Source of the DNA: Paramesorhizobium salinisoli
GTDB taxonomy: Bacteria; Pseudomonadota; Alphaproteobacteria; Rhizobiales; Rhizobiaceae
Direction: 5' to 3'
Assembly (NCBI RefSeq): GCF_003335045.1
Contig: NZ_QOZG01000001.1
Location: 1-64,000 of the forward strand
DNA length: 64,000 bases
The notes under the pieces are model-generated. The model saw only the letters and a program-made list of their open reading frames with translations. It was not told where the DNA came from and made no database searches. Below are positions 1 to 64,000 of this stretch, piece by piece; positions within the stretch are counted from its first letter, which is position 1, and the number at the start of each line of letters is the position of its first letter. A program made the translations under genes and the position numbers.

Positions 1-91
1 TAGCCGACCATGATGGAATGCCTACATACACGGCATTGGCGCCGAGTATTAAAACGACCGCAGCTATTGCGCCGATAATAATCTTTTTCAT
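1..91 (-). CDS. Partial small membrane or exported protein, N-terminus only
   Basis: Reading leftwards from an ATG at 91 there are 30 open codons up to the window edge. The protein begins MKKIIIGAIAAVVLILGANA, a short basic start followed by a hydrophobic stretch typical of a signal peptide or membrane anchor, then YVGIPSWSA. A purine-rich ribosome site (agggggc) lies about 10 bases upstream. The gene is cut by the window edge, so its function cannot be named. It is divergent from the 257-aa gene to its right. Confidence 0.6.
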   Translation of the reverse strand, partial: MKKIIIGAIAAVVLILGANAVYVGIPSWSA

Positions 92-310
92 TTTCTTTGC
101 CCCCTGGCCCACGAATAATTGGAGCCAACGGCGACGGCAAGCTTATTCTATCGGCATCACGAGCGTCACCCCCGTTCCGTTGAAGAACTCTATCCCTGCG
201 AATTCGAGGAGCATCAATGGGCACCCTTGCTGCGGGACGCTGGGTCATTTGACTATCCGGGCTTGCGATCAACTCCGTTAGCCGCCAGATTGAGAAAAAA
301 GGCGACCTAC

Positions 311-1084
311 ATGCAGATATTCGATTTTATTAATAAAGACGAATTGAACGAGCTTCCAGAAGATGAGAGCACGGCTTTCTTGGAATTCGTTCGGATTGCT
401 CGTCTAAGGCTCCAAACTCGACTTGGCGAGCTCGATCCGCAAGACGAACATGATTCCGATATCGCCCATGACGCCCGGCACGGCTTCGTCAACGTAGTTA
501 CCGCGACTGCGCGCCGACTACATATTGAACCCTTCGCCTCAATGGACGTGCCCAGAGTCAAGGACCTGACATACGAGGATTATCGCCAGTTTATTGCCGA
601 TGTAGATCACTATATGACGCAAATGCTTTTCGACGGCCGCGGGGCCAGCAGAAGGGAGACTGTCGGCCTGTCCGACGACGCAAAAACAAAAATTCGCTCC
701 AAGTTATTTCACCTCCGCGAAGCTCTCGAAAACTCGGGGTATGATGAGAGGACCCGCGCCCGGCTACGCGTCCGGCTAGATGAGTTCGAGAAAGAATTGG
801 AGAAGAATAGAATCAACATTGGCGCCGTAGCATGGGTCGCGTTAGAAATTCTCGTCGCGCCAGGCGCTTTAATGGGAACTTACGACGCATCCGTCAAACT
901 GATCAATCAGATCATGCGTATCGTCGGCGAGGAGAAGATCAGCGAGGACGAGAGGCGACGATTGCCGCCCGTGGAAAGCCCGGCTGCGCTAATGCCACCT
1001 CGTACCGAAGAAAAAAAGAAGAATTTAGAAACAGACTTTGGCCGCGGTTTCAGTCGTGATCTTGACGGCGAGATTCCATTCTAA
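311..1084 (+). CDS. Conserved hypothetical protein with membrane helix and SSB-like C-terminal tail
   Basis: A 257-residue protein. I start it at ATG 311 (MQIFDFINKDEL) because an A-rich AAGG site precedes it; the frame stays open upstream to a TTG at 119, but that stretch looks less protein-like. Residues 1-160 are polar and charged. Around 165-205 there is an arginine/glutamate-rich helix followed by a hydrophobic segment (IGAVAWVALEILVAPGALMG). It ends DLDGEIPF, which resembles the acidic tail of single-stranded-DNA-binding protein. From memory, similar orphan proteins of unknown function with such tails occur in rhizobial accessory DNA. The function is unknown. Confidence 0.7.
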   Translation: MQIFDFINKDELNELPEDESTAFLEFVRIARLRLQTRLGELDPQDEHDSDIAHDARHGFVNVVTATARRLHIEPFASMDVPRVKDLTYEDYRQFIADVDHYMTQMLFDGRGASRRETVGLSDDAKTKIRSKLFHLREALENSGYDERTRARLRVRLDEFEKELEKNRINIGAVAWVALEILVAPGALMGTYDASVKLINQIMRIVGEEKISEDERRRLPPVESPAALMPPRTEEKKKNLETDFGRGFSRDLDGEIPF

Positions 1085-1118
1085 CGCTTCTCCATCGCGA
1101 TCGACGTAGTGGGCTGCA

Positions 1119-1739
1119 TCACCATTTGCATGCCGCACGTAACGGTTTGATTGCCTCGTCCATTCCCCGCAAGTCAAACGTGGCAGTAATCGGAGACTCA
1201 TTGTAAGGCGTCGCTCGCACCACCAGCTTCTTTCCCCCGATTAGCTTTTTCACGAACGGAATTGCCGTACCACCGCTCCAGAGACCCAGCGCGGAATGAT
1301 CAGTGGATTCATCAAAACCGCGCTTTTCAGCTTTCCTCTCATCGACCCTGAACGTGATATCGCCATACCCTTGGATGTCGGCAAGGAAATGGTCGCCAAA
1401 GTTAAAGTATATAGTCGATTTGCTTTCCATGCAGCGAATCAGAAGGCGAGCGTTCTGCGGTGAGCGGCCATATTTGCCGGGGAAGGCATCATCCGATTCA
1501 AGCGAGATGAAATGGTCCACCGTATCAGTGATCTTGGAAGTCTCCGTACTGACTGCCCATTTACCGGTAGTTCGTGTAGGAGATTGAACGTCTATTGCAG
1601 TGCGGAAGACCCCATCATAACAGAGAAGACGCTTTCCCGCGTCCTCAATAGCTGCGCACTCCTTGCCGGAGTCCTGCGCAATCGCAGATTGAGCAAAAAA
1701 ATAGACCGCAGCCGCAACAGCTGATCTGAACCTTTCCAT
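1119..1739 (-). CDS. Secreted TagO/VasI-like protein
   Basis: A 206-residue protein. The ATG at 1739 is preferred over an upstream in-frame start because it follows an aggggc site and opens a signal peptide (MERFRSAVAAAVYFFAQSAIA, cleavage near AIA-QD). The mature part has an ECAAIEDAGKRLLCYD motif near its start, a central CMESKSTIYF region, and ends FDLRGMDEAIKPLRAACKW. This pattern matches the TagO/VasI family (type VI secretion-associated, PF11319) as I know it. No other type VI secretion gene is visible, so a role in secretion is not supported; such orphans also occur in islands and prophages. Family assignment is moderately sure, function open. Confidence 0.6.
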   Translation of the reverse strand: MERFRSAVAAAVYFFAQSAIAQDSGKECAAIEDAGKRLLCYDGVFRTAIDVQSPTRTTGKWAVSTETSKITDTVDHFISLESDDAFPGKYGRSPQNARLLIRCMESKSTIYFNFGDHFLADIQGYGDITFRVDERKAEKRGFDESTDHSALGLWSGGTAIPFVKKLIGGKKLVVRATPYNESPITATFDLRGMDEAIKPLRAACKW

Positions 1740-1893
1740 CCTACGCCCCTCTAATTCCCCAAGTGGAATATGCAAATGAGCGTATCGGTTGTCCAGTATG
1801 AAATTACAGGTTGTCACCCTCTGAACCCGTAAGACTGCAGCGCCGCTTTACTTCTGATCGGCCGCACCAGACCAAAAGCAAATTTGTTTCTGG

Positions 1894-2121
1894 TCATTCC
1901 TTCCTCAGTCGGACGCCAGGCCCCTGCCCGTTTTCTTCGATGAATATCACGCCTGCCTGCTCGAGCGCGGCGCGGATGGCCGCAAGGTTGTTGGCGATTG
2001 GTGCACGCTTTCCAGATTCAAAATCGCGAAGCGTCGATGGTGATACGGCAGCCCTTTCGGCCAGCTCGGGCTGCGTTAAATCCAACAACGCGCGCGCTGC
2101 TCTGCACTGCCTCGGCAGCAT
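1894..2121 (-). CDS. XRE-family helix-turn-helix regulator
   Basis: A 75-residue protein that is almost entirely a Cro/C1-type DNA-binding domain. LTQPELAERAAVSPSTLRDFE is the helix-turn-helix at about residues 14-34, followed by the SGKRAP turn and a C-terminal helix with IRAALEQAGVIFI, typical of the compact single-domain form. AGGAG lies about 10 bases before the ATG. It is divergent from the three-gene HNH operon starting at 2273, so it probably regulates that operon and itself through the intergenic region at 2122-2272. Confidence 0.85.
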   Translation of the reverse strand: MLPRQCRAARALLDLTQPELAERAAVSPSTLRDFESGKRAPIANNLAAIRAALEQAGVIFIEENGQGPGVRLRKE

Positions 2122-2172
2122 GGCCTCTATCTCCTCTAGTGTGGGGCGCGGACGGTGAAGCCGCAGCTAACG

Positions 2173-2245
2173 TATGTCATATTTTTTTACCAACTTCAAT
2201 TTTTAATATTGACACATGCCGAGATTGGTGTTTTTTAATGACATA
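2173..2245. promoter_or_regulatory. Inverted repeat between divergent genes, candidate XRE operator
   Basis: TATGTCAT at 2173-2180 is matched by its exact reverse complement ATGACATA at 2238-2245, in an A+T-rich stretch between the XRE gene and the HNH operon. The two arms flank the candidate promoter at 2209-2239, which would suit a repressor binding both sides. This is inference from position and symmetry. Confidence 0.4.
2209..2239 (+). promoter_or_regulatory. Candidate promoter of the HNH operon
   Basis: A perfect TTGACA at 2209-2214 is followed after 19 bases by TTTAAT (2234-2239). The spacer is 2 bases longer than ideal; an alternative -10, TTTTTA, would give 17. The operon's first ATG is at 2273 behind an AGGAG site. 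Confidence 0.4.
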
Positions 2246-2272
2246 AGATTTTTCATATGAGGAGCCAGCCAC

Positions 2273-2560
2273 ATGCTCAATCAACCGAACGACAACTCCA
2301 CGAAAGCGAACATGTGGGAAAATTACGAGAACGATCCTCGGATGGCCTATTTGGAGTGGCTGTCCATGGAAGCCCGACTACTGCGTCGTGAGCTATTTCC
2401 AGAAGGTGACTGCGAGCGCGGATTTGTTCCATGCAACACGTTTTCGCAGGGCTTCCACCTCCCAGTTGATGGTGATTGGCGCGATGTGGCGCCACCATCA
2501 ACGCGGGCCGAGCGCGTCCTGAAGGCGGCCGGAGTTGTGTTTCCAGAGGCAGCGGCATGA
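2273..2560 (+). CDS. Small hypothetical protein, first gene of HNH operon
   Basis: A 95-residue protein beginning MLNQPNDNSTKANMWENYEN, preceded by a good AGGAG site. It is acidic and aromatic-rich (WENYENDPRMAYLEWL), with two cysteines in DCERGFVPCN, and no signal peptide or membrane segment. I do not recognise the family. Its stop codon overlaps the next start (ATGA at 2557-2560), so the two are translationally coupled. Its position suggests that it and the next gene are made together with the HNH protein. Confidence 0.7.
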   Translation: MLNQPNDNSTKANMWENYENDPRMAYLEWLSMEARLLRRELFPEGDCERGFVPCNTFSQGFHLPVDGDWRDVAPPSTRAERVLKAAGVVFPEAAA

Positions 2561-2706
2561 GACGGGATCAGATTGACGTCCTGAAAATGCTGCTTCGATT
2601 CACTCCTGGCGAGCGCAAAGTCATCATGACGATATGGACGCTCCCCGGTTGGCCCGGCGGTCAGCGGCTCATGCCGCCCCCATCAGGGGAGAGGACTGGG
2701 GCATGA
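2557..2706 (+). CDS. 49-residue hypothetical protein, second gene of HNH operon
   Basis: The start ATG at 2557 overlaps the previous stop in an ATGA junction, and its own stop overlaps the next gene's start in another ATGA (2703-2706). The predicted protein begins MRRDQIDVLKMLLRFTPGER and is basic with one amphipathic helix. The double overlap is the main evidence that it is translated; the sequence itself is too short to classify. A longer reading of the same frame from 2476 is less likely because it would run inside the preceding gene. Confidence 0.55.
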   Translation: MRRDQIDVLKMLLRFTPGERKVIMTIWTLPGWPGGQRLMPPPSGERTGA

Positions 2707-2999
2707 GTAAGATCAAAAAAGAGCGCTTGGTCAATGAACTGCGGATCGTGCTCCGCGAGCGCCAAAAGGGTAAGTGCTGCTATTGCCGCCAGCCGATGAC
2801 AGCCTATCCTCGGGGGCGAATGCCTCAAGGCGGGTATCGCCACGATGGAGAGACAATCGAGCACCTTCAGCGCAGACGTGACGGCGGCAAAACCACGCGA
2901 GACAACGTCGCGCTGGCTTGCTTTCAGTGCAACAGCGATCGCGGCGCGGTCGATTGGTTTACTTACGCTTCGTATCGTTCGGGGGAGTTGTTCGGATGA
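2703..2999 (+). CDS. HNH endonuclease family protein
   Basis: A 98-residue protein starting MSKIKKERLVNELR. It has the HNH zinc-finger nuclease layout: a CCYC knuckle near residue 24, then ETIEHLQRRRDGGKTTRDN (the histidine of the first HNH element and the GG turn), then NVALACFQCNSDRG (the conserved Asn, second CxxC and N). Compact HNH proteins like this are common in phages and mobile islands, where they act as DNA-cutting or packaging accessory nucleases. It is coupled by ATGA overlap to the 49-residue gene. Cleavage activity and target cannot be read from sequence. Confidence 0.85.
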   Translation: MSKIKKERLVNELRIVLRERQKGKCCYCRQPMTAYPRGRMPQGGYRHDGETIEHLQRRRDGGKTTRDNVALACFQCNSDRGAVDWFTYASYRSGELFG

Positions 3000-3266
3000 A
3001 CTGCCGCTGGCACCCCCCGGCCCAACCCTTGACCGTTGAATTTGATTGACACTGGCATGCAGAATCCGTGATAGTGGGATCGTTCTTCGGAACATCCGCC
3101 TTCCTATTGGGAAGGCCTAAATCTCGCACTCGCAGCCTTCGGGCCAGCCCATCTGGCGAGACTTTTCAACGCAACGAATGCACCCTTGCGGGTGAAAATA
3201 ATCGCTTGTCGTTTGGCAAGCTTGTTGAAACGTACGCCCCGCGTGGGCGGCGAGAGGAGAATTAAT

Positions 3267-3620
3267 ATGAGAAGAAAATCCATTTCGAATGAGACCAAGG
3301 TACTCATATTTCGTGCAATCCTGCATATGATGTGGAATGATCGTACCTCCTCGCAGGAGGCGACTGTTACTGCGGAGCAAGTTTGTAACGTTGCTGCCCA
3401 ATGCGGCATCGATCCGCACCTTCTCGGATGGGCATGCGCCATTGAATTCCTCTGGGACGGCGAAGACAGCCGAGTGCTGATTGATGAGCTCGACTCTGCT
3501 CTCATTTCCTCATTTGGCGAAGATTATTCCTTCGAATTCCTCCACCACCTTACTGGGGAACGCCACCATATTGAGAAAAAGCTTGGGTATCGGCTCCACG
3601 ATGGCAACGGTCCCCGGTAA
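3267..3620 (+). CDS. Hypothetical protein, island gene
   Basis: A 117-residue protein beginning MRRKSISNETKVLIFRAILH, preceded by a strong GAGAGGAGAATTAAT site that fixes the start at 3267 rather than the upstream in-frame ATG at 3186. It is predicted to be soluble, with alternating helix-like segments and no recognised motif. A clear hairpin terminator follows at 3651-3685, so this is probably a single-gene transcript. I do not recognise the family. Confidence 0.65.
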   Translation: MRRKSISNETKVLIFRAILHMMWNDRTSSQEATVTAEQVCNVAAQCGIDPHLLGWACAIEFLWDGEDSRVLIDELDSALISSFGEDYSFEFLHHLTGERHHIEKKLGYRLHDGNGPR

Positions 3621-3650
3621 GCGGAACCCAAGCGTCGACCGCTGCACGTT

Positions 3651-3685
3651 GCCCTTCCGTAAAAAACGGAAGGGCTTCTTGTTGA
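3651..3685 (+). terminator. Rho-independent terminator
   Basis: GCCCTTCCGT (3651-3660) pairs perfectly with ACGGAAGGGC (3666-3675) around a five-A loop, followed by TTCTTGTTG. It lies 30 bases after the stop of the 117-residue gene. Confidence 0.8.
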
Positions 3686-3743
3686 ATATCTGTAGAATCG
3701 TAAAATGAGCGCCTAACGGCAACATCCGAGGACGAGTTTTGCG

Positions 3744-4265
3744 TTGAGAACATGGGGCAGGAATAGCAAAGTCGATCCTCAAGTGGATGCCACTGCAGCG
3801 CGCTCGGTTCTGAGGGACGCATATTTGGTGCGGCGTGATCTATGTGACGCCGTCGAGGAGCAGAACATTCAACGCGTGCGAATTGTCTGGGTTACATCCC
3901 TGACACTACTTCGCTCTGTGGGGCACGTTCTGGCGAAGGTCGATTCTAAACGCTCCAAATGGATTGGCGATGCGTCGGCTCACCAGTTCGCAGCCTTGAA
4001 AGTGGCTCGTTTCGAAAACGTTATCTACTGGGAGTTTATAGAGAATGAGCGGAATCTTGTATTGAAGGAATATGCATCATCGATAATCGATCGATGTGCT
4101 CAACAAGATCATGGGCGCAGAGCCGTCCTGAGAGATATTCTAATCGGGATCGACCTGTACACGCCTCAAGCTGCGTGTGATGCGGCCTTCTTGTGGTGGG
4201 AGAGGTATCTAGAGCGAGTTGAATCGCTTGCTGCTATGCTGCGGCGTGCGAACCTAACTGGTTGA
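3744..4265 (+). CDS. Hypothetical helical protein, island gene
   Basis: A 173-residue protein. The frame's only good upstream start is TTG at 3744 (MRTWGRNSK), with a GAGGA stretch about 12 bases before it; the true start could be slightly inside. It is mostly alpha-helical, with conserved-looking stretches SLTLLRSVGHVLAKVDSK, YWEFIENERNLVLKEY and AFLWWERYLERVESL. I have a weak memory of similar proteins of unknown function on plasmids and integrons. The all-helical build is reminiscent of HEPN-like folds, but no catalytic RX4-6H motif is seen, so no function is assigned. Confidence 0.6.
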   Translation: MRTWGRNSKVDPQVDATAARSVLRDAYLVRRDLCDAVEEQNIQRVRIVWVTSLTLLRSVGHVLAKVDSKRSKWIGDASAHQFAALKVARFENVIYWEFIENERNLVLKEYASSIIDRCAQQDHGRRAVLRDILIGIDLYTPQAACDAAFLWWERYLERVESLAAMLRRANLTG

Positions 4266-4552
4266 AGCCTGCTCACGGCAGTGCTGATTGGTGAAATTTT
4301 GGGAGCGCAACGCAGGCTGCCGCGACAAGAAATAGCATTGCTATCGTCGCATTCCTGTCGGCACATATGGGGTAAGTTTCTTTGACGAAGGCTGTTTGAA
4401 CATATGCGCGCGCGTGAACTCGCGTGTCAGCTCGCGACTTTATCAGCCATAATAGCCACTAAAGCACGCCACCCGGATTGGGAGTGATATTAGGAGCGAA
4501 AGATTTTCGACCTGATTTTTCGCAAGGAATTCAATGTCTTAAGCCAAATTAA

Positions 4553-4629
<77 letters not shown>

Positions 4630-4809
4630 AGACATCGGGAAATCCCGGAGGCGCGTTGCGTTTCTAGCTGAAGCCTTCCGCCGCTTCAATGGCGAATTTG
4701 CCTTGATGGTGATGAAGCTGTGCAGATCGCCTGCCACACGGTTAAAAACGTGATATTTAACCATGCCGTCGCGGCTGTCTGAGCAGAGGTTCGACACCCG
4801 CCCCATCGT

Positions 4810-7197
4810 TCACGAAGCGGCGGCCTTCTTCTCGCGAAAATGCGTGCTGGCGCGGACGATATGGTCGAAATGCTCGATCGAAGCGGGCTGGCCGAGATGA
4901 AAGCCCTGCCCTGCCGTGCAATATTCCTCGCTGAGGAACTTCAACTCGTCGGAGGTTTCGATACCCTCGGCAAGAACCGGCAGGCCCAGCCCCCTGCCCA
5001 GGCCCAGAACAGCCCTGACGATGGCGGCGGCCTGCTTGTTCTTGTCCACCGATTTGATGAACGAGCGGTCGATCTTGATGACGTCGAACGGAAAAGCCCG
5101 GATATTCGATAATGAGGAATAGCCCGTACCGAAATCATCCATGGCAATGCGCACGCCGAGCGATTTCACCTGTCGCAATGTCCCCAATGCGCGGTCCATG
5201 TCCTTGATCAGCGCCGTCTCGGTGATCTCCAGTTCCAGCCTGTGCGCTTCGAGCCCTGTCTTGAGGAGTAGGTCGCGGACCTTCTGCGGGAAATCCTGGC
5301 TGTGCAACTGGACGGCCGAAACATTCACCGCCACCGTCAGGGGCTCTTCCCACGAGGCGGCCTCGCTGCAGGCCTCCAGCAGCGCCCAATCGCCAAGCTG
5401 TATGATCAGGCCACTTTCCTCCGCGATGGGGATGAAGACGCTGGGCGGCACATCGCCGCGACGCCGGCTATGCCAGCGCATCAGCGCCTCGAAACCGGTG
5501 ATTTCGCCGCTATCGATCTGCATTTGCGGTTGGTAGACAAGGCTGAGCTCCCCATCCGAAATGGCTTGGCGCAACTCATGCTCGATCAAGCGGCGCTCTT
5601 TCGTCTCTTCACCCATTTTCGCTTCGAAGAAACGATAGGTGTTGCGGCCCTCGGCCTTGGAGCGGTAAAGCGCGGTGTCGGCATGGTTGAGCAATGTCTC
5701 GCGATCCGTACCATCGATCGGGTACATCGCAATGCCTATGCTGCTCGATACGATCGACCGCATGGGAGACTTCTCGTTTTCGGACCGGAGAACATCAAGA
5801 ATTGTTTCCGCCAGTCGGCTGACGGCGGCGGTGCTCGAAACATGGGGCATGATGATGGCGAATTCGTCGCCGCCGAGGCGCGCCAGCATGTCGTCGCTGC
5901 TCAGCAGGCGGCTGATCGTCGCCGATACTTTCTGCAATATCGCGTCGCCGGCTGCATGCCCGAAAAGATCGTTCACCTCCTTGAACCGGTCGAGATCGAG
6001 ACAAAGCAGGGCCACGCGTTTTTCACCCCTGATATCCGTGGCAGCGATCAGTTGGTCGAGTCTCGCCGCAAAGCTGCGTCGGTTGGGAAGTCCTGTCAGC
6101 ATGTCGTGATGCGCGAGATAGCTGATATGGGCCTCCGCCTCCTTCCGGGCGCGCAGGTCGCGAATGGCAATCGTCCTGTGCCGCTTTCCGCCGAATTCGA
6201 TAGTCTGGGCAATCAATTCCACGGGTATTAGTTCATCCCCTGCCCGCATATCCGCCTCCAGCACCTCGCTCTGGTCGCTTGCAAGCTTGGAACGAACATG
6301 GCCGTCGGGCAGCATCGAACTGATCGGAATTCCTACAAGCGATCGGTTGCTGAGACCTGACAGCGCAGAAAAGCTCTCATTCGCGGTGACGATGATATCT
6401 CCATCGCAGATAACGAGCCCTTCGACGGCCGCGTTCACCAGCTTGCGCATGCGGTCCATTTCCATGGCGGTCCGGCGGCGCCCCATGTCAAGGGCGAGCC
6501 CCGCCAGCGCCGAACCCAGGATGATGATGCTGGCAAGCGCGATAGCGACCGCAAGCCAGCTTGACGCAATCGCCGTCGCCGGAACCCCGACCGACTGATC
6601 AGGCATGATCGACGCCGCGCTCATGGCAACGAAATGATGGCTGCAGATGGCAAGGGTAAGGAGCGCCGCGCCGGCAAGCTTGCTCTTCATGCCGCCGCCG
6701 GTAATGAGCGTAGCGCGCATCGCGGCAGCACTCAGGATTGCACCCAGCACGATGGCGGCAAGGATGAACGCGGGATCCCAGGCAATCTGTCCTTCGATCT
6801 TGAAAGCCGCCATTCCGGTGAAATGCATGGCTGCAATGCCGCCGCCGACTATGGCTCCGCCAAGAAGATCGCCATAGGCGTGCCGGCTCGTCACCGCCAC
6901 AAGTCCGCCGAGGCCGGTCGTTGCGACCGCGATCACCAGCGAAAGCACCGTGAGCGTGATGTCGTACCCCAGCGGCAGGTCCGGGGAAAACGCCAGCATT
7001 GCGATGAAATGGGTGGCCCATATGCCGAACCCGCAGGCAACTGCCGCGATCGACAGCCATAAGATCCTGGCGCTCGACCGGCGCGCATAGCGCAGCAGAT
7101 TGACAGCGGAGAAGGAAGCAAGCCCGCAAACGGCTACAGCCAGAAAAACCAGCCTGAGATCATGCTCGTGGACGATACAGTTGTATATAGTCAGCAC
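4810..7197 (-). CDS. MHYT-PAS-GGDEF-EAL membrane c-di-GMP turnover protein
   Basis: A 795-residue inner-membrane protein starting at GTG 7197 behind GGGAGG. Residues 1-230 are an MHYT sensor with seven helices and the signature pairs ATHFIAM, AAMHFTG and SHHFVAM, thought to bind a metal and sense a small gas. A PAS segment (about 240-355) is followed by a GGDEF domain with intact GGDEF, which makes c-di-GMP, and a C-terminal EAL phosphodiesterase with EAL, NVS, ELEITET, DDFGTGYSS, KIDRSF and EGIET all present. The inhibitory RxxD site upstream of GGDEF reads SSDD, so product inhibition is probably lost. Both activities may be possible. It stands alone beside tRNA-Arg. Confidence 0.93.
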   Translation of the reverse strand: MLTIYNCIVHEHDLRLVFLAVAVCGLASFSAVNLLRYARRSSARILWLSIAAVACGFGIWATHFIAMLAFSPDLPLGYDITLTVLSLVIAVATTGLGGLVAVTSRHAYGDLLGGAIVGGGIAAMHFTGMAAFKIEGQIAWDPAFILAAIVLGAILSAAAMRATLITGGGMKSKLAGAALLTLAICSHHFVAMSAASIMPDQSVGVPATAIASSWLAVAIALASIIILGSALAGLALDMGRRRTAMEMDRMRKLVNAAVEGLVICDGDIIVTANESFSALSGLSNRSLVGIPISSMLPDGHVRSKLASDQSEVLEADMRAGDELIPVELIAQTIEFGGKRHRTIAIRDLRARKEAEAHISYLAHHDMLTGLPNRRSFAARLDQLIAATDIRGEKRVALLCLDLDRFKEVNDLFGHAAGDAILQKVSATISRLLSSDDMLARLGGDEFAIIMPHVSSTAAVSRLAETILDVLRSENEKSPMRSIVSSSIGIAMYPIDGTDRETLLNHADTALYRSKAEGRNTYRFFEAKMGEETKERRLIEHELRQAISDGELSLVYQPQMQIDSGEITGFEALMRWHSRRRGDVPPSVFIPIAEESGLIIQLGDWALLEACSEAASWEEPLTVAVNVSAVQLHSQDFPQKVRDLLLKTGLEAHRLELEITETALIKDMDRALGTLRQVKSLGVRIAMDDFGTGYSSLSNIRAFPFDVIKIDRSFIKSVDKNKQAAAIVRAVLGLGRGLGLPVLAEGIETSDELKFLSEEYCTAGQGFHLGQPASIEHFDHIVRASTHFREKKAAAS

Positions 7198-7481
7198 GCC
7201 GTCCTCCCAATCCCGCTTTTTTAAACCCCATTCTGAAAAGTGATACTATTTGGCATTCCCATAAATGGAAACCGATAAAAAGACCTCCTCTCCTGTAGAA
7301 CACAGAAAACAAATACTTAATATTTCCCGAAAAATACCGACTTGCTTATACCAAAGGATGAATACCGCCGGTGATGCATCGGGCATCAAGCTCCCGATGC
7401 TCAGATATGAACAATTTATTTCAGACGTCCAGCCCGTGACAGCAGCCTACGGCACTCGAGGAATGGAGCACCCAGATCTCG
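7198..7481. other. Gene-poor intergenic stretch
   Basis: This A+T-richer stretch separates the divergent GGDEF-EAL gene from the small genes at 7482-7827. I see no convincing gene. It should contain the promoters for both directions, but no clear -35/-10 pair stands out. Confidence 0.5.
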
Positions 7482-7598
7482 TTGGCGGAACAAGCCGGCG
7501 CATGGACGTTGATCATTTCCTTCGTGCGCCTATCTGGTCGTGGGAAGGAGTTTGTCTGGGCCGGCTTCCGGGCCGATCTGGTGCATCGAGGAGGATGA
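7482..7598 (+). CDS. Possible 38-residue protein, or remnant of a longer one
   Basis: From 7440 to a TGA at 7596-7598 one frame is open and reads like real protein (TALEEWSTQISLAEQAGAW, then LIISFVRLSGRGKEFVW). An in-frame TGA at 7437 blocks extension upstream, and the only usual start in the frame is TTG at 7482, so either it is a 38-residue protein or the first part of the gene has decayed. The stop lies 4 bases before the next ATG (7603), which suggests an operon with the 74-residue gene. Confidence 0.35.
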   Translation: MAEQAGAWTLIISFVRLSGRGKEFVWAGFRADLVHRGG

Positions 7599-7602
7599 GA
7601 TC

Positions 7603-7827
7603 ATGAGCATCACGCGAGAAGAGGTCATTTCCGTGCTCGGCCCCGTCGACGACGCCCTGATTACCGATATCGTCACGACAGGCGCCACGCTTGAGGAACT
7701 CATGCGCGCATGGGGATGGATCAACAATGACGAAGCCCTGGTAAAGGAAGGCATTTCGCCCCCTTCAGGACGCACGGCTGAGCTTGTCGAGCTGCTGTCG
7801 CAAGACGATGAGGAAGACGAGCTCTAG
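7603..7827 (+). CDS. Small conserved hypothetical protein
   Basis: A 74-residue acidic protein beginning MSITREEVISVLGPVDDALI, with a strong GAGGAGGATGAGATC site before ATG 7603, which rules out the longer reading from 7540. It has no signal peptide or membrane helix and ends in an acidic DDEEDEL tail. From memory, close relatives of about this size are widespread in rhizobia without a function. The repeated helix pattern (TGATLEELMRAW) suggests a compact helical fold. It precedes groES by 243 bases but probably has its own transcript, since a heat-shock-like promoter sits between them. Confidence 0.75.
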   Translation: MSITREEVISVLGPVDDALITDIVTTGATLEELMRAWGWINNDEALVKEGISPPSGRTAELVELLSQDDEEDEL

Positions 7828-7939
7828 ATATCGCCCTGCGATTTCCGGCAGTTTGACATGGTGGAAGAAAGCACCGAGGCCGGGATTTCGTGATCCTGGC
7901 GCGCGGTCGCGGACCCTCGAAATTTTTCTGCTAACGCCT

Positions 7940-7968
7940 CTTGAAACGGATTTTCACGGCAACCAGAT
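7940..7968 (+). promoter_or_regulatory. Candidate heat-shock (RpoH) promoter of groES-groEL
   Basis: CTTGAA (7940-7945), 17 bases, then CCAGAT (7963-7968), about 100 bases before the groES ATG. The CTTGAA box and spacing fit alphaproteobacterial RpoH promoters, and the identical CTTGAA-N17-CCAGAT pattern occurs upstream of lon. I looked for a CIRCE element (TTAGCACTC-N9-GAGTGCTAA) here and did not find one. Confidence 0.65.
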
Positions 7969-8070
7969 TTGCCGAACGCGCGATGCCGTCTACCGGGTCG
8001 CGCGTCGCGTGTCGGGTGATTCAACCCGGCGCGTGGAGCTTTTCAACCTTGTTTGTCCAGGAGGAGAACA

Positions 8071-8385
8071 ATGAAGTTCCGCCCATTGCATGATCGCATC
8101 GTTGTCCGCCGCGTCGAAGCCGAGGAAAAGACGGCAGGCGGCATCATCATTCCCGATACTGCCAAGGAAAAGCCGCAGGAAGGCGAAGTTCTCGCCGTCG
8201 GCCCCGGCGCACGCGACGACAGCGGGCAATTGCAGCCGCTCGACGTCCAGGTCGGCGACCGTATCCTCTTCGGCAAATGGTCCGGCACCGAGATCAAGCT
8301 CAATGGCGAGGATCTGCTGATCATGAAGGAAGCCGATGTGATGGGTATCGTGGAGTCCGATGCCGCACAGGCCAAAGCCGCCTGA
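8071..8385 (+). CDS. groES: Co-chaperonin GroES
   Basis: A 104-residue protein beginning [20 protein letters not shown], the standard GroES start, with the mobile loop [22 protein letters not shown] and the roof region. ATG 8071 follows a strong GGAGGAGAACA site, so the in-frame codons from 8053 are not part of it. It caps the GroEL chamber during ATP-driven folding of proteins in the cytoplasm. groEL starts 84 bases later in the same operon, and the CTTGAA-N17-CCAGAT promoter upstream implies heat induction. Confidence 0.97.
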
Positions 8386-8457
8386 AAACGGCTTACGAGA
8401 ACTGCTGGAGAACTGGCCGGTCCGTGAAGTGACCTGCCGATGAATACTGCCTCATGA

Positions 8458-10098
<1,641 letters not shown>

Positions 10099-10124
10099 AC
10101 GCTTCCATCCGTAAGTCGAAAAAA

Positions 10125-10168
10125 AGCCGCCACTTCTAGGACCGAAGTGGCGGCTCTCATTTTTTCAT
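10125..10168 (+). terminator. Rho-independent terminator of groESL
   Basis: AGCCGCCACTTC (10125-10136) pairs exactly with GAAGTGGCGGCT (10144-10155) around a 7-base loop, followed by CTCATTTTTTC. The A-run before it means it may also stop transcription from the opposite strand. Confidence 0.9.
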
Positions 10169-10226
10169 TAAAAACAAACGTTTGAAGCAGATTCCGGATT
10201 CTGGCCGTCAGCCGCTCCAGAAAGGC

Positions 10227-11333
10227 TTACTCGACGGCGACGGACTTTCCGTCTTCCCACTTGTAGAGGACGAAGCTGGGCGAGCTGAGATCGCCACTCT
10301 TGCCATAGGTGAGCTTTCCGATCACGGTATCGACCGGATCGCCTGATTGCAGCGCGGTAGCGACAGCCTTGGCATCGTCAGCCGAACCCACCTTTTCGAT
10401 GCCGGCCTTGAGCACCTGAACAGCGGCATAGGCATTGAGCGTGAATGCCTCAGCCGGAATATTCTTTGCCTGCAGAGCCTTGATCACGTCTGCAGCTGCG
10501 GGATTCTTGGTGGCGTCCGAAGCATTGGTGAAAATCGTTCCGGCAGCGGCATCGCCGCCGATCGCCCAATATTCCGTATTGGACAGGCCTTCGCCGCCAA
10601 TGATCGTGGCGGTGACGTTCTGGTCCTTCAACTGACGGGCCAGGAGACCGCCTTCGGGATGGTAACCGCCGAAATAGATCACATCGACCTTCTGATCCTT
10701 GAGGCGGGTGACGAGCGCGCCGAAATCCTTTTCGCCGACACTGATCGACTCGTGGAGCACTTCGTTGACGCCGCCCTTGTTCAGCGAAGCCTTGAAAGCA
10801 TCCGCAAGGCCTTTGCCATACGGGCCCTTGTCGTCGACGATGGCGATGCGCTTGTCTTTCAGATTTTTCAGGACGTAGTCTGCGGCGATTTCGGCCTGCT
10901 GGTCGTCGCGGCCGCAGGTGCGGAACACGTTCCAGAGGCCACGGTTCGTCAGCGCCGGCGCCGTAGCGGTCGGCGTCACCATCAGGATGCCATTCTCCTC
11001 AAAAATGTCAGATACCGGCATCGAGGTGCCCGACAAGACCGGACCGACCACGAAATGAACGCCCTCGCCGACCAGCTGATTGGCCGCCGAAACAGCCTGC
11101 TTCGGCTCACCTGCGTCATCGACGAGCTTGAGGACGATCTTCTCGCCATTAATGCCGCCGGCGTTGTTGATGGCTTCGACGGCGCTTTCCGTGCCGTTCT
11201 GGACCTGAATGCCATAGGCGGCCACAGGCCCCGTCACCGGCGCAATGAGGCCAATCGTGATATCGGCGTGGGCAAGCGGCACGAACATGATGCTCGCCGC
11301 GAATGCGACCCCAGAAAACAACGAAGAACGCAT
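10227..11333 (-). CDS. Branched-chain amino acid ABC transporter, periplasmic binding protein
   Basis: A 368-residue protein. ATG 11333 follows AAGGAGG and opens a signal peptide ([20 protein letters not shown], cleaved after AHA), so the upstream in-frame starts are rejected. The mature part has the LivJ/LivK type I periplasmic-binding fold: [17 protein letters not shown] at the start, [11 protein letters not shown], the [15 protein letters not shown] hinge strand, and a middle YFGGYHPEG. It binds branched-chain or related amino acids in the periplasm and passes them to a LivHMGF-type importer. No permease or ATPase gene is next to it, so its partner lies elsewhere. Confidence 0.92.
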
Positions 11334-11475
11334 GATTTCCTCCTTCATGAGTAAGCCCCCCCGGGGCATTGACTTAAAATACAAGATACAAGCATGACTT
11401 GTATAGAGAACTTAATGCAGTTCTGCCGGTTGGTTGCAAGAGCCAAGCGCCAGGACCGCTGGCGCGACGCATCGT

Positions 11476-14091
11476 TCAATCATTCGATTCCAGCATTTCC
11501 TTTACCGCCGTTGCGAGCTGCTTCAGCGAGAACGGCTTGGGGAGAAAGCCGAACTTGGCGTCCTCCGGCAGGTTTTTGGCGAAGGCGTCCTCGGCATACC
11601 CCGAAACGAAGATGAACTTGATATCCGGGTGATCCTTGCGCAACTCGCGCAGAAGCGTCGGACCGTCCATCTCGGGCATGACGACGTCGGAAACGACGAT
11701 ATCGACCTTGCCTCCCAGGCTTTCGAGCACTTCCAGGGCCTCGACGCCGGATGATGCCTCATGCACCGTATAGCCACGCGATTGCAACGCCCTCACGCCG
11801 CCCATGCGCACCGCATCCTCGTCCTCGACGAGAAGCACGGTCGCGGAGCCCGAGAGATCCCGCGGCTTCTCGATCTTCTTTTCCCGCGCGGCGGCCTCTT
11901 TCCTGGCCTGCTCGCCAGGTGTGCCGTCCGCGGAGGCCACTTCGACATGCCGTGGCAGGAATATCTTGAAGGTGGTTCCCTTGCCCAGCTCAGAATCGCA
12001 ATAGATGAAGCCGCCCGTCTGCTTGATGATGCCATAGACCATCGACAGGCCAAGTCCCGTACCCTTGCCCACTTCCTTGGTCGTGAAGAATGGCTCGAAA
12101 ATCTTCTGGATCACATCGGGTGCAATGCCCGTGCCGCTGTCTTCGACCTCAACGAGTACGAAATCGGCGCTCGGAAGTTCGCGATAGCTGAAGGTCGCCG
12201 CTTCCGCCTGGTCCACATTGCGGGTGCGGATCGTGATCGTGCCGCCGCCCGGCATGGCATCGCGCGCATTGACGGCAAGATTGACCGCGACCTGCTCGAA
12301 CTGCCCAAGATCGGCCCGCACCGGCCACAGGTCGCGGCCATGATCGATCTTCAACTGAATATCGTTGCCGACGAGACGGGCGAGCAGCATCCGCAGATCG
12401 GCCAATACATCGGTCAGATCGAGCACTTCCGGCCGCAACGTCTGCCGGCGCGAGAAGGCGAGAAGCTGACGCACCAGCGAAGCCGCGCGATTGGCATTCT
12501 GCTTGATGTTCATGATATCAAGGAAGGACGGATCGGATGCGCGGTGATTGCTGAGCAACAGATCGGACGACATGATGATCGCCGTCAGCACATTGTTGAA
12601 ATCATGCGCTATGCCGCCGGCGAGCTGGCCCACGGCCTGCATTTTCTGGCTTTGCGCCATCTGGCCTTCGAGCGCCTTCTGCTCTGTCGTCTCGACGGCT
12701 GAAACGATCGCCGCCTCCTCGGCCGTCTCGCCGCCGACATCGGAGACGGGGCTTACATAGAAACGGATATGCCGCTGCTCGTCGCTGGGAAGCACGGTAT
12801 CGATCGGCGATATCTCCGCCTGGCCGGTAAAGGCCGCCGCCAGCGCCTTGGAAAAGGCTTCGCGGTCGCGCTCGTGCACCACGGTTTCCAGCTTTATGCC
12901 GCTGTCCACGGCATCGCTGTCGACGGCGGTAGAGAATATGTCGAGAAAGCGCGCATTGGTCCTGAGGGTCTGCCCCTTGGCATCGACGGCGGCGATCGCC
13001 ATCGGCGCGGAGTTGAAGAACCGCGTGAAACGGACTTCCGCGGCCCGCAGCGCCGCCGACGCGTCCTGCCCCTCGGCGCGGTTGAGCACGATGGTACGGC
13101 TCGTGCCGCGCTTTCCGTCGCGCTGCGCCTGCACCCGATGATAGAAGCGTACGGCAAGGCTCTGCCCGTTCAGCTTCGCCAGGTCGAGATCGATGACCGT
13201 GTTGCGGCTCGAGCCTGGATCTGCCTTGACAGAATTGATCAGCGCCATGCCATTGCCGGCCACGATATCGCTCAGCGTCAGCGAACCGGGAACGAACTTG
13301 GTAAGATCGACGCCAAGCCATTCCGCCAGCGTCGCATTGAGATAGATGATGCGCCCCGCCGGATCGGTTGAGAAGAACCCCGCCGGCGCATGATCCAGAT
13401 GATCGATGGCCTCCTGCAAATCCTGGAAGAAGCGCTCCTGCTCGGCGCGCTCTTCCGAAATATCGGCGATCTGCCAAGCAAAAAGCGGCCCCTTGTGATC
13501 GGGCGTCGACGCGATCGGCCGCGCCTTGATGCGGTACCAGGCCGGCCCGACCTGCCTCGTCACTTCTGTTCCCGGTGCTACGGCTTGAACCAGCGGATGT
13601 GAAAGCCGGACCTCTTCCTGCGCCGGCACGCCGTCGCGTACGGCATTAGCCAGCCGATAGATCGCATCGGACGCCGCGGTCTCTCCGGACAATATGTTGT
13701 CCAGTGTTCGGACATCGGTCGCCTCGGTGGCGCCGGTCATTGCGGCATAGGCTTGGTTGGCATAGACGATCCGGCCCTTGGCATCGAGAATGACCGTGCC
13801 CTCGGGAAGCGAATCGATAAACGCATGCGCCAGATCGTCGCCCAGCACGCGCGGCGTGAACTGGATGAGGCCAATGGCTCCGCCGAACAGATAGAAGACG
13901 CCAACCATCGCGAGAACGCCAAGGAGGCCGAGCAGGAAAGCTTCGCCTAGCTGTTCGCGAAACACGAAATAGAGAAAGGCAGCGCCCGTCAGCACGATGC
14001 CGAGGACAAGAAGCCGGATTGCCGCCCCGGGCCCCTTTTTGCTCGAAACGATCGGCTTTGGATAAAGATCGGTCCTTGCCTCTTGAGACAT
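11476..14091 (-). CDS. cckA: Cell-cycle hybrid histidine kinase CckA
   Basis: An 871-residue protein. ATG 14091 is used; a TTG nine bases upstream is possible. Two hydrophobic helices (about 25-75) anchor it in the inner membrane. Tandem PAS domains follow, then a HisKA domain with phospho-accepting His in [14 protein letters not shown] (about residue 500), a HATPase domain with [19 protein letters not shown] and [14 protein letters not shown], and a C-terminal receiver with the acceptor Asp in [13 protein letters not shown] and the conserved Lys in FLPKPFS. In Caulobacter and Brucella, CckA sends phosphate through ChpT to CtrA to control division. Domain order and the H-box match CckA closely. 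Confidence 0.93.
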
Positions 14092-14435
14092 ATGCCTCAA
14101 CCCCTTTTTCTATCGCAAAACCGGCACGAAACACCGTTGCTAAGCGTCGGATTATCCGCGTCGCCGATTGCTTGGATCACACATTCCCGCACGCGAAAAC
14201 CCCACTAGAGCGATATGCAAACAAATTCCGGCCGTCGAGCCGCATTCTTGCACAATCGGCGGATTTTCTGTTGGCTGCGGGGCAATTTCAATCAAAGCAG
14301 GAATATTTCAACTGATAATTGTTTCCTTTAGCCGTCTTCGTCGGTTATGCCTAATGCTGAGGAATTGCGGATGCATAAGCATCCCTGCAAGACCATGGAA
14401 TGGTGCAGACACAGCTGCATAAGGAGAAAAGCGGT
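14092..14435. other. Intergenic region between divergent cckA and the FliO-like gene
   Basis: This stretch of 344 bases must hold both promoters. I see no gene, no strong hairpin and no TTAA-N7-TTAA CtrA box in it. Confidence 0.5.
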
Positions 14436-15710
14436 ATGAACGAATGGTTGACTGGAATTGTCGGCGAGAATGCCGCGCGTGTAGCGGGTTTCATTCTCCT
14501 GTTTCTGCTGATCCTTCTGGCGATCGTCGTCGTATTCGCGATCATTCGCCGTCTGACCGGGGGCACCTTCGTCTCCGGTGGACGCGGGCGTGCTCCACGC
14601 CTGTCGGTCATGGATGCCGCCGCCGTGGACAGCCGCCGGCGGCTCGTTCTGGTGCGCCGCGATAATGTCGAACATCTCATTTTGATCGGTGGCCCGACGG
14701 ATCTCGTCGTCGAGCAGAACATCGTTCATACGGCGCGTGCGCAGAGCCGCCCGCAAGCCTCAAAAGCAGAGCCGGAGCCTGTCGCAAGCACGACCGCGCC
14801 TTCTCCAGCTCTTTCCAATCTCCAGGCCCGGGAACAGCAGGTGGCGGAAGTGCCCGAACCCGAGCCGTTCGTGGCCACCGAACCGGCTCCGCCAATAGCG
14901 CCGCCCATCAGCAGCCCAAATATCAGCAGCTCGAACACAAGACAGCCATCCGCCCCCGCTGCTTTTGCCTCCGACAGGACACAGGAGCAACCGCGTCCTG
15001 CCGCGCCGCCCTCCAGGCCGGCAACTCCACAACCCGTCCCAGCGCCCGCTGCGCCGAAGCCTGCGCCGCAATTCACCCAAAGGGAGCGTCCCGCACCTTC
15101 CTACCCTCCGCAGCCGCGCACCGTGCTGCCACCGCAGCCTCCGGCTCAGCCAATCACACATCCTCGCCATCCGGCCCACCCGGCCTATCCGCTCAGCCAG
15201 GTTGCCAAGGGCGTGATCTCCGCTACATCAGGCGCCGCCGGGGGCGCAGCCGCGGTATCCGGCGCTGCAGCAAGTCTCGATATCGCGCCGAGCCGGGATA
15301 TCCCGCCAGCGCGTGAAGCCGAAAAGCCGGCGCCGACGCCATCACCTTCCGGCAGGGATATGCCGGATCGCTCGCCAAATGATTTCGATGAAAGCCCGGC
15401 TGCCCCAACCCCTCCGCCGCCGGCAAAAGAAGATATCTCCGCCAAACTCGACACGTTCAGCCTAGAGCTGCACGACGCCATTCTCGACGATTTTGCCATC
15501 GACGATGTCGACCCGGCCGGAAAGAAAGACAACTATCCCGCTGGAGGAAATATCCCCGACGCCGAGCTCGTCAGCGTCTTCGAGGACCAGTCCTCCAGCG
15601 ATCTCAACATCTCGCCCACACAGGACGCATCGGACAAAGCCGAGACAAGCGACCTGGAAGACGAGATGGAAAAGTTGCTCGGCGAACTTTCCAAGTCGAA
15701 CAGGAACTGA
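14436..15710 (+). CDS. FliO-domain membrane protein with long proline-rich tail
   Basis: A 424-residue protein. ATG 14436 follows AAGGAG, so the reading from 14400 is rejected. One membrane helix near the N-terminus (GFILLFLLILLAIVVVFAII) is followed by a FliO-like cytoplasmic segment, LSVMDAAAVDSRRRLVLVRR then DNVEHLILIGGPTDLVVE, and then about 300 residues of low-complexity proline/alanine-rich and acidic sequence. FliO helps assemble the flagellar export gate, but no flagellar gene is nearby and the family also occurs as a stand-alone protein in rhizobia and brucellae, so a flagellar role is not proven. The tail is probably disordered. Confidence 0.75.
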   Translation: MNEWLTGIVGENAARVAGFILLFLLILLAIVVVFAIIRRLTGGTFVSGGRGRAPRLSVMDAAAVDSRRRLVLVRRDNVEHLILIGGPTDLVVEQNIVHTARAQSRPQASKAEPEPVASTTAPSPALSNLQAREQQVAEVPEPEPFVATEPAPPIAPPISSPNISSSNTRQPSAPAAFASDRTQEQPRPAAPPSRPATPQPVPAPAAPKPAPQFTQRERPAPSYPPQPRTVLPPQPPAQPITHPRHPAHPAYPLSQVAKGVISATSGAAGGAAAVSGAAASLDIAPSRDIPPAREAEKPAPTPSPSGRDMPDRSPNDFDESPAAPTPPPPAKEDISAKLDTFSLELHDAILDDFAIDDVDPAGKKDNYPAGGNIPDAELVSVFEDQSSSDLNISPTQDASDKAETSDLEDEMEKLLGELSKSNRN

Positions 15711-15762
15711 TGGATTTCGCATCGTCCATCGATTCCGATAGCGATGTCCCCAATTATTCGAT

Positions 15763-15799
15763 GAAAAAAAAGGCCGCAGAGGAAATCTCCTCTGCGGCC
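15763..15799 (-). terminator. Terminator of dksA (minus strand)
   Basis: GGCCGCAGAGGA (15772-15783) pairs with TCCTCTGCGGCC (15788-15799). The run of eight A at 15764-15771 on the plus strand becomes the U-tract when transcribed leftwards, so it ends the dksA transcript; on the plus strand it has no U-tract. Confidence 0.85.
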
Positions 15800-15872
15800 G
15801 ATTAATAATGAACTGTCAAAACGCTATTTCAGGATATCTGCTGGCCGGCATACCCGGCTTCAGTTTTAAACT

Positions 15873-16289
15873 TCAGTCGTCGCGATAAACTTTCTCGCGT
15901 CGCTCATGCCGTTCCTGCGCCTCAATGGAGAGGGTCGCGATCGGGCGGGCATCCAGCCGCTTGAGGCTGATCGGCTCACCGGTTTCCTCGCAGAAACCGT
16001 ATGTACCGTCATCGAGGCGTTGCAACGCGGCGTCGATCTTCGAGATCAGCTTGCGCTGACGATCACGAGCACGCAACTCGATAGCGCGGTCGGTTTCCGA
16101 TGAGGCTCTGTCGGCAATATCGGGATGGTTGGCATTTTCCTGCTGCAAGGCTTCGAGCGTTTCCCGGGCCTCACGAAGGATGTCATTTCTCCAGGCAACT
16201 AACTTTGTGCGGAAGTAAGACTTCTGCCGTTCGTTCATGAACGGTTCGTCTTCCGTGGGCCTGTAGTCAAGGTCGATCAATTCACTCAT
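15873..16289 (-). CDS. dksA: RNA polymerase-binding transcription factor DksA
   Basis: A 138-residue protein starting MSELIDLDYRPTEDEPFMNE at ATG 16289 behind GGGGTGA. It has the DksA coiled coil (RQKSYFRTKLVAW to DRASSETDRAIELRARDRQR, with the tip acidic pair region) and the globular C-terminal zinc-finger region. Only the first of four zinc cysteines remains (YGFCEETGEP, then PIATLSIEAQ with no cysteine), as known for some alphaproteobacterial DksA proteins. With ppGpp it redirects RNA polymerase during nutrient stress. The gene has its own terminator and appears monocistronic. Confidence 0.93.
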   Translation of the reverse strand: MSELIDLDYRPTEDEPFMNERQKSYFRTKLVAWRNDILREARETLEALQQENANHPDIADRASSETDRAIELRARDRQRKLISKIDAALQRLDDGTYGFCEETGEPISLKRLDARPIATLSIEAQERHERREKVYRDD

Positions 16290-16731
16290 ATCTGAATCAC
16301 CCCACATCTAGGAGACGCGAGGCCTATATATGTCCAGACGAAACGTCGCACAACAAGAAATGACCGGGCCGCACCACTTTTTAGTGCATTGATTTTGCTC
16401 AAAATTGCAGCAAATGCGAGTTTATAATTCCGGTTTCTTCGACAATATTGCCAGAGGAATGGACTGATTGATCCTCCGCAGCTGACTGTCATCGCGGTTT
16501 TTGCCGAAAATTGCCGGCAAAAAATTACCAGACCTCACAAGCAATGAGTGCATAAATTTTAATCAACACTCGTTTTTAGGCCTCTGTATCCTACAACTCA
16601 CATTCAAACACAAATACGTGTCTTCTTTGTCTGCTGTTTATGCGGCCACACATGTGGCATCCCGCAGGCGTGCAAAACACCGTCTTTCGTGACAGAAACA
16701 GTTCATTGGAACACGAACAAGGAACAGGATT
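16290..16731. other. Intergenic region between dksA and the sixA-like gene
   Basis: This stretch of 442 bases is A+T-rich and holds no supported gene. One small hairpin is visible: TTTTTGCC (16498-16505) against GGCAAAAA (16516-16523), with a 10-base loop. It is not obviously a terminator for either neighbour. Confidence 0.5.
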
Positions 16732-17238
16732 ATGAGTCGCGTCTATCTTCTGCGTCATGCGAAAGCGGCTGGTGCGGCTCCCGGAATGAAGGATTTCGAC
16801 CGGCCGCTGACCAGGGAAGGCGCGGAAGCCGCCAGGAAAATGGGCTCGGCCATGGCCGCTGCCGGGTTCATTCCCGATGTGGCGGTGTGCTCCACAGCCA
16901 AGCGCACCCGCGAAACGCTCGATAATCTCCGCCTCACCCTTACCACCTCATTTCCGGGGATGGATAGTGCCGCGCTCTATACAGCCGGCGCCAGCGGCTA
17001 TCTCGAGGCAATCCACGCAGGTGGAGATGCGCGCTCCCTGCTGGTGATCGGGCATAATCCTTCCATGGAGGATCTGGCGCTGGCGCTCGCAGCCGAAGGT
17101 GATCCAGCCTCTGTGAAACGTCTCTCGCAGGGCTTTCCGACTGCAGGGCTCGCCGTCATCGATTTCGACGGTCCGCTCGCCTCGGCGGAGGCCGGCGCAG
17201 GAACCTTGCGCGCCTTCATTACGCCGGACGACCTCTGA
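16732..17238 (+). CDS. SixA-type phosphohistidine phosphatase
   Basis: A 168-residue histidine phosphatase-superfamily protein starting MSRVYLLRHAKAAGAAPGMK. The catalytic RHA core (LLRHAKA), the CSTAKRTRET arginine element and the second histidine in LLVIGHNPSMEDL are all present. This short single-domain form matches SixA-like enzymes, which remove phosphate from histidine in phosphorelay proteins. Its real substrate here is unknown, although the window also encodes CckA and an Hpt protein. It lies 108 bases before ycjX on the same strand. Confidence 0.85.
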   Translation: MSRVYLLRHAKAAGAAPGMKDFDRPLTREGAEAARKMGSAMAAAGFIPDVAVCSTAKRTRETLDNLRLTLTTSFPGMDSAALYTAGASGYLEAIHAGGDARSLLVIGHNPSMEDLALALAAEGDPASVKRLSQGFPTAGLAVIDFDGPLASAEAGAGTLRAFITPDDL

Positions 17239-17346
17239 ACGCGCGCGATAATGCTTGCCGATATTTAACTGTTTTACCGGCTTTATTGCCATTCGAGTTG
17301 TTCGATCCTTATATCCGAACCCGCAAGCAATTCCGGCGAGGCCATC

Positions 17347-18813
17347 TTGGGAACACTGACCACCCTGACAGACGAGGCGAAGATCGCCTTCGATACGCTG
17401 GCCGACCGGACAAGCGGGCTCGTCTCCCCATCGCTGCGTCTCGGCGTCACCGGCCTTTCGCGCGCAGGCAAGACGGTTTTCATCACCGCGCTGGTGCACA
17501 ACCTCATCCAGGGCGGCCGCTTGCCACTGTTCGAGGCGCAGAAGCAGGGCCGCATCGCCCGCGCCCTCCTGGAGCCACAGCCGGACGATGCCGTCCCGCG
17601 CTTCCAGTATGAGGAACATTTGAAGGCGCTTATAGACGAGCGCGAATGGCCGGAATCCACCCGCGCCGTCTCCGAGCTTCGCCTGACCATCGAATACGAA
17701 TCCGCATCCTCCTGGAACCGGATATTCTCGGCCGGCCGGCTTTCGGTCGATATCGTCGATTATCCCGGCGAATGGCTGCTGGATCTGCCGCTTCTCGGCA
17801 AGACCTATGCGGATTTCTCGAGGGACTCCTTCGAACTTGCGCGCCTTCCCGCGCATGCCGAACCGGCCGCCGCCTGGCTTGCTGAAGCCAGCACCGTGCA
17901 GCCGGATGCGGAAGCCGACGAACTGACTGCACAGAGACTGGCCAAAAGCTTCACCGCCTATCTGCGCGCCGGAAAGGCCGACGAGAAGGCGCTTTCCACC
18001 CTGCCGCCCGGACGCTTCCTGATGCCAGGCGATCTCGACGGCTCCCCCGCGCTGACCTTCGCCCCCCTGCCCGACCTCAAGCCCGGAAGCCATAAGACCG
18101 GATCACTGGCCGCCATGATGGAGAGGCGCTACGAGGCCTACAAGACCCATGTGGTCAAGCCTTTCTTCCGAGAGCATATCGCCCGGCTCGACCGCCAGAT
18201 CGTGCTCATCGACGCGATGCAGGCAATGAATGCCGGCCCGCCCGCCGTCGCCGATCTCGAACGCGCGCTCACCGAGATCCTCTCCTGTTTCCGCCCGGGC
18301 CGCACCAATTTCCTCACCGGCCTCGTACAAAGACGCATCGGCCGCATTCTCGTCGCCGCCACCAAGGCGGACCATCTGCATCATGAAAGCCATGACCGGC
18401 TGGAGGCGATCGTCCGCCGCCTGGTCGACCGGGCGATCAAGCGCGCGGGTTTTTCCGGCGCCAGCATCGACGTGCTGGCCATGGCTGCGGTCCGCGCCAC
18501 CCGAGAGGCCACCGTGACGCAAGGGCGCGAAACCCTGCCGGTCATCATCGGCACGCCGTTAAAGGGCGAAATGATCGACGGCGAAATCTTCGACGGGAAG
18601 ACGGAAACAGCCATATTTCCCGGTGACTTGCCGGCAAAACCGGAATCGATCTTTGAAGTATCCGCCACCTTGGCTGCTCAGGATGCTGCTATCCGTTTCG
18701 TACGCTTCCGCCCGCCGAAACTGGAAAGGACCGCCGAAGGCATTACATTGTCGCTGCCGCATATCCGGCTGGACCGCGCGCTTCAGTTCCTGATCGGAGA
18801 CCGCCTCACATGA
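17347..18813 (+). CDS. ycjX: YcjX-family P-loop GTPase-like protein
   Basis: A 488-residue protein of the YcjX/DUF463 family. It starts at TTG 17347 behind GAGG. The nucleotide site is near residue 38 (LGVTGLSRAGKTVFITAL); the switch-like DIVDYPGEWLLDLPLLGK and the ATKADHL base-recognition motif follow. The family is a stress-linked P-loop NTPase usually encoded with a DUF697 membrane protein, exactly as here: the next gene overlaps it by four bases (ATGA). In enterobacteria the pair belongs to the psp stress regulon, but no psp genes are visible. Confidence 0.9.
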   Translation: MGTLTTLTDEAKIAFDTLADRTSGLVSPSLRLGVTGLSRAGKTVFITALVHNLIQGGRLPLFEAQKQGRIARALLEPQPDDAVPRFQYEEHLKALIDEREWPESTRAVSELRLTIEYESASSWNRIFSAGRLSVDIVDYPGEWLLDLPLLGKTYADFSRDSFELARLPAHAEPAAAWLAEASTVQPDAEADELTAQRLAKSFTAYLRAGKADEKALSTLPPGRFLMPGDLDGSPALTFAPLPDLKPGSHKTGSLAAMMERRYEAYKTHVVKPFFREHIARLDRQIVLIDAMQAMNAGPPAVADLERALTEILSCFRPGRTNFLTGLVQRRIGRILVAATKADHLHHESHDRLEAIVRRLVDRAIKRAGFSGASIDVLAMAAVRATREATVTQGRETLPVIIGTPLKGEMIDGEIFDGKTETAIFPGDLPAKPESIFEVSATLAAQDAAIRFVRFRPPKLERTAEGITLSLPHIRLDRALQFLIGDRLT

Positions 18814-19943
18814 CTGAGACACCGCCGCGTAGGCCCTCCGCCTTCCGTCTCGACAGCCCCAAGGTTTCCGTAGCCGGCGGGGAAAGCCGCGAAAACGCCG
18901 CATCCAGCCAAGGCGGCAAAAAACCCACAGCCACGCGCAAGCCGACTTCGATTCGCGATATGGCCGTCGTCACGCCGGCTCCAGTCGATGTCTTCGAGAT
19001 GGAAGGCATGGATCCTTCCGAACTCGACGCGCTGACGCCGCCGCCCGCCCTGCCGCCCCGACGGCGCTTCTCCCTGGGCGCCATTTTCACGGGCGCCCTG
19101 GGCATTCTCGTTTCGCTGGCGGTCGGCATATGGACCGACGACCTGATCCGCGCGCTTTTCGATCGCGCCACATGGCTCGGCTGGGCAGCGCTTGGCGTCG
19201 CGGCGATAGCGCTTCTGGCGCTGGTCGTCATTGTCATCCGCGAGGGCCTGGCGCTCAGAAGGCTCGCCTCGGTGCAGTCGCTCCGCGAGGAGGCCGCCGA
19301 TGCGGCCGCGCGTGACGACCGCCGCGCCGCGCGCGACGCCGTCTCGAAGCTCACCTCCATCGCCGCCGGCCTTCCCTCCACGGCACGTGGGCGCGAAATG
19401 CTTAACGCGCTCGAAGAAGACATCATCGATGGGCGCGACCTCATCCGGCTTGCCGAAACCGAAATCCTGCGCCCACTCGACCGCGAGGCGCGTGGTCTGA
19501 TCCTCGCCGCCGCCAAGCGTGTTTCCATCGTGACCGCGGTAAGCCCACGCGCGCTGGTCGATATCGGCTATGTCATCTTCGAAGCGGCAAGGCTGATCCG
19601 CCGCCTGTCGGAACTTTATGGCAGCCGTCCCGGAACCCTGGGCTTCCTCAAGCTGTCGCGCCGCGTTATCGCCCATCTCGCTGTAACCGGCACCATCGCC
19701 GTTGGCGATAGCTTCATCCAGCAGATCATCGGCCACGGCCTGGCTTCCAGACTTTCGGCCAGGCTGGGCGAAGGGGTGATCAACGGCCTCATGACGGCGC
19801 GCATCGGCATTTCCGCCATGGATCTCGTCCGTCCCTTCCCTTTCAACGCGGAGAGACGGCCGGGGATCGGCGATTTCATCGGCGATCTCGCAAGGCTCAG
19901 CGGCCAGAAGGTTCCCCCGGGAGAAGCAGAGAAGAAGGATTGA
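18810..19943 (+). CDS. ycjF: YcjF/TIGR01620-family membrane protein
   Basis: A 377-residue protein whose ATG overlaps the ycjX stop (ATGA at 18810-18813). The first 80 residues are polar and proline-rich. Two membrane helices follow (FSLGAIFTGALGILVSLAVG and WLGWAALGVAAIALLALVVI), then a helical cytoplasmic DUF697 domain containing AVSPRALVDIGYVIFEAARL, ELYGSRPGTLG and GEGVINGLMTARIGISAMDL. It probably forms a membrane partner for the YcjX NTPase. The biochemical role of the pair is not settled. Confidence 0.9.
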   Translation: MTETPPRRPSAFRLDSPKVSVAGGESRENAASSQGGKKPTATRKPTSIRDMAVVTPAPVDVFEMEGMDPSELDALTPPPALPPRRRFSLGAIFTGALGILVSLAVGIWTDDLIRALFDRATWLGWAALGVAAIALLALVVIVIREGLALRRLASVQSLREEAADAAARDDRRAARDAVSKLTSIAAGLPSTARGREMLNALEEDIIDGRDLIRLAETEILRPLDREARGLILAAAKRVSIVTAVSPRALVDIGYVIFEAARLIRRLSELYGSRPGTLGFLKLSRRVIAHLAVTGTIAVGDSFIQQIIGHGLASRLSARLGEGVINGLMTARIGISAMDLVRPFPFNAERRPGIGDFIGDLARLSGQKVPPGEAEKKD

Positions 19944-20029
19944 CAATCAGCGCGATGCAAACCAAGCATTAACCATTCGCGCCGATTATTGACGTTCAAT
20001 CGCCCTGTGCAAACATCGAGTCCAGCCCT

Positions 20030-20563
20030 ATGAAAAATTGCGTTGCCGCATGTCTCTTCCTGCTGCCTTTGGCAGGCGCAGCTATCCCGGCGCAGGCTGC
20101 CGATAAGGACGAGCGTTTCTTCCGCAACGTCGAGGGCCAGTGGACAGGTCCGGGCGAAATCGTGGCCGGAAAATACAAGGGCACGAAATTTACCTGCACG
20201 CTCGCCGGCACCACGCCGGCTGACGCGGTGGGCATGACGCTGGACGGCGCTTGCCGGGTCGGCGTATTTTCCCAGCCGATGAAGGCGACCGTCGTGCGCA
20301 AGGGAAAGACCTATAGTGGCGCGTTCAACGATGGCGCGGCCGGCAAGGGCCTGGATGTCACCTCCGGCACCGTCAGCGGCGACCGTGTCGTCTTCGCGCT
20401 CAACCGCAAGCAACTGACCGGCGCAATGCTCGCCCGCATCTCGGACGAGAACACCATGAATGTCACGGTCTCGGTACGCGTGGAAAAGGAACTCGTGCCG
20501 GTTATCGGCATGAGCCTCAGGCGCGTTGACGCTGCCGCTGTTGGCAGCATCGCCAGAAACTGA
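20030..20563 (+). CDS. Exported protein of unknown function
   Basis: A 177-residue protein with a clear signal peptide (MKNCVAACLFLLPLAGAAIP, cleaved after AQA) and a mature part rich in short beta-strand-like segments (VEGQWTGPGEIVAGKYKG, GMTLDGACRVG, VTSGTVSGDRVVFALNR). Two cysteines in the mature part could form a disulfide. The pattern suggests a small beta-barrel, perhaps lipocalin-like, but that is only inference. It is encoded alone, convergent with folK 6 bases beyond its stop. Confidence 0.75.
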   Translation: MKNCVAACLFLLPLAGAAIPAQAADKDERFFRNVEGQWTGPGEIVAGKYKGTKFTCTLAGTTPADAVGMTLDGACRVGVFSQPMKATVVRKGKTYSGAFNDGAAGKGLDVTSGTVSGDRVVFALNRKQLTGAMLARISDENTMNVTVSVRVEKELVPVIGMSLRRVDAAAVGSIARN

Positions 20564-20569
20564 GCAATA

Positions 20570-21100
20570 TCATTCCTGAAAATCTCTCCACCAGCCCGCG
20601 TCCTCGCGGGCTTTTTCTATCTCTGAGAGGTCGCACTGCTGGCGCCATTGCTCAACAGTGCGCCCGTTGACCATCAGCCCAGGCGCAATCTCAGCCAACG
20701 GCACCAGTACGAAGGCCCGTTCTGTCATCCTCGGATGCGGCAGCGTGAGCGCCGGGTCCTGCAATGTCTCCACGCCTTCGAACGCCAGCACATCGATATC
20801 GATCGTGCGCGGCCCCCAGCGTTCCGCTCGCAGCCTCTTCATCTGCTTTTCTATGTCAAGGCAGGCTTCGAGCAGCGCGACGGGTGCGAGCCCGGTTTCC
20901 ACTTCCGCGCAGGCATTGTGGAACCAGGCCTGGTCGGTCTTGCCCCATGGCGGCGTGCGATAGACGGACGAGACGGCCACGACGCGGATATCGGCGCGCT
21001 GGTCAAGTGCGCAGAGCGCCCGGCCCATCGAAGCGACCGGATCGCCCATATTGCCGCCAAGACCGAGCCAGGCTTTGCGTATTTTTCCAGCCCCGCTCAT
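20570..21100 (-). CDS. folK: 2-amino-4-hydroxy-6-hydroxymethyldihydropteridine pyrophosphokinase
   Basis: A 176-residue HPPK of normal length. It has the start AWLGLGGNMGDP, the pterin-site motif SSVYRTPPWGKTDQAWFHNA, the Mg/ATP motif ERWGPRTIDIDVLAF with the two key aspartates, and LPHPRMTERAFVLVPLAEIAP. It transfers pyrophosphate from ATP to hydroxymethyldihydropterin, making the substrate for FolP. Its ATG overlaps the folP stop codon, so the two are translationally coupled and act in consecutive steps of folate synthesis. Confidence 0.96.
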   Translation of the reverse strand: MSGAGKIRKAWLGLGGNMGDPVASMGRALCALDQRADIRVVAVSSVYRTPPWGKTDQAWFHNACAEVETGLAPVALLEACLDIEKQMKRLRAERWGPRTIDIDVLAFEGVETLQDPALTLPHPRMTERAFVLVPLAEIAPGLMVNGRTVEQWRQQCDLSEIEKAREDAGWWRDFQE

Positions 21101-22035
21101 TCTGCCGCGCCGGATTCCAAAATAGCGTCGGCGACGGCAAGCGCATCCCTGTTCATCGCCACATTATGCACCCGGAATATGTCGGCGCCGGCGAGCCGGA
21201 GGATGGCAGAGGTCGCGGCCGTACCCGCATCGCGATCCGCCGCATCCCGGCCGGTCATTGCCCCGATCAGGCGCTTGCGCGACGTGCCGACAAGAAGCGG
21301 AAATCCGAAGCGCTGCAACTCGGCAAACCGCGCCATCAGCATGACGTTTTCGTGGCTGTCCTTGGCAAAGCCGAAGCCCGGGTCGAGCACGATGCGGCTT
21401 TCCTCGACACGCGCCGCACGGGCGATCCCGAGCGAGCGGTCGAGGAACGCGAACTGGTCGGCGATCACATCAGGATCGCGCTCCCGCTCGCGTCCCGTAT
21501 GCATGATGACAAGCCCCGCCCCCGTCTCCGCCGCCAGATCGGCAATCCCAGGTTCGTTGGCGATGCCAGGCTCGCCGTTTGCGATGCCAGGCTCGCCGTT
21601 TGCGATGCCAGGCTCGCCGTTTGCGATGCCAGGCTCGCCGTTTGCGATGCCAGGCTCGCGTTGCAATCCCCAGACATCATTGACGATATGCGCACCGGCA
21701 GCCACTGCAAGCCGCGCGGTCTGCTCGCGATAGGTATCCACGGAAATGATGCAGTCCGTGCTTTTCGCAAGCGCCCCGATCACTGGCAATATCCGTGCCT
21801 GCTCAGTCGCGGCATCGACAGGAACCGCGTCCGGCCGCGTCGACTCGCCGCCGACATCGATGATCGCAGCCCCCTGCTCCCGCATGGCATGGGCCGCAGC
21901 GAGCGCCCGCGGCAGATCGTCATGCAATCCTCCATCGGAAAAGGAATCAGGCGTGACATTCAGAATGCCCATGAGGATGGCCTTCTCGCCCAGGATCAGG
22001 CTGCGCCCATGGGCAAGCCGCCACTCTCTCCGCAT
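21097..22035 (-). CDS. folP: Dihydropteroate synthase with in-frame heptapeptide repeat
   Basis: A 312-residue DHPS. The TIM-barrel motifs are intact: LMGILNVTPDSFSDGG, DVGGESTRPDAVPV, VDTYR, HIVNDVWGL, GAGLVIMHTGR, DPGFGFAKD, LVGTSRKR and FRVHN. It condenses hydroxymethyldihydropterin pyrophosphate with p-aminobenzoate and is the sulfonamide target. Between VNDVWGLQR and DLAAETG the segment EPGIANG is repeated four times, then EPGIAN and EPGIAD, adding about 34 residues next to the fourth barrel strand. All copies keep frame, so the enzyme may still work. folK is coupled directly downstream. Confidence 0.95.
   Translation of the reverse strand: MRREWRLAHGRSLILGEKAILMGILNVTPDSFSDGGLHDDLPRALAAAHAMREQGAAIIDVGGESTRPDAVPVDAATEQARILPVIGALAKSTDCIISVDTYREQTARLAVAAGAHIVNDVWGLQREPGIANGEPGIANGEPGIANGEPGIANGEPGIANEPGIADLAAETGAGLVIMHTGRERERDPDVIADQFAFLDRSLGIARAARVEESRIVLDPGFGFAKDSHENVMLMARFAELQRFGFPLLVGTSRKRLIGAMTGRDAADRDAGTAATSAILRLAGADIFRVHNVAMNRDALAVADAILESGAAE
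21560..21658. repeat. 21-bp tandem repeat inside folP
   Basis: Five copies of the 15-base core gcgatgccaggctcg, separated by the 6-base linker ccgttt, give four full 21-bp units (21560-21580, 21581-21601, 21602-21622, 21623-21643) plus a partial fifth (21644-21658). A degenerate 18-base copy precedes at 21542-21559. Full units are identical, pointing to recent slippage or unequal exchange. The period is a multiple of three, so folP stays in frame. Confidence 0.98.
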
Positions 22036-22247
22036 TCCGCTCCAGCCTCCTCTTGATCGCCGACAATTCCGCCCAATGTTGTGACGACGAGATTTCGCCC
22101 CGTCAACCGGTCTCGGCGCGTGGATATTTATGACAATTATATTTGTCTTGACGATTCTGCGCCATGCTGGACCTATCCGCGATCAAAAATGTTATAATCA
22201 GACTGGAAGCTGCGCCGGACTGGAAGCTTCGAAGGAACCAGAGTGAA

Positions 22248-22877
22248 ATGATTTCCATGCCCAAGGTTCTGGCCTCGATGGCCATGGCGGCCGCGTTCGC
22301 CTTTGCGGTGACCACGACAGCTTCAGCCGCCAAGATCCACCGCAGCTACAGCTATTACAACGTCAATGGAAAGACGGCGGACGAACTTGACAAATCGCTG
22401 TCGCGCGGCGGCTATCTGCTGAAAAGTACTGGCCAGCGCCATCCCGGCGCTGCGCAGATCCGCTTCGACGCCAAGGCGCGATACGGTTCCAACGGCAAGG
22501 CCTGCAGCGTCACCGGTGTCTACGTCAATGTCTATGCGAAGGTTTTCCTGCCGCGCTGGAAGCAGCGCAGGAAGGCGCAGCCGGAACTGGCTCTCGTCTG
22601 GGATACGCTTTCTCAGGATATCCGGCGTCACGAGGAAAGCCACCTCGTCATCGCGCGCACCCATGCAGGCGAAATAGAGCGCCGGATAAGAGCGCTGCCT
22701 TCACGCCCGGATTGCGCGCTCCTGCGTCAGGACATCAACAAGGTGACCCAGCAGGTGATGAAGAATCACGAGGCCGCGCAAAAACGTTTCGATTTCGTCG
22801 AAACGCTCAATTTCGAGAAGCGCTTCGAGCGCCTGCTGACCTACCGGCTGGAACGCGAACTCGCCAAGAAGAATTAA
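22248..22877 (+). CDS. DUF922-family exported protein, putative zinc protease fold
   Basis: A 209-residue protein. I start it at ATG 22248 (an ATG at 22257 is also possible); either opens a signal peptide (MAMAAAFAFAVTTTASA). The mature part has the DUF922 features: SYSYYNVNGKTADELDKSL, an ACSVTGVYVNVYAKVFLPRW strand and the metal-binding-like HEESHLVIARTHA, an HExxH variant in the form of H-E-E-S-H. Two extra cysteines may pair. DUF922 proteins are secreted and of unproven peptidase function. Confidence 0.85.
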   Translation: MISMPKVLASMAMAAAFAFAVTTTASAAKIHRSYSYYNVNGKTADELDKSLSRGGYLLKSTGQRHPGAAQIRFDAKARYGSNGKACSVTGVYVNVYAKVFLPRWKQRRKAQPELALVWDTLSQDIRRHEESHLVIARTHAGEIERRIRALPSRPDCALLRQDINKVTQQVMKNHEAAQKRFDFVETLNFEKRFERLLTYRLERELAKKN

Positions 22878-22896
22878 CGCGCACTGGAAACCGGCG

Positions 22897-23934
<1,038 letters not shown>

Positions 23935-24067
23935 TCAGGAATGGAACGCTGGCTGACGCGCCTTTGATATTAGGACGCGCGGCTGTTGGCTGAGCCGCGT
24001 AACGCCTGAGGGAAGCAAGGTCAAATTTTTTATTGAATGGGAGGACGGACGGAGCCCGGCAGTGCGG

Positions 24068-24481
<414 letters not shown>

Positions 24482-24589
24482 TTATGCAGCCAATGGAGCG
24501 CCGTCCTTCATAATATCGGGACTACAAAGATCGTGGGCTTGGGTGATGCCGGCCTCTGGCCCGGCTGTCCGGACAGGCCAGTCAGGACA

Positions 24590-24991
24590 TCAGCGGCTGA
24601 TAGCTGCGATGAATTCCTGAACGTCGATCAACGCATCGCGCAAGGCATTCACAACCTTGTCGCTCGTTGGGTCGGATTCGATCTTTTCAGCAAGCTCAGC
24701 CACGCGGAATGCTCCGATGGAACGGGCCGATCCTTTCAGCGAGTGGGCGAGAAGCCCCCGCTCCTTGCCCGTGACCTGGCCGATACGGCTGGCCACGCCG
24801 CCTGCCTGCCTTGAAAACAGCGCAAGCACCTCGGCCTCGAGGGCACGATCGCCCAGCGTCTGGCGGGCCAGATGAACGAGATCGATGGGACGGCTGCGCG
24901 AGGGGGTGCAAACCTCACCGCCCGGCTGGATGAAGGCTATGGCGGCTGCGGGTGTCGCGACTCGGTTGGTGTTCTGACGGGCTACCGCCAT
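24590..24991 (-). CDS. Hpt-domain histidine phosphotransfer protein
   Basis: A 133-residue protein. ATG 24991 follows AAGGGAGAAT. The first 45 residues are loose and proline/arginine-containing. The rest is a four-helix Hpt domain with the phosphorylated histidine in LLAHSLKGSARSIGA, preceded by LVHLARQTLGDRALEAEVL. Such proteins relay phosphate between hybrid kinases and response regulators. No kinase is next to it; CckA normally uses ChpT, a different fold, so the partner is unknown. Confidence 0.87.
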   Translation of the reverse strand: MAVARQNTNRVATPAAAIAFIQPGGEVCTPSRSRPIDLVHLARQTLGDRALEAEVLALFSRQAGGVASRIGQVTGKERGLLAHSLKGSARSIGAFRVAELAEKIESDPTSDKVVNALRDALIDVQEFIAAISR

Positions 24992-25327
24992 TTTGTTATT
25001 CTCCCTTGGACGCATTTAATATCTTCTGGTTTGGCCTCAAAAGTGGCATATTCGAGGCTACCGCCTGAGCCATCGGCATAGATTTCCACAATTTGGTTAA
25101 AACGGTGTAGTACTTAGTTAAAATGGCCCGAAACAAGGCTTTTTCTGAAGCACTGGACACCCCGGCGTTAACCCTGTGTTTAAACTTTTAAGCATTTGCG
25201 AATTCACCAGTTTCTTTCCGGTAAACGAGCCAGTACGATATGCCGACGTGATAGGAATGGGCGTAAATGTGTTCGGTGCAGCATCTGAATGCGCACATCA
25301 GTGAATGAGTACGAGGTAAGAACGGCG
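24992..25327. other. Upstream region of the GPR-like gene
   Basis: No gene is seen. Several TTAA motifs cluster here: 25097-25100, 25118-25121, 25168-25171 and 25180-25183. The last two are 8 bases apart, one more than the TTAA-N7-TTAA box bound by the cell-cycle regulator CtrA. Confidence 0.35.
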
Positions 25328-28300
25328 ATGGCACCCAAAACCAAAGCGGAGAAAATCGACCTCGAAGTCGAGGCAGCGTTGGAACAGGCCCTGGACATCG
25401 ATTTCGACGATGACATGGGCATCGATATGGATCTGGGCTCGGCCGCAGGCGATTTCTCGCTCGACGATCTGGAGGAACAGATCTCGCGGGCCGCGGAAGA
25501 ACTTGCCAATGAGAAAAGAAACCCACCTGCACCTATTTCGTCCGTAAAGGCGCTTCCATCCGCCAAGGCAAAGCCCGCTGTCGTAGCTGCGCCGCCGCCG
25601 CCTCCCACGCCGCCCAGGGTTGCAGCCGTTTCGACGCCTGCCGAGGATCCGGCAGTGGCGTTCTCGGCAGCTCAGCCGCAATTCAATCATCAGCAGGCCC
25701 AAAATCAGCCGCTCCAGAACCAACCAAAAGCGGCTTCCCTGACACCCGCCAATGATGATTTGCGCCGTGACACGGCCTTTCTGCGTCGTGGTGGCCTGGC
25801 GCAACGCTCGTCTAACAGCATCTATTGGACCACCACCGCCATCAGCGCGATCTGGGCCGCCGGCGGCTTGGCGATCGGCCATTCGCTCAGCTCGTCTGGC
25901 CTGACATCGCCTCAGGCGTTCGGTAATTTTGTCACATCGCCAAGCGGCATCGCGGTCGCGACCGGCATTGCCGTCCCGATCCTGATGTTCTGGGGTTTCG
26001 CCCATATGCTGCGGCGTGCGCAGGAAATGCAGTTTGCAGCACGCACGATGACCGAAGCAGCCATGCGCCTCGCCGAACCCGAGGCTATCGCGGGCGAACG
26101 CGTGGCCTCCCTCGGCCAGGCGGTACGCCGCGAAGTCGCGGCGATGAGCGAAGGCATCGAGCGTACGCTTGCCCGCGCCGTAGAACTCGAAACCCTCGTC
26201 CAGACCGAGGTGAACGAGCTCGAACGCGCCTATACCGACAATGAAATCCGCATCCGCACGCTTGTCGGCGAACTGGGCCATGAGCGCGAGGCCGTCGTTA
26301 CCCACGCCGAACGCGTTCGCTCTTCCATCTCAGGTGCGCATGAGCACCTGAAGGAGGAACTGACCACCGCCAGCAGCATCATTAGAGACAGCGTGCTGGG
26401 CGCATCGACACAACTGACTGAATCGCTCGCGCTTTCCGGCGACAATCTGGTCAACCGCATCAACGAAAGCGGCAATGTCATCACCAGCGCGATCGACACG
26501 CGCGCCGTAGACGTCTCGTCGCGCATCACGACCTCGGGCGAGGCATTCGCCAGTTTGCTGGATACCCGGATCGCCACGCTGACCGAGCAGTCGCAATTGG
26601 TGACGGCAAATCTGGAGGAAGCGCTCGACAAGCGCACCAGCGGCATTGCCTCCCTGCTCGGGAGCGCCACGCAATCGATGGTCAGCGAGTTCGACACGCG
26701 TCTCGCCAATCTGGACAACACGCTCTCCGAGCGCGGCCGCTCGCTCCTGAGCGAATTCGAGACACGCGCGCAATCGCTCGACAGCAGCACCGAAAAGCTG
26801 AATGCGGCTCTGGAAGCGCGCGCGCGCCAGATCAACGAAAACCTGATTTCGCGCACCCGTGAAATCGCCGAAACCTTTTCCGAGGGCCGCTCCTCGATCA
26901 GTGACGTCATCGACGAGACCAAGACCAAGATCAGCAGCGATCTCTCAGGCATCGCCGATTCGGTCACAGTGCTGCTCAATGAAAAGGCGGCATCCTTCGC
27001 GGGACAACTTGCGGAAGGCCGCGACGCCCTCGCTGCCTCGCTGGCCGGCGAGACAGATCGTGTCTCCGCTGTCATTCGCGACCATGCCGATACGCTTTCC
27101 GCCCGCACCGCCGATATCGAGAATGCCGTTGCCGCCAGCACGCTGGCGCTCGGCGGCGTCACCGACAGCCATGCCTCGCTGCTCGAAGAGCGCACCGCAG
27201 CCATCAAGGCCGCGATCGCCGAAAACAGCGCAATTCTCGACAGGACATTCGAGAAGCACGGCGCTACTCTCGACGAGAGGGTCACCGGCATCCGCGCGGC
27301 ATTGGTCGAAAACAACACGATGCTGCAGAATGTCTTCGAAAACCACGTCAAGTCGATCGACGAGCGCACCCACGGCGTCCGCGATGTCCTCGGCGAAAGC
27401 CAGGCAGCGCTTGCCCGCGCGCTCGACGAGCGCACACGGGGTATCCGTGAACTCCTGAGCGGCAGCCAGGATGCGATTGCCCGCACGATTGATGAACGCA
27501 CCAATGGTGTTCGTGACATTCTGGTCGATGGCCAGGATGCGCTTTCCCGGGCGCTTGAGGAGCGCACTGCCGCCATCCGCGCCGCACTTTCGGATAGTCG
27601 CGATACGCTGGACACCAGCTTCGAGGAACATACCCGTGCCATCTCGGAGCGCACGTCTGGCCTGAGCTCCGTCCTCGTGCAAAACCATGCCGCCCTCGCC
27701 CAAACGCTGGACGGGCACGAGCGCACCATCGAAGATCGCGCGGCCGAAATCCGCGCGGCACTGACGGAAACGACGGCTTCGCTCAGCGAGACGCTGCAAG
27801 ATCACAGTGCGATCCTCGAACAGCGCACCGCCATGCTCCATCAGGCGGTCGGCGAAAGCAGCGCCGCGCTTGGACGGGCCTTCGAGGACCAGACCGGCAT
27901 CATCGACGAACGCACCTCGACCATGCAGAAGGCACTCGCCGTCGGCGTTGACAATGTGCGCAAATCGCTCGAGCAGAGCGCATCGGTGGTTGCAGGCGCA
28001 TTGCGCGAAAAAATCGGCGAGGCAGCCAATACGTTGTCGGCCGAGGCAGCGAAGGCCAGCGAAGCGCTTGACGGCTACGGCGAATCCTTCAGCGCGCGCC
28101 TCATCGAAAACCTTAGCGGAACGGAAGCCCGCCTCAACGAGCGTGCGGATGTCATTGCCATGAGCCTCGGCGAGATCGGATCGCGTGTCACGAGCGAACT
28201 AGGCTCTATTGAAGCGCGTATCGCCCATGTGACGGAAAATACCTCGGCGACGCTCGAAGAGCGCACCCGCGAGCTCAACGCCGTTCTGGCAGCGCGTTCG

Positions 28301-29893
28301 CAGGAGATCACGCGGATTCTTCATGATACCGCCGAACCCCTCGTCGAGCGTCTGGCCGATAGCGGCCGCGGTCTGGCAAGTCAGCTCGAGGAAGCCACCC
28401 ACGCCGCAACCGACAGGCTACGCGCCGAGAATGCCGCCCTGGTCAACGCGCTTGCCAGCCGGACCGCGGAAACCATCTCCGCCATTCAGGAAGCCAAATC
28501 GGGCTTGTCGGACGGCGTCGGCGATCTCATCGACCGTCTGGCCGCCTCCAACGTCAAGCTTGGCGAGCTCATCGATGTCGCCACGCGCAATTTGGGCGAT
28601 ATCGACACACGCCTTTTCGACACCACGTCCTCCTTTGCCGAGCACACCAGCCGCGCGGCGGAGACATTTGCCTCCTCGACCCGGCTTATCGACGGCAATA
28701 TCGGCACATTGAGCACGCTCTCTAATGAAACGCTGAAGCAAATCACCAATATTGCCGAGCGTTTCGAGGAACACAGCAAGGTGCTGGGCTCAGCCAACGA
28801 CATGATCGGCTCGGCGCAGAACAATCTTGCCGCGACCCTCGAAGAGCGTCAGCAGGCGCTGCAGGACCTGGCCTCCGGCCTGGTTCAGCGGTCGGAAGGC
28901 ATCGAGCAGGTCATGCGCTCCTTCGAGAAGCTGGTTTCGACCGCTTTCGAACGCGCTGAAGGCCGCACGCGGATGTCCGCAGAGCAGATGCGCGCCGCCA
29001 TATCGGACGTGGTCGAGCAGGCATCGCAGAAATTCACCAGCGCCACGGATGAAATCCGTCGTACCGCGGCGGAAATCCGCACCGAACTCAACGAGACCCG
29101 CAGCGAACTGCAGCGTGGCGTGCTCGATATGCCCGCTGAAGCCAAGGAATCGACCAAGGCCATGCGCAAGGCCGTTTCGGAACAGATCAACGCGCTCAAG
29201 GAACTGGCGGAGATCGTCAACAAATCAGGCCGCCTGGTCGATGTCGGCGAAAGCCGTGCCGACCGGACCGTTCCCCGCCCCGCTTCCGGGCCGCGCCCGG
29301 CACCTGCCGCTCCCGTAGCTGCAGCCATGCCATCGCCATCGATGGCGGCCCCCGCACCGCGTGCCCCGGAGCGCGCCCTCCCGGTAGAAGAACCCGTTGG
29401 CAGGAGCCAGCCTGCACCGGCGCCAGCGGCCCCCGCGACGCGCAATGGCGGCGGCTGGGTCTCCGATCTTCTGGCCCGCGCCTCGCGTGAGGACGAGCAG
29501 GCGGAACAACTCCGTGCACAGCCGACCGCTGCGCCGCGCTCACCTGCCCATGTGGTCGAATCGCTCAATTCCCTGTCGGTCGATATCGCGCGCGCCATCG
29601 ATCACGATGCATCGGTGGAGCTCTGGGACCGTTATCGCCGCGGCGAGCGCAACGTCTTCACCCGCCGCCTCTATACGCTCAAGGGCCAGCAGACCTTCGA
29701 CGAGATCAAGCGCAAGTACCAGTCGGACAGCGAATTCCGCCGTGCGGTAGACCGCTACATGGACGATTTCCAGCGCCTGCTCGAAGACGTAGCCCGCAAC
29801 GACCGCGACAACATGGTGACGCAGACCTACCTGACCTCGGATACCGGCAAGGTCTACACCATGCTCGCCCACGCCAGCGGCCGCCTGCGCTGA
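25328..29893 (+). CDS. Giant coiled-coil apolipoprotein-like membrane protein, Growth Pole Ring (GPR) homologue
   Basis: A 1521-residue protein; ATG 25328 follows GAGGTAAG, and an upstream ATG at 25289 is possible. Residues 1-150 are acidic then proline/glutamine-rich. Two membrane helices follow (near SIYWTTTAISAIWAAGGLA and IAVATGIAVPILMFWGFAHM). About 1000 residues of long helices come next, with repeated 22-residue units such as DERTRGIRELLSGSQDAI. A proline-rich linker and a conserved end domain (YRRGERNVFTRRLYTLKGQQ) finish it. Agrobacterium GPR, a larger protein with an apolipoprotein-like domain, forms a ring at the growing pole and is needed for polar growth; this is the likely role here. 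Shorter length and divergence keep it below certain. Confidence 0.8.
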   Translation: MAPKTKAEKIDLEVEAALEQALDIDFDDDMGIDMDLGSAAGDFSLDDLEEQISRAAEELANEKRNPPAPISSVKALPSAKAKPAVVAAPPPPPTPPRVAAVSTPAEDPAVAFSAAQPQFNHQQAQNQPLQNQPKAASLTPANDDLRRDTAFLRRGGLAQRSSNSIYWTTTAISAIWAAGGLAIGHSLSSSGLTSPQAFGNFVTSPSGIAVATGIAVPILMFWGFAHMLRRAQEMQFAARTMTEAAMRLAEPEAIAGERVASLGQAVRREVAAMSEGIERTLARAVELETLVQTEVNELERAYTDNEIRIRTLVGELGHEREAVVTHAERVRSSISGAHEHLKEELTTASSIIRDSVLGASTQLTESLALSGDNLVNRINESGNVITSAIDTRAVDVSSRITTSGEAFASLLDTRIATLTEQSQLVTANLEEALDKRTSGIASLLGSATQSMVSEFDTRLANLDNTLSERGRSLLSEFETRAQSLDSSTEKLNAALEARARQINENLISRTREIAETFSEGRSSISDVIDETKTKISSDLSGIADSVTVLLNEKAASFAGQLAEGRDALAASLAGETDRVSAVIRDHADTLSARTADIENAVAASTLALGGVTDSHASLLEERTAAIKAAIAENSAILDRTFEKHGATLDERVTGIRAALVENNTMLQNVFENHVKSIDERTHGVRDVLGESQAALARALDERTRGIRELLSGSQDAIARTIDERTNGVRDILVDGQDALSRALEERTAAIRAALSDSRDTLDTSFEEHTRAISERTSGLSSVLVQNHAALAQTLDGHERTIEDRAAEIRAALTETTASLSETLQDHSAILEQRTAMLHQAVGESSAALGRAFEDQTGIIDERTSTMQKALAVGVDNVRKSLEQSASVVAGALREKIGEAANTLSAEAAKASEALDGYGESFSARLIENLSGTEARLNERADVIAMSLGEIGSRVTSELGSIEARIAHVTENTSATLEERTRELNAVLAARSQEITRILHDTAEPLVERLADSGRGLASQLEEATHAATDRLRAENAALVNALASRTAETISAIQEAKSGLSDGVGDLIDRLAASNVKLGELIDVATRNLGDIDTRLFDTTSSFAEHTSRAAETFASSTRLIDGNIGTLSTLSNETLKQITNIAERFEEHSKVLGSANDMIGSAQNNLAATLEERQQALQDLASGLVQRSEGIEQVMRSFEKLVSTAFERAEGRTRMSAEQMRAAISDVVEQASQKFTSATDEIRRTAAEIRTELNETRSELQRGVLDMPAEAKESTKAMRKAVSEQINALKELAEIVNKSGRLVDVGESRADRTVPRPASGPRPAPAAPVAAAMPSPSMAAPAPRAPERALPVEEPVGRSQPAPAPAAPATRNGGGWVSDLLARASREDEQAEQLRAQPTAAPRSPAHVVESLNSLSVDIARAIDHDASVELWDRYRRGERNVFTRRLYTLKGQQTFDEIKRKYQSDSEFRRAVDRYMDDFQRLLEDVARNDRDNMVTQTYLTSDTGKVYTMLAHASGRLR

Positions 29894-29917
29894 TAGGCGG
29901 GACAGGCAGAAACGCAA

Positions 29918-29946
29918 AACGCGGCCCTCATGGGGCCGCGTTTTCG
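29918..29946 (+). terminator. Terminator after the GPR-like gene
   Basis: AACGCGGCCC (29918-29927) pairs with GGGCCGCGTT (29933-29942), followed by TTCG; a short four-T tract (29941-29944) is partly in the stem. It lies 25 bases after the stop codon. Confidence 0.75.
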
Positions 29947-29991
29947 ATTCGGGGTTGAACCAACAACTCAAGCGACGACGGGAAATCCCTG

Positions 29992-30624
29992 TCAGATCAC
30001 CGAAAGCGTCCAGCTGACGATATCGCCGGTGACCTTGTCGAAGGCTGCGTTGAGCGCCTGGACATAAGCGGTATTGCCGGCTCCGCTCACCGGCACTGAA
30101 GCCTTGAACACGCGTGTCGAGCGGACTTCGCCATTCTTGTCGTTCAATATCTTGGTCGCGATCTCGACAACCGCCATTTGCGGGGAGGTGAACGCATCGA
30201 CGCCGAAGGTACGGATGTCGGTGATGATCTGGTAGTTGATGGCGAGACCGTCTCCGGGCCGTCCGACGCCGCCCAGAAGGCCGGTATTGTCGAAAGCCTG
30301 CACCAGGCGCGACTGCACGAGCGTGGGCAGCCGGTCTCCCCATTGCGCGCCCTTCAGATATTCGATCTCGGCTGCGGAGGTATTGATGACGATGTTCTCG
30401 CCGTCGAATGCCTTCAGCGCTGCCGGAGCGGCGATCAGAATCTGGATGTTCTTGCGGCTCTTGCCGGATATCGGAGGATTGGAGGCAATCAGGTCGAACG
30501 TATCGAGCGGAACGGTGCCGCAGGATGCGACCATCGCAGCCAGCAGAACAGCGCCGGCAATCCGCCCGGATTTTCGAAATTTCTCCAAATGCAAGCCCGT
30601 CCCTATCGCGCGGAATTTACTCAT
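29992..30624 (-). CDS. ABC transport auxiliary lipoprotein of Mla-type operon
   Basis: A 210-residue lipoprotein. The ATG at 30624 is preferred; a TTG at 30648 overlapping the mlaD stop (TTGA) is an alternative. It has a basic start, a hydrophobic stretch and the lipobox AAMVASC. The mature part has TFDLIA, IVINTSAAEIEYLKGAQWGD, LPTLVQSRLVQAFDNTGLLG and MAVVEIATKIL, which match the ABC-type transport auxiliary component (PF03886, LptE/PqiC-like). It sits in the outer membrane and works with the MCE protein upstream in moving phospholipid between membranes. Confidence 0.9.
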   Translation of the reverse strand: MSKFRAIGTGLHLEKFRKSGRIAGAVLLAAMVASCGTVPLDTFDLIASNPPISGKSRKNIQILIAAPAALKAFDGENIVINTSAAEIEYLKGAQWGDRLPTLVQSRLVQAFDNTGLLGGVGRPGDGLAINYQIITDIRTFGVDAFTSPQMAVVEIATKILNDKNGEVRSTRVFKASVPVSGAGNTAYVQALNAAFDKVTGDIVSWTLSVI

Positions 30625-30644
30625 CTCACGTGAACGCAACCGGA

Positions 30645-31640
30645 TCAATGCCGTGTGCGTCCGTCATATTGCGGGACGGACCCCTGTCCACCGAAAATGA
30701 GCCTTTGCGGATTCTTTTCCAGGTCTGTGATCGCCCGCTCGATACGCTGGATCGAGCGGCGGCTGTCGGTGACGAGCGCCTGCACATCGCGCAGGCCAGT
30801 TCCCGAAAAACGCTGCAGATTGTCGGCGATCGGGCCGAGACGCGCATTCAGCGTGTCGGAGGTATTGCGGATGGACTCGAGTGTTTGCTTGGTTTGCGCC
30901 ACGACGCCGTTCTTGTTGTCCTCGGAAAGCAGAGTATCGACCTTCTGCATGATTCCGTCGACGCGCACCGAAGCAGCATTGAGCCGGGCCATCGCCTCAC
31001 GTGCGTTCTGGATGGTCGCCTGGACATCGCCGGCGTTTGCGGCGAGCTCGTCTATGACCTTGGAATTCTTGGCAAGGGCGTCTGTGAAAGTCTTGGTGTT
31101 CTCAACCGTAGCCGTCAGCGGCGCGCGCACATCCTGGATGAAGCCTTCGAGCGCCTCGAGCGCGCTGTTGGCCCGCGCGAAAATATCCTGCGCCGTGGCC
31201 AGAAGATTGTTGACGACCGAAGGATCGGCATTGATCAACGCAACCTGATTGTTCTTTTCCGCCTCCTCAAGCAGATTTGGCTCGTCGAGACTTCCACCTT
31301 TCAGCTCTACATAGGCCTGCCCCGTAAGACCCTGAAAGCCGAGTTCGGCCTTGGTGGAGCGGGTGACGGGCGTCGTGCGGTTCACTTCGGTCTGCGCTAT
31401 GACCATGTTCGGATTGGTAGGATCGAGGTAAAGCCTGCGCACATCGCCAACCTTGATGCCGTTGAACAGCACCTGGCTGCCGATGGAAAGGCCTGTGACT
31501 GACCCGGGGATGCGTATTTCCAGCGTCACGGTATCCCGGCTTTCACCATAGCGGGCGATCCAGTAGACGAACCCGAAGGCCGCAAGGCTCACGAGCAGGG
31601 TGAAAATGCCCACCAGAACATAATTGGCTCTTGTTTCCAT
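30645..31640 (-). CDS. mlaD: MlaD/MCE-family lipid transport protein
   Basis: A 331-residue protein starting METRANYVLVGIFTLLVSLA with a single N-terminal membrane helix. The MCE domain follows at about residues 38-115 (GSVTGLSIGSQVLFNGIKVG, AELGFQGLTGQAYVELKGG), then a long helical tail that lines the periplasmic channel. In Mla-type systems it takes phospholipid from or to the MlaEF transporter. It lies 24 bases after mlaF, and its start region is a near copy of the 15 bases just upstream (see repeat). Confidence 0.93.
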   Translation of the reverse strand: METRANYVLVGIFTLLVSLAAFGFVYWIARYGESRDTVTLEIRIPGSVTGLSIGSQVLFNGIKVGDVRRLYLDPTNPNMVIAQTEVNRTTPVTRSTKAELGFQGLTGQAYVELKGGSLDEPNLLEEAEKNNQVALINADPSVVNNLLATAQDIFARANSALEALEGFIQDVRAPLTATVENTKTFTDALAKNSKVIDELAANAGDVQATIQNAREAMARLNAASVRVDGIMQKVDTLLSEDNKNGVVAQTKQTLESIRNTSDTLNARLGPIADNLQRFSGTGLRDVQALVTDSRRSIQRIERAITDLEKNPQRLIFGGQGSVPQYDGRTRH

Positions 31641-31670
31641 ATCTTATCCAGTGGCTTCCATGTCTTATCC
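31635..31670. repeat. Duplicated translation-start region before mlaD
   Basis: Two 15-base copies, 31635-31649 and 31656-31670, differ at one base and carry the ggataag ribosome site and ATGGAA. The upstream ATG (31661) reads only five codons (MEATG, then TAA) before the true mlaD start at 31640. Confidence 0.8.
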
Positions 31671-32513
31671 GGCCTGCCGAGGCCCGGGTTCGGCCCGGCG
31701 CCTGGTTGGCGCCGCCGGATCGATCTGGCGGGCGCGCTTACCACGAAAATAGGATTTGACCCAGGGATCATCAACCGTAAGCATATCCTCGATCGTTCCT
31801 TCAACCAGTACCCGCTTTTCCCCAAGCACCGCAATGCGGTCGCAAACGGCAAAGAGGCTGTCGAGATCATGTGTCACCATATAGACGGTCAACCCCATTG
31901 TATCGCGCAGATTGGCGATCAGGTCGTCGAATTCGGCAGCGCCGATCGGATCGAGGCCCGAGGTTGGCTCATCGAGAAAGACAACATCAGGATCCAGCGC
32001 CAACGCCCGGGCAAGGGCTGCACGCTTGATCATTCCGCCTGAAAGCTCGGAGGGGAACTTCTCGGCCGTATCGGGCGCAAGTCCCACGAGATCGATCTTC
32101 AGCCGCGCCAGTTCATCCATCAGCTTGGGCGACAGATCGAGATATTCACGCATCGGCACCTGGATGTTCTCCAGGACATTCAGCGATGAGAAAAGCGCGC
32201 CATGCTGGAACAGAACGCCCATGCGCATGTCGATTTCCATCTTTTCGATATCGCTTACATGATCGATATCATGGCCGAATATCCGTATTTCCCCTGATGT
32301 CTTGTGGTTGAGACCGAGGATCGTGCGCATGAGCACCGATTTACCCGAACCGGAAGGTCCGATGAAGCCCAATATCTCGCCCGGAAAAATGTCCAGGCAG
32401 AGCTTGTCGAGAACGACCGTCTTTCCAAACGAGACGGTGACATCGCGCACGGATATCACCGGCTCGGCGGAGCGGTCTATCTGGTCTGGTTCGGCTTGGA
32501 CCGCGTGGTTCAT
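31665..32513 (-). CDS. mlaF: Mla-type ABC transporter ATPase
   Basis: A 282-residue ATPase with Walker A GPSGSGKSVLMRTILGL, signature LSGGMIKRAALARALAL, Walker B VVFLDEPTSGLD and the switch histidine in VTHDLDSLF. The M-I-K-R form after LSGG is usual for MlaF/Ttg2A ATPases. It powers phospholipid movement through MlaE at the inner membrane. It follows mlaE by 8 bases, and mlaD follows it closely. The C-terminal tail is arginine/proline-rich and probably flexible. Confidence 0.95.
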   Translation of the reverse strand: MNHAVQAEPDQIDRSAEPVISVRDVTVSFGKTVVLDKLCLDIFPGEILGFIGPSGSGKSVLMRTILGLNHKTSGEIRIFGHDIDHVSDIEKMEIDMRMGVLFQHGALFSSLNVLENIQVPMREYLDLSPKLMDELARLKIDLVGLAPDTAEKFPSELSGGMIKRAALARALALDPDVVFLDEPTSGLDPIGAAEFDDLIANLRDTMGLTVYMVTHDLDSLFAVCDRIAVLGEKRVLVEGTIEDMLTVDDPWVKSYFRGKRARQIDPAAPTRRRAEPGPRQAG

Positions 32514-32521
32514 CTGTCCCG

Positions 32522-33697
32522 CTAGAAATTGATGGCTGCGTAGAACATCGCGAACATGCCGTCCACGACAATGACCACGAAGATGGATTTGACGACTGAC
32601 GCGGTAACACGGCGTCCGAGCGATTCAGCACTTCCCCCCACCTTCATGCCCTCGACCGAGGCCATGACGCCGATGATCATCGCCATGAAAGGCGCCTTGA
32701 TCAGCCCGGCAAGGTAGGTTGAGATATCGATGGCGTCGCGCAGGCGTACCAGAAACGCGTCGGGCGAGATACCGGAATAGGTCCAGACCACGAATCCCGC
32801 CCCTGCCAACGCCGCAAGATCGGCAAGGATCGTCAGAAGCGGCAATACGATGACCAACGCCGAGAGGCGCGGAAAAACCAGGACGCCAACTGGGTTGAGG
32901 CCGATGACCGTCAGCGCGTCGGTTTCCTCGCGCATTTTCATCGATCCGATTTCGGCCGTGATCGCACTTCCAGAACGTCCCGCCACCATGATAGCGGTCA
33001 AAAGCACGCCGATCTCACGCAACACCAGGATGCCCACCAGATCGACGACGAATATCTCCGCCCCGAAATAGCGTAGCTGGAAAGCACCCTGCTGGGCGAT
33101 AATCGCGCCGATGATCGTCGACATCAGCAGGATGACCGGAATGGCGCCGACGCCCATACGGTCGATCTGATTGGTGATGGCCGCGAAATTGATGCCGCTG
33201 CCCCTGCCGAGCTTCATCTGCGATCCACGGATGGTCGCGCCCAGTATATGCATCGACATCAGGAAATCGTCGCGCGCGGAATAGGTGAGCTTTCCCAGGG
33301 ATTCCAGAATATCGATGAGGAAGAGCCCTCGCTTGGGGCGAGTCGCATGGCTGTTGCGGTCCACCGCTTCGCCGACCGTCGCCAGGAGCGGCCGCCATGC
33401 CTCGCGTGTGCCATGCAAGGTGACGCCGATATCGCGCCCCTTGAGGGAACGGCTGAGTCTCTCGATGAGCCAGGCGCCAGCCGTATCGAGCCCAGCGACA
33501 TCCGTCAGATCGATCGAGGCGTTGGAGAAACCACCCAGGCTCTGGAGCTTGCGCATCTCGTCGTCAACCAGATGGACGCTGCGCGATGTCCAGCGCCCGC
33601 CAAGCGCGATCGTGGCGCCGACGTTATCAGTCGTCACCTCGATCCGGGGAGTCGAATTGGGGGCGGCACTTGAAGGGTCCGCAGCGTCGGTCAACAT
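32522..33697 (-). CDS. mlaE: MlaE permease with N-terminal STAS domain
   Basis: A 391-residue protein. Residues 1-115 form an MlaB-like STAS domain (IDLTDVAGLDTAGAWLIERL). The remaining part is a MlaE permease with five or six membrane helices, containing FGAEIFVVDLVGILVLREIG, GRSGSAITAEIGSMKMREE and ALTVIGLNPVGVLVFPRLSA. In enterobacteria MlaB is separate; here the two are fused, as in many alphaproteobacteria. It is the first gene of the mlaE-mlaF-mlaD-lipoprotein operon that keeps outer-membrane lipid asymmetry. Confidence 0.94.
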   Translation of the reverse strand: MLTDAADPSSAAPNSTPRIEVTTDNVGATIALGGRWTSRSVHLVDDEMRKLQSLGGFSNASIDLTDVAGLDTAGAWLIERLSRSLKGRDIGVTLHGTREAWRPLLATVGEAVDRNSHATRPKRGLFLIDILESLGKLTYSARDDFLMSMHILGATIRGSQMKLGRGSGINFAAITNQIDRMGVGAIPVILLMSTIIGAIIAQQGAFQLRYFGAEIFVVDLVGILVLREIGVLLTAIMVAGRSGSAITAEIGSMKMREETDALTVIGLNPVGVLVFPRLSALVIVLPLLTILADLAALAGAGFVVWTYSGISPDAFLVRLRDAIDISTYLAGLIKAPFMAMIIGVMASVEGMKVGGSAESLGRRVTASVVKSIFVVIVVDGMFAMFYAAINF

Positions 33698-33873
33698 GTC
33701 TTATTCTTTATCGAGTCTTTCAGGTCCTGTCACTTGGCCGGCGACAAGCCGCTACTGTATAATTCATTAAATCAGAATCGATTTCGGGACGAAATTATGC
33801 AGCATTTCAAAATATTACAGCGTCGCGCGTTCGATTGGACGCGGCGCGGTAACAGGCTGACCCGGGCCGAACA

Positions 33874-34857
33874 ATGCGCATAGATCTGCAAATCGAGCGT
33901 GATCGCTATCCCATCGCAGGCAAGTTTACGATCTCGCGTGGCTCCAAGACTGAAGCTGTGGTGCTTGTCTGCACGCTGAGAGATGGCAATCATGTAGGGT
34001 GCGGCGAGTGCGTGCCCTATGCCCGATATGGCGAGAGCATGGAAAGCGTGACCGCTGAAATCGAAGCCGCACGGGGTGCAATTGCCGAGGGAGCGACCCG
34101 GCAGGACATTCTCCGGCTGATGCGCGCTGGCGCCGCCCGCAACGCCGTGGATTGCGCATTGTGGGACCTCGAGGCGAAACGCATGGGCAAACGCGTGGCA
34201 GCAATGATTTCATCAAAGCCGCCTCATCCGTTGCGAACGGCGATCACCATCTCCATGGGTGATCCAGAAGCCATGGCCGAAGCCGCCCGCGCCCTCTCCG
34301 CCCACCCGGTCATCAAGGTGAAAATCGGTGGAGAAAACGATGCGGCCCGCATCCATGCAGTGGCCGACGCCGCTCCTTCAAGCCGAATCATCCTCGATGC
34401 CAACGAAGGCTGGACCGAGGAAAACTTTCGCAAGAACATGATGATCGCCGCCGAAGCGGGCATTGCGCTCATCGAGCAGCCGCTGCCCGCCGGACAAGAT
34501 GATTTTCTGGCCACGACGCCGCGGCCGGTGCCTGTTTGCGCCGACGAAAGCGCCCATACCTCGCAAGGGCTGGAAGCGCTCGTAGGTCGCTATGACGCCG
34601 TCAACATAAAGCTGGACAAGACCGGAGGCCTCACCGAGGCGCTCACCATGCGCACGCGTGCCAGAGAACTCGGACTTGGCATAATGGTCGGCTGCATGGT
34701 CGGAACTTCGCTCGGCATGGCGCCTGCTGTGCTGCTGGCGCAGGATGCCGATTATGCCGATCTGGACGGACCGCTGCTCCTGGGCCGGGATCGCTCTCCC
34801 GGGCTGGTCTACGAGGGAACACTCGTCTATCCGCCCGAACCTGATCTCTGGGGCTGA
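33874..34857 (+). CDS. Dipeptide (L-Ala-D/L-Glu) epimerase
   Basis: A 327-residue enolase-superfamily enzyme. It has the catalytic lysine in HPVIKVKIGG, metal ligands in LDANEGW, IEQPLP and VCADES, and the second catalytic lysine in AVNIKLDKTGG, followed by the C-terminal MVGCMVGTSLGMAP. This pattern fits the L-Ala-D/L-Glu epimerase group, which racemises the glutamate of murein dipeptides for reuse. Specificity inside the superfamily cannot be fixed by sequence alone. It is encoded alone, divergent from mlaE. Confidence 0.88.
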   Translation: MRIDLQIERDRYPIAGKFTISRGSKTEAVVLVCTLRDGNHVGCGECVPYARYGESMESVTAEIEAARGAIAEGATRQDILRLMRAGAARNAVDCALWDLEAKRMGKRVAAMISSKPPHPLRTAITISMGDPEAMAEAARALSAHPVIKVKIGGENDAARIHAVADAAPSSRIILDANEGWTEENFRKNMMIAAEAGIALIEQPLPAGQDDFLATTPRPVPVCADESAHTSQGLEALVGRYDAVNIKLDKTGGLTEALTMRTRARELGLGIMVGCMVGTSLGMAPAVLLAQDADYADLDGPLLLGRDRSPGLVYEGTLVYPPEPDLWG

Positions 34858-34983
34858 CAATCCCGTGTGATCAGGGGGGAGCCGCATCAAAACAATTTAC
34901 TTGATCGTGTATATCATGTTTTTATCGGCAATATGTTTTGCTGACATGAGCAACATCGACCGCAAGTGTAGGGGGAAAGAACC

Positions 34984-35436
34984 TTGAGCGACATCACTTC
35001 CACAAACCGCAAGAAACTCGTCATCCCGGGATTGGGAGGCATTTATTCATCGCTGCATGAATTCGCCGAAACCCTGCTGCGGTTCATCGCGGGCGCGGCA
35101 CTGGTAACCCATGGCTATGGCAAGATTCTCGATCCGTTCGGAGCATCCGGAATGGTGGAAGGCCTCGGCTTTTATCCAGGCAGCTTCTGGTCGCCACTGC
35201 TTTCCGTCACCGAGTTCTTTGGTGGCATCCTTCTCGCCATCGGCCTCCTGACCCGCCCGGCCGCCTTTGCCACGCTGATCGTCCTTCTGGTCACCGTGTG
35301 GTTTCATTGGAGCGTTCAGGGCCAGGGCTATCCCGGCGCGGAAAAATCGATTCTGTGGTCGGCGATCATGCTCTTCTTCGTCATCCGCGGCGCCAACAGC
35401 CAGTCGGTCGACGCAAAGATCGGCAAGCAATTCTGA
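34984..35436 (+). CDS. DoxX-family membrane protein
   Basis: A 150-residue protein starting at TTG 34984 after GGGGGAAAG. It has four predicted membrane helices, the first containing LLRFIAGAALVTHGYGKIL, then SVTEFFGGILLAIGLLTRPA, AFATLIVLLVTVWF and ILWSAIMLFFVI. This is the DoxX/DoxD fold, often linked to quinone or thiol redox chemistry, but the family is wide and no redox partner is adjacent. It is followed by a hairpin shared with the convergent glycosyltransferase. Confidence 0.9.
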   Translation: MSDITSTNRKKLVIPGLGGIYSSLHEFAETLLRFIAGAALVTHGYGKILDPFGASGMVEGLGFYPGSFWSPLLSVTEFFGGILLAIGLLTRPAAFATLIVLLVTVWFHWSVQGQGYPGAEKSILWSAIMLFFVIRGANSQSVDAKIGKQF

Positions 35437-35450
35437 TCGCAAGCAAGCAG

Positions 35451-35480
35451 AAGAAGGACATGGCCCGCCATGTTCTTCTT
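35451..35480. terminator. Hairpin between convergent genes, probable bidirectional terminator
   Basis: AAGAAGGACATGGC (35451-35464) pairs with GCCATGTTCTTCTT (35467-35480) with one G-T pair and a two-base gap. It lies between the doxX stop (35436) and the glycosyltransferase stop (35493), so it can end both transcripts, though the U-tracts are weak. Confidence 0.6.
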
Positions 35481-35492
35481 TAGTCCACCCGC

Positions 35493-36509
35493 TCAGGCCA
35501 CTTGAGGCAATGCGGCCGGCGCCAATATTTCTTCGAAAATGTCTGCGCAAGCCTCCCAGGTATAATCCTTCAGCACCTTGTCAGGATCGACCCGCCCCAT
35601 CTCCAGGGCGCCGAGACAGGCTTGCTGCAGATCCTCCGAGAGAACGCCCGCCCCTGTCGTGCCGATGACATCGCGAGACCCCGGCACGGGAAAGGCCGCG
35701 ACAGGCATGCCGCTGGCGATGGCTTCGAGCAACACAAGTCCAAACGTATCGGTCCGGCTGGGAAAAACGAAGACATCCGAGCCTGCGTAATAGCGTGCGA
35801 GCTCTGCCCCCTCTTTTTTGCCGGCGAATACCGCTTTCGGAAAGCGCGCCTTCAGTTCTTCGAGACTGGGGCCATCGCCCACCACGAGTTTCGTTCCCGG
35901 CAAGTCGAGCGACAGAAAAGCCGTCAGGTTCTTTTCCGGCGCAACACGCCCGACACAAAGAAAAATCGGATGCGGCAAGCCAAGATTCACGTCCGGCTGG
36001 GGCCGGAACAGGGCACGGTCGACCCCCCTCGTCCAAATCTTCAGCTTCGTGAAGCCGCGCGCCGCGAGTTCATCCTGAATCGATTGTGTCGGCACGAGGG
36101 TACACTCGCCCGCATTGTGGAACCGCCGCAGGAATCCATAGGTCAACGACAGCGGCACCGGGAACCGCTCGTAGAGATATTCGGGAAAGCGGGTGTGGAA
36201 ACTGGTCGTGAAGCGCCAGCCGTTCTTGAGGCAGGCGCGCCGCGCCATGATGCCGAGTGGCCCTTCCGTGGCGATGTGGATATAAGCCGGCTGCAGCTTG
36301 GCAAGTGCCGCGCGTACGGCTGCGGGATGCGTCAGCGCCAGCCTGATCTCCGGATAGGTCGGACATGCCACCGACCGGTAGTCGGACGGCGACACGATCG
36401 TCACCGCATAACCCCGCTCGCTCATCAGGTCGCTTATATGGGTCAGCGTCCGAACGACGCCGTTGACTTGCGGATGCCAGGCGTCGGTGACGATGACGAT
36501 ACGCTTCAT
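35493..36509 (-). CDS. GT4-family glycosyltransferase, probable diacylglycerol glycosyltransferase
   Basis: A 338-residue GT4 enzyme. The N-terminal lobe starts MKRIVIVTDAWHPQVNGVVR with SFHTRFPEYLYERFP; the C-terminal lobe has FLCVGRVAPEKNL, LVVGDGP, and FVFPSRTDTFGLVLLEAIAS with the catalytic-type E-x7-E. In Agrobacterium the Agt glycosyltransferase, encoded beside PlcP, puts sugar on diacylglycerol during phosphate starvation. The gene here has the same neighbour and its ATG overlaps the plcP-like stop (TGATG), so that role is likely. Other GT4 lipid sugars remain possible. Confidence 0.85.
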   Translation of the reverse strand: MKRIVIVTDAWHPQVNGVVRTLTHISDLMSERGYAVTIVSPSDYRSVACPTYPEIRLALTHPAAVRAALAKLQPAYIHIATEGPLGIMARRACLKNGWRFTTSFHTRFPEYLYERFPVPLSLTYGFLRRFHNAGECTLVPTQSIQDELAARGFTKLKIWTRGVDRALFRPQPDVNLGLPHPIFLCVGRVAPEKNLTAFLSLDLPGTKLVVGDGPSLEELKARFPKAVFAGKKEGAELARYYAGSDVFVFPSRTDTFGLVLLEAIASGMPVAAFPVPGSRDVIGTTGAGVLSEDLQQACLGALEMGRVDPDKVLKDYTWEACADIFEEILAPAALPQVA

Positions 36510-37360
36510 CAGGCGACATTTGCCGGCTTCGGCATGGCTTTGCGGGCCGCCGGACGATGATCCTGCAGGTCGATGACGGGCGCGAAGCCTGCGCTTTCAC
36601 CGATCAGATGCGTCCACGAGATCAGTTCCATGGTACCGTCGAAATGCTCGGCCACCGCCGTGCAGCTTTCCACCCAGTCGCCGGTATTGATATATTCCAC
36701 CCCGTCGATCATTTCGATCGTGGCATGATGGATATGGCCGCAAATGACCCCATCGACCCCGACGCGGCGTGCCTCCTCCGACACGACATCCTGGAACGCA
36801 CCGATGAAATTGACCGCCTTTTTCACGCGGAACTTCGCCCACGCCGAAAACGACCAGTAGCGCAGGCCGAGCAGGCGGCGCACCCTGTTCATCACGGTGT
36901 TGAAGGCGATGGCCGCATCATAGGCCCAATCGCCGAGATAGGCGATGAAGCGTGCGTTGCGCACCACCACGTCAAACTGGTCGCCGTGGATAACCAGAAA
37001 TTTGCGGCCATCGGCGGTCTCGTGTACCGTGCGGTTCATCACCTCGATGCCGCCGAAATGCGTCCCCTGAAAATCGCGGAGGAACTCGTCGTGATTGCCG
37101 GCGATATAGATGATGTTGGAGCCTTTGCGGCTCTTGCGCAGAAGCTTCTGCACCACATCATTATGTTCCTGTGGCCAGTGCCAGTTGCGCCGCAACCGCC
37201 ACCCGTCCACGATGTCGCCCACAAGATAGATGGTATCGGCGTCGTGAAAGCGCAGGAAGTCCAGGAGGAATTCCGCCTTCGCACCTTTGGAGCCCAGATG
37301 GACGTCCGAAATGAAAAGCGTGCGGTATTTCTTTGCCTCGTCGCCTGCTTGTCTGCCCAT
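36509..37360 (-). CDS. plcP: PlcP-like metallophosphoesterase (phospholipase C or UDP-diacylglucosamine hydrolase family)
   Basis: A 283-residue protein starting MGRQAGDEAKKYRTLFISDV. The two-metal phosphoesterase set is complete: SDVHLGS, GDIVDGW, AGNHDEF, HGDQFD and GHIHHA. It is in the same family as LpxH, but in Sinorhizobium the homologue PlcP (SMc00171) is a phospholipase C that cuts membrane phospholipids to diacylglycerol under phosphate limitation. The overlap with the glycosyltransferase gene, which would use that diacylglycerol, supports the PlcP reading. A Pho-box-like repeat lies upstream at 37418-37435. Confidence 0.85.
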   Translation of the reverse strand: MGRQAGDEAKKYRTLFISDVHLGSKGAKAEFLLDFLRFHDADTIYLVGDIVDGWRLRRNWHWPQEHNDVVQKLLRKSRKGSNIIYIAGNHDEFLRDFQGTHFGGIEVMNRTVHETADGRKFLVIHGDQFDVVVRNARFIAYLGDWAYDAAIAFNTVMNRVRRLLGLRYWSFSAWAKFRVKKAVNFIGAFQDVVSEEARRVGVDGVICGHIHHATIEMIDGVEYINTGDWVESCTAVAEHFDGTMELISWTHLIGESAGFAPVIDLQDHRPAARKAMPKPANVA

Positions 37361-37417
37361 CGCCAGGTTCCGTTCGTCTTGTGATGGCTCACGTTCGAGG
37401 CGACACAAACACGATTC

Positions 37418-37435
37418 ATGTCACAAACGTGTGAC
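37418..37435. promoter_or_regulatory. Pho-box-like palindrome upstream of plcP-like gene
   Basis: ATGTCAC-AAAC-GTGTGAC resembles the Pho box (two CTGTCAT-like heptamers four apart), reading on the plus strand, and contains the perfect palindrome GTCACA-AACG-TGTGAC (37420-37435). It lies between the plcP-like gene and the SDR gene. PhoB control would fit the proposed phosphate-starvation role, but the orientation is opposite to plcP, so this is tentative. Confidence 0.35.
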
Positions 37436-37565
37436 GGTGCATTGGATGGTGGCCAAAGCCCACGACCGGGGTCACGTCGTCGCGGCAGAGCCATCGACCC
37501 CGTTTTGGTGATTTGCAAAGCGCGTTCTTTGGCCTATCAGAACACATAACAAGATGGAGTTAGCC

Positions 37566-38345
37566 ATGGATCTGGGACTGAAAGGCCGCAAGGCGATCGT
37601 CTGTGCATCGAGCAGAGGGCTTGGCAAGGCCTGCGCATTGGCTTTGGCCGAAGCCGGATGCGATCTTGTCATCAATGGCCGCGACGAGAAGATACTTGCC
37701 GCCACCGCAGAGGAGCTTCGGCGCGCCACCGGCGTCACGATTACGCCGGTTCTGGCAGACGTCTCCACCCCGGACGGGCAAAAGCAACTGCTCGCCGCCT
37801 GCCCCGAGCCGGATATCCTGGTCAACAACAATGGCGGCCCTCCGCACCGCGATTTCCGCCAGCTCGACCGTCAGGCGATCCTCGACGGCGTGACGCAGAA
37901 CATGATCACCCCGATCGAGCTGATCAAGGCGGTCATCGACGGGATGGTCTCGCGCCGTTTCGGACGCATCGTCAACATCACCTCGACTTCGGTCTATAAG
38001 CCCATAGCTGGTCTGGATCTCTCCTCCGGCGCGCGCGCTGGACTGACCTCGTTCCTGGCGGGCATCGCCCGCACCGTCGTCAGGGAGAATGTAACGATCA
38101 ACAACATCCTGCCCGGCTCGTTCGACACCGACCGCCTGCGCAACGGCATTCGCTTCGGCGCGGAAAAGGCAGGGGTGGCGCCAGAGGACGAAGCAGCGCA
38201 ACGCATGGCCGAAATTCCCGCCGGCCGCTTCGGAACGCCGGATGAATTCGGCAATGCCTGCGCTTTCCTCTGCTCCAGCCATGCCGGCTATATCACCGGC
38301 CAGAACCTTATCATCGACGGTGGAGCCTACAGGAGTGCTTTTTGA
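37566..38345 (+). CDS. Atypical short-chain dehydrogenase/reductase
   Basis: A 259-residue SDR starting MDLGLKGRKAIVCASSRGLG behind GGAG, with the NAD(P) motif ASSRGLGKA, the NNNGGPP strand, and ILPGSFDTDR, GRFGTPDEFGNACAFL and the end domain. The usual catalytic Tyr-x3-Lys is absent; that region reads PIAGLDLSSGARAGL, with no tyrosine or lysine in place. The enzyme may therefore be inactive or use other residues. A group of FabG-like SDRs with this LS-x2-x-RAGL signature is known to me, but the reaction is unclear. Confidence 0.88.
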   Translation: MDLGLKGRKAIVCASSRGLGKACALALAEAGCDLVINGRDEKILAATAEELRRATGVTITPVLADVSTPDGQKQLLAACPEPDILVNNNGGPPHRDFRQLDRQAILDGVTQNMITPIELIKAVIDGMVSRRFGRIVNITSTSVYKPIAGLDLSSGARAGLTSFLAGIARTVVRENVTINNILPGSFDTDRLRNGIRFGAEKAGVAPEDEAAQRMAEIPAGRFGTPDEFGNACAFLCSSHAGYITGQNLIIDGGAYRSAF

Positions 38346-38451
38346 CCGCATTCCCGCCAATATCAGGCGCCGTATTCTTCATCCTCGCATCCCGCTCGGC
38401 GCGCTCCAGCGCCGGTATTTTCCAGCCCGCTTCCCCGGAAAGTAATTGACC

Positions 38452-40764
38452 ATGAGCAAGCCCCCCAAGCCCGTCCTCTCCGATTTCGATGAAGCGGCCC
38501 TGTTCTTCCACCGCTATCCCAAACCGGGAAAACTGGAGATCCAGGCGACGAAATCGCTGGGCAACCAGCGCGACCTGGCGCTTGCCTATTCTCCCGGCGT
38601 CGCCGCTCCCTGCCTTGCCATCTTTGATGACCCGTCGCTCGTCGCCGAATATACCGCACGCGGCAACCTCGTCGCCGTCGTATCAAACGGCACCGCCGTT
38701 CTCGGCCTCGGCAATATCGGCCCCCTCGCCTCCAAGCCAGTGATGGAAGGCAAGGCGGTTCTGTTCAAGAAATTCGCTGATATCGATGTCTTCGATATCG
38801 AAATCGATGCAAATGAGATCGACCGTATCGTCGAGGTGGTGGCTGCCCTGGAGCCGACCTTCGGCGGCATCAATCTCGAGGATATCAAGGCGCCGGAATG
38901 CTTTGAGGTGGAGGAGCAACTGCGCGCCCGGATGAAAATCCCGGTGTTCCATGACGACCAGCACGGTACGGCCATCATCGTGGCGGCGGCGATCCTTAAT
39001 GGGCTGGAACTCGCCGGAAAGGACATCGCCTCAGCCAAGATCGTCGCCTCAGGCGCGGGCGCGGCGGCGCTCGCTTGTCTCAACCTTTTGGTGACGCTGG
39101 GCGCGAAGCGCGAGAACATCTGGGTCTGCGACCTGGAAGGCGTGGTCTATGAGGGCCGCACGGTGCTCATGGATCGGTGGAAAGCCGTCTACGCGCAGAA
39201 GACCGATGCCCGCGTGCTGGCCGATGTCATCACAGGTGCCGATGTTTTCCTCGGGCTTTCCGCCGCCGGCGTGCTGAAGCCGGAACTTCTGAAGCAGATG
39301 GCCCCGCAACCGCTGATTATGGCGCTGGCCAACCCGACGCCTGAGATCATGCCGGAAGCCGCCCGGCTTGCCCGCGCCGATGCGATGATCTGCACCGGGC
39401 GCTCGGATTTCCCCAACCAGGTCAACAACGTCCTCTGTTTCCCCTATATCTTCCGTGGCGCGCTCGATGTCGGCGCGACGGCGATCAACGAGGAAATGAA
39501 GATGGCTGCGGTCAAGGCGATTGCCGCACTTGCCCGCGAGGAGCCATCCGATGTCGCCGCGCGCGCTTATTCCGGCGAAACGCCGACCTTCGGCCCCGAT
39601 TATCTCATCCCCTCGCCCTTCGACCAGCGCCTGATCCTGCGCATTGCGCCTGCTGTCGCGAGAGCCGCGATGGAAACAGGCGTCGCCACCCGTCCGATCG
39701 AGGACATGGAAGCCTATCTCGACAAGCTCAACCGCTTCGTCTTCCGTTCAGGCCTCATCATGAAGCCCGTCTTCACTGCCGCCCGCGTCGCGGAGAAGAA
39801 GCGCGTCATCTATGCCGACGGCGAGGACGAGCGCGTCCTGCGCGCCGCGCAAGTCGTTATCGAGGAAGGCATCGCCATCCCGACGCTGATCGGGCGTCCG
39901 CAGGTGGTCGAAACCCGCCTCAAGCGTTATGGCCTCAGGATCCGTATCGGCATCGATTTCGAGCTCATCAATCCCGAGGACGACCCCCGCTATCGCGATT
40001 ATGTCGATCTGTTCCTGAAATATACCGGCCGCCAGGGCGTGACGCCGGAGACCGCACGCACCATCGTGCGCACCAATGCGACCGCCATCGCCGCACTTGC
40101 GGTGATGCGCGACGAGGCGGACGCCATGATCTGTGGGCTGGAAGGCCGTTTCGAGCGTCATTTGCGGCTGGTTGGTCAGATCATCGGCAAGGCGAAGGGC
40201 CTGCGTGATTTCTCCGCTCTGAGCCTGCTCATCTCGCAGCGCGGCACCCTGTTCCTGACGGACACCTACGTGACCGTCGATCCTGATGCGGAGGACATCG
40301 CCGAAATGACGATCCTCGCCGCCAATGAAATCCGCCGTTTCGGCATTGAACCGAAGGCCGCGCTCCTTTCTCACTCGAACTTCGGTTCCAAGGATTCCGA
40401 AAGCGCGGAAAAGATGCGGCGCGCCACCGCGATCCTCAGCGAACGCCATCCCGGTCTCGAAGTCGATGGTGAGATGCATGGCGATGCGGCGCTGTCGCAG
40501 GCCTTGCGCGAACGCGCCTTCCCGGCTTCACGGCTGACGGGCGAGGCCAATCTCCTGGTCTTCCCGAACCTCGACGCCGCCAATATCACGCTCAATGTGG
40601 TCAAGAGCGTCACCGAAGCACTGCATGTCGGACCGATATTGCTGGGTGCGGCAAGACCCGCCCACATCCTGACACCGTCGGTTACCTCGCGTGGTATCGT
40701 CAACATGACAGCGCTTGCCGTGGTTGAAGCATCTCAGCGGATCGACACAGAAAAACAACTATAA
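38452..40764 (+). CDS. maeB: NADP-dependent malic enzyme with phosphotransacetylase-like domain
   Basis: A 770-residue protein; ATG 38452 follows GGAAAG. The N-terminal half is malic enzyme: catalytic tyrosine region [39 protein letters not shown] and the NADP-binding [12 protein letters not shown]. The C-terminal half (about 430-770) is homologous to phosphotransacetylase ([38 protein letters not shown]) and is regulatory rather than catalytic in MaeB enzymes. It turns malate into pyruvate and CO2 with NADPH. No partner gene is adjacent. Confidence 0.95.
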
Positions 40765-40959
40765 AGCAACTATATTTGATTATTACTTCACAGGAGAATG
40801 ATTGTTAGTGACAGCTTAAGATATTGAAGTTAGCTTCCGTTCAGGAGCTTGCGGATTCGGGGCATAATCTGGGGAAAATGACGTCAAAAGCCTCGATAGT
40901 TCGGAGAACTACGGATTCATGTGCCGGGTTTTACCGAAAGATCAGGGCTGACGACATTG

Positions 40960-42246
40960 ATGAGCAGATTTTTTCTAACGATCACTATAGCAAGCATCGC
41001 TATCAGCATGTTTGCCGTCTCGACAGGAGATGGCAACGCCGCCTCCCCCGTCTGCAGCAAATTGCAGCGGCAACTGGCCTCCCTGTCCGGTCGAAGCCGG
41101 GGGGGCGCCAACAGCCCGGCTGTCCGCCAGTTGCAAAGCCAACTGACGCATGCCCGCATTGGCGCAAGACAAGCCGGCTGTACCGGCGGGTTGTTCTCGC
41201 GACCTTCTAATTCCCCTCAATGCCTCAGCATCAACGCCTCCATCAATAAGTTGACGGCCAGCATTGCGCAGGCGAAGCAGGGCGGTGGCGGAGGAGCAGA
41301 CCGCCAGCGTGTATTGGCGGCGTTGTCCGCCAATGATTGCAGCGCACCGCAGAAGCGATCAGTCGGGCTTTTCACCCGCCTCTTCAACAACGAGAGGCGA
41401 CAACAAACAGAGGAGCCTGAGACCACAGTCTCTCCCATGGTGAGGCGAACGAGAGCCGCTATCCAGCCTAAGCGCGAAAAGGAGCGCACGCGCGCTGTGG
41501 TACGAGAACGGGAGCGCGAACGCGAACGTGAGCCCGTCAAACGACGCGTCGAAAACGTTTCGGCAACCAATGAAGGCGCGGCGCCGGTCAGAAACTATTC
41601 CGTCAAGAGCGGCTTTCGCACGCTATGCGTCCGCACATGCGACGGCTATTACTTTCCGATATCCTTTTCCACCGAACGCCGGTTCTTCCCGCGCGACCGC
41701 AATGCGTGTTCGGCGATGTGCCCCGGCACCGATGTCGCGTTGTATTATCATGATGTGAAGAACGAGGAATCCGAGGACATGGTGTCCGCTGACACCAACA
41801 TGCCCTATGCAACGCTGCCGACTGCCTTCGACTATCGCACAGCAACGACATCGCCCCCCGGATGCACTTGTCAGGCTGCGCGCCAGAGCTTGCCAGTCGA
41901 AGGAAGCGCGTTCACCGCACAAAATCAACCCAGCGCGCCGAGCGGTGCAATCGACAAGAACTTTACGATGCTTGGCCATGGCGGCGATGAACAGGCGGAG
42001 TCGGACAAGACGTCCTCCTTTATCGGCGTTCCGCGCATGCGCCCAGACCCGGCAGCCGACCCTGAAACAATGCTCAACACCGAAGGTGGCCTCAACAGGG
42101 ACGACTTGCAGAGACTGACGGAAAAAGATGCCTCCGTCCTGACCAGTTCGACGGGAACAAGGATCAGGGTCGTCGGCCCAACGTTCCTTCCCGACCGAAA
42201 AGAGGCAAAAGGTCTGCGAGCTCCGGGCCAGAAGAAAGACCGGTAA
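40960..42246 (+). CDS. DUF2865-family exported protein
   Basis: A 428-residue protein beginning [20 protein letters not shown], a signal peptide cleaved near GNA. The frame opens upstream to a GTG at 40921, but ATG 40960 fits the signal peptide. A long charged middle ([10 protein letters not shown] repeats) leads into the conserved DUF2865 core: [37 protein letters not shown] and VVGPTFLPD near the end. The cysteine pairs suggest disulfides in the periplasm. The role is unknown. Its 3' end overlaps gltX by 83 bases on the opposite strand. Confidence 0.85.
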
Positions 42247-43537
42247 GCGCAAGGCGCAAGGGCATGAACAAAGTCTTGCCCTTGCGCCCGCTGGCTTCCT
42301 TGACCGCATCGGTCCATATCTTCCATGTCTGCCGGTCCCACGGCTCCGGCGGCAGGAAGTCGAAAGCCTGACGCACGAAGGCTATGTCTTCCTCCGACAG
42401 ATCCGGGGTGGAGTGCACCCCCTCATTGACAATCTTCCACCAAAGCGACGCGTCGCTGACGCGGCCGAGATTGCCGCGTACGGCTATCCAGAACGCCTCC
42501 GCACTCTCACCCTCTATGCCTAACGCCGCCAGTCGTCCGCGCACCGCCTCGAAGTCAAGCGTATGGACCAGCGCGCGGTTGAGGGTATCCAACTCGGCCG
42601 GATCGAACTTCGCCGATGATTTGGAGGTCGCCGCCGGATCGAAATGCTCAGCCAGCACCTGCATGTCGGCCGCGGCGATGACGTTTTCCGAGCTGCCGAT
42701 CAGCACCGCCAGCGAAGCGACCGCCATCGGCTCATAACCTGCCTCCCGCAAGGAGCCGACCGAAAGCGAGCCACTGCGCTTCGACAGTCCCTCGCCCGAG
42801 ATGGTGGTCAGGAGATTATGATGCCCGAACTCCGGCGGCTCGGCGCCGAGCGCCTGGAAAAGCGCGATCTGCGCACCGGTATTGGTGACATGATCGTCGC
42901 CGCGGATGATATGGCTGATGCCCATGTCGATATCGTCGGCGACCGAGGGCAGCGTGTAGAGATAGGTTCCGTCCTCGCGCACCAGCACAGGGTCCGACAT
43001 TGACGCCAGATCGACTGTCTGCGGCCCGCGCACCAGATCGTCCCAATGAACCTCCGTGCGCACAGGCGAGAACGGATCGTCCTTGAAATTCGGCAGCAGG
43101 AAGCGCCAATGGGCTTTACGTCCCTCAGCCTCGAACGCCGTGCGCTCCGCATCCGTCTGCTTCAGAGCCTCGCGGCCATAGATCGGCGGCAGCCGGCGTG
43201 TGAGACGCAGCTTGCGCCGGCGCTCCAGCTCTTCCGTCGTTTCGTAGCAAGGATAGAGCAGCCCCGCGCTTTTCAGCTTTTCCACCGCCGCGTCATAGAC
43301 GGCGAAACGCTTCGACTGATGCTCCACCCGGTCAGGCTTGACACCAAGCCAATCGAGGTCCGTGGCGATCGCCTCGGCATATTCGCTCTTCGAGCGCTCG
43401 ACATCCGTGTCGTCGAAGCGGAGTACGAAACGCCCGCCGTTCTTCAGCGCAAACAGCCAGTTGAACAAAGCTGTTCGCGTGTTGCCGATATGGATATAGC
43501 CCGTCGGAGACGGGGCGAAACGGACGGTGACGGTCAT
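42164..43537 (-). CDS. gltX: Glutamyl-tRNA synthetase
   Basis: A 457-residue class I synthetase. The HIGH motif reads [20 protein letters not shown], the second motif [10 protein letters not shown] replaces KMSKS, and the C-terminal anticodon half ends with [17 protein letters not shown], typical of the family. It charges tRNA-Glu, and in bacteria lacking GlnRS often also tRNA-Gln. Alphaproteobacteria frequently carry two gltX genes; the shorter KRSG form here may be the second one. Its last 83 bases overlap the DUF2865 gene tail to tail. Confidence 0.95.
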
Positions 43538-43550
43538 CGATGTACCTGAA

Positions 43551-45233
43551 TTATGACCGGTCTCTGAACCGGTTGGTGATGGGATAGCGGCGGTCGCGGC
43601 CGAAATTCTTCCTGGTGATCTTCACGCCCGGCGCCGATTGCCTGCGCTTGTATTCGGCGATGTAGAGCAGATGCTCGATGCGGTGCACCGTGTCACGGTC
43701 GTGACCGCGCGCCACGATGTCCTCGACGCCCATCTCGTTTTCCACAAGGCATTCCAGAATGTCGTCAAGCACGGGATAAGGCGGCAGCGAATCCTGATCC
43801 GTCTGGTTCTCGCGCAACTCCGCCGAAGGCGCCTTGTCTATGATGTTTTGCGGAATGACCACACCCGAGGAACCGAGCGCAGTTGGCGGCACATGGCCGT
43901 TGCGCCAGGCGGAAAGCGCATAGACCTGCATCTTGTAGAGATCCTTGATCGGATTGAAACCGCCATTCATATCGCCATAGAGCGTGGCGTAGCCGACCGA
44001 CATTTCGGACTTGTTGCCCGTCGTTACCACCATCGAACCGAACTTGTTGGAGATGGCCATCAGGATCGTTCCGCGCGTGCGGCTCTGCAAATTCTCTTCG
44101 GTAATGCCTTCCTTGGTGCCGTCGAACATCGGCGCCAGCGCATTCATGAAGCCGTCCACAGGCTCGAAGATCGGCACGATATCATAGCGGCAGCCGAGCG
44201 CGCGCGCGCAATCCTCGGCGTCTTTCAGCGAATCCTTCGACGTATAGCGATAAGGCATCATCACTGCGCGAAGCCGCTCTTCGCCGAGCGCATCGACGGC
44301 CAGCGCCGCGCACAGGGCCGAATCGATGCCACCGGACAGGCCGAGGACCACATTCTTGAAACCGTTTTTGTTGACGTAGTCGCGCAGGCCTAGCATGCAC
44401 GCACGGTAATCAGCCTCTTCCTTTTCCGGGATTTTCGACATCGGGCCGCCGACGCAGGCCCAGCCATCGCCGCTTCGCTTCCAAGTGATGACCGCCAGTT
44501 GCTCCTCGAACTGCGACATCTGGAAGGCAAGCGATTTGTCTGCATTGATGGCGAAGGAAGCACCATCGAAAACAAGCTCGTCCTGGCCGCCGAGCTGGTT
44601 GGCGTAAAGCAGCGGCAGCCCGGTTTCGATCACTTGCCTGATCGCCACCTGATGACGCACGTCCAGCTTGTCACGATAATAGGGCGAGCCATTGGGCACG
44701 AGCAGGATTTCCGCCCCGCTCTCGCTAAGCGTCTCGCAAACGCCGAAATCGCCCCAGATATCCTCACAGATCGGAATGCCGAGTCGCACACCGCGGAAAT
44801 TGACCGGACCCAGCATTGGTCCCGCCACGAAGACCCGCTTCTCGTCGAATTCGCCATAATTCGGCAGATCGACCTTATAGCGCTCGGCAATCACGTCTCC
44901 GCCATCAAGCACCATCACCGAATTATGCAAACCGGTGTCACGCTTCAGCGGCGTGCCGATGATCACGCCAGGTCCCCCATCGATTGTATCGACGGCGAGT
45001 TCACGCACCGCTTTCTCGCAGGCATCGGTGAAGGCCGGCTTCAGCACCAGATCTTCCGGCGGGTAGCCCGAGATGAAAAGTTCGGTGAAGAGGACGATAT
45101 CCGCCCCCTGGCGCGCAGCATCGGCGCGCGCCTCGCGGGCCTTGGCGAGATTGGCCTCGATATCGCCCAGCATCGGATTGAGCTGGGCCACGGCAATACG
45201 CAAAATATCGGGAACGACAGGCTTTTTCATCAT
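43551..45233 (-). CDS. nadE: Glutamine-dependent NAD+ synthetase
   Basis: A 560-residue two-domain enzyme. Residues 1-265 form the nitrilase-like glutaminase with catalytic Glu in [15 protein letters not shown], Lys in [15 protein letters not shown] and Cys in [13 protein letters not shown]. The rest is the synthetase with the ATP motif [13 protein letters not shown] and [17 protein letters not shown]. It makes NAD from deamido-NAD using glutamine nitrogen, in the cytoplasm. It lies 13 bases upstream of gltX on the same strand, so the two are probably co-transcribed. Confidence 0.96.
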
Positions 45234-45296
45234 GGGAAAGCTTTAGCGCGAGGGCATCAAGGTTGCAATCTGGTCTGGCGATCGGACGCCTGACAT

Positions 45297-45647
45297 TCAA
45301 CCCCAAAAGGCCTGGAATAATGCATAACCCCAGACTGTAGCAGCAAGAATGATCGAGATCAGTACGGCGAGCGAGCCGCAATCCTTGGCTATCTGGATAT
45401 CCTTCTGGAACTCGCGCGAGACGGCATTGCAAGCCGCCTCGATGCCGGTATTGAGCACTTCGATCATGATGAGGAACAGGATGGCGCCGGTCAGTAGTAG
45501 AAACATCAGTGCGCTTTCCGCGATGTAAAGCGCCACGGGAATGGAAAGGGCGAAAAGCGCCAGTTCCTGCTGTACAGCCTTCTCGTGGCGCGCCAGCCAG
45601 CGCAGCGCCCGCATCGAATTGATGAATGCCAGCAAGATGCGTTGCAT
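45297..45647 (-). CDS. dgkA: Diacylglycerol kinase
   Basis: A 116-residue membrane enzyme with three helices and the DgkA signature: EKAVQQELALFALSIPVA, then MIEVLNTGIEAACNAVS with the ATP-binding E-x2-N-T, and AKDCGSLAVLISIILAAT. It phosphorylates diacylglycerol, returning it to phospholipid synthesis. The usual AKD-x2-SAAV reads AKDCGSLAV. It is encoded 63 bases before nadE on the same strand, perhaps with its own promoter. Diacylglycerol made by the PlcP-like enzyme in this window would be one possible source of substrate. Confidence 0.94.
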   Translation of the reverse strand: MQRILLAFINSMRALRWLARHEKAVQQELALFALSIPVALYIAESALMFLLLTGAILFLIMIEVLNTGIEAACNAVSREFQKDIQIAKDCGSLAVLISIILAATVWGYALFQAFWG

Positions 45648-45717
45648 ATCGATTCCCCGTCGCGCTTCAGGGAAAGCTTTAGAACAAGATCAATTTGGAT
45701 AGAAGCCCCGATCGAGC

Positions 45718-46107
45718 CTACGGATACTGCGGCAATCCGTCGTCGATGTCGTAATAATCGCCCTTGTCCGCAGTGAAAATATGCCGCTCGCCATGAAGCC
45801 CGGTTGGCCGGTCGAACGCCCCCGCCATAACGGAGACATAATCGCGATCGTTGTGTTTCCAGAATAATACGGAGCCACAAATCCGGCAAAAACCGCGGCG
45901 CGCCGTCTCGCTGGATTGGTACCAGGTGATATTTTCGGCGCCGTCTACGCGAATGGAATCGTCGGCCACATTGGTCGCGGCATAGTGATGCCCTGATTGC
46001 TTGCGACATTGCGTGCAGTGGCAATAGATGATGCCACGCAGTGGCCCACGCGTTTCAAGGTGCACTGCTCCGCACAGGCATGATCCGGTATGATGATCTT
46101 CAGGCAA
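45718..46107 (-). CDS. GFA/CENP-V-family zinc protein
   Basis: A 129-residue protein. The frame runs upstream to 46170, but that stretch lies in the aroG terminator hairpin, so I choose TTG 46107 (LPEDHHTGSCLCGAVH). The zinc ligands are GSCLCGA, CHCTQCRKQSG and FCRICGSVLFWK. The family includes glutathione-dependent formaldehyde-activating enzymes, but most members have unknown substrates and the catalytic role is disputed. It is encoded alone, downstream of aroG. Confidence 0.88.
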   Translation of the reverse strand: MPEDHHTGSCLCGAVHLETRGPLRGIIYCHCTQCRKQSGHHYAATNVADDSIRVDGAENITWYQSSETARRGFCRICGSVLFWKHNDRDYVSVMAGAFDRPTGLHGERHIFTADKGDYYDIDDGLPQYP

Positions 46108-46131
46108 TTCCCCACCCCGTCCTCGAAATGC

Positions 46132-46163
46132 AGCAGGGCGGGAGTGTAAACTCCCGCCCTGCT
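46132..46163. terminator. Perfect 14-bp hairpin after aroG
   Basis: AGCAGGGCGGGAGT (46132-46145) pairs exactly with ACTCCCGCCCTGCT (46150-46163) around GTAA. It lies 30 bases past the aroG stop and before the GFA gene. There is no clear U-tract on either side, so it may only pause transcription or protect the mRNA end. Confidence 0.6.
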
Positions 46164-46193
46164 CTGGCAATCAACAAATTCTGAATGCAGGCT

Positions 46194-47573
46194 TCAGCCG
46201 TTCACAACCTTCTTCTGCGGCTGGGCGTCGCGTTCCTTCTTCAGGAGCTCGGCGACAAGGAACGCCAGTTCCAGCGCCTGGTCCGCGTTGAGGCGCGGAT
46301 CGCAATGGGTGTGATAGCGATCCGACAGATCCTCCGCCGAGATGGCGCGCGCGCCGCCGGTGCATTCGGTGACGTTCTTGCCCGTCATCTCGATATGGAT
46401 ACCGCCGGGATAGCTGCCCTCGCCGCGATGAACCGCGAAGAAGGTTTCCACCTCTTTCAGGATGCGGTCGAAAGGCCGCGTCTTGTAGCCATTGGCGGTG
46501 ATCGTGTTGCCATGCATCGGATCGCAGGACCATACAACCTTACGCCCTTCCTTCTGGACGGCGCGGATGAGCTTGGGCAGATGATCGGATACCTTGTCGT
46601 AGCCGAAGCGCGCAATCAGCGTGAGGCGGCCCGGCTCGTTTTCCGGGTTGAGCACATCGATCAGCTTGAGAAGATTATCCGGCTCCAGCGAGGGACCGCA
46701 TTTCAGGCCGAGCGGGTTCTTGATGCCCCGGCAATATTCCACATGCGCATGGTCCGCCTGGCGCGTGCGGTCGCCGATCCAGATCATGTGGCCGGACGTG
46801 CCGTACCAGTCTCCGGACGTGGAATCGACGCGCGTCAGCGCTTCCTCATAGCCGAGAAGCAAAGCTTCATGACTGGTATAGAAATCCGTCTCGCGCAGCC
46901 GGGCATGGCTCTCCGACGTGATGCCGATGGAGCGCATGAAATCCATCGTCTCGGAAATGCGTCGGGCCAGGGCCTCGTAGCGCTCGCCCTGCGGGCTGTT
47001 GGCCACAAAACCAAGCATCCACTGATGCACGTTTTCCAGATTGGCATAGCCGCCCTGCGCGAAGGCGCGCAAAAGGTTGAGCGTCGCCGCCGACTGGCGA
47101 TAGGCCATGTCCAGGCGGTTCGGATCAGGAATGCGCGATGCCGGATCGAAATCGATGCCGTTGATGATATCGCCGCGATAGGCAGGCAGTTCGACGCCGT
47201 CCTTGATCTCGGTGTCTGACGAGCGCGGCTTGGCGAACTGTCCGGCGATGCGCCCGACCTTGACCACCGGCTGCGACGCGCCGAATGTCAGAACGACCGC
47301 CATCTGCAGGAACACGCGGAAGAAGTCGCGAATATTGTCGGCGCCATGCTCGGCGAAGCTTTCGGCGCAATCACCGCCCTGGAGCAAGAACGAACGGCCT
47401 TCGGCGACTTCACCCAGTTGACGGGTGAGATTGCGCGCCTCACCTGCAAAAACGAGCGGCGGATAAGAACGAAGACGAGACTCCACATCGGCCAGAACCT
47501 GTGCGTCCGGATAGGACGGCACCTGCTTGATCGGCTTGCCTCTCCAGGATTGCGGTGTCCAGTTCTTCGTCAT
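46194..47573 (-). CDS. aroG: Class II 3-deoxy-7-phosphoheptulonate synthase
   Basis: A 459-residue plant-type DAHP synthase starting [20 protein letters not shown]. Conserved elements include [81 protein letters not shown] and [10 protein letters not shown] with metal-binding residues. It joins phosphoenolpyruvate and erythrose 4-phosphate in the first step of aromatic amino acid synthesis. Class II enzymes are the usual form in rhizobia and brucellae. Confidence 0.96.
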
Positions 47574-47762
47574 TGCAGCACCTGCTTGCTACTATCCGCG
47601 CCTTATTTGCGGAATACTAAAATTGCCCGCGCGCAGGATGGCGCGCAGGATGCGCTCATATAAAGCAAAGCTGGTCAATATACTAGGCGCGAATCGTCCC
47701 GATAGCTCCAGCTTTTTGTCGGCAAGGCTTATCGATTCGAACCTGTATTCCGGATTGCGCTC

Positions 47763-49151
47763 CTAGACCCGCTCGCCATTCACGATGCGATAGGTCGGCT
47801 GGTACATCGTCACGAGTTCCTCGGCTGCTGTCGGATGCACCGCCATGGTGCGGTCGAAATCGTCCTTCGTCGCTCCGGCCTTGAGTGCGATGCCCAGAAG
47901 CTGCGCCATTTCGCCAGCATCGGGCCCGAGAATATGCGCGCCCAGCACCCGGCGAGTCTGCCCATCGACCACCAGCTTCGTCAGCATCTTCTCCTGCCGC
48001 CCGGAAAGCGTGTTCTTCATCGGCCGGAAATGCGCGCGGTAGATCTCCACCTCGGGATATTTCTCGGCCGCTTCTTCCTCCGAAAGGCCTATCGTGCCGA
48101 TCTCCGGCTGCGAGAATACGGCGGTGGCGATGAGCTGATGATCCGGCTTGGTCGGATTGTTCTTGAATGCGGTTTGGAGGAAGCACATCGCTTCGTGGAT
48201 CGCGACCGGCGTCAGTTGCACCCGGTTGGTCACGTCGCCCACCGCCCATATGTGGGGAACATTGGTGCGCGAGAATTCATCGACGTGCACGGCGCCCAGA
48301 ATGTCGGTCTCCACGCCGGCCTTTTCCAGGCCGAGACCTTCCGTGTTGGGAATGCGTCCGAGCGCCAGCATCGCCTGGTCGACGAGCAGGATCTCTCCGC
48401 CTGAGAGCATGACGTCGAGCCTTCCATCGGTGCGCTGTGAGACGCGCTCGAACACTTCGCTGCACAATACCCGGATGCCCTTGGCCTCCATCGCCTCATG
48501 CAGGAGCCGGCGCAGATCACCATCAAAGCGCTGCAATATCTCAAGGCCGCGATAGACCAGGGTGGTCTCTACGCCGAGCCCGTGGAAGATATTGGCGAAC
48601 TCGACCGCGATATAGCCGCCGCCGGCGATGACGATCGACTTGGGCAGTTCGGCGAGATGGAATGCCTCGTTGGAGTTGATGCAGAGCTCATGCCCCGGCA
48701 GCGCCGCATGCGGATTGGGCCGCGCGCCTGTCGCGATCAGGATCTGCTCCGCAGTCACTCTTTTACGCGATGAAACGATCTCGATCGTATGCTCGTCCAC
48801 CAGCACGGCACGGCTGTCGAAAATCTCGACCTTCGAATTATCGAGCCCTTTGCGGTAAAGCCCCTCCAGCCTGTCGATTTCGCGGTCCTTGTTGGCGATC
48901 AGCGTCTGCCAGTCGAAGGATGTTTCTCCAACACTCCAGCCATAGCCGGCCGCGTCTTCGAAATGCTCGCTGAATTGTGAGGCATAGACGAACAGCTTCT
49001 TCGGCACGCAACCGCGGATGACGCAAGTGCCACCCATCCGGTACTCCTCGGCGAGCCCGACGCGTTTTCCCATGGCGCCGGCCAGCCGCCCGGCCCGCAC
49101 ACCGCCGGACCCGCCGCCGATGACAAAGAGATCATAATCGTAAGAAACCAT
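47763..49151 (-). CDS. gor: Glutathione-disulfide reductase
   Basis: A 462-residue FAD/NADPH enzyme starting MVSYDYDLFVIGGGSGGVRA. The redox-active pair is in MGGTCVIRGCVPKKL, the second dinucleotide site is VIAGGGYIAVEFANIFHGLG, and the C-terminal catalytic HP-x2-E is in MAVHPTAAEELVTMY. The I-R-G form of the redox motif is shared with cyanobacterial and plant glutathione reductases. It keeps glutathione reduced, using NADPH, in the cytoplasm. Confidence 0.96.
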   Translation of the reverse strand: MVSYDYDLFVIGGGSGGVRAGRLAGAMGKRVGLAEEYRMGGTCVIRGCVPKKLFVYASQFSEHFEDAAGYGWSVGETSFDWQTLIANKDREIDRLEGLYRKGLDNSKVEIFDSRAVLVDEHTIEIVSSRKRVTAEQILIATGARPNPHAALPGHELCINSNEAFHLAELPKSIVIAGGGYIAVEFANIFHGLGVETTLVYRGLEILQRFDGDLRRLLHEAMEAKGIRVLCSEVFERVSQRTDGRLDVMLSGGEILLVDQAMLALGRIPNTEGLGLEKAGVETDILGAVHVDEFSRTNVPHIWAVGDVTNRVQLTPVAIHEAMCFLQTAFKNNPTKPDHQLIATAVFSQPEIGTIGLSEEEAAEKYPEVEIYRAHFRPMKNTLSGRQEKMLTKLVVDGQTRRVLGAHILGPDAGEMAQLLGIALKAGATKDDFDRTMAVHPTAAEELVTMYQPTYRIVNGERV

Positions 49152-49215
49152 AGAAAACCCCGGATGATCGATGACCTAAGTGTTGAAGGCCTCACATACA
49201 GACTGCAACACGAAT

Positions 49216-49243
49216 TAAAAAGCCCGGCCTTAAGCCGGGCTTT
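49216..49243 (-). terminator. Terminator of the DUF2059 gene
   Basis: AAGCCCGGC (49220-49228) pairs with GCCGGGCTT (49234-49242). Read leftwards the hairpin is followed by a short U-tract (AAAAA at 49217-49221 on plus). It lies between the DUF2059 gene and the gor gene. Confidence 0.8.
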
Positions 49244-49266
49244 CAATGTCGCGTGAGCGAGCACTG

Positions 49267-49806
49267 TTATTGCTGCGGCTGAGCGGGCTGGGCCGGTTGA
49301 GCCGCGCCATCCTGCTGGGCGATAGCCTCGCCCACCGACTGGGCCAGGTCGCGCGCTATGCCGTTCTGCCAGATATTGGCCGCCTTCAGCACTTCGCGGG
49401 TCACGATCGGTCCCTCGGAGATCAGCTTCTTGCCCGCGGGCGAATCGTAAAAAGCCGAGATCGCCTTCAATTCCTCTTCCGAGAAGGATTTGGCATAGGC
49501 CCGCGCGGCTTCCGTCTCCAGATCAGCGCGGCGCGCGGCAAGCGCCAGCGCCTTCTCGTCGACGGTCTGGGTGATCACAGCCTCCAGGTTCGGATCCTTC
49601 TGGATCAACTCCGCCTTGAGCGCCTGTGCGGCGCGGGGCAGAATCGCGTCGAACTGCTCTGTAGCATCAATGGCCGCAATCGCCTGACGCGCAGCGGCCA
49701 GATGGGATTCGGAAATTTCCTGCGCCTGGGCTGCATGAATGCCTGCAATAACTGCGAGCGCTGCAAATGGTGCAATCAAACGGCGAAAGCCAGTTGCCTG
49801 GGTCAT
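49267..49806 (-). CDS. DUF2059-family exported protein
   Basis: A 179-residue protein with a signal peptide (MTQATGFRRLIAPFAALAVI to HAAQA) and an all-helical DUF2059 domain: ARQAIAAIDATEQFDAILPR, FSEEELKAISAFYDSPAGKK and EGPIVTREVL. It ends in an AQPAQPAQPQQ tail. The family is periplasmic with no proven function. It lies 7 bases after the rpiA stop, so the two share an operon. Confidence 0.9.
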   Translation of the reverse strand: MTQATGFRRLIAPFAALAVIAGIHAAQAQEISESHLAAARQAIAAIDATEQFDAILPRAAQALKAELIQKDPNLEAVITQTVDEKALALAARRADLETEAARAYAKSFSEEELKAISAFYDSPAGKKLISEGPIVTREVLKAANIWQNGIARDLAQSVGEAIAQQDGAAQPAQPAQPQQ

Positions 49807-49813
49807 ATGATCG

Positions 49814-50524
49814 TTACTCCGTTGTCTCTGGATTGGTCATTGTCCGGATACCGCCCGCGCCGGCGATAATCGCTGCACTGGCCAGCCCCAGGAAAAGTCC
49901 ATGCTCCACGACGCCTGGAATGGCGTGCAAAGCGTTGGATAAAGCTCTTGTATCGGGAATGCGGCCAAAAGATGCATCCAAAATATAATGCCCCCCATCG
50001 GTAATGAAGGGCTTCCCGTCCTCCTTTAACCGCAACGCGACGGGTCCCGCAAGACCGAGATCGGCCGCCGCCCTGGCGATGGCGACCTTTGTCGCGCCGA
50101 GGCCGAAAGGATTGACCTCGATAGGCAGCGCAAACTGCCCGAGCGTCTCGACAACTTTCGTCGCGTCAGCGATCACGATCATCTTTTCGGCTGCGGCAGC
50201 CACGATCTTTTCGCGCAGCAGCGCACCGCCCCCGCCCTTGATCAACGAGAGCGCGCCGTCCACCTCGTCAGTCCCGTCGATGGCGAGATCAAGCTCCGGC
50301 ACCTCGTCCAGCGTGGTCAGGGGAACGCCCAGTTCCCGGCACAAACGGGCGGTGCGTTCGGATGTCGCCACGCCAATGATGTTCAGGCCATTGGCCACCT
50401 TGTCGGCCAGAAGCCGCACGAACTCTTCCGCCGTCGAACCGGAGCCGATCCCGAGCCGCATGCCGTCACGCACATAGGTCAACGCTTCGGCCGCCGCGGC
50501 GATCTTCAGCTTGAGCGCATCCAT
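49814..50524 (-). CDS. rpiA: Ribose-5-phosphate isomerase A
   Basis: A 236-residue enzyme. ATG 50524 ([20 protein letters not shown]) follows GGGGGAG, so the seven upstream in-frame codons are excluded. Active-site segments [23 protein letters not shown] with the key aspartates, and [13 protein letters not shown] with the catalytic lysine region are present. It interconverts ribose 5-phosphate and ribulose 5-phosphate in the pentose phosphate pathway. Confidence 0.96.
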
Positions 50525-50719
50525 CAACTCTCCCCCAAGTCCCATTCAAAATCTGCTTTTATGCCGATTACGGCCATTGGAAGCTGCATCTATCATGCGA
50601 ATGGAAATGCACAAAGCCTGTTTTGCGGCTTATTAAGCTGCGTACCCAAGCTATAACTTGAGCAACGGACGATGTTCCGCTAGGAATTGAATTCGATCCT
50701 CCTCATCCGGATTTCATCA

Positions 50720-51403
50720 ATGACAAAGCCCATTGTCGTGTTCGACCTAGACGGAACGCTGGTCGATACAGCTCCAGATCTGCTGGACAGCCTCAACCAC
50801 TGTCTGGCCCACGCAGGCATGGCGAAAGTCGACCCGGTGGCGTTGCGCCGTTTCGTCGGCCATGGGGCGCGGGTAATGATCGAACGCGCCTTCGAAGCGC
50901 AGAAAAATCTCCTGTCGCCCGAACAACTCGACTGGCTGGTCGGGCTCTTTCTGGAGCATTACAGCGCGAACATGCCCGGCCGCTCGCAGCTTTTCCTCGG
51001 CGCTCACGAGGCGATGCACCGCTTGACGGCTGCCGGCTATACGCTTGCCGTCTGCACCAACAAGTTCGAAGCGCTTTCCGTGAAACTCCTGACCGAACTT
51101 GGCCAGGCGGACCGTTTTGCCGCGATTTGCGGCGGCGATACGTTCAGCTTCCGCAAACCCGACCCGCGACACCTCATCGAAACGATCGGGCGCGCCGGTG
51201 GCGACCCGGACCGCGCTGTGATGGTTGGCGACAGCCGCACGGATATCGATACGGCCAAGGCAGCCGGCATCCCTGTCGTGGCGGTGGATTTCGGCTACAC
51301 GGACCAGCCGGTCCAGACATTCGATCCGAGCCGGGTCATTTCGCATTTCGACGAACTGACCCCCGACATGGTCCAGGACCTGATCATGGCGACGGCGATT
51401 TAA
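50720..51403 (+). CDS. gph: Phosphoglycolate phosphatase (HAD superfamily)
   Basis: A 227-residue HAD phosphatase. ATG 50720 (MTKPIVVFDLDGTLVDTAPD) is used; an upstream TTG at 50687 is less likely. Motif I FDLDGTLVDTA, motif II AVCTNK, motif III lysine in SFRKPDP and motif IV MVGDSRTD are complete, with an alpha-helical cap. Gph removes phosphate from 2-phosphoglycolate made during DNA repair or oxygenase activity. It is divergent from rpiA. Confidence 0.93.
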   Translation: MTKPIVVFDLDGTLVDTAPDLLDSLNHCLAHAGMAKVDPVALRRFVGHGARVMIERAFEAQKNLLSPEQLDWLVGLFLEHYSANMPGRSQLFLGAHEAMHRLTAAGYTLAVCTNKFEALSVKLLTELGQADRFAAICGGDTFSFRKPDPRHLIETIGRAGGDPDRAVMVGDSRTDIDTAKAAGIPVVAVDFGYTDQPVQTFDPSRVISHFDELTPDMVQDLIMATAI

Positions 51404-51452
51404 AGATCATCACCGGCTGGAAAATCCATCGGAAAGCTTTTAAGCTGGCGCA

Positions 51453-51710
51453 ATGCGCAACCGATTTTTTCAGATACTTTGCCTCGCAACCACAGCAGGC
51501 GCGATCAGCGCCAATATGTCGCTTGCCGAGGAAAACAAGACCCTGCCGGGCGTGAAAGCGCCCAAGCCGATCGTAACCGCCCCGCCTCCCGAACCCGATC
51601 AGATGACGGATCCGTCAAGCCCGAAGACGTTTAGGATCGGCAACACCGATGTGACGATCTCCGGCGCCATCACGGTCGATGTTGGCACATTCAAGTCGTC
51701 GAGACGGTGA
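51453..51710 (+). CDS. Small exported hypothetical protein
   Basis: An 85-residue protein with a signal peptide (MRNRFFQILCLATTAGAISA, cleaved near SLA-EE), a proline-rich middle (KAPKPIVTAPPPEPDQM), and a short C-terminal strand region (FRIGNTDVTISGAITVDVG). From memory, close relatives occur in brucellae and rhizobia as exported proteins without known function. A strong terminator follows at 51737-51768. Confidence 0.8.
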   Translation: MRNRFFQILCLATTAGAISANMSLAEENKTLPGVKAPKPIVTAPPPEPDQMTDPSSPKTFRIGNTDVTISGAITVDVGTFKSSRR

Positions 51711-51736
51711 GACTGCGTTTACTGAAAAGCACAATT

Positions 51737-51768
51737 AAAAAGCCCGGCATCGCTGCCGGGCTTTTTTT
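51737..51768. terminator. Bidirectional terminator between the small exported gene and hupB
   Basis: AGCCCGGCA (51741-51749) pairs with TGCCGGGCT (51754-51762), flanked by AAAAA before and TTTTTTT after, so it works on both strands for the two convergent genes. Confidence 0.92.
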
Positions 51769-51792
51769 AATTCTGCAATGATCAACAGACAA

Positions 51793-52068
51793 TCAGCCGT
51801 TGACCGCATCCTTCAGGCCTTTACCGGCCGAGAACTTCGGCACGTTGCGGGCCGGGATGGCGACTTCCTTGCCGGTCGACGGATTGCGGCCCGTCGAAGC
51901 GGCACGGTGCGAAACTGAGAAAACGCCGAAGCCCGGAAGACGGACATCGCCGCCTGCTTTCAGGGATCCGGTAACCAATTCAATGACGGCATCGACGGCC
52001 GAAGCGGCGTCGGTCTTCGTCAGACCGGCCTTTTCCGCAACCGCGGCGACCAATTCGTTCTTGTTCAT
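51793..52068 (-). CDS. hupB: DNA-binding protein HU
   Basis: A 91-residue HU protein starting MNKNELVAAVAEKAGLTKTD, with the DNA-binding arm containing GRNPSTGKEVAIPA and the FSAGKGLKDAV end. It bends and compacts DNA as a dimer. Placement between lon and a small exported gene is like other Hyphomicrobiales genomes, where hup lies beside lon. GTTC-rich upstream DNA gives no clear promoter. Confidence 0.97.
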   Translation of the reverse strand: MNKNELVAAVAEKAGLTKTDAASAVDAVIELVTGSLKAGGDVRLPGFGVFSVSHRAASTGRNPSTGKEVAIPARNVPKFSAGKGLKDAVNG

Positions 52069-52199
52069 AGGGGCATTTCCTTTCTCTCATTTGCCGGGAA
52101 CTTGCGACTCGGCCGGCACGCGCGGAGTTTATTCGAATCAGTCGGCAAACCAAGCCACGCAAGTCAAAAAAGCCCGGAAAACCGGGGTTAAACACAGAA

Positions 52200-52222
52200 A
52201 TGCCGGGCAAAATGCCCGGCAT
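52200..52222 (-). terminator. Hairpin after lon
   Basis: ATGCCGGGC (52200-52208) pairs exactly with GCCCGGCAT (52214-52222) around AAAAT. It lies 28 bases past the lon stop. Read leftwards it is followed by TTTCTG, a weak U-tract. Confidence 0.7.
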
Positions 52223-52250
52223 TATGTTCATTTAAGGCCGAAACTCGGTG

Positions 52251-54683
52251 TCAATGCGCTACTGAGGCAGCAGCATCGTCGTCCACCGCGCCCGCAACGG
52301 GCGTGACAGGCGTTGTCGGCTCGGTCCATTCGATAGGCTCAGGCATCCGCACCAGCGCGTGCCTGAGAACCTCTCCCGCACGCGACACCGGGATGATTTC
52401 AAGATTGTTCTTCACATTGTCCGGGATCTCCGCCAGGTCCTTGGCGTTCTCTTCCGGGATCAGAACTGTCTTGATGCCGCCGCGCAATGCAGCCAGAAGC
52501 TTCTCCTTCAACCCGCCGATCGGCAGCACCCTGCCCCTCAACGTGATCTCGCCGGTCATCGCCACATCCTTGCGGACAGGAATGCCGGTGAGGATCGAGA
52601 CGATGGCCGTCACCATGGCGACACCAGCCGATGGTCCGTCCTTCGGCGTAGCGCCTTCAGGGACGTGGACGTGGATGTCGCGTTTGTCGAACACCGGCGG
52701 CTCGATGCCGAAATCGACGGCCCGCGAGCGGACATAGGACGCCGCCGCCGAAATCGATTCCTTCATCACGTCGCGCAGATTGCCCGTCACCGTCATGCGG
52801 CCCTTGCCGGGCATCATGACGCCTTCGATGGTCAGCAATTCGCCGCCCACTTCCGTCCAGGCAAGTCCGGTAACGACGCCCAGTTGATCCTCGCCCTCGA
52901 TCTGGCCGAAGCGGAACTTCTGCACGCCCAGATAATCGGCAAGGTTGGCTTCTGTGACCTTCACCGCCTTCTTCTTGGTTTTCAGGATTTCGGTGACCGC
53001 CTTGCGCGCCAGCTTCATCAGCTCGCGCTCGAGGTTACGCACGCCAGCTTCCCGTGTATAATAGCGGATGATGTCGCGCAGCGCTCCCTCGCTGACGGAG
53101 AACTCCTTGGGCTGAAGCGCATGGTCGCGGATCGCCTTCGGCAGAAGATGCCGCTTGGAAATCTCGAGCTTCTCGTCCTCGGTATAGCCGGCGATACGGA
53201 TGATCTCCATGCGGTCCATCAGGGGCGCAGGGATGTTCAGCGTGTTCGCCGTCGTCACGAACATCACGCTCGAAAGATCGTATTCGACCTCCAGATAGTG
53301 GTCCATGAACGTCGAGTTCTGCTCGGGATCGAGAACCTCCAACAAGGCCGAAGACGGATCGCCGCGGAAATCCTGGCCCATCTTGTCGATCTCGTCGAGA
53401 AGGAACAGCGGGTTGGACTTCTTCGCCTTCTTCATCGACTGGATGACCTTGCCGGGCATCGAGCCGATATAGGTGCGGCGGTGACCACGGATCTCCGCCT
53501 CGTCGCGCACGCCGCCAAGAGACATGCGGACATATTCACGCCCCGTCGCCTTGGCGATCGAGCGGGCAAGCGAGGTCTTGCCGACGCCGGGAGGTCCGAC
53601 GAGGCAGAGGATCGGCCCCTTGATCTTGGTTGAGCGCGCCTGTACCGCGAGATATTCGACGATGCGCTCCTTCACCTTGTCGAGACCGTAATGCTCGGTA
53701 TCGAGCACCTCCTCGGCAAAGTTCAGATCCTGCTTGACCTTCGACTTCTTGCCCCACGGGATGGACAGGAGCCAGTCGAGATAGTTGCGAACCACCGTGG
53801 CTTCCGCCGACATCGGGCTCATGTTGCGCAGCTTCTTCAGCTCCGCATTCGCCTTTTCGCGCGCTTCCTTCGAAAGCTTGGTCTTGTTGATGCGCTCTTC
53901 CAGCTCGGCCGCCTCGTCGCGGCCGTCCTCGCCGTCGCCGAGCTCCTTCTGGATCGCCTTCATCTGCTCATTGAGATAATATTCGCGCTGCGTCTTCTCC
54001 ATCTGCCGCTTGACGCGGCTGCGGATGCGCTTTTCCACCTGAAGCACGGAAATCTCGGCTTCCATGAAGGAAAGCGCCTTTTCCAGCCGCTCCCGCACGG
54101 AAAGGATCGAAAGCATCTCCTGCTTTTCAGGTATCTTTATCGCCAGATGCGAGGCAACCGTATCGGCGAGCTTTGAATAATCCTCGATCTGGCTTGCGGC
54201 GCCCACGACCTCCGGGGAGATCTTCTTGTTGAGCTTCACATAATTCTCGAAGTCGGCGACCACCGAGCGGGCAAGCGCCTCGATCTCGACTGGATCCTCT
54301 TCCGGCTCTTCGAAAGCGGAAGCATGAGCTTCGTGATAATCCTCGCGATCGGTGAAACTCGTAATCTTCGCGCGCGCGATACCCTCGACCAGCACCTTGA
54401 CGGTACCATCGGGGAGCTTAAGGAGCTGCAGCACATTGGCAATCGTACCGATATCAAAGATGGCATCGGCTGCCGGATCATCGTCGGCTGCGTTCTTCTG
54501 CGTCGCAAGCAGGATCTGCTTGTCCACGCCCATGACTTCCTCGAGTGCGCGAATCGATTTTTCCCGTCCCACGAACAGCGGAACGATCATATGGGGGAAG
54601 ACCACGATGTCGCGCAACGGAAGGACGGCATAAAGCCCGTCATTACCGCCCGCAGGTGTCTTCTTTTCTATACCCGTCATCAT
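52251..54683 (-). CDS. lon: ATP-dependent protease Lon
   Basis: An 810-residue protease, close in length and sequence to Brucella Lon. ATG 54683 ([20 protein letters not shown]) follows AAAGGACTG. It has the N-terminal substrate domain ([19 protein letters not shown]), the AAA+ module with Walker [15 protein letters not shown] and Walker [13 protein letters not shown], and a protease domain with the catalytic Ser in [13 protein letters not shown] and Lys in [10 protein letters not shown]. It degrades misfolded and regulatory proteins in the cytoplasm. A CTTGAA-N17-CCAGAT heat-shock-like promoter lies 91 bases upstream. Confidence 0.98.
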
Positions 54684-54773
54684 CAGTCCTTTCTCAGGCC
54701 GTTTGGCCGATTGCCATGTTTGTGCTCCCATGAACAGTCATCGGCAAGTCACAAACACGCATCAGTATCCGTT

Positions 54774-54802
54774 ATCTGGCGACCCGGACGTTTCGATTCA
54801 AG
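54774..54802 (-). promoter_or_regulatory. Candidate heat-shock (RpoH) promoter of lon
   Basis: On the minus strand CTTGAA (54802-54797), 17 bases, then CCAGAT (54779-54774), about 91 bases before the lon ATG. It is the same two boxes and same spacing as upstream of groES (7940-7968). Such repetition in two chaperone/protease genes supports a shared heat-shock sigma factor. The rest of 54684-55037 holds no gene that I can support. Confidence 0.65.
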
Positions 54803-55037
54803 CGTTGGAACAGAATCGTGAGGTCATCCTGCGCCGCCGCGGAACCAAGTGCAATCTCCGCCTGAATATCAGCCTTCTGCGGCCATTTATATACGCCTCA
54901 TTCTGGGGCGGCTTGTAGAATTGACGGCGAAAGGCAGGATTTCCAGACTTTTCCCCTCATCCTTTGCAAATTCCGCCCTTTCATGAAAAAGGGCCGCGTT
55001 GCGCAGCCCCCTCTCAATTTCCGGTTCTGGAAAGGCC

Positions 55038-56312
55038 TTACGCCGAGGCGTTGCCCTTTTCCTCCTGCCGCTCGGCATAGATATAAAGCGGCCGGGCATT
55101 GCCGTCCACCACATCGCCCGAGATCACCACTTCCTGCACGCCGTCGAGCGTCGGCAGGTCGAACATGGTGTCGAGAAGGATCTTTTCCATAATGGAGCGC
55201 AGGCCACGCGCGCCGGTCTTGCGTTCCACCGCCTTGTTGGCGATGGCGCGCAGCGCGTCCTCGTGGAACGACAGCTCGATATTCTCCATCTCGAAGAGAC
55301 GCTGATACTGCTTGACCAGCGCGTTCTTCGGTTCCGAGAGAATCTGCACCAGCGCATCGACATCCAGATCTTCAAGCGTCGCGATCACAGGCAAGCGCCC
55401 GACAAACTCCGGGATGAGCCCGAACTTCAGCAGGTCCTCCGGCTCCAGTTCGCGGAAGATCGCGCCGATGCGGCGATCGTCCGCCGCCTTGACGTTGGCA
55501 CCGAAGCCGATCGAGGTCTTTTCGCCGCGTGCCGAGATGATCTTGTCGAGCCCGGCAAACGCGCCGCCACAGATAAACAGGATGTTGGTCGTGTCCACCT
55601 GCAGGAATTCCTGCTGCGGATGCTTGCGTCCACCCTGCGGCGGAACGGAAGCGACCGTGCCTTCCATGATCTTCAGCAGCGCCTGCTGGACACCCTCGCC
55701 CGACACGTCGCGGGTAATCGACGGATTGTCCGACTTGCGGCTGATCTTGTCGACCTCGTCGATATAGACGATGCCGCGCTGCGCCCGCTCGACATTGTAA
55801 TCCGCCGACTGCAGCAGCTTCAGGATGATGTTCTCGACATCCTCGCCAACATACCCCGCTTCCGTCAGCGTCGTCGCATCGGCCATCGTGAATGGCACGT
55901 CGATGATGCGGGCGAGCGTCTGGGCGAGATAGGTCTTGCCGCAACCCGTCGGCCCGACGAGCAGGATATTCGACTTCGCCAGCTCGACTTCATTATTCTT
56001 CGACTGGTGCGCCAGCCGCTTGTAATGGTTGTGCACGGCGACGGAGAGAACCCGTTTCGCATGGTTCTGCCCGATGACGTAATCATCGAGCACGGCCATG
56101 ATCTCCTGCGGAGTGGGCACGCCTTCGCGCGACTTCACCATCGAGGATTTGTTTTCCTCGCGGATGATGTCCATGCAGAGCTCGACACACTCGTCACAGA
56201 TGAAGACGGTCGGGCCAGCAATCAGCTTGCGGACCTCGTGCTGGCTTTTTCCGCAAAACGAGCAATAGAGCGTATTCTTGGAATCGCCACCATTGTTGCT
56301 GACTTTGCTCAT
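55038..56312 (-). CDS. clpX: ATP-dependent Clp protease ATPase subunit ClpX
   Basis: A 424-residue unfoldase starting [20 protein letters not shown] behind AAAGGAAA. The N-terminal zinc domain has CSFCGKS and CDECVELC. The AAA+ part has Walker [16 protein letters not shown], pore loop [11 protein letters not shown], Walker [11 protein letters not shown] and the RKH loop in [11 protein letters not shown]. It unfolds tagged proteins and feeds them into ClpP, encoded 349 bases upstream on the same strand, the usual clpP-clpX-lon order. Confidence 0.98.
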
Positions 56313-56661
56313 TGCAGTTTCCTTTCCCTACCGGCCGTATCGCCCTTCGACGATACCGCCGCAAATCTCATTGTTCCTAACCGACGTTCCCGACCGAAAA
56401 ACGACGAATTGCCGGAACAACCCTTTAGAAGCCACCTTTTCAGAACCACCGTCACGAAACAAACATAAAACCAGCAACGCGGCAATGAATTCAGTGCATT
56501 CCTCCAAGTTAGGCCTGTTAAAGCCAATAATCGCTTAACGTAGCGACTGCTGCGTCATCCACAAGCCCGAAGCCGGGCTGTTTTGTGACATAAAGGTCGC
56601 ACCCCCGATGCAGAACTGCGCATCGGGGAGCTCAATCGCCAGCTAGCTAACCCGGAACTGT
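56313..56661. other. Intergenic region between clpP and clpX
   Basis: This stretch of 349 bases has no supported gene. It holds the hairpin at 56603-56628 and a weaker AGCCCG/CGGGCT hairpin at 56564-56579, and must contain the clpX promoter if clpX is not only read from clpP. Confidence 0.5.
56603..56628 (-). terminator. Hairpin after clpP, possible attenuator
   Basis: CCCCGATGC (56603-56611) pairs with GCATCGGGG (56620-56628) across an 8-base loop, 33 bases past the clpP stop. There is no U-tract, so it may only reduce read-through into clpX. Confidence 0.4.
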
Positions 56662-57291
56662 CTATTTTGATCCGCCTTCGATCACTTCACGCGATTCGAT
56701 CACCGCATCGATCAAGCCGAAATCCTTCGATTCTTCAGCTGTCATGAAATGGTCGCGGTCCAGTGTGCGCTCAATCGTGTCATAATCACGACCGGTATGC
56801 TTGACATAGATCTCGTTGAGGCGGCGCTTCAGCTTGATGATATCCTGCGCATGACGTTCGATATCCGAGGCCTGGCCCTGGAACCCGCCGGAAGGCTGAT
56901 GCAGCATGATGCGCGCATTCGGCAGCGCATAACGCATGCCGGTTGCGCCCGCCGTCAGGAGAAGCGAGCCCATCGACGCCGCCTGCCCCATGCAGAGCGT
57001 GGAGACGGGCGGGCGGATGAACTGCATCGTGTCATAGATCGACATGCCTGAGGTCACCACGCCACCGGGCGAGTTGATGTACATGCTGATCTCCTTCTTC
57101 GGATTTTCCGATTCGAGAAACAGAAGCTGCGCGCAAACCAGCGACGCCATGCCGTCCTCGACCGGACCCGTAATGAAGATGATGCGTTCTTTAAGCAGAC
57201 GGGAAAAAATGTCATAGGCCCGCTCGCCGCGATTGGTCTGCTCGACGACCATCGGCACGAGGTTCATGGCTGTTTCGATGTGATCTCTCAT
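56662..57291 (-). CDS. clpP: ATP-dependent Clp protease proteolytic subunit ClpP
   Basis: A 209-residue serine protease starting [20 protein letters not shown] at ATG 57291 behind AGGGG; the frame is open further upstream but those residues do not fit the family. The catalytic triad is visible: Ser in [11 protein letters not shown], His in [12 protein letters not shown] and Asp in [10 protein letters not shown]. Fourteen copies form the degradation chamber used by ClpX and ClpA. It is divergent from the CLC transporter gene. Confidence 0.98.
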
Positions 57292-57377
57292 TTGGGCCCC
57301 TAAATCTGGAGATTGTATTTTGAATATCATGGGCCGCCATGCACCGGCCCATACGCTGGATTCGTCCTCGTTCCATA

Positions 57378-57406
57378 CATAAGGTGAGGCAACCCCCTTC
57401 CGCAAG
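57378..57406 (-). promoter_or_regulatory. Candidate promoter of clpP
   Basis: On the minus strand CTTGCG (57406-57401), 17 bases, then CTTATG (57383-57378), 87 bases before the clpP ATG. The CTTG core and 17-base spacing fit alphaproteobacterial sigma-70-like promoters, but the boxes are imperfect. Confidence 0.35.
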
Positions 57407-57526
57407 ATGGAGAAACCATCACCACCGATGTTACCGCAGCCAGCTGGACAATGCGGATCCGGTGAATACGCCGTCTATCGCGCGCGTTAATCAGTTAAGA
57501 CCTGAGGCCGACAGGTTGCTGTTGCC

Positions 57527-59365
57527 GTGAACGACGCTAGACTGTCATGGCATCCGAATTGCCAAGGACCGCTCGTGCCCTTCGAAACATCGAAAATCAT
57601 CAATACGGGCAAGCTTCGCCTTCGAACGCTCGCCATCCTGCGCATTCTCAACGCGCGCGGCGTCGCGATCGTGCTCCTGGGCTGTATCGTCGGCGTGCTG
57701 GCCGGCAGCGCAGTTGTCCTGATCGGCTGGATCGTCAACCAGCTACACACGTTTCTCTATGCGATCCCCAGCGGCGCACGCCTCTCCGGGATGTTCGCAT
57801 TGGCCCGCCCGGAAATGGCGCTCATTCCGGTAATTGGCGGGGTCCTGATCGGGCTTAGCGCGTTTCTTCTCCGCCGCTGGCGAATGCGAGGCCCCATAGA
57901 TCCGATCGAGGCCAACGCGCTCTATGGCGGACGCCTGTCGATGACCGACACTTTCATCGTCGCCCTGCAGACCATCGTCTCCAGCGGTTTTGGTGCATCA
58001 GTCGGGCTCGAAGCGGCTTATACCCAGGCCGGTGCGGGCGTCGCCTCCAGGCTGGCCAGATTCTTCGGCTTGCGCCGCAGCGATGTCCGACTGCTGGTCG
58101 GGTGCGGTGCAGGCGGTGCGATCGCGGCGGCGTTCGGCGCACCGCTCACCGGCGCGTTCTATGGCTTCGAGCTTATCGTCGGCGTTTATTCCATTGCAAA
58201 CGTGGCCCCTATGATGGCGGCGGCGGTATCGGCCTCGCTGATGGCCGGATATCTGGGCGGAACGCCCTTCCCGATCGAACTGGGCGCACTGCCCCCGATG
58301 AAGGCGGGGCAGTACATACCCTTTTTGATCCTGGGGCTGATCGCCGGTGGTCTTTCGATCGCGATCATGCAACTGGTGACGGTAGTCGAACGGTTTTTCT
58401 CCAGACTGGCGATCAGCAGTGTTCTGCGGCCCGCCATCGGCGGATGCGTCATCGGCCTCCTCGCATTGATGACCCCGCAGGTCCTGTCCAGCGGCCATGG
58501 AGCCCTGCATCGCGAACTGGAGATGAACTACGGGCTCTATGTCATCGCGGAACTCTTTGTTTTGAAACTCCTGGCTTCAGCCGTCTCGCTCGGGTCGGGA
58601 TTTCGCGGCGGCCTGTTCTTCGCGTCGCTGTTTCTCGGGGCGCTCGCCGGCAAGATATTCGCCGAGATCATGATGATCATCTCGCCTGAAACGGGTATCG
58701 ATCCGGTCGTCGCAGCCGTAGTGGGCATGACCTCGCTCGCCGTGGGTGTCGTGGGAGGTCCGCTGACCATGACCTTCCTTGCCCTTGAATCCACCGGAAA
58801 CCTGACGCTCACCGGGGTCGTTTTGGCGGCGTCGATCATGTCCGCGATGCTGGTTAGGGAGACATTCGGCTATTCGTTCTCAACCTGGCGCTTCCATCTG
58901 CGTGGAGAGACCATTCGCGGCGCCCAGGACATCGGTTGGATGAGAAATCTCACCGTCGGCCGCATGATGCGCGAGGATATCCGCACCGTGCCCTGCGACA
59001 TAACCATTGCCCAGTTCCGCAAAGAGGTGCCGCTCGGCTCCGTACAGCGGATCATCGCGACGGAGGGGGACAGGAAATATGTCGGCATCGTGATCGTCGC
59101 CGAGGTCCATGCCCTGCGGTCAGATCCCGCAACCGATGAACGACCGATATCCGAAATGGTCAAAAACCGCGACACGATGCTGCTGCCGACGATGAATGTT
59201 AAGGTGGCGGCCGAGATGTTCACCAAGACAGGAAGCGAGGAGCTTGCGGTCATCGACGATTTCACGAACCGCCGGGTGCTCGGCCTCCTGACCGAAGGCT
59301 ACCTCCTGCGCCGCTATGCGGAGGAACTCGACAAGGCGAGAAAGGACATATCAGGGGAACGCTGA
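57527..59365 (+). CDS. CLC-type chloride channel/transporter with C-terminal CBS domains
   Basis: A 612-residue protein starting at GTG 57527; a GTG 16 codons inside is also possible. About twelve membrane helices form a CLC core. The selectivity signatures are altered: GREGP reads GLEAAYTQAG (the gating-type glutamate is kept), the first motif region reads GPIDPIEA, and the G-x-F-x-P motif reads GGLFFAS. Two CBS domains follow (MMREDIRTVPCDITIAQF and VKVAAEMFTKTGSEELAVID). It probably moves chloride or another anion, perhaps with proton exchange; the altered motifs make ion choice uncertain. Confidence 0.88.
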   Translation: MNDARLSWHPNCQGPLVPFETSKIINTGKLRLRTLAILRILNARGVAIVLLGCIVGVLAGSAVVLIGWIVNQLHTFLYAIPSGARLSGMFALARPEMALIPVIGGVLIGLSAFLLRRWRMRGPIDPIEANALYGGRLSMTDTFIVALQTIVSSGFGASVGLEAAYTQAGAGVASRLARFFGLRRSDVRLLVGCGAGGAIAAAFGAPLTGAFYGFELIVGVYSIANVAPMMAAAVSASLMAGYLGGTPFPIELGALPPMKAGQYIPFLILGLIAGGLSIAIMQLVTVVERFFSRLAISSVLRPAIGGCVIGLLALMTPQVLSSGHGALHRELEMNYGLYVIAELFVLKLLASAVSLGSGFRGGLFFASLFLGALAGKIFAEIMMIISPETGIDPVVAAVVGMTSLAVGVVGGPLTMTFLALESTGNLTLTGVVLAASIMSAMLVRETFGYSFSTWRFHLRGETIRGAQDIGWMRNLTVGRMMREDIRTVPCDITIAQFRKEVPLGSVQRIIATEGDRKYVGIVIVAEVHALRSDPATDERPISEMVKNRDTMLLPTMNVKVAAEMFTKTGSEELAVIDDFTNRRVLGLLTEGYLLRRYAEELDKARKDISGER

Positions 59366-59564
59366 TATGACCCGCGTGGAGAGCTAAGAAGCAAAAAGCT
59401 GATCGGTTCCCTGTGTTCAAACTTCAGCGCTTCGCCGACAAAAGATGACCGAGCTCCACGAATTCTCCATGAAACGCTATTCCATGTTCCACTTTTGTTT
59501 GCCGAATCTTGCCGGATACCGATTTACAGAGAAATCGTATTTATCAATAAATCAAATGGTTAAA

Positions 59565-59639
59565 TGGTGGGCGCGACAGGGATTGAACCTGTGACCCCTC
59601 CCGTGTGAAGGGAGTGCTCTCCCGCTGAGCTACGCGCCC
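59565..59639 (-). tRNA. tRNA-Val (anticodon CAC)
   Basis: On the minus strand the cloverleaf is complete: acceptor GGGCGCG/CGCGCCC, D-arm, anticodon stem CTCCC/GGGAG with loop TTCACAC giving CAC, T-arm GGTTCAATCC and an encoded 3' CCA (TGG at 59565-59567 on plus). Confidence 0.97.
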
Positions 59640-59798
59640 ATCCGACCGAATGGCTGGAAGGCAGGCCGGATATACGTGGGACGACATGGTCCGTCAAGCG
59701 GGCCTCTCCCGCTTTTAAGGCCCATGGAAAACACCACAGGAATTTTGCGGGAACTCTTTTTTCCGCAAGCCGTTGACCCCTCGAAAAGAGAGGTCTGC

Positions 59799-59942
59799 AT
59801 GACGAAGACAGTGAAAAACGAAAAGGCAAAGCAGGGAAGATGGGGAACCCAGGTCCTCACCATCCTGGCGGTTTCCCTCGTTCTGGTGTTCATCGTCTGG
59901 GGGATTGCCGAGATTTACGGTCAACTGATTGCGCCATCCTAA
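59799..59942 (+). CDS. Small single-helix membrane protein
   Basis: A 47-residue protein starting MTKTVKNEKAKQGRWGTQVL at ATG 59799 behind AAGAGAGG. A basic N-terminal part is followed by one clear membrane helix (ILAVSLVLVFIVWGIAEIYG). The frame is open back to 59676, but that part overlaps tRNA-proximal DNA and lacks a ribosome site. Function unknown; small single-helix proteins often assist a respiratory or transport complex. Confidence 0.7.
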   Translation: MTKTVKNEKAKQGRWGTQVLTILAVSLVLVFIVWGIAEIYGQLIAPS

Positions 59943-60161
59943 TCGCGAAGGGTCGTTTCATAACAACCCGCGCCGGCCGCAGCTGACCCCACGGCGTCGC
60001 CCTAAATTTAATCACCCACCTGCTGCAAAATGCATCTACTCGTGCGCAGACGCCTGCTTTTTGGGCGGACACTGCCTCTGATTCCCTAAAGTGCGGATCA
60101 AGCTTGCTTTTTTTTCCGAACGCGCTTGAAATGGCCCCAATAAATAAAAAGGGGGACATGG

Positions 60162-61574
60162 GTGAAGCCATTTGATGAAATGCTGCTCGAAGGCGACGGT
60201 GTCCGGCCGCCTTACAAAACTCTGAATAAATGGCTCGAAACGCAAAATCCTGAAAAGCTGGCGCAGAAGACGATCGACGCCGAAAACGTCTTCCGCAAGA
60301 CGGGCATCACCTTCGCCGTCTATGGCGATCAAGAAGCCGCCGAACGCCTGATCCCGTTCGATATCATCCCGCGTATCATCTCCGGCCAGGAATGGCGGCG
60401 CCTGTCGCAGGGGATCGAACAGCGCGTCATGGCGCTGAATGCCTTTCTCGACGACATCTATCACCGTCAGGAGATCGTGCGCGCGGGCCGCATCCCGAAG
60501 GAAATGATCACAAACAACGAAGCCTTCGTCCCCGAGATGATCGGCTTCCGCCCTCCCGGCAATGTCTACACCCATATCATCGGTGTCGATATCGTGCGCA
60601 CGGCCGAAAACCAGTTCTACGTGCTGGAGGACAATGCCCGCACGCCGTCAGGCGTCTCCTACATGCTGGAGAACCGGGAAACGATGATGCAGCTCTTCCC
60701 CGAGCTGTTCCAGCATGTGAAGGTGCGCCCCGTCGAGACCTATCCGCAATTGCTGCGCCAGTCCCTCGCCGCGGTCGCGCCGGCGGTCACCCAGGGTGCC
60801 CCGACTATAGCCGTGCTGACGCCCGGCATCTATAATTCAGCCTATTTCGAACATGCCTTCCTCGCCGACCAGATGGGTGTGGAACTGGTCGAGGGCAGCG
60901 ACCTGCGCGTTGTCGACGGCCGGGTCGCCATGCGCACGACCGAAGGCTTCCGTCCGATCGACGTGCTCTACCGGCGTGTCGATGACGCCTATCTCGACCC
61001 CCTCACCTTTCGCCCTGATTCGACGCTCGGCGTCGCCGGCATCATGGATGTCTATCGCGCCGGCAATATCACCATCGCCAATGCGCCCGGCACCGGCATC
61101 GCCGACGACAAGGCGATCTATTCCTATATGCCCGAGATCGTGGAGTTCTACACCGGGCGCAAGGCCATACTCGAAAACGTGCCTACCTGGCGCTGTTCAG
61201 AAAAAAGCAGCCTCGCCTATGTCCTCGAACATCTCGAGGAACTTGTGGTGAAGGAGGTGCATGGCTCTGGCGGTTACGGCATGCTTGTGGGCCCTGCCGC
61301 GTCGAAAAAGGAGCGTGAAGCCTTCGCCGAAAAGCTCAAAGCGCGACCCAACAACTACATCGCCCAGCCGACGCTGGCGCTCTCCACCACGCCAATCCTG
61401 ACCGAGAAGGGCCTCGCGCCACGCCATGTGGACCTGCGCCCCTTCGTGCTCGTCTCCGACCGCATCCGCATCACGCCCGGCGGGCTGACACGCGTGGCGC
61501 TGAAGGAGGGATCGCTGGTGGTCAATTCGAGCCAGGGCGGCGGTACGAAAGACACGTGGGTTCTGGACGACTGA
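60162..61574 (+). CDS. Circularly permuted ATP-grasp protein (DUF404/DUF407)
   Basis: A 470-residue protein starting at GTG 60162 behind GGGGGA (MKPFDEMLLEGDGVRPPYKT). It has the family motifs QEWRRLSQGIEQRVMALNAF, FYVLEDNARTPSGVSYM, GVELVEGSDLRVVDG, NAPGTGIADDKAIYSYMPEI, VVKEVHGSGGYGMLVGPAA and the end RVALKEGSLVVNSSQGGG. ATP-grasp enzymes join a carboxylate to an amine using ATP; this permuted group is thought to make peptide bonds but its substrate is unknown. It starts a four-gene operon with the alpha-E, transglutaminase and Anbu genes. Confidence 0.95.
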   Translation: MKPFDEMLLEGDGVRPPYKTLNKWLETQNPEKLAQKTIDAENVFRKTGITFAVYGDQEAAERLIPFDIIPRIISGQEWRRLSQGIEQRVMALNAFLDDIYHRQEIVRAGRIPKEMITNNEAFVPEMIGFRPPGNVYTHIIGVDIVRTAENQFYVLEDNARTPSGVSYMLENRETMMQLFPELFQHVKVRPVETYPQLLRQSLAAVAPAVTQGAPTIAVLTPGIYNSAYFEHAFLADQMGVELVEGSDLRVVDGRVAMRTTEGFRPIDVLYRRVDDAYLDPLTFRPDSTLGVAGIMDVYRAGNITIANAPGTGIADDKAIYSYMPEIVEFYTGRKAILENVPTWRCSEKSSLAYVLEHLEELVVKEVHGSGGYGMLVGPAASKKEREAFAEKLKARPNNYIAQPTLALSTTPILTEKGLAPRHVDLRPFVLVSDRIRITPGGLTRVALKEGSLVVNSSQGGGTKDTWVLDD

Positions 61575-61622
61575 CGCGCGAACAGAAGAAAAAACAAACG
61601 GCCAAGGGGGAACGGCACAGAC

Positions 61623-62564
61623 ATGCTTCTAGGACGCACCGCAAACGGCCTCTACTGGATGTTCCGCTATATCGAACGAGCCGAGAATATGGCGCGCATT
61701 GTCGATGCGGGCCTGCGAATGGCGCTGACCAAAACCTCCGACGCCCCTGAGGAATGGTCGTCGGTCGTTGTCAGCGCCGGTGTCGAGGTCGGCTTCTCCG
61801 GCAAACACAAGACCTACACGGCCGCGACCGTTTCCGATTTCCTGCTGCGCGATGCGGATAATCCGTCGAGCGTCATGTCCTGCATCGAGGCCGCCCGCTC
61901 CAATGCGCGTATGGTGCGCACCGCCCTTACCCGCGAAGCCTGGGAAAGCGTCAACGAGGCCTGGATGGTGCTGAAGAAATCGCTGTGCAGTCCCGTGCCG
62001 GAAAGCGACCTGCCTTCCGTGCTCGACCAGGTAAAACGTGAAACGGCGCTGATCCGCGGCGCATTCCACGGCACCATGCTCCGCAACGAGATTTTCAACT
62101 TTGCCCGGACAGGCACGTTCATCGAGCGCGCTGACAATACGGCCCGCATCCTTGACGTCAAATATTACGTACTCTTGCCCGCCATCTCCTATGTCGGGAC
62201 GATGCTGGACAATTATCAGTGGGAATCGATCCTGCGCTCGGTTTCCGCCCACCGCTCCTATCGTTGGGTCTATGACGGCGACTACAAGCCCGCGCACATC
62301 GCCGACTATCTCATCCTCAACGGGCGCATGCCGCGATCGCTGCATTTCTGCTATCGCAACATCGTCGACAATCTCGGCTTCCTTTCCGCCGATTACGGTG
62401 CCCGCCATGCTGCCCAGGAAACGGCGGAAAGAAGCCATGCGACACTGAGGGACAACGATATAAACGGAATTTTCGAGACGGGGCTGCACGAATTCCTCTC
62501 GGATTTCATCGTCAAGAACAACCGTCTCGGCGCGGAAATCGCCGACGCCTACAATTTCGACTGA
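61623..62564 (+). CDS. Alpha-E domain protein (DUF403)
   Basis: A 313-residue all-helical protein starting MLLGRTANGLYWMFRYIERA. The opening L-x-RTA-x2-LYW-x4-YIERAENMAR is the signature of the alpha-E family, and TFIERADNTARILDVKYYVL occurs later. Proteins of this type are nearly always encoded with a circularly permuted ATP-grasp enzyme, here 48 bases upstream, and are thought to form a complex with it. The function of the pair is unproven. Confidence 0.95.
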   Translation: MLLGRTANGLYWMFRYIERAENMARIVDAGLRMALTKTSDAPEEWSSVVVSAGVEVGFSGKHKTYTAATVSDFLLRDADNPSSVMSCIEAARSNARMVRTALTREAWESVNEAWMVLKKSLCSPVPESDLPSVLDQVKRETALIRGAFHGTMLRNEIFNFARTGTFIERADNTARILDVKYYVLLPAISYVGTMLDNYQWESILRSVSAHRSYRWVYDGDYKPAHIADYLILNGRMPRSLHFCYRNIVDNLGFLSADYGARHAAQETAERSHATLRDNDINGIFETGLHEFLSDFIVKNNRLGAEIADAYNFD

Positions 62565-62622
62565 GCATGAATCAGAAAAGTTGCAGGTTTTTTCTGGTCA
62601 TGTGTGAAAAAAAGAGCCGCCC

Positions 62623-63420
62623 ATGCTGCTGACGATCCGCCATACCTCGCATTATCGCTACGATGTTCCCGTCGCCTACGCCGTGCAGCGGCTGCGACTG
62701 CGCCCGCAGACTACGACCGGCCAGAAAATGCTCCAATGGCAGGTAACGGTGGACGGTGCGGACCCGGAAGTTTCCTATACGGACGGCTATGGAAACAAGG
62801 TCGATCTCGTCCGCCACGGCCGCAACGTGCGTGAAATCACCATCACGGCTACAGGCCAGGTCGAGACCGAAGACCGGGCAGGCGTGATGGGCGAAACCGG
62901 CGGCTTCGCTCCGCTTTGGCTGTTTTTGCGCAGGACCATGCTGACCCAGCCCGGCGAGGCTCTCAGGGAAATGGCGGTCGGCATCCCGACGGAAGGCGAC
63001 AGGCTTGCCGTCCTGCACGCGCTGATGAACGCCGTCCACCAGCGTGTTGCCTATGTCCCCGGCACAACCGACGTGACAACCGACGCCGAAAACGCCCTGA
63101 AGAACGGCAAGGGCGTTTGCCAGGATCACGCCCATATCTTCATTTCCGTCGCCCGCCTTCTCGGCATCCCCGCACGCTACGTCTCGGGTTATCTGATGAT
63201 GGAAGGTGTCGTGGACCAGACGGCGAGCCATGCCTGGGCCGAGGCTCATGTGGCCGATCTGGGTTGGATCGGGTTCGATGCCGCCAACAATATATGCCCG
63301 AACGAGCGCTATGTACGCATCGCCTGCGGCCTCGATTATCGCGACGCGGCGCCGATTTCCGGCATGCGCTTCGGCAGTGCGGTCGAGAGGCTTGCGGTCG
63401 AAATCAATGTAGAGCAGTAA
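62623..63420 (+). CDS. Transglutaminase-like cysteine protease
   Basis: A 265-residue protein. It begins MLLTIRHTSHYRYDVPVAYA, the N-terminal beta domain usual for bacterial transglutaminase-like proteins, and has the catalytic triad: Cys in KGVCQDHAHIFISVARLLG, His in ASHAWAEAHVADL and Asp in GWIGFDAANN. It probably cuts or crosslinks peptides. It lies 58 bases after the alpha-E gene and 41 before the Anbu gene, as part of one operon. Confidence 0.94.
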   Translation: MLLTIRHTSHYRYDVPVAYAVQRLRLRPQTTTGQKMLQWQVTVDGADPEVSYTDGYGNKVDLVRHGRNVREITITATGQVETEDRAGVMGETGGFAPLWLFLRRTMLTQPGEALREMAVGIPTEGDRLAVLHALMNAVHQRVAYVPGTTDVTTDAENALKNGKGVCQDHAHIFISVARLLGIPARYVSGYLMMEGVVDQTASHAWAEAHVADLGWIGFDAANNICPNERYVRIACGLDYRDAAPISGMRFGSAVERLAVEINVEQ

Positions 63421-63461
63421 TATCGCCGCTTTGGGCTCGGATAGGATTCGGAATAGCTGAT

Positions 63462-64000
63462 ATGACGTATTGCGTCGGACTGAAGATGGATCGCGGCCTG
63501 GTTTTCATGTCCGATACAAGGACCAATGCCGGTCTCGACAACATCTCGACCTTCACCAAGATGCACACATGGTCGAAGACCGGTGATCGGGTCATCGTGC
63601 TCCTGTCGGCGGGAAATCTGGCCACCACGCAAGGCGTCGTAAGCCTGATCGAGGAACGGTCAAAAGCGCCCGACGAGCGCCACCCCTCGGTTTTCGGAAC
63701 GCCCTCGATGTTCCAGACGGCAAGGCTGATCGGTGAGACCGTCAAGGAAGTCATACGGGAGGCGGCGCCCAGCGGCCAGAATGCCGATTCCTTTTCCGCG
63801 TCGTTTATCCTGGGCGGCCAGATCAAGGGTGGCGAACCGCGCCTGTTCTACATCTATCCCGAAGGCAATTTCATTGAATCCTCCGTGGATACGCCCTTCT
63901 TCCAGATCGGCGAGCACAAATACGGCAAGCCGATCCTGGTCCGCGCCTACGACCCGGCGATGACCTTCGAGGACGCTGTGAAGCTATTGTTCGTGTCTTT
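63462..64000 (+). CDS. Anbu-type bacterial proteasome homologue, partial
   Basis: The frame is open from ATG 63462 to the window edge, 179 codons, of about 240 expected. It begins MTYCVGLKMDRGLVFMSDTR: after loss of Met the N-terminal Thr would be the nucleophile (Thr1), with Asp17 in SDTRT and Lys32 in STFTKMH, the catalytic set of proteasome-type hydrolases. FILGGQIKGGEPRLFYIYPE and QIGEHKYGKPIL are also typical of Anbu. Anbu forms open helical rings in other bacteria; its substrates are unknown. It follows the transglutaminase gene by 41 bases and closes the visible operon. Confidence 0.93.
   Translation, partial: MTYCVGLKMDRGLVFMSDTRTNAGLDNISTFTKMHTWSKTGDRVIVLLSAGNLATTQGVVSLIEERSKAPDERHPSVFGTPSMFQTARLIGETVKEVIREAAPSGQNADSFSASFILGGQIKGGEPRLFYIYPEGNFIESSVDTPFFQIGEHKYGKPILVRAYDPAMTFEDAVKLLFVS

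Follow-up and report, generated by a model that had tools for sequence, protein, structure and literature searches.

The folP gene of Paramesorhizobium salinisoli, which lies in the 64,000-nucleotide stretch of DNA that was analyzed (the window), contains an in-frame tandem array of heptapeptide units, and we are fairly confident that this is a tolerated coding minisatellite within an otherwise normal dihydropteroate synthase (DHPS) that is predicted to be active. Tolerance rather than function is the most likely status of the array; some effect could still follow from the insertion of 34 residues into a conserved enzyme on its catalytic side. The array is a clean natural case of a metabolic enzyme that apparently retained its function as a recent minisatellite lengthened it by these residues, in a stretch whose length is constant in all 80 of the best named relatives; a sister species carries an intermediate. 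It suggests where DHPS can tolerate an insertion and by itself has no bearing on drug resistance.

The tandem array in folP

The order of elements on the folP coding strand is VNDVWGLQR-[EPGIANG]x4-EPGIAN-EPGIAD-LAAETG (Table 1), and the unit is better written in the register [R/G]EPGIAN. TRF delimited the array at positions 21555 to 21659, with a period of 21 bp, 5.0 copies, 98% matches, and a score of 203. The original prediction had described four identical units and a partial fifth at 21542 to 21658, between VNDVWGLQR and DLAAETG; both flanks are correct in the translation, the coordinates agree to within a few bases with those of TRF and of the whole array, and the four DNA-identical units are confirmed, but we count six copies in place of four and a part. 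The units are in frame, as was claimed, and the reading frame is kept through all six. The fifth copy has GCC where the units have GCA and lacks GGC. The excess over P0002, a repeat-free relative from the genus, is 34 amino acids, or 102 bp (4 x 21 + 18), and the 18-bp step is, like the period, a multiple of three; near-identical units arranged head to tail, with such a period and inside a real gene, are the marks by which we classify the array as a coding minisatellite.

Table 1. Features of the folP array and its genes (window coordinates)
Feature	Position	Strand	Evidence or remark
Whole array, six copies EPGIA[N/D], containing the 34 extra residues	21538..21657	minus	
Four identical 21-bp units GAGCCTGGCATCGCAAACGGC (EPGIANG)	21574..21657	minus	exact genome matches
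EPGIANG units 1 to 4, in coding-strand order	21657-21637, 21636-21616, 21615-21595, 21594-21574		DNA identical
18-bp fifth copy GAGCCTGGCATCGCCAAC (EPGIAN), without the Gly codon	21556..21573	minus	
Diverged terminal (sixth) copy GAACCTGGGATTGCCGAT (EPGIAD), continuing into LAAETG	21538..21555	minus	
folP, dihydropteroate synthase, 312 aa (P0002 + 34 aa)	21097..22035	minus	TIGR01496, PF00809
folK (HPPK), overlapping the end of folP	20570..21100	minus	TIGR01498, 144 bits (cut-off, 54.1)

The unit GAGCCTGGCATCGCAAACGGC has four exact matches and one match with three mismatches (21553 to 21573), all within the array. Elsewhere in the 5.05-Mb genome no match was found at three or fewer mismatches, and a mobile or dispersed element was rejected on that ground. 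Such an array is uncommon in the genome: from 464 kb, made up of the window and 20 stretches of 20 kb each, TRF returned 21 arrays, and at least five copies were present only in folP. The highest TRF score in the 464 kb, above that of the folP array, belonged to a 54-bp tandem repeat of 2.7 copies with 98% matches (L128:3927-4070; G000:C2).

The repeat is real in the assembly. That its true copy number differs, through collapse or expansion of short reads, is very unlikely in our judgment: the genome is in 187 contigs, so that short reads were probably used, and tandem arrays are a usual source of such errors, but an array of about 105 to 120 bp should fit within a normal short read or read pair, the sister species, in a separate assembly, shows the initial duplication and an identical junction, and the 18-bp step, like the way in which outer copies differ from inner ones, speaks for genuine sequence. 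We regard as barely credible the proposal that the array acts as a nucleic acid structure, such as an mRNA or DNA hairpin. A 123-nt stretch gave z scores of -5.32 (RNA) and -4.13 (DNA) against dinucleotide shuffles, none of which folded as well; when the four units (84 nt) were compared instead with arrays in which a shuffled unit was repeated in tandem, 134 of 1,000 (RNA) and 77 of 1,000 (DNA) folded as well, and the z score mostly reflects repetition itself. Hairpin-driven function or instability was dropped, the fold being ordinary under this control.

Copy number in relatives and history of the array

The genus was represented by six genomes, one per species (G000, the present one, and G001 to G005). 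EPGIA occurs once in each of G001, G002, G003, and G005, twice in G004, where the copies read EPDIANG-ESGIAD, and six times in G000; copy number differs between related species and is not one fixed number in all of them. The further expectation that an alignment of FolP would show relatives to lack the repeat held for all 80 of the best named loci and for the four single-copy genomes of the genus, but not for G004. Those 80 loci, the best of 364 confirmed and inclusive of two genus members, all have 26 residues where the window FolP has 60. In a family search FolP was matched in 378 of 394 genomes, and the length of the match lay within 6 nt of the query in 149 of the 150 matches listed, G004 alone standing at +21 (the list was transcribed by hand, and the split match of G000 itself falls outside the count). 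A degenerate heptad pattern, which requires this motif and is blind to other insertions, was matched in 15 of 397 genomes of the order, among them G000, G004 being outside that draw; at the 14 other pattern loci tblastn found no FolP, with the G004 locus as the positive control.

The family search also yielded observations on FolP at large. In one genus of seven genomes (g91), no FolP match at an E value of 1e-20 was obtained in five small genomes of about 1.4 to 1.6 Mb (G095, G171, G230, G359, and G388), a possible loss of folate synthesis, and a match was present in the two larger genomes of 2.3 to 2.4 Mb. Two nearly full-length matches each were found in G038, G071, and G199, which possibly have a second DHPS; G351 also has two, the second lying outside the matches listed. 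One match (G094:C44:197084-197908) contains a single in-frame TGA, which reflects either a sequencing error or a disrupted gene.

A tree of eight neighboring genes joined G000 and G004 at 99.9/100 (SH-aLRT/UFBoot). Four of those genes were not found in the corresponding stretch of G005, and the four-gene set present in all six genomes joined the two species likewise at 99.9/100; the split of G001 and G005 was weaker (94.5/91 and 88.2/83). The tree was rooted on G003 by assumption. Because G000 and G004 are sisters and the 15-mer ATCGCAAACGGCGAG spans the repeat junction in both, one 21-bp duplication probably took place in their common ancestor, followed by expansion in G000. We infer a single origin, an Arg-to-Gly step, and a slippage mechanism: a tandem duplication would have copied a folP stretch of approximately CGC GAG CCG GGG ATC GCC AAY (R-E-P-G-I-A-N), and at the junction CGC (Arg) would have become GGC (Gly), after which G004 would have retained its single extra copy, which then diverged, and the array in the G000 lineage would later have grown to six by replication slippage or unequal recombination, two routes that the sequence does not distinguish. 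Since 21 bp are seven codons, every such step would preserve the frame. Independent duplications in G004 and G000 are a less probable alternative, to which the divergence of the copies leaves some room. The step of 18 bp between the fifth and sixth copies needs something beyond pure 21-bp slippage, either a loss of 3 bp or a separate 18-bp event. Expansion or homogenization of the array is recent, because folP dS between G000 and G004 is 0.60, yet no site differs among the four units; the original prediction had reached the same view from that identity.

The enzyme and the site of insertion

The gene encodes a DHPS, as was predicted, and scores above both curated cut-offs (TIGR01496, 284.4 versus 162.6 bits; PF00809, 234.8 versus 25.5 bits). 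A PF00809 profile search of the genome at an E value of 0.001 gave five matches in four genes and no second classical DHPS; of the other three genes, one, an open frame of 1,282 aa, presumably encodes MetH, and the remaining two presumably encode a methyltransferase-like protein of 320 aa and an H4MPT-type protein of 465 aa. FolP thus appears to be the sole folate DHPS of the genome. Columns N26, T66, D100, N119, D218, K254, R288, and H290, which we take to be substrate-binding or catalytic residues, are invariant in 51 aligned sequences. Because these columns are kept and dN/dS is about 0.10, FolP is under purifying selection. A folP that is losing its function, with the insert as a mark of relaxed constraint, might be suspected from the 34 residues inserted where length is constant in 80 of the 80 best named loci; we consider such decay highly improbable, given a dN/dS between G000 and G004 of 0.103 over 285 codons, inside the range of 0.092 to 0.169 for all 15 genus pairs, the retention of the substrate-binding columns, the lack of any other classical DHPS among the PF00809 matches at that threshold, and a frame maintained from the first copy to the last.

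Several observations concern the neighborhood of folP. The gene directly adjoins folK (window positions 21097 to 21100), with no folB between them. Among the 80 named loci (L011 to L090), folK was detectable in 78, being adjacent to folP in 21 (Phyllobacterium, Paramesorhizobium, some Mesorhizobium, and a Pseudaminobacter) and separated from it in 57 by a gap of 300 to 520 bp, a size that would fit folB. In the available passages of one paper, folB is reported between folP and folK in Rhizobiales, and a Zn-dependent protease is reported to flank folP (PMC6335563); a DUF922 protein beside folP in the window (22164 to 22877) may be that protease. The sole FolB-family match found in the genome (G000:C3:476127-476447; L109) is situated less than 2 kb from the H4MPT-type DHPS-like gene (C3:474250), and either that FolB-family gene or another enzyme may carry out the folate aldolase step.

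The insert follows residue 132 of P0002, in alpha5, and is the only insertion in the window FolP relative to that protein. It starts about 13 residues past the invariant Asn119, at the face of the barrel on which the strands terminate, which in the DHPS fold is the side of the active site. An AlphaFold2 monomer model built from 51 sequences had a mean pLDDT of 84.5, with 201 of 312 residues at 90 or above, and all 50 of the Foldseek PDB matches listed were DHPS by title, one under the old name dihydropteroate pyrophosphorylase; the predicted fold is the (beta/alpha)8 barrel of DHPS. Residues 128 to 159 had a pLDDT below 50, with helices at 128 to 131, inside the low-confidence stretch, and at 164 to 171. 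The family without the repeat, modeled from 50 sequences headed by the repeat-free relative L011, gave a pLDDT of 91.4 and one helix at 129 to 137. In these models the repeat is probably a disordered loop that opens helix alpha5 near its start, although low pLDDT may reflect poor prediction instead of disorder. The extra residues would bulge out on the catalytic side as a disordered, Pro- and Gly-containing loop, far in sequence from loop 2 and alpha6, and the barrel and substrate-binding residues would be left intact, so that selection would tolerate the array.

Sulfonamide response and comparison with known systems

DHPS is the enzyme targeted by sulfonamides, and the original prediction had inferred that repeat number might alter sulfonamide sensitivity. 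This inference finds no support here, although it is not disproved, because the resistance insertions that could be placed lie elsewhere and no phenotype for the organism was found. The insert site corresponds approximately to residue 128 of E. coli DHPS, extrapolated from the alignment offset, and precedes both loop 3 (Met148) and alpha6 (Phe190) of that enzyme. A folP insertion is also reported, by citing papers, in Haemophilus influenzae; the comparison of sites covers the other organisms named below. In the passages of the sources available, resistance insertions with readable sites are found in loop 2 or the alpha6 region: those of one or two residues in Streptococcus pneumoniae fall in the loop-2 stretch, residues 58 to 66 (PMC3886935), and the Ser-Gly insertion of Neisseria meningitidis, the Phe-Gly insertion of E. 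coli, and that of Sul fall in the alpha6 region (PMC10328974). The present repeat is instead in alpha5.

The same papers, in the parts available, provide an argument for adaptive tuning, that is, a selected contingency locus in which repeat number alters a loop near the active site and with it DHPS activity or sulfonamide binding: in pneumococci and meningococci, insertions of one or two residues accompany sulfonamide resistance (PMC3886935 and PMC10328974), and the Phe-Gly insertion confers it in E. coli (PMC10328974). The insert is moreover on the catalytic side, and its expansion is recent. We nonetheless hold adaptive tuning to be unlikely. Counted along the chain, more than 50 residues separate the site from either loop 2 or alpha6; no substrate-binding column is altered; the cut-off is missed for each of the four Sul resistance models (Sul1, 87.4/600; Sul2, 124.2/575; Sul3, 113.2/475; Sul4, 186.3/600 bits); and phenotype or exposure data for the organism were looked for and none were found. 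An unstable, still-changing length switch, with coexisting copy numbers and a loop on the alpha5 side whose length tunes DHPS turnover or inhibitor binding, is quite unlikely; if it were true, alpha5 would be a route that is not among the resistance insertions that could be placed.

We favor a tolerated coding minisatellite, and several systems resemble it in part. No heptad repeat in a bacterial DHPS was found in the open-license library that was searched, judged mostly by titles and the beginnings of abstracts, nor did any paper in it contain folP, tandem repeat, and in-frame together as whole words. The resistance insertions of bacterial FolP are, as far as the available passages describe them, likewise in frame and in chromosomal folP, and some are duplications, but each adds just one or two residues, close to the sulfa-binding site, in contrast to 34 residues in alpha5. 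The KE257 duplication of Staphylococcus aureus, which is classed in the part of the source available as a secondary resistance mutation, is also a duplication inside a DHPS helix, but one of two residues and in another helix, alpha8 (PMC6057106). The ppe VNTRs of Mycobacterium tuberculosis share with the folP array an in-frame change of copy number inside coding sequence; the pe/ppe genes are described in the accessible text as predominantly nonessential in vitro (PMC12817950), unlike the conserved metabolic enzyme considered here, for which no second copy was found. A heptad VNTR in DHPS is an idea already known from Plasmodium vivax, whose DHPS, in the passages available, has a seven-residue tandem repeat, GEAKLTN, of which field isolates carry several length types (PMC4969723 and PMC3098820). 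That enzyme is from a malaria parasite, its unit is unrelated in sequence, and polymorphism within the species has been shown for it, whereas one genome of P. salinisoli was compared here and the difference in copy number is one among related genomes, with one genome per species. In both, seven-residue units are repeated in tandem in the same enzyme, and copy number changes by whole units.
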